In this document: positions 1 to 25,793 of the stretch, piece by piece
How positions within the stretch are numbered: the first letter of the stretch is position 1
Layout of the letters: each line of letters opens with the position of its first letter
Virus record (IMG/VR): IMGVR_UViG_3300023119_001752
Location: 1-25,793 of that record
Origin: a virus
Direction: 5' to 3' (one strand)
DNA: 25,793 nt
Made by a program: the position numbers and the translations under genes
The notes under the pieces: model-generated
What the model was told of the DNA's origin: nothing
What the model saw: only the letters and a program-made list of their open reading frames with translations
The model's database searches: none

Positions 1-3000
1 AAGGTGAAGAAGTAGACTTTGGTTATCTAACTAGAGAGAAGCAGGTAACTATAGTTGTAGAAAGCGGCACATACGAAGAAGATTTGCCCATAAAATTGCC
101 CATAAACACTTCAATAATAGGAGATGAACTACGCAGAACACTTGTTAAGCCTAAACCTAGAACATCGCAAAGTGAGCACACGACTGTTTATTTTTATAGA
201 GACGATTCTATAGATGGAAATACATTAACAGCCGGTGGTGCAGTCCTTAACGATCAATCTGGAAACCCTAAAGGAAAAATAGGATATCATTATCTAAATG
301 ATCCTACGGCGCTTAAAAACATTGGTGCTGCTGTTGTTAATGCAGGCGGTTTTGTAACAGCAGCAAACATAACACTAGAAAACAAAGACTATCTGATTGA
401 AGAAACTATTCATTTTTTAAATACCGAACATAGTAGTGTAACATATGACGAAACTATATATAGACAAAATTACAGTAAATTAATTGATGCATTAGTATCT
501 GACCTTGAAACTGGCAATGATAAAAAGTCAATAGAAATACAAGATTTATTTGTAACCGAAACTGACCCTAGTACTAAGATAGCTATCGAAGCAGCAAACG
601 ATAACATCTATCTAATGTTAAATTTAATGTTTGGTACTGTGTCCCCTGAAGTGCAACCTGTTGCACCTAGTGGTGATATTGCAGGTACATATAGTAATTA
701 TCTAGCTGGCAGCGCTACAGTAACAAACATTGTTGATCCTAATTTAAGTTTTGGTATAGCTGAAGACGGTACTGACACAATTGTACAAAATCTTATTGCT
801 AAAATTAATTTTGTTTTTGACGGTAGTTACAATGCGCCAAAGGACAACAGAAATCTCGATGTGTTCTTACTAAACGATGGATCAACTATAGAAAATATTA
901 CTGTGCAAGAACACGGCGGGTTTGTAGGGGTAATTGACCCAGATGGTCAAATTATTACTAAGTCGCCAGTAATTGCAAACTCGTCTAGTATAAGTCGAAG
1001 CACAAATGCTAAAGTGTTTGCTGGTGGCATTTTTATAGATGGATATGCAGGAAATATTCCTCTATCAATAATTGCAAATTCAGGCACGTCGTCTGCTGAT
1101 ACAGGATCAACTCCGCTATCTGCATTTATTATAGAGGTTGAAAGTGCAGCAGGAACAGGACTTAGATTAAGACAACCACAAGTACCTAGCGTTTTTTACG
1201 TAAGCGGTGTCAGATATCAAGTGAATGCGTTTAGTAACTATGATCAAGGATTAGGTAAGGCCATATTTTATATAGATGCCCAGAGTAATAGTGCTAATGG
1301 ATATAACGGATCGACCCCGCAAGACGCTTACTTACAGATGGGCGGTTCTAGATCTGTAATAGTTGATAACTTCTCACAAGTTAATGATTTAGGCTACGGC
1401 ATTATTACTGCAAACGGTGCAGAAGCTAATGCAGTTAATACAGATGCTACTTATACTAGAGCAGGTTTTTATGCTGATTCAGGCGGATCAGTAAAAGTGC
1501 AAAATTCTGCTATACGCTTTGGTAGCTTTGGTTTAGTAGCCGAAGGCTCTGATCCAAACGTCATTCCGGACGATGTAACACTTTTAGATACTATGGTGCA
1601 ACCTGCAAAAGTAAACGGTACTTTTACCGCAGCAAGCGGCACCGCAGTAATTGAAATTTATGATCTTGCTACTCCTCCAAAGCTAGGTAGTATACTAAAA
1701 ATTCCAACATACCCTAATGCTAGTGATAGTACAAATACAAATCCAGAAACACAAAACTTAGAGTATAAAATTCGAAGTGTTGTTGATACCGGTTCTACTA
1801 GGGCTGGAACTAGTGGTACTGTGCCTGTATATAGCGTAACATTTACCGCAGATGAAAATGTTACAAACAACTTTTTTAGTACCTTACAAACTGACATAGT
1901 AGATAATCAAATTGTAGAATTACGCGACAGCACCCAATTTATTTTTGATAATGTAGCTGATCAAAATATAAACACTCGTCCTAATACAACATTAACTTTT
2001 GCCGAGTCTAATGATATTTCGTATGGCCTAACAAACATAGATACTTCTGACAATTACGGTAATGCACTACAGTCAGACGAATTAAAACTTACATTTAATG
2101 ATCCGTTTGATTATATAGAATTAGTTCCTAGTATTCAATATGTAACAGAAGCTGGATCGCCATCCGGTACAGCAGGTTTAACATTAGGCGATACTAGTTT
2201 AGCAATAGAACCTTTGACTACATCAGACGAAGCACGTATTGTAGGAACAGTATTTGTATGGGCCGGCAGAACTCATCGAATTACTGCCTACACAAATATA
2301 CCAGCAGTAAATCCAAATTATGCAAGAATAGACTTTACAGAAGACGGCGCTGATATTAGCGGAATAGGCGGAACAGGTCTTGCTGACTCGATTAATACAG
2401 AGTCACCTGGTATACTATATGCTGGCTTGAAAGCAGCCAGCGGGGCAGAAATTATCGAAAAAACTAGTATTGTGCGAGCATCAAATACCAGCTTTGACAA
2501 TGTAGGCAAAGGCAGTTTTAATGCAAGTAATTTTCCTAATAGCATATTAGGTGATCCTATTGAAACTAGTGAATCATTATCTTTTACAAATTCTCCAAGT
2601 GCCACAAATGCTGAAGTTTGGCAAAAAGGTAAAGGTAAGGTATTCTGGTCAAGTTCAGATCAATATGGAACATTCCGTGTAGGTAAAAACTTTAATATAG
2701 ATCAAGCTACTGGCGCTACAACTATTACAGGCGGTATTGGTATTGCTGATGCGACTAGTCTTGGTTTCCAATCAGGTACTACAGTGAGTGAATTTTCAAC
2801 TGATAACTCACTAAGCGGCCGTGACTCTAATGTAGTGCCAACAGAAAAAGCAATTGCTGAATACATAGATAGACGATTAGGGTTTGACGAAAACGGCTTA
2901 ACCGCAGGCATAAGTTTGATTGGTCCCGGAGTTCTTAGCTTAAGCGGACAATCAGGTGAATCATCAACCGCCATGAAAAACAATTTAGATATGGGTTCTT

Positions 3001-4547
3001 TCTATATAGATAACTTAACAGTACCAGGAAGTCCTACAGATGACCTAGCTGTGAATGTTGGTTACTTAAATACTAGATTAGACGCTCAAGACGAATTATC
3101 TGAATTAGATGATACAAGCATAAGTGTTAATCTTGCTGCTAATGATTTATTAATTTATAACGGTACTAATTGGGTAGATGGCACACTAGCAGGTGATATA
3201 TCAGTAAGTGTAACTGGAAATGATATCACAGCATCAATAAGTCCGGGCGTAATTGTAAATGCAGATGTATCAGGCACTGCAAATATAGACCCTAACAAAT
3301 TAGACTTAGCATCCTTCTTAGCAACTACTAGTGCAAAAGGCATTGCCCAGTTTGATTCTACAAACTTTGATGTTACAAATGGTGAAGTATCAATAAAACT
3401 GAATGGTATTTCGTTTGATGAATTACCAGATATAGCACAAGATACAGTATACGGTAGAACTGCTAGTGGAACTGGCGATCCTTCTGCTATTCCAGTGTCA
3501 ACTCTATTAAGTAACGCAAGTGTGTTGTTAGCAACAGATTTTGCATCTGACATTTCAAGCACTGCCGGCACAACTTTACTTACAAAAATAAATGCAAGTA
3601 CTTATGGAACTAGTCAGCTTACAAGTTCTACCCAAAATAATGCAGTAGTAAAAAGAACTGCAACTGGCGAAATCGATGCTACAGCTTACCAAATAGATGG
3701 TAACCAAATTCTTGATACTAGCGGCTCTGATACTATTGTTAAAACTCCAGGCGGCGGCGTACTTATTCAAGGTGAAGGCGCAAGTAACCCGGTATTAGAA
3801 ACAACAGGTGGAATTAAGGTAGGCGATATTGCAAATGTCAATAACAGCACATTCCAAGATGCTAGTAGCTACAGCACAAGTACAAGCAAACTAGCAGCTA
3901 CTTGGATTTACACAAACTTCTTAGAAGCTGCTACTGAGAAAGGCGCAAGCGGCACTGGTATTGGCTTAGGAACCGGCGGCGGCTTTGCTCAATCTGCTTC
4001 TGATGTGATTATCAACGTTACTAACGGTGTTGTTCGTACTGAAGTGAATGACTCAGGTTTAGAAGTTACAGGGTCATTAACAACTACTGCTATTACCACA
4101 GGCAATAGTAGCACAGCCGGTACTATTACAGGCAACTGGAGCTTAACAACTGGGTCAAGATTCGAAGCTACATATGCTGATATTGCAGAATACTACGAAG
4201 CTGACCATATATATGAGGTTGGTACTGTACTAGTATTCGGTGGCGAAAAAGAAGTTACAGGGTCAACTGAATACAAATCTACCCGAGTAGCAGGTGTAGT
4301 GTCTAACACAGCAGCGTTTACAATGAATCAAGACTGCGAAGGTAACGCTACTTGTGTTGCTCTTGTAGGACGTGTGCCTGTAAAAGTAATAGGCAAAGTA
4401 AACAAAGGCGATATGTTAGTTTCCAGCGCTGTTCCGGGATATGCGATTGTAGATAATGATCCGAAACTAGGCAGCGTTATAGGTAAAGCAATTAGCGAAA
4501 AACTAGATGACGACAAAGGTACTGTTGAAGTGCTGGTTGGAAAATAA
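1..4547 (+). CDS. Large tail fibre / beta-helix virion protein, 5' end missing
   Basis: The frame is open from base 3 with no stop, so the gene starts outside the window; the TTG at 84 is internal, because good coding sequence continues upstream of it. At least 1514 residues are visible. The N-terminal part (VESGTYEEDLPIKLP and IGDELRRT) resembles the start of a right-handed parallel beta-helix of the pectate-lyase type. Further helix-like stretches follow, for example the segment containing GGSVKVQNSAIRFGSFG. The middle is rich in Ser, Thr, Asn and Gly, as in trimeric fibres. The last ~140 residues (from FEATYADIAEYYEADH, with VAGVVS, GRVPVKV and VIGKA) form a compact domain common at the C-terminus of marine T4-like phage fibres; it recalls the Peptidase_G2 / intramolecular-chaperone type, but I cannot confirm cleavage. 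Role: virion surface protein, probably in tail or baseplate decoration and host contact (inference). T4 equivalent not assigned. Confidence 0.8.
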   Translation, partial: GEEVDFGYLTREKQVTIVVESGTYEEDLPIKLPINTSIIGDELRRTLVKPKPRTSQSEHTTVYFYRDDSIDGNTLTAGGAVLNDQSGNPKGKIGYHYLNDPTALKNIGAAVVNAGGFVTAANITLENKDYLIEETIHFLNTEHSSVTYDETIYRQNYSKLIDALVSDLETGNDKKSIEIQDLFVTETDPSTKIAIEAANDNIYLMLNLMFGTVSPEVQPVAPSGDIAGTYSNYLAGSATVTNIVDPNLSFGIAEDGTDTIVQNLIAKINFVFDGSYNAPKDNRNLDVFLLNDGSTIENITVQEHGGFVGVIDPDGQIITKSPVIANSSSISRSTNAKVFAGGIFIDGYAGNIPLSIIANSGTSSADTGSTPLSAFIIEVESAAGTGLRLRQPQVPSVFYVSGVRYQVNAFSNYDQGLGKAIFYIDAQSNSANGYNGSTPQDAYLQMGGSRSVIVDNFSQVNDLGYGIITANGAEANAVNTDATYTRAGFYADSGGSVKVQNSAIRFGSFGLVAEGSDPNVIPDDVTLLDTMVQPAKVNGTFTAASGTAVIEIYDLATPPKLGSILKIPTYPNASDSTNTNPETQNLEYKIRSVVDTGSTRAGTSGTVPVYSVTFTADENVTNNFFSTLQTDIVDNQIVELRDSTQFIFDNVADQNINTRPNTTLTFAESNDISYGLTNIDTSDNYGNALQSDELKLTFNDPFDYIELVPSIQYVTEAGSPSGTAGLTLGDTSLAIEPLTTSDEARIVGTVFVWAGRTHRITAYTNIPAVNPNYARIDFTEDGADISGIGGTGLADSINTESPGILYAGLKAASGAEIIEKTSIVRASNTSFDNVGKGSFNASNFPNSILGDPIETSESLSFTNSPSATNAEVWQKGKGKVFWSSSDQYGTFRVGKNFNIDQATGATTITGGIGIADATSLGFQSGTTVSEFSTDNSLSGRDSNVVPTEKAIAEYIDRRLGFDENGLTAGISLIGPGVLSLSGQSGESSTAMKNNLDMGSFYIDNLTVPGSPTDDLAVNVGYLNTRLDAQDELSELDDTSISVNLAANDLLIYNGTNWVDGTLAGDISVSVTGNDITASISPGVIVNADVSGTANIDPNKLDLASFLATTSAKGIAQFDSTNFDVTNGEVSIKLNGISFDELPDIAQDTVYGRTASGTGDPSAIPVSTLLSNASVLLATDFASDISSTAGTTLLTKINASTYGTSQLTSSTQNNAVVKRTATGEIDATAYQIDGNQILDTSGSDTIVKTPGGGVLIQGEGASNPVLETTGGIKVGDIANVNNSTFQDASSYSTSTSKLAATWIYTNFLEAATEKGASGTGIGLGTGGGFAQSASDVIINVTNGVVRTEVNDSGLEVTGSLTTTAITTGNSSTAGTITGNWSLTTGSRFEATYADIAEYYEADHIYEVGTVLVFGGEKEVTGSTEYKSTRVAGVVSNTAAFTMNQDCEGNATCVALVGRVPVKVIGKVNKGDMLVSSAVPGYAIVDNDPKLGSVIGKAISEKLDDDKGTVEVLVGK

Positions 4548-4548
4548 A

Positions 4549-4556
4549 ATAAATAC
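4549..4556 (+). promoter_or_regulatory. T4-like late promoter box ATAAATAC
   Basis: The octamer ATAAATAC lies just after the stop of the upstream fibre gene and ends 17 bases before the ATG of the next fibre gene. T4 late promoters carry TATAAATA at -10 and marine T4-like phages use a close variant. The same octamer at nearly the same distance precedes three other virion or late genes here. Transcription would start a few bases upstream of the AGAG ribosome-binding sequence. Confidence 0.6.
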
Positions 4557-4572
4557 ATAAAAGAGAAGCAGT

Positions 4573-6036
4573 ATGACCAATAGATATCCTTTAATAGTAG
4601 ACACATTTGATTCTAATAAAATTAAAGAACTACCTTCAGGTGATAATTTAAACTTGACAGGTAGTGACATTGTTGGAGTTGAAAATGTAACAGCATCAGG
4701 TGCAATTTCAGCTGGCAGTATTACTATTGATAGTATAACTATCAATGGCGCCGAAGTTCAATCAATTGCTACTTCAGGTGATTATAACGATTTAATCAAC
4801 AAACCTACAGGTTTAAGTGCTTTTACCAATGATGCAAATTTCATTACTACTGGGTCAAATATTAGTAGTCTTAACAATGACTCTAACTTTATATCTAGCG
4901 TAAATTGGCCACAAATTAATAACAAACCTACTACTATAGCAGGTTTTGGAATAGTAGATGCTCTCAGTGTAGGAGCAAACATAAGTACACTAGTCAATGA
5001 TAGCGGGTATTTAAAAGCAAGTGATCTACAAAATGGTGTGATTACAGTTGACGTTAACAATACCGGTGACCTTAAAGGTTCAGTTTTTGGTGACGACAGT
5101 ACGCCATTAGTAGACAGTGTGTTGAGTGCTATTAATCTTAATAACACTATTCGTGGTGATGTTATTCCTGTGCAAGATAGCCAATGGGATTTAGGCAGTT
5201 CGTCGCAAAAATTTGCAGATGCACATTTATCTGGTACTGTTACTGCTAATGCATTTGTAGGCGACGGCAGTGGATTAACTGGAATAACTAGCAGTGGTGT
5301 GTTACAAACTGCCGGTAATATAGGCTTAGGCTCTGTAGATTTAGCTGTAGACACTTTTACAGTTTTAGGAACAACAGGACAAATAAATGTAGAAGCATCT
5401 GCATTTGCACTAAGTTTTAGTTTAGCTCCAGTCATATCTAACGATTTAAAAGGAAGTGTATTTGCAGACGATTCAACACTGCTTGTAGATGGTGTAAATG
5501 GAAGTATTCCTGCAAGTGTTATAGATGGCACTATTGCGCAACCGCATACTAAGTTCATATTTACACAATCACAACCACCTAACACGCCTAATAGCGAATA
5601 TATAGGTAAAACTGTAGGCACATGGTACGAATGCACATTTGCAAATGCTGCTAACACATTTGGCTTATCGCCAGATAGTGCAGACCGGGACCCTACATTA
5701 ACTGGTATTACATTTAATGTAGATAGATTCTCAGGTTTTGAACAAAACAGTACATATGAATTTCATATTTCACCTGAATTATACGAAAGAACAACTACAG
5801 AAGGTATTAGAATACATGGTTGGAATGTAAGCACTGGTGCATTTAGCAGTATGAGTGTATATAGTCCCGGCACAGGTAGTTTTAATGTAAATGGACTAAG
5901 CTGTAACGATCATATTATTGTAACATTCGAAGATGCCGATCCTGCAAATAATTGGATTAGATACTCACTAGACAGTGACCAAGGTGCAAGTTACTGGATA
6001 GGTCAGGCAATTATGCATATAAAGAAAATAGGATAA
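4573..6036 (+). CDS. Tail fibre protein with repeat shaft and globular tip
   Basis: This 487-residue protein has the usual plan of a marine phage fibre. Residues ~70-150 hold shaft repeats of the YNDLINKPT / NNKPTTIAGFGIVDAL type. Two copies of a GSVFxDDSTxLVD module lie at residues ~166-187 and ~291-312. Between them is an SSSQKFADAHLSGTVTAN segment typical of fibres. The last ~150 residues (from about AQPHTKFIF) contain no repeats, are richer in aromatic residues (WYECTF, RIHGWNV, NNWIRY, YWIGQ), and look like a globular receptor-binding or trimerisation tip. The gene sits behind a late-promoter box and an AGAG ribosome site, and is followed 4 bases later by another fibre-like gene, so it is probably co-transcribed with it. 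Function as a host-recognition fibre is inferred from architecture; the receptor is unknown. Confidence 0.75.
   Translation: MTNRYPLIVDTFDSNKIKELPSGDNLNLTGSDIVGVENVTASGAISAGSITIDSITINGAEVQSIATSGDYNDLINKPTGLSAFTNDANFITTGSNISSLNNDSNFISSVNWPQINNKPTTIAGFGIVDALSVGANISTLVNDSGYLKASDLQNGVITVDVNNTGDLKGSVFGDDSTPLVDSVLSAINLNNTIRGDVIPVQDSQWDLGSSSQKFADAHLSGTVTANAFVGDGSGLTGITSSGVLQTAGNIGLGSVDLAVDTFTVLGTTGQINVEASAFALSFSLAPVISNDLKGSVFADDSTLLVDGVNGSIPASVIDGTIAQPHTKFIFTQSQPPNTPNSEYIGKTVGTWYECTFANAANTFGLSPDSADRDPTLTGITFNVDRFSGFEQNSTYEFHISPELYERTTTEGIRIHGWNVSTGAFSSMSVYSPGTGSFNVNGLSCNDHIIVTFEDADPANNWIRYSLDSDQGASYWIGQAIMHIKKIG
5068..5133 (+). repeat. Fibre module GSVFxDDSTxLVD, copy 1
   Basis: This 22-codon unit encodes DLKGSVFGDDSTPLVDSV followed by a short Ile-ended tail. 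It matches a second unit later in the same gene and two units in the fibre gene at the right edge of the window. It is a protein-level shaft module; codon choice differs between copies. Confidence 0.7.
5443..5508 (+). repeat. Fibre module GSVFxDDSTxLVD, copy 2
   Basis: This 22-codon unit encodes DLKGSVFADDSTLLVDGVNG and then Ser-Ile. It is the closest relative in this gene of the copy 310 bases downstream of copy 1's end, and of the units near the right edge. It precedes the globular C-terminal part of the fibre. Confidence 0.7.
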
Positions 6037-6040
6037 TATT

Positions 6041-6718
6041 ATGGCCATGCAAAATATTAATATAGGTAATGTAGCAAACGACGGCACTGGTGATAGTTTA
6101 CGAGAAGCTTTTGCTAAAGTAAATACCAACTTTACCGAGTTAGACAGCAGATTCGCTTTTACGAATACCGTCGAAAATTTAGGTAATGGTCAAGGATTAT
6201 TTTATACTAAAGAAAATAATGTTTTATATTTCAAATCTATCGTTGCTGGTGATAATATAACTTTAAGTGCTAGTAACAACGAAATAACTATTAGTAGCGC
6301 AGAAACGTTTACTATTCAAAGTGATACAGATAGTACCAATATTAGCGGTGTAAGCAAGTTTTTCGGTATAAAAGGATCATCGAACATTGATACAAACATA
6401 ACTAATAATGATGTGAATATATCAATTGATCCTAATGGTTTATTGGCTTTAGATCCAGCTCCAACTTTGAGTGCTGATTTAAATATTAATAACCATAACA
6501 TAACAAGTGCTAATACTGTGACAGCAACAACTTTTATAGGTAACCTTGTTGGCACAGTAAACGGGTTACCTGTTACAGACTATAGTTCAAACTTAGATTT
6601 AGGTGCTATGGTATCAAACATTACTTCAATAGGTGATTATATTATTGCTACTACGTCTATAGATTATGGTTCTTTTATAACTCCTGCTTCGATATCTAGT
6701 AACTTTGGTAGTATCTGA
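6041..6718 (+). CDS. Short fibre-like virion protein with N-terminal attachment motif
   Basis: This 225-residue protein begins with NINIGNVANDGTGDSLREAF and then KVNTNFTELDSR, a motif also found at the N-terminus of the fibre gene at 24974 and, in a looser form, of the gene at 9584. The shared motif suggests a common docking domain on the baseplate or on another fibre (inference). The remainder is beta-rich and low in charge, with a SADLNINNHNITSANTVTAT segment typical of fibre shafts (compare phage-fibre 'distal shaft' repeats). There is no obvious globular tip, and the protein ends in a short Ser/Ile-rich tail, so it may be an adaptor or a truncated fibre. It follows the previous fibre gene by 4 bases and has no promoter box of its own. 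Confidence 0.65.
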   Translation: MAMQNINIGNVANDGTGDSLREAFAKVNTNFTELDSRFAFTNTVENLGNGQGLFYTKENNVLYFKSIVAGDNITLSASNNEITISSAETFTIQSDTDSTNISGVSKFFGIKGSSNIDTNITNNDVNISIDPNGLLALDPAPTLSADLNINNHNITSANTVTATTFIGNLVGTVNGLPVTDYSSNLDLGAMVSNITSIGDYIIATTSIDYGSFITPASISSNFGSI

Positions 6719-6723
6719 TCCTA

Positions 6724-6731
6724 ATAAATAC
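6724..6731 (+). promoter_or_regulatory. T4-like late promoter box ATAAATAC
   Basis: ATAAATAC lies in the 27-base gap after the short fibre-like gene and ends 15 bases before the ATG of the Ig-repeat protein. A strong ribosome-binding sequence (AGGAGA) follows at the spacing expected if transcription begins right after the box. Confidence 0.6.
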
Positions 6732-6745
6732 TATAGGAGAAGATA

Positions 6746-9535
6746 ATGCACATTGATCAAATATGGAATGAGCCTTCAGGCACTACAATAGGAAATGTTG
6801 TAGAAAACACGATTGTATCTTTGCAATTACCTATATCAGAGCCTACTGCTGAAATAAAAGTTATTAGTGGAAAATTGCCAAAAGGCACACGTCTAGTGGG
6901 CCAACAAATAGTTGGCACTCCGACCGAGGTTGCTTATGAGACCAAATACAGATTTGTTTTACGTGCTAGTTTTAATAACAATATATATGATCGTACATTT
7001 AATATTGTTGTAGATGGATCTGACATACCTGTTTGGAAAACTCCCGAAGATCTTTTACCTGCAGGCAACAATAATACCTATTATGTTTTAGATAATTCTG
7101 TTGTAGACTTTCAATTAGTAGTTGAAGATCCTGATATTAACGCAGGTCAAATTTTAGAATTTTATATTAAGCCTAGTAGTGGTATATTGCCTCCGGGATT
7201 ATCTTTGACTAAAGATGGTAAAATACAAGGCATTGTTGATCCGATTTTAGCTATTGAAAAATCTATAACAGGCGGGTATGATATAGGTGCATACGATTTT
7301 GAAACAAATGCAGGTTATGATTGGTTTGGCGCTTTGCAAAAAACTTCTGCAGGGTTTGATAGCTATTTTTATGACCTAGTACAATATGATATAGACGGCC
7401 CTGCTAAAGCACCAAGGAAACTAAACAGATATTTTCAATTTACAGTTAGTGTTACAGATGGACAATATGTTATAGATAGAACATTTAGAATTTATGTTAT
7501 AGGCGATGATTTTTTTACCGCCGACGTGACAGCAATGCAGGCAGGCACTGGCACATTTACAGCAGATGTTTCTAAATTAAGAAATCCCATTTGGCTTACT
7601 CCTGAAAATTTTGGATACAGAAGAGCAAACAATTATATATCTTTACCGTTGCAAGTAATAAACAATGATACCTTAGGCGGATTTGTATGGTATAGACTAG
7701 AAGATGTTAATAACGACGGCAGTGATAGCATACTTCCGCCTGGGCTAGGATTAGATTTTAGAAATGGTTATATAGTAGGACGCAGTCCTTATCAGCCATA
7801 TTTAACAAAAGAATACAAATTTACTATTTCTGCAATAAGAGTAAATTACGACGACGAAAGTGTAGAACTTCAACAAACAACAACTGAAGATACACCATTT
7901 AATTCTGCAACTATTAAAATTAGTAAACTTGAAAAAGTAACAGCTTTAGATATTATTAATAAATCATTTACTGTATTAGGCCATACTTACAAAATTTTAT
8001 CAGCAGATTTATCAAATAGTGAATATGATAAACTCACTTTAACATACGGTACACGATCTTTTATTCCTAAAGGCACTGAAATTAATTTAGGATTTTTTGT
8101 TTTATCCGAAGTAGAAGAAGCTAAAGCTACTAAAACTTTTAAAGTAAACTTGTTAGGTGAGACAAATAGTAGTATTACTTGGCAGACTGATTCTAACTTA
8201 GGATCAGTTAGCGCAAATTACGTAAGTACAAAAAATATAAAAGCAATATCAACAACAGGAAGTAATGTTTTCTACACAGTACAGTCTGGTAGTTTGCCTC
8301 CGGGCTTACAACTAAACTTAGAAGGAGAATTAATTGGCACAGTAAAAAGCTATGGTTCTATTGATGCCCAAGGCTTGACTGTTTTTGATAGCGGGGACAC
8401 TCAATTCGACGGCAATACAACACGCTTAGATAGAAAGTTTGAATTTACTGTAGCAGCTAAAGATTATTATGGATTAAGCTTGAATACTAGAACATTTTCT
8501 ATTGTTGTAGACGATCCTAATAATAAGCAATACAGTAATATTTTTATGAAACCACTATTGCAAAAAACATTAAGACAAGAATATAGAAATATTATAAATG
8601 ATCCTAGTATTTTTAAACCAGAATGGCTGTATAGGCCAGACGATAAAAACTTTGGTATTCAAGACGACCCTAAAATCCTAGTATATAGTGGTATAGAAAC
8701 TAAAGATATTAACCATTATGTAGCAGCATCAAATCTATATGCAAAGAGAAAAACTTATAAAATCGGAAATTTGAAAACTGCAATTGCTATGGAGTTAGGT
8801 ACACAAAATCCTGTATACGAAGTAGTCTATCTTGACCTTATAGACGATAATATACCTAAAAAAGGCAGGGCACGTAAAATATATACAGATAACAGTACAG
8901 TACCTTTATTAATAAACAGCAGTCATTTTAGCGAAGAGGTAGAATATTATGATAGTAAACCGTATACTATATCTGTTGTAACAAGAGAAACCGGTACTGA
9001 AATAATAGAATATTATGTGTATTTGCCTATAGAAACTAGAGACAACGGCTCATTAATTTGGTCATTAGATAATAACAATTTGTTTATTGAAAGTCAATTA
9101 GGAAATATTTTAGATGTAGATTTAATAGATGCAGGTGCAAATACTGCATATAAAATTAGACCTAACACTCCAAATGTTGTCACGGTTGACTTAGATCTGT
9201 ACACTATAGATAGTGTATACAAAAATAAAAGATCTGTATCAAGTATAAAAAATTTACGGGAAGAAATTTTCAAAATAGGCGAAACTGAAAAAGATTTCTT
9301 ACCTTTGTGGATGCAAACACCTCAAAGTTCAATTGCAGAAATTGGATATGTGCCATCACTAGTTTTATGTTATTGTAAGCCGGGCACTAGTGAAAAAATA
9401 AAAGAACTGATAGAAAATAATAATATTAATTTTAAACAATTTGAATTAGATGTAGATAGATTAATTATTGATAATAGCGAATCTAGATCGGATGAACAAT
9501 ATATTGTTTTACAAAACAAAGAATATGTTGTATAA
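6746..9535 (+). CDS. Large virion protein with putative Ig-like repeats
   Basis: This 929-residue protein has four units centred on the LPxGxxLxxxGxIxG pattern of putative Ig (cadherin-like) domains. They lie at residues ~32 (LPKGTRLVGQQIVGTP), ~152 (LPPGLSLTKDGKIQGIVDP), ~330 (LPPGLGLDFRNGYIVGRSP) and ~517 (LPPGLQLNLEGELIGTVKS). Each is followed by a strand pattern ending in F-x-I/V-x-V (for example RTFNIVVDG, RTFRIYVIGD, RTFSIVVDD). The C-terminal ~330 residues have no such repeats and contain LPLWMQTPQ and NNINFKQFELDVDRLIIDN, a segment I recall from T4-like marine phage structural proteins. It probably forms part of the baseplate or tail periphery and may bind surface glycans, as phage Ig domains often do (inference). 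The AGGAGA ribosome site supports this start. No T4 counterpart is assigned. Confidence 0.7.
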   Translation: MHIDQIWNEPSGTTIGNVVENTIVSLQLPISEPTAEIKVISGKLPKGTRLVGQQIVGTPTEVAYETKYRFVLRASFNNNIYDRTFNIVVDGSDIPVWKTPEDLLPAGNNNTYYVLDNSVVDFQLVVEDPDINAGQILEFYIKPSSGILPPGLSLTKDGKIQGIVDPILAIEKSITGGYDIGAYDFETNAGYDWFGALQKTSAGFDSYFYDLVQYDIDGPAKAPRKLNRYFQFTVSVTDGQYVIDRTFRIYVIGDDFFTADVTAMQAGTGTFTADVSKLRNPIWLTPENFGYRRANNYISLPLQVINNDTLGGFVWYRLEDVNNDGSDSILPPGLGLDFRNGYIVGRSPYQPYLTKEYKFTISAIRVNYDDESVELQQTTTEDTPFNSATIKISKLEKVTALDIINKSFTVLGHTYKILSADLSNSEYDKLTLTYGTRSFIPKGTEINLGFFVLSEVEEAKATKTFKVNLLGETNSSITWQTDSNLGSVSANYVSTKNIKAISTTGSNVFYTVQSGSLPPGLQLNLEGELIGTVKSYGSIDAQGLTVFDSGDTQFDGNTTRLDRKFEFTVAAKDYYGLSLNTRTFSIVVDDPNNKQYSNIFMKPLLQKTLRQEYRNIINDPSIFKPEWLYRPDDKNFGIQDDPKILVYSGIETKDINHYVAASNLYAKRKTYKIGNLKTAIAMELGTQNPVYEVVYLDLIDDNIPKKGRARKIYTDNSTVPLLINSSHFSEEVEYYDSKPYTISVVTRETGTEIIEYYVYLPIETRDNGSLIWSLDNNNLFIESQLGNILDVDLIDAGANTAYKIRPNTPNVVTVDLDLYTIDSVYKNKRSVSSIKNLREEIFKIGETEKDFLPLWMQTPQSSIAEIGYVPSLVLCYCKPGTSEKIKELIENNNINFKQFELDVDRLIIDNSESRSDEQYIVLQNKEYVV

Positions 9536-9559
9536 ATATGCAATTCCTATTTAGATAAA

Positions 9560-9567
9560 ATAAATAC
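9560..9567 (+). promoter_or_regulatory. T4-like late promoter box ATAAATAC
   Basis: ATAAATAC is in the 48-base gap downstream of the Ig-repeat gene and ends 17 bases before the start of the next virion gene. It is followed by an AAAGGAAA ribosome-binding sequence. The sequence, position and spacing are the same as for the other late boxes in this window. Confidence 0.6.
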
Positions 9568-9583
9568 ATTATAAAAGGAAACA

Positions 9584-10147
9584 ATGATGGCAAGTAATAT
9601 AACAGCTGATACAATCGACTCGGCTTTTCCGGTCGCAGGTCAAGATAATAACAGTCAAGGATTTAGAGATAATTTTACTCTAATAAAAAATAGTCTTGTT
9701 GCTGCTAAGAGCGAAATCGAAACTTTGCAAGATGATACTTCTAAACTGAATGTAGACAACAATTTTAATGGTGTAAAACTAGAAAATTATAAACAAACAA
9801 AAGTAACCGAAGTCATTGATTCTTTAGGAGAATTGACTGCAAACACAGATATAAGTTGGGAAGCAGGCTCATACCAACAATTGCAAGTAGCCGCTGACAT
9901 CCAATTAACACTTGCGGATTGGCCTGCAACATCCCAACTAGCTTCGTTAAAATTACAGTTAGTAGGTGACGGAACTGAGCGTGTTATTACGTGGGCAATT
10001 GAAGCTGGCGGAACACTGAAAACTGATGCAAACTGGCCAAGTAACTTTACCGTAACATCAGCTACTGATCCAGTTTTTGTAGAATTTTGGACAATACAAG
10101 GCGGAGTAACTGTTTTTGGTCGTTACTTAGGACAATATACTGCATGA
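9584..10147 (+). CDS. Small fibre-like virion protein
   Basis: This 187-residue protein starts with a fibre-type N-terminal motif: PVAGQDNNSQGFRDNF followed by TLIKNSL. It then has a short coiled-coil stretch (AAKSEIETLQDDTSKLN). Residues ~75-187 form a beta-rich domain with ADWPATSQLASLKLQL and EFWTIQGGVTVFGRYLG, a fold recurring in small structural proteins next to fibre genes in marine T4-like phages. Trimerisation through the coiled coil and exposure of the C-terminal domain on the virion are inferred. There are two ATG codons in tandem at the start; either could be used. The gene has its own late-promoter box, and its stop overlaps the next start as ATGA. Confidence 0.65.
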   Translation: MMASNITADTIDSAFPVAGQDNNSQGFRDNFTLIKNSLVAAKSEIETLQDDTSKLNVDNNFNGVKLENYKQTKVTEVIDSLGELTANTDISWEAGSYQQLQVAADIQLTLADWPATSQLASLKLQLVGDGTERVITWAIEAGGTLKTDANWPSNFTVTSATDPVFVEFWTIQGGVTVFGRYLGQYTA

Positions 10148-10368
10148 CCAATCCATTTGTAGATGGCTTAGAGCAACTTTCAGATCAAGATATTTTATAT
10201 AAAATAGACGATCTTACAAAAAAATATTTTATGACTAATAATAATGATGTTAAAAATTTAATTACATCACAAATAGATTTTTTTAAAATGACTTTAGAAG
10301 ATCGCCAGATTAATAAACGAAAAAACTCTGGCGATTCTTCACTTGACAATCTAATCAATGTAGATTAA
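10144..10368 (+). CDS. Small conserved hypothetical protein
   Basis: The start is taken at the ATG overlapping the upstream stop (ATGA), giving 74 residues beginning MTNPFVDGLEQLSDQDI. The frame is open further upstream, but that part lies inside the fibre-like gene and reads as non-coding. The protein is charged and helical (KIDDLTKKYF, TSQIDFFKMTLEDRQINKRK), has no membrane segment, and ends in an acidic tail. It is of the type encoded beside structural genes in T4-like marine phages, but I do not know its role. Translational coupling to the virion gene suggests a virion or assembly function (weak inference). Confidence 0.6.
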   Translation: MTNPFVDGLEQLSDQDILYKIDDLTKKYFMTNNNDVKNLITSQIDFFKMTLEDRQINKRKNSGDSSLDNLINVD

Positions 10369-10376
10369 AATAAAAT

Positions 10377-10910
10377 ATGCTTATGAAAACTGACAACCTC
10401 GGTGTACCTCGTTTCACCAATCAAAATCTTATCGATATGATTTATAGTGGCAATGCTGACAAATGCCATATTGTATTATGCGAACCAAGTAACGACATAG
10501 ACAAATTTAACAGTGCTATGGAAGCTCAAGGTTTCGATAAGCTACAAAAGTATATTCCTTTAGATGTAGATAAAACACAGTTTGATGCAGTGTGTCAATC
10601 AGAATGGTTGATGCCTGATACATATAAACAACTAGACGTAGCTCGGTGGCTTTACGATGCACAGTATCTTAGGCATTATGATGAAAAAAGAATAGATAGA
10701 ATAGATGACGAATTGTACGAATATGAAAAATATGGTATGATTGATCTATTAAGGTATCTAATTTATCTTGTAGACTTTATGCGAGAAAATAACATTGTAT
10801 GGGGCGTAGGAAGAGGTAGCTCCGTAGCTAGTTATGTGCTATATTTAATAGGTATACACAAAGTAGACAGTTTTAAATATAATTTAGACTACAAAGAATT
10901 TCTAAGATAA
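10377..10910 (+). CDS. Truncated DnaE-like (DNA polymerase III alpha) protein
   Basis: This is a 177-residue protein; ATG at 10377 or 10383 could start it. Residues ~124-177 match the part of bacterial DnaE that leads into the polymerase active site: YLIYLVDFMRENNIVWGVG, then RGSS, then SYVLYLIGIHKVDSFKY and YKEFLR. In DnaE this reads roughly as D-x-x-x-W-A-x-x-x-G-I-x-V-G-x-GRGS, and is followed by the catalytic PDxDxDF motif. Here the protein ends at FLR, just before that motif, and there is no PHP nuclease domain at the N-terminus. It therefore cannot be a polymerase and is more likely a binding or regulatory derivative, or a domain-sized relic kept for another use. The upstream 120 residues have no motif I recognise. 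The gene has no clear ribosome site and lies between virion genes and queD. Confidence 0.6.
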   Translation: MLMKTDNLGVPRFTNQNLIDMIYSGNADKCHIVLCEPSNDIDKFNSAMEAQGFDKLQKYIPLDVDKTQFDAVCQSEWLMPDTYKQLDVARWLYDAQYLRHYDEKRIDRIDDELYEYEKYGMIDLLRYLIYLVDFMRENNIVWGVGRGSSVASYVLYLIGIHKVDSFKYNLDYKEFLR

Positions 10911-10933
10911 GTAAAATATATACGGAGTATAAA

Positions 10934-11407
10934 ATGGGTAAGAAATATATTAGTACAAAAACTTACAGACAGATTGCACCTTGTGCGTATCGTCAATGGC
11001 GTGCAGACAGTCATTGCAATCAAGTGCACGGTTATGCATTTTCATTTCATTTTGAATTTGAAACTGATGATTTAGATGCTCGCAACTGGGTTGTTGATTT
11101 CGGCGGGTTACGTCCGTTAAAAGACAAACTTGAAGAATGGTTTGATCATACACTGCTAGTTGCACAAGATGATCCGCAGCGTGAACAGTTGCTAAAACTA
11201 GGCGAGCTAGGTCTTGCTAAAATTACAGAAGTAGAGAAAACTGGTTGTGAAGGTATTGCAGAATTCTTATACGAATACATTAATACTATTTTCCTGCCAA
11301 GTTGGGAACCAGGCGAGCGTGTTTGGTGCTCAAAAGTAGAAGTACGTGAAACTGATGCTAACATGAGTATGCGTGTTGGTCATAGAGAAGACAACGAGTT
11401 TGACTAG
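10934..11407 (+). CDS. queD: 6-pyruvoyl/6-carboxy-tetrahydropterin synthase-like protein (QueD family)
   Basis: This 157-residue protein has the QueD/PTPS layout. It has the catalytic Cys28 in HCNQVHGYAF, NWVVDFGGLRPLK at residues 51-63 (usual form: GWxxDFxxLK), the catalytic pair Asp71-His72 in WFDHTLL, and Glu139 in EVRETDA, which would bind the pterin. QueD converts dihydroneopterin triphosphate to 6-carboxytetrahydropterin in queuosine and 7-deazaguanine synthesis. Two of the three usual zinc-binding His positions look changed: the AAH motif reads CAYR (Tyr19) and HGH reads HGY (Tyr34), with His27 and His32 still present. This may mark a separate subfamily rather than loss of function. 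It is preceded by a CGGAG ribosome site. Other 7-deazaguanine genes (folE, queE, queC, dpdA) are not in the window, so a role in DNA or tRNA modification is only inferred. Confidence 0.75.
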   Translation: MGKKYISTKTYRQIAPCAYRQWRADSHCNQVHGYAFSFHFEFETDDLDARNWVVDFGGLRPLKDKLEEWFDHTLLVAQDDPQREQLLKLGELGLAKITEVEKTGCEGIAEFLYEYINTIFLPSWEPGERVWCSKVEVRETDANMSMRVGHREDNEFD

Positions 11408-11416
11408 GAGAATTAA

Positions 11417-11656
11417 ATGGTTAAAAAAGATGTAGGTAGAAAACAGCATCGCACTATGCGTGGTAAGTTGATTGACATGGATCAATTACGAGCAAAAAAT
11501 GAACTTACACCTGCTGTAGGCAATATGAAGGTGAATGCACGGGGTGACGAAATCGGCCCCGGTGGAAAAATTATTCGCACTCGCGAGCAAGTTCTTGCTG
11601 AATATTATAAAAATAACGATGCAGTAATTTCTGATCCAGGCCGAAGAGAAGAATAA
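11417..11656 (+). CDS. Small conserved hypothetical protein
   Basis: This 79-residue basic protein contains MRGKLIDMDQLRAKNE and a central Gly-rich segment (VGNMKVNARGDEIGPGG, KIIRTREQ). I recognise this pattern as a conserved small protein of T4-like marine phages, but its function is unknown to me. There is no membrane segment or cysteine motif. The AGGAG ribosome site overlaps the queD stop codon, so translation is probably coupled, and the next gene starts 2 bases after the stop. Confidence 0.65.
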   Translation: MVKKDVGRKQHRTMRGKLIDMDQLRAKNELTPAVGNMKVNARGDEIGPGGKIIRTREQVLAEYYKNNDAVISDPGRREE

Positions 11657-11658
11657 CA

Positions 11659-11844
11659 ATGATTTATTTTAGAGAAAACTTAGAAGGCGGATATGTAAAT
11701 AACGGCTTCAACATTTACAAGAACGACCCTAGCAGCAAAGGCTTCAAGTTTCGACTTGGTAGATTCTTAGCAATGGTTCGCTGGAGCCGGATAACAAAAC
11801 GCTGGCACTTCGAAACTAGCTGGATTGAAACTTTACGAAAGTAA
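11659..11844 (+). CDS. Small hypothetical protein
   Basis: This 61-residue basic and aromatic protein (five Trp/Tyr-rich segments such as MVRWSRITKRWHFETSW) starts 2 bases after the preceding stop and is followed 11 bases later by the GroES-like gene. The Trp/Arg pattern could suit binding to nucleic acid or to a membrane surface, but no family is recognised. It is supported mainly by its tight placement in the operon and by a clean frame. Confidence 0.5.
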   Translation: MIYFRENLEGGYVNNGFNIYKNDPSSKGFKFRLGRFLAMVRWSRITKRWHFETSWIETLRK

Positions 11845-11855
11845 GGATAATAATA

Positions 11856-12248
11856 ATGAAAAAATTTAAATCAAAAGTAAAAGCCATTGGTGACAAAGTT
11901 CTTGTTTCAGATATGGACTTTGGTGAACAAAAGACTAAAGGTGGATTAATTATTTCAAGTGATGACGGCCAAACACGCGGCGTCCATGCACGGTGGGGTA
12001 AAGTGTTTGACAAAGGCCCACGCAATAAAGATGATTATGAAATTGGCCATTGGGTATTGATAGAGCACGGCCGTTGGACAAGAGGCGTGGATTTTGAAAC
12101 TAACGAATTTACAGGCACCATTCGCATGGTTGAAAACTCTGCTATACTTGGTTATAGCGATACAAAACCAGACGATGTAATGTTCGGTAATGAGTATAAC
12201 GACGGAGACCATATGACCGTTGATCCTTCTAGCTTTATAAAAACATGA
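11856..12248 (+). CDS. GroES-like co-chaperonin (gp31-type)
   Basis: This 130-residue protein opens with the GroES barrel start VKAIGDKVLVSDMDF. A mobile loop follows at residues ~23-42: EQKTKGGLIISSDDGQ, in which GGLII occupies the position of the GroEL-binding hydrophobic tripeptide. The barrel continues with RWGKVFDKGP and VLIEHGRWTRG. T4 gp31 replaces host GroES so that the GroEL cavity can fold the major capsid protein, and a similar role is inferred here. It is longer than T4 gp31 (111 residues) by an acidic C-terminal tail (DDVMFGNEYNDGDHMT). An AAGGA ribosome site precedes the ATG. Its stop overlaps the next start as ATGA. The family call is firm in the loop region and less so for the tail. 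Confidence 0.75.
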   Translation: MKKFKSKVKAIGDKVLVSDMDFGEQKTKGGLIISSDDGQTRGVHARWGKVFDKGPRNKDDYEIGHWVLIEHGRWTRGVDFETNEFTGTIRMVENSAILGYSDTKPDDVMFGNEYNDGDHMTVDPSSFIKT

Positions 12249-12454
12249 CCGGACAACGTCGCTGGCTTAAAGTATGGGCACGAACTGTAGGAATGCCAAT
12301 AGGCATTAATGACGATGACAAACCAGAATTCTTGCCCATATCACAAAAAGACGTAAAACGTGCTTTAGCCTTTAGGACATTTTGGATAGTTTTACATATT
12401 TTAACTTGTTTTGCTATAATTGCAGGCAATGGAAGAACTTTGGGATTTTGGTAA
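12245..12454 (+). CDS. Small membrane protein of unknown function
   Basis: This 69-residue protein has a basic, Trp-containing N-terminus (RRWLKVWARTVGMPIG), an acidic DDDKPEF segment, and one hydrophobic segment at residues ~46-62 (FWIVLHILTCFAIIA). It probably spans the inner membrane once. I recall similar short proteins in marine T4-like phages, without a known function. It is coupled to the co-chaperonin gene by an ATGA overlap and to the next gene by TAATG. A holin role is possible but unsupported; the lysis candidates lie 8 kb away. Confidence 0.6.
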   Translation: MTGQRRWLKVWARTVGMPIGINDDDKPEFLPISQKDVKRALAFRTFWIVLHILTCFAIIAGNGRTLGFW

Positions 12455-12627
12455 TGCGTATTTTTAATAATAAAAAACCTAAATTAAAAAATAAAAGAGT
12501 AAGAGAAGAAAAAGACTTTGATCCTTATGAGCGTAAAAACGGCGATAAAATGACTGAAGTAGAAAAAATGGATAAAGGTTTTAACGGCTCGACTTATTCT
12601 ATAAATGGTTTAGACATTGACTTTTAA
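12454..12627 (+). CDS. Small charged hypothetical protein
   Basis: The start is taken at the ATG that overlaps the preceding stop (TAATG), giving 57 residues beginning MRIFNNKKPKLKNKRV. The frame is open further upstream but that stretch lies inside the membrane-protein gene. The protein is highly basic in its first third and acidic later (EEKDFDPYERKNGDKMTEVEK), with no domain I recognise. The coding end carries the -35 part of the promoter for the mazG-like gene. Confidence 0.5.
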   Translation: MRIFNNKKPKLKNKRVREEKDFDPYERKNGDKMTEVEKMDKGFNGSTYSINGLDIDF

Positions 12628-12645
12628 CTTTTATTATAATATAAT
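12617..12645 (+). promoter_or_regulatory. Sigma70-type promoter before the MazG-like gene
   Basis: TTGACT at 12617-12622 and TATAAT at 12640-12645 are separated by exactly 17 bases, a near-consensus host sigma70 promoter. Transcription would start near 12652, about 20 bases before the ATG at 12672, leaving room for the AGAGG ribosome site. A second TATAAT at 12635-12640 has a 12-base spacer and is less likely. Unlike the ATAAATAC boxes this would be read by unmodified host polymerase, that is, early. Confidence 0.6.
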
Positions 12646-12671
12646 AAACAATCTAAACACAGAGGTATAAA

Positions 12672-13094
12672 ATGTCTAATATTGTTGATCTTAACAAATA
12701 CAAAGATTTTGTAAATGCTGTTACAAGCGATGAATCAAAGTCTATTCTACAAATGTATAATCGTATGGTTGAAATGGAAACAACCGAAAGCAAAACTGTT
12801 GTTAATAGCGCACGGCTCTTAACCGGAGCAATTGGTCTTGCTAGTGAAGGCGGCGAGTTTGCTGAGATTGTAAAGAAAATGATTTTTCAAGGAAAGTCTT
12901 GCGACGAGGATACAATTTTTCATATGAAGCGTGAGCTTGGTGACATTATGTGGTACTGGATAAATGCTGTAAACGCAATCGGCGAAGATCCAAACGAAGT
13001 TATTGCCGAAAACGTTCGCAAGTTAGAAGCACGATATCCAGGCGGAAAATTTGATGCTTTTTACAGCGAAAATCGAAAAGAGGGCGACTTGTAG
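12672..13094 (+). CDS. mazG: MazG-like nucleoside triphosphate pyrophosphohydrolase
   Basis: This 140-residue all-alpha protein carries the metal-binding pattern of the MazG family: Glu59-x-x-Glu62 in GLASEGGEFAEIVKK and Glu88-x-x-Asp91 in KRELGDIMWYW. Family members hydrolyse (d)NTPs to monophosphate and pyrophosphate; phage versions have been linked to dNTP-pool sanitation and have also been proposed to lower host (p)ppGpp. Which substrate this one uses is not visible from sequence. It is a single-domain form, about half the length of E. coli MazG. A strong sigma70-type promoter and an AGAGG ribosome site lie just upstream, so expression may begin early in infection. Confidence 0.8.
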   Translation: MSNIVDLNKYKDFVNAVTSDESKSILQMYNRMVEMETTESKTVVNSARLLTGAIGLASEGGEFAEIVKKMIFQGKSCDEDTIFHMKRELGDIMWYWINAVNAIGEDPNEVIAENVRKLEARYPGGKFDAFYSENRKEGDL

Positions 13095-13099
13095 AATAA

Positions 13100-13927
13100 A
13101 TGACCAACTACAAAATCAAAGATAAATTTGATAAGTCGTCTGCGGTTTGGAACAAATTCATACATAATAGTGCTAACAAATTAAAAAAAAACAACTATAA
13201 ACTTTTTTTAAAAGCAAATGATAAACTAGCTGTAAAAGAATGGATTGTAGAAGATCTCAATATTGGGGGTGATTATATATTGCCCCCGATGTATGTACAT
13301 GAGAATTTTGAAGAGGTAGTAGAACACACAGCACATTCTCGTTATTGGCTGAAGTGTAATCTATTTTCAGGACTTAATGCTAAAGTTATTGATGGTAATT
13401 ATATTATAGGTCGCAGTACAGAAACTACAGATAAAACAGGTTTTGAAAATCTAAAAACTAGTATTATCAATATGTGTAAGCGAGATAGCTTTAGTATGTA
13501 TCACTATGACAAAGGCGGCATTCCTTTGTTTTTTTCAGAGAAAGAATTGATAGATATTGTAGACTATAAGCACTTTTTTGTGTACGGTGAACATTTTTTT
13601 ACACAAACAGTTTACAATATCGAAAAAGGTACAGAGCATATAGAAGAATGCATGGTATGGACTGATGGGTCTCTCGTTGGTGCACAATTAGTAAATTCAG
13701 CTACACGGAATTTTGTTGTTCCTAAAAACTGGAAAGAACAAATAGGTGTTGCAAGTAAAATTGCTAAACACTTTGATTTCATAAGGATTGATGTTTTGTC
13801 AAATGAAAAAAGCGAAGAATTTTACATTGCAGAAATTGATACATTACCTCGTAGAGGTAATTATAAAGCAAAAGCTATACACGACATTATAGAACCGATT
13901 CTTTTAAAGAGATTTGATATTTCATAA
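13100..13927 (+). CDS. TupA-like ATP-grasp family protein (putative)
   Basis: This 275-residue protein resembles the TupA-type ATP-grasp family of polysaccharide gene clusters. Residues 41-65 (DKLAVKEWIVEDL, then GGDYILPPMYV) match the family's DKxxVxxxVxxxxGxxYxxP start. Lys85 in RYWLKCN is a candidate ATP-binding Lys. Residues 225-231 (FDFIRID) and 244-247 (AEID, followed by TLPRRGNYKA) match the acidic metal-binding end of the family (FxRxD...E). TupA proteins ligate amino acids, such as glutamate, in surface-polymer synthesis. A phage copy might modify host surface polymers, a peptide or a virion sugar (inference). It is strongly diverged and could be a different ATP-grasp subgroup. It begins 5 bases after the mazG-like stop. 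Confidence 0.5.
   Translation: MTNYKIKDKFDKSSAVWNKFIHNSANKLKKNNYKLFLKANDKLAVKEWIVEDLNIGGDYILPPMYVHENFEEVVEHTAHSRYWLKCNLFSGLNAKVIDGNYIIGRSTETTDKTGFENLKTSIINMCKRDSFSMYHYDKGGIPLFFSEKELIDIVDYKHFFVYGEHFFTQTVYNIEKGTEHIEECMVWTDGSLVGAQLVNSATRNFVVPKNWKEQIGVASKIAKHFDFIRIDVLSNEKSEEFYIAEIDTLPRRGNYKAKAIHDIIEPILLKRFDIS
13262..13290 (+). other. GC-rich hairpin inside the ATP-grasp gene
   Basis: Bases 13262-13272 can pair with 13280-13290 around a 7-base loop (TTATATA). Five consecutive G-C pairs (GGGGG with CCCCC) sit in the middle, flanked by A-T and G-T pairs; 11 pairs, three of them wobble. The hairpin encodes the conserved Gly-Gly and Pro-Pro of the ATP-grasp motif, which may explain part of it. No U-run follows, so it is not a classic terminator. 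Confidence 0.4.
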
Positions 13928-14089
13928 ATGGAACGAATTAAACTTTTTTTTGCTTGGTATAAACTCTTGCTTTCTAAGAAATATCATGCTATAACTAGTA
14001 TACAAGATGCGTGGTATAACTCTGCGTATTACACACTCGATGGAAAATATAAAGAATCATATGTTCAAAAACAGAAAAGAATACACTGA
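13928..14089 (+). CDS. Very small hypothetical protein
   Basis: This 53-residue frame begins immediately after the TAA of the ATP-grasp gene (TAAATG). It reads MERIKLFFAWYKLLLSKKYH, then ITSIQDAWYNSAYYTLDGKY and a Lys/Gln-rich end. The N-terminal hydrophobic segment between basic residues could lie on or insert into a membrane, though it is short. No family is recognised. The tight junction supports a real gene, but the last 29 bases (or more) overlap the next gene in another frame, so confidence is limited. Confidence 0.45.
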   Translation: MERIKLFFAWYKLLLSKKYHAITSIQDAWYNSAYYTLDGKYKESYVQKQKRIH

Positions 14090-14255
14090 ATGGGCTCTTG
14101 ACCTGCTTGACAAGTATGGTGTAAAAGAGCCCAACACTTATACTGCTGATGAACTCAAGCACTATAATCCAAACATTCCTGAATCGTTTATTGATGATTA
14201 TACAGGAAGCTCAAACAACTACGACACTTATAAAGTTGATATCAAAAAGGTGTGA
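14061..14255 (+). CDS. Small hypothetical protein upstream of the clamp loader
   Basis: With the ATG at 14061 this is a 64-residue protein (MFKNRKEYTEWALDLLDKYG and so on). In-frame starts at 14040 and 14007 would lengthen it to 71 or 82 residues but increase the overlap with the small gene before it. It is acidic and Tyr/Asn-rich toward the end (YNPNIPESFIDDYTGSSNNY). No domain is recognised. It ends 3 bases before the clamp-loader start. It does not resemble gp62, the small clamp-loader subunit that usually neighbours gp44. Confidence 0.5.
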   Translation: MFKNRKEYTEWALDLLDKYGVKEPNTYTADELKHYNPNIPESFIDDYTGSSNNYDTYKVDIKKV

Positions 14256-14258
14256 ATA

Positions 14259-15179
14259 ATGAAAGAACTTTGGGTAGAGAAGTACAGGCCGAAAACTGTA
14301 GACGGTTATGTGTTTCGTGACGAAGCACAACGCAATCAAGTAAACACTTGGATTAAAGAGCAAAGCATTCCGCATTTGCTGTTTAGCGGCAGTGCAGGTA
14401 TTGGTAAAACTACACTTGCTAAATTGCTGTTTAACGAGCTTGATATAAATCCACTTGATATTCTTGAGATTAACGCAAGTCGCACAAACTCTGTAGATGA
14501 TGTTCGTGACAAGATCGTAAACTTTGTACAAATGATTCCGTTTGGTGATTTCAAAATTGTACTGCTAGATGAGGCTGACTATTTGTCTCCAAACGCACAA
14601 GCAGCGCTTCGTGGTGTAATGGAAGAATATCACAGCACTGCACGTTTTATTCTAACATGTAACTATCCAAACAAAATTATTCCTGCTATTCATTCACGTT
14701 GTCAGGGCTTTCACATTGCTAAGATTGATCAAACAGAGTTTACTGCTCGTATTGCTGAGATTTTAATTACAGAAGGCGTTACGCCAGACTTAGACACTCT
14801 TGATACATTTGTAAAAGCAACATATCCTGACTTGCGCAAGTGTATTAACATGGTTCAGCAAAATGTCGTAGACGGTGCTCTTGTAATGCCACAGCAAGGC
14901 GACAGTGGAGAAACTGATTGGAAACTTGACATGGTCGAGTTGTTCAAAACAGGTAAGATCCAAGAAGCTCGTAAACTGCTATGTGGATCAGTACGAGCAG
15001 AAGAAATGGAAGAAATTTATCGTTGGCTATACGATAATATTGAACTGTTCGGAAATGAACAGCAACAGGATCAAGCAGTGCTAATTATTAAGCAGGGCTT
15101 AGTTGATCATACCCTTGTAGTAGATCCTGAAATTAATTTGGCTGCTACTCTTATTAGATTAGCAAGATTAGGAGAATAA
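14259..15179 (+). CDS. Sliding-clamp loader large subunit, gp44-like AAA+ ATPase
   Basis: This 306-residue protein (T4 gp44 has 319) is an RFC-type AAA+ ATPase. WVEKYRPKTVDGYV at residues 5-18 is the classic RFC opening. Walker A is GSAGIGKTT at 44-52 and Walker B is VLLDEAD at 101-107 with Asp104-Glu105. The SRC motif is at 146-148, where Arg147 acts as the trans arginine finger in this family. Residues ~215-306 form the C-terminal collar helices. With gp62 it would load the gp45 clamp onto primed DNA for the phage replisome. gp45 and gp62 are not in the window. It is followed 1 base later by the thymidine kinase gene, placing it in a replication/nucleotide operon. Confidence 0.9.
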   Translation: MKELWVEKYRPKTVDGYVFRDEAQRNQVNTWIKEQSIPHLLFSGSAGIGKTTLAKLLFNELDINPLDILEINASRTNSVDDVRDKIVNFVQMIPFGDFKIVLLDEADYLSPNAQAALRGVMEEYHSTARFILTCNYPNKIIPAIHSRCQGFHIAKIDQTEFTARIAEILITEGVTPDLDTLDTFVKATYPDLRKCINMVQQNVVDGALVMPQQGDSGETDWKLDMVELFKTGKIQEARKLLCGSVRAEEMEEIYRWLYDNIELFGNEQQQDQAVLIIKQGLVDHTLVVDPEINLAATLIRLARLGE

Positions 15180-15180
15180 A

Positions 15181-15732
15181 ATGCGAGGACATCTTGAAGT
15201 ATTTGTAGGGCCAATGTATGCAGGTAAAACTAGTAAGCTACTTCAGCGTGTTCTCTGGCTTAACCATCAGCACAAAAAAGTTCTTGTAGTAAAACCTAGT
15301 AAAGACAATAGATACAGCGAAGATAAGATTGTAACACACAATCAATTAAGCTATCCTTGCATTAGTGTTACAAGTCTTAAAGATGTTAATGAAAACTATA
15401 ACATTCAAGCTTATAACTTTAATACTGTCTGCCTAGATGAAATTCAATTTATGGATAATGCTCAAATGTACGATAATGTAGAACTTTGGTTATCTAGGGG
15501 TGTTAATGTTATAGGCGCTGGATTAGATCAAGACAGCAGAGGTGTACCATTTGAAAGTGCATGCACACTTATGGGGCTAGCTGATACTGTTGAAAAGATA
15601 GTTGCGGTTTGCAATACATGCGGCAAAACTGCTACAAAAACATATCGTCTCGAAGCATCGGGTGATCGTGTACAAGTAGGTAGTATGGGAATGTATGAAC
15701 CACGATGCGTAGAACATTGGGAACCAAAATGA
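15181..15732 (+). CDS. tdk: Thymidine kinase (type II)
   Basis: This 183-residue protein has the full TK1-type pattern. The P-loop is GPMYAGKTSKLL at 10-21. Asp86-Glu87 in CLDEIQFM include the catalytic Glu. Lasso-region residues lie near GLDQDSRGVPF. A structural zinc site is formed by Cys144, Cys147, Cys176 and His179. It phosphorylates thymidine to dTMP and would let the phage salvage thymidine released from degraded host DNA. The length is normal for bacterial TK. The stop codon overlaps the next start (ATGA), so it is coupled to the nucleosidase-like gene. ThyX, 900 bases downstream, provides the de novo route to the same product. Confidence 0.93.
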   Translation: MRGHLEVFVGPMYAGKTSKLLQRVLWLNHQHKKVLVVKPSKDNRYSEDKIVTHNQLSYPCISVTSLKDVNENYNIQAYNFNTVCLDEIQFMDNAQMYDNVELWLSRGVNVIGAGLDQDSRGVPFESACTLMGLADTVEKIVAVCNTCGKTATKTYRLEASGDRVQVGSMGMYEPRCVEHWEPK

Positions 15733-16310
15733 AGTATAGAATTTTATTAGTCGCATTAGAAGCAGAGCTGCCTTACAAGCAAGCGCCTAAAAACTGTAAA
15801 GTTATCTACACAGGAGTAGGTAAAGTAAATGCTGCCTTCGCAGCTACTCAAGCAATAGCAGAAGCCCATTCATTAGGCTTCCATCCTGAAGTTTATAATT
15901 ATGGTACTGTAGGCACATGCAATCATGACTTGCAAGGACTACATCGCATTACAAAATTTGTTCAACGTGACATGAACGCAGAGCCCCAAGCGCCGCGAGG
16001 AGTAACACCGTTTGAAGCTGGTTTACCTTACTTAGATTTTTCATTGGATATGACTCATAGCTTAACTTTAGGCACTGGTGATCAATTTGTACATAAGCAA
16101 GAAACATGGTTAACTGATAATAATATAGATATTGTTGATATGGAAGCATATGCTATTGCAAGTATTTGTAAAAAAATGAATGTAAACTTTACTTGTTATA
16201 AGTATATTACAGATTATGTCGGTACACCGCATCAAGCAGATGTTTGGCAATCACGTATAGCAGACGGTGTTGATGAATTTTTGAAAGTTATGAATGACAT
16301 ACATAGTTAA
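15729..16310 (+). CDS. MTA/SAH nucleosidase-like (nucleoside phosphorylase family) protein
   Basis: The start is the ATG overlapping the thymidine kinase stop; the open frame continues upstream but only inside that gene. The 193-residue product ([18 protein letters not shown]) has the MTAN fold pattern: [14 protein letters not shown] near residues 25-39, [11 protein letters not shown] with Glu139 (ribose-binding ME), and YITDYVG with Asp162 at the position of the catalytic Asp of MTA/SAH nucleosidase. Bacterial MTAN is ~230 residues, so this form is shortened in the middle. It would cleave methylthioadenosine, S-adenosylhomocysteine or a related nucleoside to adenine and a sugar. That could relieve product inhibition of methyltransferases or feed purine salvage (inference). 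The end overlaps the ferredoxin gene by 17 bases. Confidence 0.75.
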
Positions 16311-16635
16311 CGATAATTGTATCCGTTGTAAGCATATGGACTGTGTAGAAGTATGTCCTGTTGACTGTTTTTACGAAGGTGAAAATATGCTAGTAATTAA
16401 TCCAGACGAATGCATTGACTGCGGCGTTTGTGAACCTGAATGTCCTGCTGATGCTATTCAAGCTGACTCTGCAGAAGGTGTCGAGCACTGGGTAGAATTT
16501 AATCAAAAGTGGAGTGAGCAGTGGCCTAACATCACTGTTATGCGTAAAGACGATGTGCCTGCAGATGCTGAACAATGGCATGGCGTTGAAGGTAAAATAA
16601 AATATTTTTCAGAACAACCAGGAAAAGGCGATTAA
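16294..16635 (+). CDS. fdxA: 7Fe ferredoxin (3Fe-4S/4Fe-4S), FdxA type
   Basis: This 113-residue protein is full length for the alphaproteobacterial FdxA family (about 112) and closely follows its sequence pattern. Cysteines lie at 9, 12, 17, 21, 25, 40, 43, 46 and 50. By analogy to Azotobacter ferredoxin I, Cys9, 17 and 50 would hold the 3Fe-4S cluster, and Cys21, 40, 43 and 46 the 4Fe-4S cluster; Cys12 and Cys25 would be free. The [16 protein letters not shown] linker is the family signature, and the C-terminal half contains the expected WPNIT segment. It is a soluble low-potential electron carrier. Phages more often carry plant-type 2Fe-2S ferredoxins. The gene overlaps the nucleosidase gene by 17 bases and shares TAATG with thyX. 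Its redox partner is not visible. Confidence 0.9.
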
Positions 16636-17312
16636 TGAATATAAAATTAGTTAGTTATTCACAACCAGCAGAAGAGTTTAAAAACGAAGGTATTAACGAT
16701 GTGCAAGACCTCATTGCTTTTTGTGCAAGAGTTAGCAATCCTTCTAATCAAATTAATACAGAAACATCAAAAAAATTAATTAAGTATCTAATTACACATA
16801 AACATTGGTCACCGCTTGAAATGACTAGTGCTTGTCTAGAAATTAATACAACACGGGACATTGCTAGACAGATTCTGCGGCACAGGTCATTTAGCTTCCA
16901 AGAATTTTCTCAACGCTATGCTAATCCTGCAGAATTCGGTGATCAATTTGTTGTTCGAGAAGCTCGCCTGCAAGATACTAAAAATAGACAAAACTCTATT
17001 GATGTAAAAGATGCAGAACTACAAGCTTGGTGGGATGGACAACAAAAATTTGTAATTGACCATGTAGCACGAATATACCAAGAAGCTATTGACCGTGGTA
17101 TTGCTAAAGAGCAAGCAAGAGCAATATTGCCAGAGGGTAATACAAAATCTAGATTGTATGCAAATGGTACAATAAGAAGTTGGATTCATTACATTGAACT
17201 TAGAGCAGCAAATGGCACTCAAAAAGAGCATATGGAAATTGCACAAGTTTGTGCAAAAGTAATTGCACATATATTCCCATTAGCAAACGACTTGCTTGAA
17301 AACGTTAGCTAA
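16635..17312 (+). CDS. thyX: FAD-dependent thymidylate synthase ThyX
   Basis: This 225-residue protein contains the ThyX signature RHRx7S: Arg82-His83-Arg84 through Ser92 (RHRSFSFQEFSQRY), where FAD and dUMP bind. Other conserved segments are HWSPLEM at residues ~57-63, ARAILPEG near 157-164, RSWIHYIELR near 177-186, and EHMEIAQ near 196-202. It methylates dUMP to dTMP using methylenetetrahydrofolate and reduced FAD, without the DHFR-linked step of ThyA. It gives the phage a de novo thymidylate supply alongside thymidine kinase. The start overlaps the ferredoxin stop (TAATG) and its stop overlaps the next start (TAATG). A contribution of the neighbouring ferredoxin to flavin reduction is speculation; NADPH is the usual donor. 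Confidence 0.95.
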   Translation: MNIKLVSYSQPAEEFKNEGINDVQDLIAFCARVSNPSNQINTETSKKLIKYLITHKHWSPLEMTSACLEINTTRDIARQILRHRSFSFQEFSQRYANPAEFGDQFVVREARLQDTKNRQNSIDVKDAELQAWWDGQQKFVIDHVARIYQEAIDRGIAKEQARAILPEGNTKSRLYANGTIRSWIHYIELRAANGTQKEHMEIAQVCAKVIAHIFPLANDLLENVS

Positions 17313-17524
17313 TGCCATTTATAGGTTGGGATAAACAACGAAAAATTAGATGGCATAAAAAATTTGCTTTTTTGCCAACTAAAACAGCTAGTGGGAAAAC
17401 TATTTGGTTTTCCCACTACTATGTCCGCACTATAGAAATTGTACGAGGTAATTCTGTAACTATAGAATCGATAGGTACAACTTATACATATAATGAATAT
17501 TTAAAATATATGTTGATCCGTTAA
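17312..17524 (+). CDS. Small hypothetical protein
   Basis: This 70-residue basic protein (IRWHKKFAFLPTKTASGKTI, then WFSHYYVRTIEIVRGN) has a strand-rich pattern that could form a small beta-barrel-like fold, but I recognise no family. Its start overlaps the thyX stop (TAATG) and its stop shares TTAA with the stop of phoH on the other strand. The tight coupling argues that it is real. It is the last gene of the metabolic run. Confidence 0.6.
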   Translation: MPFIGWDKQRKIRWHKKFAFLPTKTASGKTIWFSHYYVRTIEIVRGNSVTIESIGTTYTYNEYLKYMLIR

Positions 17525-18198
17525 TTGTAAACTCTTAATATTTCAGCTACTACTGGATGACGCTCTATATCGTAACGATCAAATTGCACGGTTGATATAT
17601 GTGATGTGGGTGTTCGCACTAATCTATTTAAGAAAAGCATAAGGCCATTATCTTGAGATCTATCTGCTTGCTCTAAATCACCAGTTATTGCCATTTTACT
17701 GTTTTCGCCTATTCTAGTTAAAAACATTTTCATTTGATTGTCTGTTGTATTTTGCATCTCGTCGCCAATTATATAAGAATTTTTAAATGTTCGCCCACGC
17801 ATAAATGCCAGGGGAGCTATCTCGATTACTTCTTCATACATCATCGATTCTATTTTGGATTTTGGAAAATGTTCTAAAAGTACGTCTCTTACTGGACGTA
17901 TCCATGGCGCCATTTTTTCTAGAATATCACCTGGTAAATGACCCAGTTCTTCGTCTGTTTCTACAACTGGTCGAGTTACTATAATTTTATCTACTTTTTT
18001 TTCTTTAAATGCCTTTATTGCTGCCTTTACTGCTAGTAATGTTTTTCCTGTGCCTGCTGGCCCAGTACCAACTACAATGTGTTGATTAAAATCTAGTAAC
18101 CTCCTTATGTATTCATCTTGTTTTATGTTTCTAGGTTGTAATTGTATTATATCCTTAGCGTAGCTGTTTTGTTTTTCAACTTTCCGCTTTGCACCCAT
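17521..18198 (-). CDS. phoH: PhoH-like P-loop ATPase
   Basis: This 225-residue protein, read right to left, has the PhoH core: Walker A GPAGTGKT at 46-53, the VTRPVVETDEELGHLPGD motif at 74-91, and Walker B IIGDEMQNT with Asp146-Glu147. TGDLEQAD follows, then a C-terminal RHPVVAEIL segment. It lacks the N-terminal extension of longer bacterial PhoH proteins. PhoH is widespread in marine phages. Its phosphate-starvation link comes from the E. coli name, and an RNA or stress-related ATPase role is likely but unproven. It is the only minus-strand gene. The start is well supported by GAGGAG 8-13 bases upstream (plus-strand complement near 18205-18212). Its stop overlaps that of the facing gene at TTAA. 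Confidence 0.92.
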   Translation of the reverse strand: MGAKRKVEKQNSYAKDIIQLQPRNIKQDEYIRRLLDFNQHIVVGTGPAGTGKTLLAVKAAIKAFKEKKVDKIIVTRPVVETDEELGHLPGDILEKMAPWIRPVRDVLLEHFPKSKIESMMYEEVIEIAPLAFMRGRTFKNSYIIGDEMQNTTDNQMKMFLTRIGENSKMAITGDLEQADRSQDNGLMLFLNRLVRTPTSHISTVQFDRYDIERHPVVAEILRVYN

Positions 18199-18236
18199 TT
18201 AGCGTCTCCTCTGCTTGAGCTTTATCTCCCTACAAA

Positions 18237-18244
18237 ATATTTAT
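18237..18244 (-). promoter_or_regulatory. Possible late-type promoter box for phoH
   Basis: Read on the minus strand the octamer is ATAAATAT, one base from the ATAAATAC boxes of this window. It lies 39 bases before the phoH start codon, leaving room for a short leader and the GAGGAG ribosome site. AT-richness makes chance matches fairly likely, so this is tentative. With the opposite box at 18281 it would make the 109-base gap a divergent late promoter. Confidence 0.35.
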
Positions 18245-18280
18245 GTACATCTACAAATTGAAATATACTGCTTTTGCAAG

Positions 18281-18288
18281 ATAAATAC
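18281..18288 (+). promoter_or_regulatory. T4-like late promoter box ATAAATAC
   Basis: ATAAATAC ends 20 bases before the ATG at 18308 and is followed by an AAGGA ribosome sequence. It sits in the divergent gap between phoH and the rightward late genes, and would drive the run of unknown late genes and the lysis genes. Confidence 0.6.
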
Positions 18289-18307
18289 TTTATAAGGAAT
18301 ATATACA

Positions 18308-18859
18308 ATGTACACTGTAGAAAATTTACTAGATAACTTATCAGACATTTATAATCAAAATACCAGTTTCTCAATTTTAAAAGATTTTGAAAGAGTTTTA
18401 GACGAGTTTTTTGATATATATGTGTTTGACAATTGGGAACACGGAGAAATTGTAAAAGGACCAATCATATCCAAATATTGGGTTACTTGCTATTTCATGT
18501 GGGACGACGATAAGCGTCCTGATCTTAGTGTGTTAGAAAGATTCAAATCTAATAATTGTATGAGCAAGACCGGTACTAGTTATTTTATAGAGCCTATCCG
18601 TATTTTAAAACCTGAAGATATTAGGCCAGGCACTAAAAAAGGCAAACTCAAACGTAAAAAGGTTTTTGTTATTGGAATTAAAGTGCCAAAGACTTTATTA
18701 AAAAACGTTTATGCTGGTCAAGATATCTTTAAGAAAGCAGAAGCAGAAGCAGCTGAACAAGGTTTGGCTCCTAATGCGCCGGCTGAAGACATGGGACTAG
18801 GACAGCCCCCGGTTACTGATGCTGCAATGGGCGCACCGTCTGTACCAGGAGTAATATAA
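18308..18859 (+). CDS. Conserved late protein of unknown function
   Basis: This 183-residue protein has a conserved-looking first part: VENLLDNLSDIYNQNTSF, SILKDFERVLDEFFDIYVF, GPIISKYWVTCYFMW. It has a basic centre (PGTKKGKLKRKKVFVIGIKV), and a low-complexity Ala/Pro/Gly tail of ~45 residues (AEAEAAEQGLAPNAPAEDM and so on). I recall this layout from proteins of T4-like marine phages, without a function. The late-promoter box upstream and the TAATG-type coupling to the next gene suggest a virion or assembly role. The gap to the lysis genes is nil. No T4 counterpart is recognised. Confidence 0.7.
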   Translation: MYTVENLLDNLSDIYNQNTSFSILKDFERVLDEFFDIYVFDNWEHGEIVKGPIISKYWVTCYFMWDDDKRPDLSVLERFKSNNCMSKTGTSYFIEPIRILKPEDIRPGTKKGKLKRKKVFVIGIKVPKTLLKNVYAGQDIFKKAEAEAAEQGLAPNAPAEDMGLGQPPVTDAAMGAPSVPGVI

Positions 18860-19572
18860 TGGGCTTACTAGCAAACGATTTGCAAGATTTAGTTAAAAAA
18901 ACCTTCGAAGTCGATACATATGCAAGTAAGATGGGCGAGGATAAAAACATAATAACCCTAAGCTTCAGCGTTAAACATGAGTCGCCTGCTAAAGATCTTG
19001 TTAAATTTTTAGAATCCGGATATGATTTTATATTAGATGCTGCGGTTTCTAGTGGCGAGCAGGATGATGGGAGATATAGAGTTTTTGTAGAAATGGAACG
19101 TAATAAACATTCAATAGACAATATAGAAATTTTATTAAGAGACATTTCTAAGCTAACAAGAATAAATGAATGGAAATTTAGATATTATAAAAATTTCAAA
19201 ACCTATGACGCAACAAAAGATACACTTGCGCAAATTATCCCTACCGATCCTAACCGCTACGGCATTGACCGAAAAGTTGCTGAAAGTTACAATGCTGAAA
19301 GCTTTTTTAGCAAAAGTCACGTAGATACTATTATTCTAGACGAAAACCAAATAATTTTGAAAAAACTATATTCAGATCCTATCGCACTTAAAATAATTGA
19401 CTTTAATTCACATAGAGAGATATTTGAAAATCTAACTGAGAGTTATAACTATAACGATTTTGCAGAAGTAATATACTTTGTAAAATATCTAGGTGACTAC
19501 GATATAACAAAATACGGTAATAAAATAATTATAGAAAACGATGGATATTGTTTGGTTACAGAAAGGCTTTAA
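18859..19572 (+). CDS. Conserved late protein, possible virion component
   Basis: This 237-residue protein starts MGLLANDLQDLVKKTFEVDT and is mixed alpha/beta with no membrane segment or catalytic motif that I recognise. The first half contains ITLSFSVKHESPAKDLV and RYRVFVEMERNKHSIDNI, which read like a small alpha/beta domain. A second segment (FSKSHVDTIILDENQIILKK, then VTERL at the end) follows. The start overlaps the preceding stop by one base (TAATG) and the end abuts the inner-membrane spanin gene. Co-expression with a late promoter suggests a structural or assembly function, but this is inference only. Confidence 0.65.
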   Translation: MGLLANDLQDLVKKTFEVDTYASKMGEDKNIITLSFSVKHESPAKDLVKFLESGYDFILDAAVSSGEQDDGRYRVFVEMERNKHSIDNIEILLRDISKLTRINEWKFRYYKNFKTYDATKDTLAQIIPTDPNRYGIDRKVAESYNAESFFSKSHVDTIILDENQIILKKLYSDPIALKIIDFNSHREIFENLTESYNYNDFAEVIYFVKYLGDYDITKYGNKIIIENDGYCLVTERL

Positions 19573-20055
19573 ATGTTCAAAGCACAATTAATTTTAATAC
19601 TAGTGATAGCACTTATACCCATAGGTATAGGCGGATACTGGTACGTAAATAGTTTACAACGGGCTTTGGAAATTTCAAGGGCTAATGAAGCAAAGTTACA
19701 GCAAGCCGTTGCTACAAACGAAGAAACAATAAAAGTTTTACAACGTGATTTTCAAGCAGCAACACAAGAATTACAAAAAGTAAATGATGAGTTTGCTGCT
19801 ATACGTAAACAAAATCAAAATTTAATAGGAAAACTAGAAAGGCACGATTTAGGTTTATTAGGCGAAGCAAAACCAGTATTAGTCGAACGTATTATTAATA
19901 GAGCAACTGATAAAGCTAATAGATGTATAGAGATTCTAAGTGGCGCTGATTTAACTGAAGATGAGTTAAATGCAGCAACGCCTAATGGTTTTAATAGTGA
20001 ATGTCCATGGCTATGGACCCCTCCTGTAACCGAAGGAGAGGAAACAAATGATTAA
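19573..20055 (+). CDS. Inner-membrane spanin (Rz-like) candidate
   Basis: This 160-residue protein has one N-terminal membrane segment at residues ~4-25 (AQLILILVIALIPIGIGG) and a long charged coiled-coil stretch at ~30-90 (ALEISRANEAKLQQAV, VLQRDFQAATQELQKVN), followed by a periplasmic C-terminal part. This is the standard i-spanin design, in which the coiled coil crosses the periplasm and joins an outer-membrane lipoprotein to fuse the two membranes at lysis. The C-terminal part has Cys117 and Cys144 and a Pro-rich end (CPWLWTPPVTEGEE). The next gene, which overlaps by 8 bases, encodes a lipoprotein; that arrangement strongly supports the spanin call. No sequence-level Rz family match is claimed. 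Confidence 0.75.
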   Translation: MFKAQLILILVIALIPIGIGGYWYVNSLQRALEISRANEAKLQQAVATNEETIKVLQRDFQAATQELQKVNDEFAAIRKQNQNLIGKLERHDLGLLGEAKPVLVERIINRATDKANRCIEILSGADLTEDELNAATPNGFNSECPWLWTPPVTEGEETND

Positions 20056-20416
20056 AAAAATTATTATATCTGCAATTGCTATTATTGCTTTAACTAGTTG
20101 TAGTTTACCAAATGTAACACCTGTTGAAGTTACAAGTGCACCTACAGAAAGACTAAAATTAACATTGCCAAACATCGATCCAGTTACACAAAAAGAAGTT
20201 AAATGGATTCTAATAACCGAAGAAAACTACGAGCAAGTATTTAATGATTTAAAAGAAACAGGTGAACCAGTAGTATTTTTTGCTCTTACTGATACAGGTT
20301 ATGCAAATATATCAATAAACTATCAAAATGCAAGACAAATTATTCAGCAACAGCAGGCTATTATAGCTGCATACGAAAATTATTATGTAAATGTAGACAA
20401 TTTAGAAGTTAAATAA
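20048..20416 (+). CDS. Outer-membrane lipoprotein spanin (Rz1-like) candidate
   Basis: This 122-residue protein starts with a lipoprotein signal (MIKKIIISAIAIIALTSCS): basic start, hydrophobic core, and lipobox Leu15-Thr16-Ser17-Cys18. Cys18 would be lipidated after signal peptidase II cleavage. The mature part is Thr/Pro-rich at first (LPNVTPVEVTSAPTERLK), with a globular-looking middle and a short helical end (ARQIIQQQQAIIAAYENYY). It overlaps the Rz-like gene by 8 bases, as expected for an i-spanin/o-spanin pair. It is longer than lambda Rz1 (60 residues), so it may have an extra domain. Confidence 0.75.
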   Translation: MIKKIIISAIAIIALTSCSLPNVTPVEVTSAPTERLKLTLPNIDPVTQKEVKWILITEENYEQVFNDLKETGEPVVFFALTDTGYANISINYQNARQIIQQQQAIIAAYENYYVNVDNLEVK

Positions 20417-20443
20417 CAATACACATATTAATGGGAGAGGGAT

Positions 20444-20785
20444 ATGGGTAAAACATTAGAAGCTAATTCTATCTATAATCAGTTTGATGAAGATGGTGAC
20501 GGAGTAGTAACTGACGAAGAAATGCGTAAGGCAGAGCGTATGATACAAATTGAAAATGATGATAAAAAACAAGATGCGCAACGTAATATGGCTTGGTTTG
20601 CACTAGGCGGTATGCTCCTGTATCCTTTTTCGATTATACTTACTAGTGCATTAGGCTTTGACACTGCTGGTCAACTATTAAAGGATATTGCTCCTACATA
20701 TTTTGTATCTGTTGCTGCTATTGTAGCTGCGTTCTATGCAAAAGAAGGTGTTGAAAACTTCGGTAAGAAAAAAGACTCTGAATAA
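20444..20785 (+). CDS. EF-hand membrane protein, holin candidate
   Basis: This 113-residue protein has a canonical EF-hand loop at residues 15-26 ([12 protein letters not shown], with Asp1, Asp3, Asp5, Gly6, Thr9 and Glu12 in their expected places). A charged helix follows, then two membrane segments: ~50-72 ([17 protein letters not shown]) and ~84-99 ([16 protein letters not shown]). The end is basic (FGKKKDSE). Two transmembrane helices, small size and adjacency to the spanin pair fit a class II holin, and similar EF-hand proteins are known in marine T4-like phages to my recollection. Calcium control of hole formation is my inference. A strong GGGAGAGGG ribosome site precedes it. No endolysin is recognised nearby. 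Alternative: an unrelated calcium-binding membrane protein. Confidence 0.6.
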
Positions 20786-20793
20786 GTATATGC

Positions 20794-21567
20794 ATGGACC
20801 ATTATGCAACATTAGGTATACATAAGTCAGCTTCAACTGATGATATCAAGGCTGCGTTTAAAAAACTAGCCTTGCAATATCATCCTGATAAAGGCGGCGA
20901 TAGTAAACATTTTGCGAAAATTACAGAAGCATATGATGTTTTAAGTAACGCTGACAAGAGACATGAATATGACAACCCAACAGATTTTAACTTTACAACA
21001 GATGATATTTTTAGTCAGTGGGTAAACAAACAACGCTACCATCGAAATCAAAATATAAAAATTACATATAGTATTGATTTCATAGACCAATTTACAGGAA
21101 AAACAACTAGTATAAGTTACAAATTACCTAACGGCAATACAAAAGAGGTAGTAATTAAAATACCTAAAGGCATAACACACGGCCAGCAATTAACATTTTC
21201 AAAACTAGGCGACGATACAAATCCCTATATTAAGCCAGGCTCTTTAATACTAGATATAAAAGTAAAAAATGATACAAACTGGTCAAGGGACGGAAATGAC
21301 ATAAGAACTAGTATAGATATCAACGTGTTTGATTTAATTCTAGGCACAACTATTCACGTAAATTTACCAACTGAACAAAAATTTAAATTAAATATTAAGC
21401 CAGGAACAAAGCCAAATACTGTACTAAATATACCAGAATATGGAGTACCTCATTTGAGCACAGGATTGTCAGGCAATGTTCTTATAAAACTCAACGCCGT
21501 TATACCAGAAATAACCGATAACCAAATCCTTAATCAAATTGAAAAAATTCGAGACACAATAGGATGA
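20794..21567 (+). CDS. DnaJ-like J-domain co-chaperone
   Basis: This 257-residue protein has a full J domain at residues ~1-65 ([20 protein letters not shown]), with the HPD motif at 30-32 in YHPDKGGD, which stimulates DnaK ATPase. It lacks the zinc-finger repeats (CxxCxGxG), so it is a type II (CbpA-like) J protein. Residues ~86-257 resemble the DnaJ C-terminal substrate-binding domains: [70 protein letters not shown]. The Gly/Phe linker is very short. It would recruit host DnaK to phage or host substrates. It is followed by a hairpin and then a Clp unfoldase gene, which together suggest a chaperone group. No strong ribosome site is seen before the ATG. Confidence 0.85.
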
Positions 21568-21580
21568 AAAAAAACTTTAC

Positions 21581-21605
21581 AATTGTAAGCTAAGGCCTTA
21601 CAATT
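21581..21605 (+). other. Hairpin between dnaJ-like and clp-like genes
   Basis: AATTGTAAG at 21581-21589 is the exact complement of CTTACAATT at 21597-21605, giving a 9-base-pair stem with a 7-base loop (CTAAGGC). The loop side also includes the palindrome TAAGGCCTTA, and the left side is part of the palindrome TTACAATTGTAA. No U-run follows, so a simple terminator is not clear. It could be an operator, an RNA-processing site or a weak terminator. Confidence 0.45.
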
Positions 21606-21635
21606 AGTTATTAATGAAAGAGTGAAACTTACTAT

Positions 21636-23846
21636 ATGATTAACACTACTGAAGAAGTACAATTAGCTTTTGATAAAGCGCTACGTGATGCAAATAAGCT
21701 TAAGCATGAATATATAACGCTTGAACATTTGGCTTTTGCAATGTTATGCGTAGAAGAATTTTCAAAATCAATTGAAAATATTGGTATAAATGTTGACGAA
21801 TGCAAAACAAATCTAGAAAACTATCTAGTTAACGAATGCGAAGATATTGTTGTTGAATCAATAGCAAAAGTAAAGCGTACTCGAGCTGTGGAAAGAGTAA
21901 TGCAACGTTCGTTTGCCCAGTCTTTGTTTTCTGCTAGAGATAAAGTAGGATTGTCAGATATTCTTCTTAGTTTACTTCACGAAAAAAATTGTTTTGCTGT
22001 ATATTTTTTACTGCAATCAGGTATTACTAAAGAAAAAATTGCGGAACATCTGTTTGGTGACTTACTTGACGGAGAATTTAATTTCGACGGTAGTGCTTTA
22101 GAAAAATACGCAGATAATTTAACTGAACTTGCAAAAGAAAACAAAATTGATCCAGTAATTGGTCGAAGCGAAGAGCTAGAAAGTATTTCGTTAGCATTAG
22201 GTAGAAGAACAAAAAATAATGTACTATTAGTAGGTGATCCAGGAGTAGGTAAAACAGCTATTGCAGAAGGCTTGGCACATAAAATAAACAATAAAGAAGT
22301 GCCAGAGTTTTTGTATGATTACGAAGTGTATAGTCTACGTATTCCATCTTTGCTTGCAGGCACAAGATACCGTGGTGAATTCGAAGAGCGTATGGAGCAT
22401 CTTTTAGAAGAATTAGATCAAAAAGAAAAACTAGTTCTTTACATTGACGAGGCTCATATGATTAACGGTGCTGGTGCAGGTAACAGTGAAAACCCAAATG
22501 ATCTTGCAAATATTTTAAAACCAGCACTCGCTAAAGGTAAAATTAAAATTATTGCAAGTACAACATGGGAAGAGTATAGAAAGTATTTTGAGAAAGATTC
22601 TGCGCTTATGCGGAGATTCCAGCGCTTAACGGTTGACGAACCAGACGAGTCAACAACCTATGATATATTGCTAGGAATTAAAAAATACTATGAAGACTTT
22701 CATCAAGTAAAAATTAGAAAAACTGCACTTCAAACTGCAATTAAACTTACAGTGAAATATCAACAAAATAAAAAGTTGCCCGATAAAGCTATTGATATTT
22801 TAGATCAAGCATGTGCTAGATTTAAGTTATCTGAGACTTATGAAAAGAAACTAGTACGGCCAGCTAATATAGAATTTGAAATGGCAAAAATTATGAAAAT
22901 GCCATTAGAAACTGTTCAAGAAAAAGAAACAGACACTCTTGCTAATCTAGAATCAAACATTAAAACTAAAGTTTACGGTCAAGATTCTGCCGTAGAAACT
23001 ATCGTAGATAGAATTTGCGTAGCAAGAGCTGGATTAAAAGCCAAAAATAAACCCATCGGTAGCTTTGTATTTATGGGTCCAACTGGTACTGGTAAAACTG
23101 AAACTGCTAAACAATTGTCAGAAAATTTAGGCGTTCCGCTTATTAGATTTGATATGAGCGAATTTCAAGAATCTCATAGTGTGTCTAAACTTATCGGATC
23201 ACCTCCGGGCTATGTTGGTTATAATGAAGGCAGTGGCAAGCTTATAAACAAACTAGAAGAAAATCCTAACTGTGTTTTGCTTTTAGATGAAATCGAAAAA
23301 GCGCATCCTGATGTATCACAAATTCTTCTACAAATTATGGATAACGGAAAGGTTACCGGAAGTAACGGTAAAGAAGTTGATGTATCAAATTGTGTCTTAA
23401 TCCTTACAACAAACTTAGGTGCAGTTGATACTGAAAAAAATACTATAGGCTTTGGTGATCCAAAAAACAAAGTTTACAAAAAAGATGCTTTTAAGAAATA
23501 CTTCCAGCCTGAATTTAGAAATAGGATTGACAAAGTAATAGTATTTAACTATCTTGAAAAACCTGTTATTAAAAATATTGTAGATAAATTTATTACAGAA
23601 GTCAAATCTTTTGTTGAATCTAAAAGCATTAATATAGTTGTAGACGACTCGGCAATTGAATACCTAATTGATAATGGATACGATAGAGAAATGGGAGCAC
23701 GTCCTTTAAGTCGGGTAATTGACGAAAAAATTAAAACACCGCTTAGTAAACAAATGTTATTTGGTAAACTAAAAAATGGCGGCACTGTGTATGTTTCTGC
23801 ATTAGAAGATATAAGATTAGAATTCGAGGCAGCAAATGCTTTATAA
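21636..23846 (+). CDS. ClpA-like double AAA+ unfoldase
   Basis: This 736-residue protein has the layout of ClpA (758 in E. coli): two ClpN repeats at residues ~1-140, D1 with Walker A GDPGVGKT at 200-207 and Walker B IDEAH with Asp271-Glu272, and D2 with Walker A GPTGTGKT at 481-488 and Walker B LLLDEIEKAH with Asp551-Glu552. The pore segment GSPPGYVGYNEGSG, the PEFRNRID motif and GARPLSR at the C-terminus are also present. There is no long middle coiled coil, so it is not a ClpB/Hsp104 disaggregase. At residues 604-606 an IGF tripeptide replaces the IGL of ClpA, at the position of the ClpP-docking loop. It may unfold proteins and hand them to host ClpP. No ClpP or ClpS is in the window. The end overlaps the next gene by 11 bases. 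Confidence 0.9.
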   Translation: MINTTEEVQLAFDKALRDANKLKHEYITLEHLAFAMLCVEEFSKSIENIGINVDECKTNLENYLVNECEDIVVESIAKVKRTRAVERVMQRSFAQSLFSARDKVGLSDILLSLLHEKNCFAVYFLLQSGITKEKIAEHLFGDLLDGEFNFDGSALEKYADNLTELAKENKIDPVIGRSEELESISLALGRRTKNNVLLVGDPGVGKTAIAEGLAHKINNKEVPEFLYDYEVYSLRIPSLLAGTRYRGEFEERMEHLLEELDQKEKLVLYIDEAHMINGAGAGNSENPNDLANILKPALAKGKIKIIASTTWEEYRKYFEKDSALMRRFQRLTVDEPDESTTYDILLGIKKYYEDFHQVKIRKTALQTAIKLTVKYQQNKKLPDKAIDILDQACARFKLSETYEKKLVRPANIEFEMAKIMKMPLETVQEKETDTLANLESNIKTKVYGQDSAVETIVDRICVARAGLKAKNKPIGSFVFMGPTGTGKTETAKQLSENLGVPLIRFDMSEFQESHSVSKLIGSPPGYVGYNEGSGKLINKLEENPNCVLLLDEIEKAHPDVSQILLQIMDNGKVTGSNGKEVDVSNCVLILTTNLGAVDTEKNTIGFGDPKNKVYKKDAFKKYFQPEFRNRIDKVIVFNYLEKPVIKNIVDKFITEVKSFVESKSINIVVDDSAIEYLIDNGYDREMGARPLSRVIDEKIKTPLSKQMLFGKLKNGGTVYVSALEDIRLEFEAANAL

Positions 23847-24537
23847 AGATTCCTTCAAACTTTTTTACAATAAATTTACATATAAGCTAGAAATAATTAC
23901 ACCAGCAGCTTTTCTTTTTAGAAACAAAGATTTGCAAACTGTAAAAAATACAATTGACGAGTTTTTAAACAACAAATTTCTTTTAGACCGTGAAGATTTA
24001 GAAGAATGGCCTAGCGAGCTTTCTTATTCTTCTAAATACTTTTATCGCAGGTTCCGCCCTTCAGAAGACGATATATTACAATGTCAAAAGTTACATAATT
24101 ATTTAAGCACTATTGACATTGATGCTAAAGTAAGAGTAGAAATAAATAATCTTTCAATTTATTCTAATCAACACCAAGATTTAATTAATCTAGGTGAAAA
24201 ATTAAATTGTAAATGGAAAACTTTTTATCGTCCTAATAAAAAAATAGCTGGCAATTTAAAACCTAATACAATTTATCATAGTTTTGCTGACAAATACAAA
24301 TACAAAGTAACAATAGGCAGAGTGTATGACGAGTCGTTAGGTTCATTTATGGAGACAAATAACAATAATTTTGTAAAATTAGGTCCAAGTTGTTTAGATG
24401 CAATAAAAAATAAAAAATGCGGTACATATAATAGCTATTATTTTTATGTAAGGGATGACAAAATTTTAAACATGATTTCTATGTTTGGATTTGAAATAAA
24501 ACGTATAGAGGAACTACTTCCTAAATCAGATAAATAA
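23836..24537 (+). CDS. Hypothetical protein of unknown function
   Basis: This 233-residue protein overlaps the clp-like gene by 11 bases and is very rich in Lys, Tyr, Phe and Asn. It starts MLYKDSFKLFYNKFTYKLEI and contains paired segments with similar feel (KFTYKLEIITPAAFLFRNK near the start, KYKYKVTIGRVYDESLGSF later), so it may have two related halves. No membrane segment, catalytic motif or cysteine cluster is seen. No family is recognised; replication-accessory or nucleic-acid-binding roles cannot be told apart. The stop lies 4 bases from the next virion gene. Confidence 0.6.
   Translation: MLYKDSFKLFYNKFTYKLEIITPAAFLFRNKDLQTVKNTIDEFLNNKFLLDREDLEEWPSELSYSSKYFYRRFRPSEDDILQCQKLHNYLSTIDIDAKVRVEINNLSIYSNQHQDLINLGEKLNCKWKTFYRPNKKIAGNLKPNTIYHSFADKYKYKVTIGRVYDESLGSFMETNNNNFVKLGPSCLDAIKNKKCGTYNSYYFYVRDDKILNMISMFGFEIKRIEELLPKSDK
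24530..24537 (+). promoter_or_regulatory. Weak late-promoter-like box ATAAATAA
   Basis: ATAAATAA covers the end of the preceding gene and ends only 4 bases before the ATG at 24542, giving almost no leader. It differs in one base and in spacing from the other boxes. Listed because it precedes the second virion block, but it may serve as coding sequence only. Confidence 0.25.
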
Positions 24538-24541
24538 CACT

Positions 24542-24964
24542 ATGCCAGGAAATAGTGTTACAATTTTATCATCTCAAGTCCACGCAGGGGACAGCACAGT
24601 ACAAACAGTTACTAGTGACAAAGTTCAAGGTGACGGTTACTACGGTCGTTCTGATGGTTTTCATACTGTGCAAATTAATCTTACTGATTTCTCAGGAGAT
24701 ATTACTCTTGAAGGTAGTTTAGCTTTAACTCCTACAGATGAAGATTGGTTTACAATAGAACTTTCTTCAACTAGCACTGTTGCTGGTACTGTAGATACTA
24801 CAGGTGCTGTTAGTACAGGTTCAACAGTAACAGTTTCTAGTCTTTCTTACGCCGACGAAACGTCAAATAATAATTTTAATTTTGTAGGAAATTTTGTTTG
24901 GATTCGTGCTCAAGTTGCAGATTGGACTAATGGCAGTATTGGTAGTATTTTAATGAATCATTAA
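24542..24964 (+). CDS. Small beta-rich virion protein
   Basis: This 140-residue protein is Ser/Thr/Val-rich with little charge. It contains GDGYYGRSDGFHTVQINLTD, then EGSLALTPTDEDWFTIEL near the middle and NFVGNFVWIRAQVADW near the end. I recall this sequence style from small structural proteins of marine T4-like phages that lie next to fibre genes. Its fold is probably a beta-sandwich, suited to decorating the virion or binding a surface ligand (inference). There is no signal peptide or membrane segment. It is followed 9 bases after its stop by a fibre gene with an AAGGA ribosome site. Confidence 0.6.
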   Translation: MPGNSVTILSSQVHAGDSTVQTVTSDKVQGDGYYGRSDGFHTVQINLTDFSGDITLEGSLALTPTDEDWFTIELSSTSTVAGTVDTTGAVSTGSTVTVSSLSYADETSNNNFNFVGNFVWIRAQVADWTNGSIGSILMNH

Positions 24965-24973
24965 GGATAGAGC

Positions 24974-25793
24974 ATGGCGCAGAAGAATATTAACTTAGGC
25001 TCAGCAGACTACGCAGGCGACGGTGAAAATATACGTTCTGCATTTGCAAAAATTCAAGATAACTTTACAGAAAACTATACAAGTATAACAAGTATAAACG
25101 GCAACATTGTTACAATTAATAACGATGTATCTGCACTACAAACAACAACATCAGGTCATACACAGGACATTACTAATTTACAAACACAGGTAACTGCACT
25201 TGGCGGTGGCTCTGGTGGCAGTATTGATGCAGATTTAAACGGTAGTGTATTTGGTGATGATAGCACATTACTTATAGATGGAACTAATTCAACAATTATT
25301 GCAGATGTATTAACTGGAGCACTTCCCGCAATAGACGGTAGCCAACTTTTAAGTGTTAATGCACAATTTTTAGACTCTCAGCCAGGAGCATTTTATTTAG
25401 ATTATAACAATCTTGTCAATACACCTGCTGTAAGTGCTTTACCAGAGGGTTCTACTCATTCAATTGATATTGTTGCTAGTGATAGCACATTACTTGTTGA
25501 CAGTGTAAATGGCACACTAAACGCAACTGCACTTACAGGTGCTTTACCAGCAATAGATGGTAGTGCGTTGACTGGTATTACAACCACAGAAACAGATCCA
25601 GTAGTAGGTGCTATTACAGGAATTGTAAAAGCCGATGGTGCAGGTAATATATCAGCGGCAGTGGCTGGAACTGATTATCTTACAACAGTAGCATTTGCTG
25701 ACTTAACATTAACACCGACTACAATAGCAGGTTATGGTATTACTGATGCATTTGATGGTGACTATAACAATTTAACAAATCAGCAACAGTTCC
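24974..25793 (+). CDS. Tail fibre protein, 3' end beyond the window
   Basis: The frame opens at ATG 24974 (after an AAGGATAG ribosome sequence) and runs without a stop to the right edge, so at least 273 residues belong to a longer gene. It begins AQKNINLGSADYAGDGENIR and SAFAKIQDNFTE, the same N-terminal motif as in the gene at 6041. A short coiled-coil segment follows (TQDITNLQTQVTAL), then a Gly-rich hinge and two copies of the GSVFxDDSTLLID/VASDSTLLVDSVNG module. The end has the TTIAGYGITDAF and YNNLTN shaft repeats, similar to those of the fibre at 4573. It is a virion fibre with a modular shaft; tip and function are outside the window. Confidence 0.75.
   Translation, partial: MAQKNINLGSADYAGDGENIRSAFAKIQDNFTENYTSITSINGNIVTINNDVSALQTTTSGHTQDITNLQTQVTALGGGSGGSIDADLNGSVFGDDSTLLIDGTNSTIIADVLTGALPAIDGSQLLSVNAQFLDSQPGAFYLDYNNLVNTPAVSALPEGSTHSIDIVASDSTLLVDSVNGTLNATALTGALPAIDGSALTGITTTETDPVVGAITGIVKADGAGNISAAVAGTDYLTTVAFADLTLTPTTIAGYGITDAFDGDYNNLTNQQQF
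25232..25297 (+). repeat. Fibre module GSVFxDDSTxLVD, copy 3
   Basis: This 22-codon unit encodes DLNGSVFGDDSTLLIDGTNS then Thr-Ile. It is the equivalent of the two units in the fibre gene about 20 kb upstream, with different codon use, which supports exchange or duplication of modules at the protein level. Confidence 0.7.
25466..25519 (+). repeat. Fibre module, diverged copy 4
   Basis: This 18-codon unit encodes DIVASDSTLLVDSVNGTL and retains the DSTLLVDxVNG core of the other copies, but not the KGSVF opening. It is followed by an ALTGALPAIDGSALTGIT stretch that repeats the LTGALPAIDGSQLLSV segment after copy 3. Confidence 0.65.

Follow-up and report, generated by a model that had tools for sequence, protein, structure and literature searches.

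An EF-hand, two-helix membrane protein family of marine phages: a plausible holin with possible calcium control

The window, that is, the whole stretch of 25,793 nucleotides (25.8 kb) analysed here, is a viral record whose source is a T4-like marine phage, and its gene content includes ThyX, PhoH, thymidine kinase, an AAA+ clamp-loader-like protein, DnaJ and ClpA-like genes. Three consecutive genes on the plus strand (19573-20785) had been predicted to encode an Rz-like inner spanin, a lipoprotein outer spanin that overlaps it and a protein combining a complete EF-hand loop with two transmembrane (TM) segments, and all three open reading frames were found at these positions. The first (19573-20055, plus strand) encodes a 160-aa Rz-type inner-membrane spanin (i-spanin; phrog_739, E 7.9e-11; phrog_89, E 7.8e-5), with an N-terminal TM segment at residues 1-19 (KD 2.38) followed by a coiled coil; a genome search with phrog_739 also matches it at 6e-13. 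The second (20048-20416, plus strand) encodes a 122-aa Rz1-like outer-membrane lipoprotein spanin (o-spanin; phrog_812 'Rz-like spanin', E 2.1e-6), which starts 8 nt inside the i-spanin reading frame in the +1 frame and carries a signal anchor with the lipobox LTSC. The N-terminal TM segment and coiled coil, the lipoprotein partner, the gene overlap and the PHROG matches thus identify a two-component Rz/Rz1 spanin, as originally predicted.

The third gene (20444-20785, plus strand), hereafter the EF gene, encodes a 113-aa protein that is a holin candidate. Its purine-rich ribosome-binding sequence, GGGAGAGGG, was read from the sequence at 20433-20441 (plus strand) and ends 2 nt 5' of the ATG. 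The protein contains a canonical 12-residue EF-hand loop at residues 15-26 (20486-20521) and, by hydropathy, TM1 at about residues 52-70 (20597-20653) and TM2 at about residues 78-96 (20675-20731, hydropathy window; the most conserved segment), all encoded on the plus strand. Loop conservation, the family profile and hydropathy all bear out this composition.

An endolysin was sought with four families, one of them lacking a positive control, in the window and in the contigs of its closest relatives, and none was found. The T4 late-promoter motif TATAAATA occurs once in the window, at a distant site, against 5.6 occurrences expected. On the 3' side of the EF gene lie a DnaJ-type chaperone (20794-21567; J domain and DnaJ_C) and, directly after it, a ClpA-like ATPase (21636-23846; phrog_4871, E 3e-245), and the arrangement of an EF gene adjoining DnaJ with an i-spanin close by recurs in loci L010-L016 and L042. 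Elsewhere in the window, the phage encodes a ferredoxin (4Fe-4S domains and DUF3470) at 16294-16635, and two structural-type proteins (6041-6718 and 24974-25792) have in common an N-terminal motif of ~33 residues (52% identity, E 1e-8), after which they diverge.

By sequence similarity, the 113-aa protein is a member of a large, unnamed family in phages. Members are common among phages from sea water: a single IMG/VR scan returned 383 relatives. A tblastn search of 50,697 phage genomes found relatives in 12 records. These phages include T4-like marine phages, such as HTVC008M (SAR11) and Melnitz (OM43), roseophages, methylophages and one freshwater Limnohabitans phage. At least 173 unique members, taken from the matches listed, were analysed, and 50 diverse members were aligned for column conservation and for comparison with Pfam and PHROGs. 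The family is apparently phage-specific. The only match in a genome_contigs scan, which reaches close relatives only, was a T4-like phage fragment inside a MAG, and we therefore rejected the idea of a recently captured host gene. The family phrog_27150 (function unassigned) matches 20 of the 50 members, with a best E of 9.2e-12, and the window protein has no match to it at E 0.05. Judged from these profile matches, phrog_27150 appears to be an existing catalogue entry for part of the family.

The loop of the window protein conforms to the EF-hand pattern of Asp at position 1, an acidic residue or Asn at 3 and 5, Gly at 6, a hydrophobic residue at 8 and Glu at 12. The only invariant columns in the 50-member alignment are D15, G20 and E26, i.e. 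loop positions 1, 6 and 12. Because the search pattern fixed D1 and G6, the informative figure is the number of members with a canonical loop, which is 171 of 173 unique members among the matches listed; position 12 is always Glu, though the pattern permitted Asp. Codons at the invariant sites vary, with 118 GAT and 53 GAC at position 1, all four Gly codons at position 6, and 127 GAA and 44 GAG at position 12. Values of dN/dS from a counting method, about 0.07 (EF region) and about 0.012 (TM2), are rough since synonymous sites are near saturation. As far as sequence comparison can tell, the EF loop is under strong purifying selection. Searched against the PDB, the family profile matched calcium-binding EF-hand proteins (E 4e-10 to 4e-8), while the window sequence alone scores under the Pfam EF-hand cut-off (19.2 vs 25.4 bits). 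A chance EF-like motif is ruled out by the invariant positions, the codon variation, the PDB profile matches and the near-universal presence of the loop. A scan with the membrane part alone controls for a search artefact behind the loop conservation; the loop was present in 68 of 70 unique proteins among the matches listed. The two exceptions are L206, which is cut by a contig end, and L233 (match 4443-4637), a natural loss in which the TM hairpin is kept and which would represent a natural Ca2+-blind variant.

Two TM windows occur in 172 of 173 members among the matches listed. Lys and Arg residues average 3.4 before TM1, 0.8 in the loop between the TM segments and 2.8 after TM2; this scarcity in the loop and abundance outside the TM pair predict that both termini are cytoplasmic (N-in/C-in) and that the EF-hand faces the cytoplasm. 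Hydropathy and charge thus describe what is expected of the holin class, a small protein with TM helices in a topology that fits a membrane hole. The AlphaFold2 model (pLDDT 75, pTM only 0.47) places residues 24-70 in one helix that spans the EF exit helix and TM1, with moderate confidence at the join (block means 65-79), and residues 83-112 in the second helix of the hairpin. On this model, the exit helix of the EF-hand would be continuous with TM1. Fold comparison with solved structures gave no match, and comparison with BFVD gave one unnamed viral protein (E 1.7e-4).

In cultured non-T4 phages, the EF gene lies inside or beside the lysis cassette. Of the Roseobacter phages CRP-1 and CRP-9, CRP-1 has the order EF, endolysin (phrog_465, E 7e-53) and u-spanin with 1-nt overlaps, and CRP-9 has the same order; CRP-345 has EF, spanin and endolysin; DC31 has EF, an Rz-like spanin and an L-Ala-D-Glu peptidase; and CRP-810 has EF, GTA_holin_3TM (E 2.5e-20) and GH108, where the EF gene overlaps GTA_holin_3TM by 4 nt. 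The label 'u-spanin' reflects a lipoprotein signal and a C-terminal TM segment, and spanin similarity is weak in CRP-9 and CRP-345, so it should be read as putative. The neighbouring lysis enzymes are unrelated to one another, comprising M15-type endolysins (CRP-1, CRP-9 and CRP-345), an L-Ala-D-Glu peptidase, GH108 and, on contigs, SleB hydrolases. The CRP-1 endolysin has neither a TM segment nor a signal, and its release should therefore require a holin. A scan of 66 annotated CDS of CRP-1 found two small two-TM proteins, the EF protein and the u-spanin, of which only the u-spanin has a lipobox.

Across the family as a whole, a recognised lysis gene, of several enzyme classes, lies at most four genes away in 29 of the 173 members listed, and about 83% have none so near. 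The commonest context, with 51 of the 173 listed (about 30%), is between the T4-type gp51 and the tape-measure gene. The original prediction had taken adjacency as an argument for a lysis role and named homologues far from any spanin or lysis gene as evidence to the contrary. The argument holds to the extent that lysis neighbours recur with unrelated enzymes, and it is partly undercut by the commonest context: around none of these 51 members, HTVC008M and Melnitz among them, do the nearest three genes include a recognised lysis gene. An alternative reading is that the protein is a non-lysis late membrane protein, acting in superinfection exclusion or as a small virion-linked component, whose adjacency to lysis genes reflects shared late transcription. 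The gp51/tape-measure position fits this reading, as does the lack of an EF-gene insertion at that site in three cyanophages examined, and so do other contexts of the EF gene with glycosyltransferases, SNase and curli-type genes. However, unrelated endolysin types recur beside the EF gene, and in CRP-1 the EF gene overlaps the endolysin gene, which suggests co-translation. Further, T4-type phages scatter their lysis genes, and distance from these genes is therefore weak evidence against a lysis role.

The proximity of i-spanins also stands against a non-lysis role. On family-bearing contigs of at least 50 kb searched with phrog_739, 13 lineages have an i-spanin, and in 5 of these it is no more than 2.1 kb from the EF gene, against 0.63 expected (p 0.00025, at a threshold chosen after the distances were known; thresholds of 5 and 7 kb give p 0.0018 and 0.00013). 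Some of the near lineages have a spanin, EF and DnaJ synteny in common, and they are therefore not fully independent. We rely on this test instead of a first neighbour-enrichment estimate (lysis genes at 4.1% of positions 1-3 genes away vs 1.5% at 5-12), which was biased because its lysis seeds had been taken from genes near the family. Taking both sides together, we consider a non-lysis role unlikely.

Several other proteins recur near the EF gene. A protein with an N-terminal TM segment and a long coiled coil was seen in 26 loci (e.g. L020 3329-3817 and L002 3292-3873). In CRP-207 this protein, gp73, lies beside the EF gene as a 'putative lysozyme', which is probably a misannotation; neither Pfam nor PHROGs shows an enzyme domain in it, and it was rejected as lysis evidence. 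A protein of 150-160 aa with one C-terminal TM segment (phrog_32327, function unassigned) was found in 18 loci (e.g. L212 4354-4836, L009 3227-3688 and L003 3517-3999) and is a possible lysis partner. In loci L017-L041, the neighbours of the EF gene include an SNase-type nuclease, a single-TM protein of 75-80 aa and secreted proteins in which a resemblance to curli (Csg) components was noted by eye.

The recurrence of single-TM partner families beside the EF gene is also what an antiholin or co-holin might show, i.e. a sensor of Ca2+ or membrane state that would act on another holin by binding it, so as to delay or synchronise lysis, and would form no hole of its own. CRP-810, where the EF gene overlaps and precedes a recognised holin (GTA_holin_3TM) and a GH108 endolysin, suits such a regulator, and in L157 and L158 a second small membrane protein (phrog_10198) lies 3' of the EF gene. 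CRP-1, however, offers no other small, multi-TM, lipobox-free protein to regulate, and the contiguous cassettes of CRP-9 and CRP-345 consist only of the EF protein, an endolysin and a spanin. A purely regulatory role is, in our estimate, improbable. The antiholin or co-holin and the non-lysis readings carry most weight for the T4-like members. Other small membrane proteins could act as holins in the same genomes, according to TM scans based on annotated CDS for CRP-1 and CRP-207 and, for Melnitz, on longest-ORF calling, which can hide real genes such as CRP-1 gp36. These include single-TM proteins in CRP-1 and a further two-TM protein in CRP-207 (23764-24180). In Melnitz (L248), an 87-aa two-TM protein with no family match (38719-38982) lies two genes after the GH108 enzyme and is another holin candidate by its predicted topology.

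A holin with two TM segments and a cytoplasmic EF-hand is the best single explanation of the EF protein, since it accounts for the protein's size, its topology, the coupling of its gene and a weak resemblance to holin superfamily III, and we lean slightly towards a holin role for the 113-aa protein. This reading is plausible, but not general across the family. More specifically, our preferred reading is a class-II-like holin with both termini in the cytoplasm and a cytoplasmic calcium switch, the odds of which we regard as evenly balanced. Such a switch is proposed from the position of the EF-hand, its conservation and its modelled helix continuity with TM1; hole formation, Ca2+ binding and Ca2+ triggering are all putative. 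Cytosolic Ca2+ is normally low, sea water contains about 10 mM, and single EF-hands commonly dimerise. Late in infection, the holin candidate would build up harmlessly in the inner membrane until the first leaks or a loss of membrane potential admitted Ca2+ to the cytosol; injection by a superinfecting phage might be an alternative route of entry. The EF-hands would then bind the entering Ca2+ and pair between subunits, and the paired EF-hands would draw the TM hairpins into rafts, upon which the membrane would collapse, the endolysin would be released and the neighbouring spanin pair would fuse the membranes. Calcium control of lysis is possible, if on the unlikely side, and we doubt that, in many marine phages, a built-in ion sensor sets off cooperative hole formation. 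We give little credence to a holin in which the EF-hand serves as a structural clamp, permanently occupied by Ca2+ or Mg2+, holding dimers together and sensing nothing: the strict E12 and invariant G6 fit a sensor or a structural site alike, but the EF-hand is predicted on the cytoplasmic side, where free Ca2+ is low, which makes permanent Ca2+ loading less likely.

The EF protein may be the hole-forming protein so far missing from the last step of infection, and calcium might control it. If it is a holin, lysis of very abundant marine bacteria would have a candidate trigger open to testing in E. coli, and lysis timing would gain Ca2+ as a new input. The literature searched on EF-hand and holin, which covered few subscription journals, consisted of endolysin and general phage papers, and no EF-hand holin is described in the titles and abstracts listed.

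Class II holins, of the phage 21 S pinholin type, have two TM segments in an N-in/C-in topology. The EF protein resembles them in its small size, two TM segments, short predicted outer loop and charged cytoplasmic ends, and in several phages its gene adjoins endolysin and spanin genes; a difference is the EF-hand, ~30 residues long, that precedes TM1. No named holin is matched by the window protein above a curated threshold. PF07332 (Phage_holin_3_6, holin superfamily III) has matches at E 0.05 or better in 27 of the 50 members (best E 1.6e-5). The match of the window protein covers the TM hairpin, the PF07332 model omitting the EF-hand; its score of 16.0 bits falls short of the curated 28.4 bits, and the protein is for this reason kept out of PF07332. 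For Melnitz and pelagimyophages, the curli pore CsgGF has been suggested as a pinholin analogue, in a paper that mentions neither a holin nor an EF-hand (PMC9004378); similarly, a survey of pelagimyophages mentions neither holins nor EF-hands (PMC7029224). CsgGF and the EF protein address the same gap, as no holin gene is mentioned for these phages (PMC9004378). They differ in place, in that CsgGF is described as an outer-membrane pore (PMC9004378), whereas the EF protein, from a gene elsewhere in that genome, is predicted to form a hairpin in the inner membrane.

Follow-up and report, generated by a model that had tools for sequence, protein, structure and literature searches.

The window analysed here, a 25,793-nucleotide (25.8-kb) IMG/VR viral fragment (IMGVR_UViG_3300023119_001752), encodes a protein that, judged by its sequence, is a ClpA-type unfoldase. 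The reading we favour, to which we give a probability of roughly 0.6, is that this protein serves as the unfoldase of a phage-encoded ClpAP(S) protease and not as an adaptor for the host ClpP. The gene and its recognisable parts are the following:

21636..23846, + strand: clpA-like gene, 736 aa, PHROG 4871 phage ClpA family (phmmer, profiles, tree)
21636..22055, + strand: N-terminal Clp_N (ClpN) domain, approximately residues 1-140 (Pfam; helical in the model)
22233..22256, + strand: D1 Walker A, GDPGVGKT, residues 200-207 (motif)
23076..23099, + strand: D2 Walker A, GPTGTGKT, residues 481-488 (motif)
23277..23300, + strand: D2 Walker B, LLLDEIEK, residues 548-555 (motif)
23445..23453, + strand: IGF tripeptide, residues 604-606, putative ClpP-docking loop (alignment, conservation, model)
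23508..23525, + strand: PEFRNR, D2 arginine finger region, residues 625-630 (motif)
23694..23708, + strand: GARPL, D2 sensor 2, residues 687-691 (motif)

The reading frame is intact from the ATG at 21636 to the stop at 23846, and the reverse strand across this interval has no long frame. Walker A/B, aromatic pore-loop, arginine-finger and sensor motifs were all found in both AAA+ rings, in agreement with an earlier note on this DNA that had described a 736-residue protein with two complete AAA+ modules. The same note had recognised a ClpN domain and the lack of a ClpB-type middle domain, and both points held: the Clp_N match is weak but exceeds the Pfam cut-off (27 vs 20.7 bits), the protein is collinear with E. 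coli ClpA in an end-to-end phmmer alignment covering residues 6-722 of the latter (E 2.5e-185), and a ClpB-type coiled-coil middle domain was not found, ClpA models aligning in one stretch and ClpB models in two. The best NCBIfam family is ClpA (TIGR02639, 823.5 bits, under the equivalog cut-off of 993.15) and, among PHROGs, 4871 ('ATP-dependent protease') matches best (817.5 bits, E 2.6e-245, positions 8-750 of 764). An AlphaFold model built from 36 sequences (mean pLDDT 79.8, pTM 0.49) returned chains of ClpAP and ClpAPS complexes as the top matches in a structure search (VIA; Z ~34), with an rmsd of 3.2-3.9 Å over ~550 residues and the N-domain barely covered.

Comparison with E. coli ClpA, the unfoldase of ClpAP, gave 43% identity end to end, with the same domains and motifs, but the window protein falls below the equivalog cut-off and in a separate phage clade. 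ClpB/Hsp104 disaggregases and ClpC also combine two AAA+ rings with an N-domain; the window ClpA, however, has no middle domain insertion as in ClpB/Hsp104, E. coli ClpB lacks the tripeptide, and ClpC groups outside phage and bacterial ClpA. A tree of 66 proteins united the phage sequences, without exception, in a single clade (99*) whose sister is bacterial ClpA, with ClpC lying apart; the PA5oct branch is long and of unsure place within the phage clade. The nearest relative, the ClpA of the IMG/VR contig L001, is 76% identical to the window protein, while cultured members of PHROG 4871 are 39-49% identical; this family, with the proteins of RaK2, 121Q, GAP32, PA5oct and Atu_ph07, is matched over the full length and falls in the same clade. 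A DNA-level search for close cultured phages gave no match. By these comparisons the window gene belongs, as a divergent member, to a known phage ClpA family, and is nothing unusual for a phage. Jumbo phages of the RaK2, PA5oct and Atu_ph07 kinds carry PHROG 4871, and phage ClpA is already known, since it has been named in the Atu_ph07 genome paper (PMC6102473), described in a jumbo phage review (PMC7824862) and listed among the genes that moraphages widely share (PMC12619734). Two hits from the Acinetobacter 'phage' MD-2021a (H1, H2) were rejected as bacterial chromosome fragments on their clpS-clpA-ynfA-aroF gene content and are left out of the phage counts, as are unannotated Listeria, Enterococcus and Staphylococcus 'phage' hits, also suspected to be bacterial fragments.

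The loop that would connect such an unfoldase to ClpP lies between TTNLG (residue 591) and PEFRNR (residue 625). The earlier note had placed Ile-Gly-Phe at residues 604-606 where E. coli ClpA has IGL, and the phmmer alignment sets the two tripeptides exactly on each other. The chance of IGF by composition is ~1.7e-4 at one fixed position but ~0.13 anywhere in the protein, so that position and conservation are what count. Among 61 non-redundant phage homologues the triad reads IGF in 44, VGF in 8 and another [ILVM]-G/N-[FMV] combination in 9, the first column being [ILVM], the second G in 60/61 and the third F in 54/61; the column entropies (1.07, 0.12 and 0.61 bits) compare with a mean of 2.2 bits for the surrounding loop, and conservation of the triad within an otherwise variable loop indicates that it is under selection (see PMC9035409). 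In the model, residues 602-611 follow a helix at 596-601 and have pLDDT below 50, as expected for a mobile docking loop, and are thus predicted to be flexible. Most bacterial ClpA proteins retrieved carry IGF, MGF or VGF, and IGL occurs in the two enterobacterial ones only; IGF in a ClpA is therefore ordinary, and not special relative to the IGL of E. coli. Taken together, the alignment and the model support a putative docking role for this conserved, flexible loop, which has the position and the sequence of a ClpP-docking loop.

The distribution of ClpP (PF00574) and ClpS (PF02617) was examined in 12 complete or near-complete ClpA-bearing jumbo phage genomes, one of which, Vibrio phage 2.275, is labelled partial. 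All 12 encode a full-length ClpP (E 5e-42 to 9e-81), its Ser-His-Asp triad intact, and a ClpS domain, the latter over the curated cut-off in 11. Eleven control phages without a full-length phage ClpA, picked as well known and not by Clp content (T4, KVP40, phiKZ, G, PAU, P-SSM2, HTVC008M, phiR1-37, AR9, CbK and SPN3US), contain in contrast a full-length ClpP in one case only (phage G) and ClpS in none. Fisher tests gave uncorrected p values of 1e-5 (ClpP) and 7e-7 (ClpS), which become 0.004 and 0.0007 on collapsing to 4 lineages, shared ancestry among the controls still being ignored. Jumbo phages also gave further weaker or partial matches to PF00574; these resemble head maturation proteases and are excluded from the ClpP counts. 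Several PA5oct-like records (NC_071039, OR805292-OR805295 and others, phage Paride included) give full-length phage ClpP genes the name 'head maturation protease', a label that hides the ClpA-ClpP pairing. In phage G (NC_023719, 187823-189564) a ClpX-like ATPase comes immediately after a full-length ClpP; the two probably form another phage-coded Clp pair, in which the unfoldase is a different one.

Neither ClpP nor ClpS was found on the 25.8-kb window record, and L001 (37.8 kb) likewise lacks ClpP, but contigs of the window clade whose ClpA is 57-59% identical to that of the window do carry one. In eight large contigs ClpP and clpA share a strand, with ClpP 30-58 kb upstream, and the ClpA is at least 56% identical to the window protein in seven of them and 49% identical in the remaining one (G080); as the window extends just 21.6 kb upstream of clpA, absence of ClpP there is expected. 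A ClpP match was found in 9/18 longer ClpA-bearing IMG/VR contigs, that of G002 being truncated at the contig end, and the lack of ClpP in half of the mid-size ones can be due to incompleteness. Starting from ClpP, 18 IMG/VR contigs of at least 75 kb include ClpA in 9 and ClpS in 12, and the three longest (251-316 kb) have both. Phage ClpA, ClpP and ClpS have been noted separately before. The Atu_ph07 paper lists all three (PMC6102473), and a review considers that phage ClpS serves host ClpAP and occurs 'instead' of phage ClpP (PMC7824862). A general co-occurrence was not found described in the literature searched, most subscription journals lying outside it, and the 12/12 result suggests that the three genes travel together. 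Shared ancestry of large genomes may also account for the co-occurrence. Some ClpA-bearing phages additionally carry ClpX-like ATPases (weak matches), and these could be the partner of ClpP in such phages.

All 24 phage ClpPs aligned retain the catalytic Ser/His/Asp; 23 are full-length matches with 34-64% identity to E. coli ClpP, and L095 is a partial outlier. Eight phage ClpS domains keep Asp35 (8/8), His66 (6/8), Glu79 (8/8) and Lys84 (7/8), positions that serve N-degron and ClpA binding in E. coli. The probable partner of the window ClpA is a ClpP like that of PA5oct and of the IMG/VR window clade (63.5% identical to each other), with the S-H-D triad and an E. coli-like docking pocket; it differs from E. 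coli ClpP by a 10-residue handle insertion and is not on the window fragment. A variant with MIHRVSSG at the active-site histidine (MIHRASGG in PA5oct) and this insertion occurs in L087-L091, L094 and L111; it is distinct from the MIHQPSGG type, and as each type is found alongside the same ClpA clade, a swap of ClpP seems to have taken place.

Loop and pocket were also compared, the docking-pocket positions and their numbering being taken by us to be those of E. coli ClpP. The ClpPs of the window clade, PA5oct and the Atu_ph07/Phosso type have broadly E. coli-like pockets, and their ClpAs carry [ILV]GF. The RaK2-like ClpPs have K44, mostly N, C or S at 82, and G114 (V44K, F82N/C/S, L114G), and their ClpAs carry LGM, MGM, VGM, IGV, IGM or MNM; in place of the xGM or IGV of these phages the window ClpA retains IGF. 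XaC1 (VGF) and Vibrio phage 2.275 (IGV) have intermediate pockets. The loop changes xGM/IGV/MNM were confined to phages with a changed ClpP pocket, namely the RaK2-like ones and Vibrio phage 2.275. Since the ClpP of enterobacterial hosts is served by IGL/IGF loops, the drift in RaK2-like phages would fit adaptation to their own ClpP, a pattern that is suggestive and comes from essentially one lineage.

The genomic surroundings place clpA among chaperone and virion genes:

11856..12248, + strand: GroES/gp31-like co-chaperonin, PHROG 931 (profiles; PA5oct has a counterpart)
17521..18198, - strand: PhoH-like ATPase of the conserved neighbourhood (profiles, synteny)
18308..18859, + strand: virion structural protein, PHROG 12928 (profile, synteny)
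18859..19572, + strand: virion structural protein, PHROG 13138 (profile, synteny)
20794..21567, + strand: DnaJ with J domain and C-terminal domain, directly upstream of clpA (profiles, synteny)
23836..24537, + strand: conserved gene of unknown function overlapping the clpA stop (ORF list, synteny)
24542..24964, + strand: small protein matching PHROG 13657 (unknown) and 14467 (virion structural) (profile, synteny)

The DnaJ gave no zinc finger match. IMG/VR relatives keep the order clamp loader, FdxA, ThyX, PhoH (reverse), two virion proteins, spanin-like pair, DnaJ and ClpA; of this order PA5oct has the clamp loader, PhoH, virion proteins, DnaJ and ClpA, its DnaJ-ClpA and PhoH neighbourhood being the same as that of the window. 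The DnaJ-ClpA order is kept in PA5oct, Atu_ph07 and the IMG/VR relatives, with DnaJ near or adjoining ClpA in Atu_ph07 and Phosso. The clpA of RaK2-like phages stands by itself, flanked by virion and tail-sheath genes. The chaperone neighbourhood, with DnaJ and the GroES-like protein, suggests that ClpA may work late in infection, at virion assembly.

Several other genes of the window deserve mention. The FdxA-type ferredoxin (16294-16635, + strand) scores 153 bits against an NCBIfam FdxA_Protbact cut-off of 135 and is kept in several IMG/VR relatives (L005, L011, L023, L044, L048 and L066); annotated phage records gave five matches only, weak or in suspected bacterial contamination, and this may be an uncommon auxiliary metabolic gene. 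A fragment matching part of DNA polymerase III alpha (10377-10910, + strand, PHROG 11127) fits an earlier description of Pol III alpha as split in group 2.2 jumbo phages (PMC7824862). Two overlapping small genes (19573-20055 and 20048-20416, + strand) resemble an inner/outer spanin pair, with a membrane-anchored coiled coil and a lipobox-like start, and a gene for a TupA-like ATP-grasp protein (13100-13927, + strand), unusual in a T4-like phage, adjoins MazG.

Other roles have to be weighed against a phage-encoded protease. The earlier note had raised host takeover, in which the phage ClpA would dock on the ClpP of the host and turn it toward selected proteins of host or phage. The window IGF loop does match bacterial ClpA loops, the ClpP pockets of the nearest relatives are E. 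coli-like, which makes cross-docking on host ClpP chemically plausible, and the 25.8-kb fragment has no ClpP of its own; yet relatives, among them the 12 ClpA-bearing jumbo genomes, carry both ClpP and ClpS, and the RaK2-like loop has departed from the host-type IGL/IGF together with the ClpP of those phages. Redirection of host ClpP is not supported as the leading reading, and we regard it as unlikely. Host ClpP might nevertheless serve as an additional partner, given that the window is a fragment and that the ClpP pockets of its nearest relatives still resemble that of E. coli. The SAR11 connection raised in the same note likewise found no support, HTVC008M, the one cultured Pelagibacter T4-like phage tested, having no ClpA.

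A protease-independent chaperone, acting as an unfoldase or remodeller in virion assembly with DnaJ and GroES-like partners, would agree with the position of the gene, which in almost every phage examined has virion, tail or chaperone genes beside it, and with the suggestion in the jumbo phage review that ClpA could help in virion assembly (PMC7824862). The triad is absent from ClpB, however, which is a pure chaperone; here it is kept even though the remainder of the loop varies, and ClpP accompanies ClpA in 12/12 genomes; the conserved triad disfavours the view that the unfoldase works alone, and we consider this role rather improbable. That the gene is a recently captured host clpA with no phage-specific role would account for a full-length ClpA-type protein sister to bacterial ClpA, but the phage members form a single clade, the closest ClpAs retrieved from bacteria show ~45% full-length identity against up to 76% for phage relatives, and synteny is kept as far as PA5oct. 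Recent capture was rejected on the tree and the synteny, and its probability is very low indeed.

The phage-encoded ClpAP(S) protease thus remains the preferred reading. The ClpA hexamer would probably thread substrates through its two AAA+ rings, and six IGF loops would dock it onto a ClpP barrel; this is most likely one that the phage itself encodes, tens of kb from clpA. Substrates, arriving directly or, at least for some, via phage ClpS, would then be fed into phage ClpP; a cryo-EM study of E. coli ClpAPS shows how this works in bacteria (PMC9663308). We infer that the window phage has a ClpP and that the parts bind each other, in which case a complete ClpAP(S) protease would be encoded alongside DnaJ and GroES-like chaperones, and its task may be the degradation of host or surplus phage proteins, together with quality control during assembly. 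A bolder proposal, which we put forward tentatively and consider possible though doubtful, is that several jumbo phage lineages carry a complete ClpA-ClpP-ClpS set, with an interface that in RaK2-like phages is no longer host-type, as a private N-degron-type machine insulated from the host Clp system and reshaping the proteome of the infected cell. If the three genes do travel together, large phages would bring a self-contained regulated protease into the cell; the host proteins destroyed in infection, defence proteins included, would then become directly testable, as would the orthogonality of the phage docking interface to that of the host.
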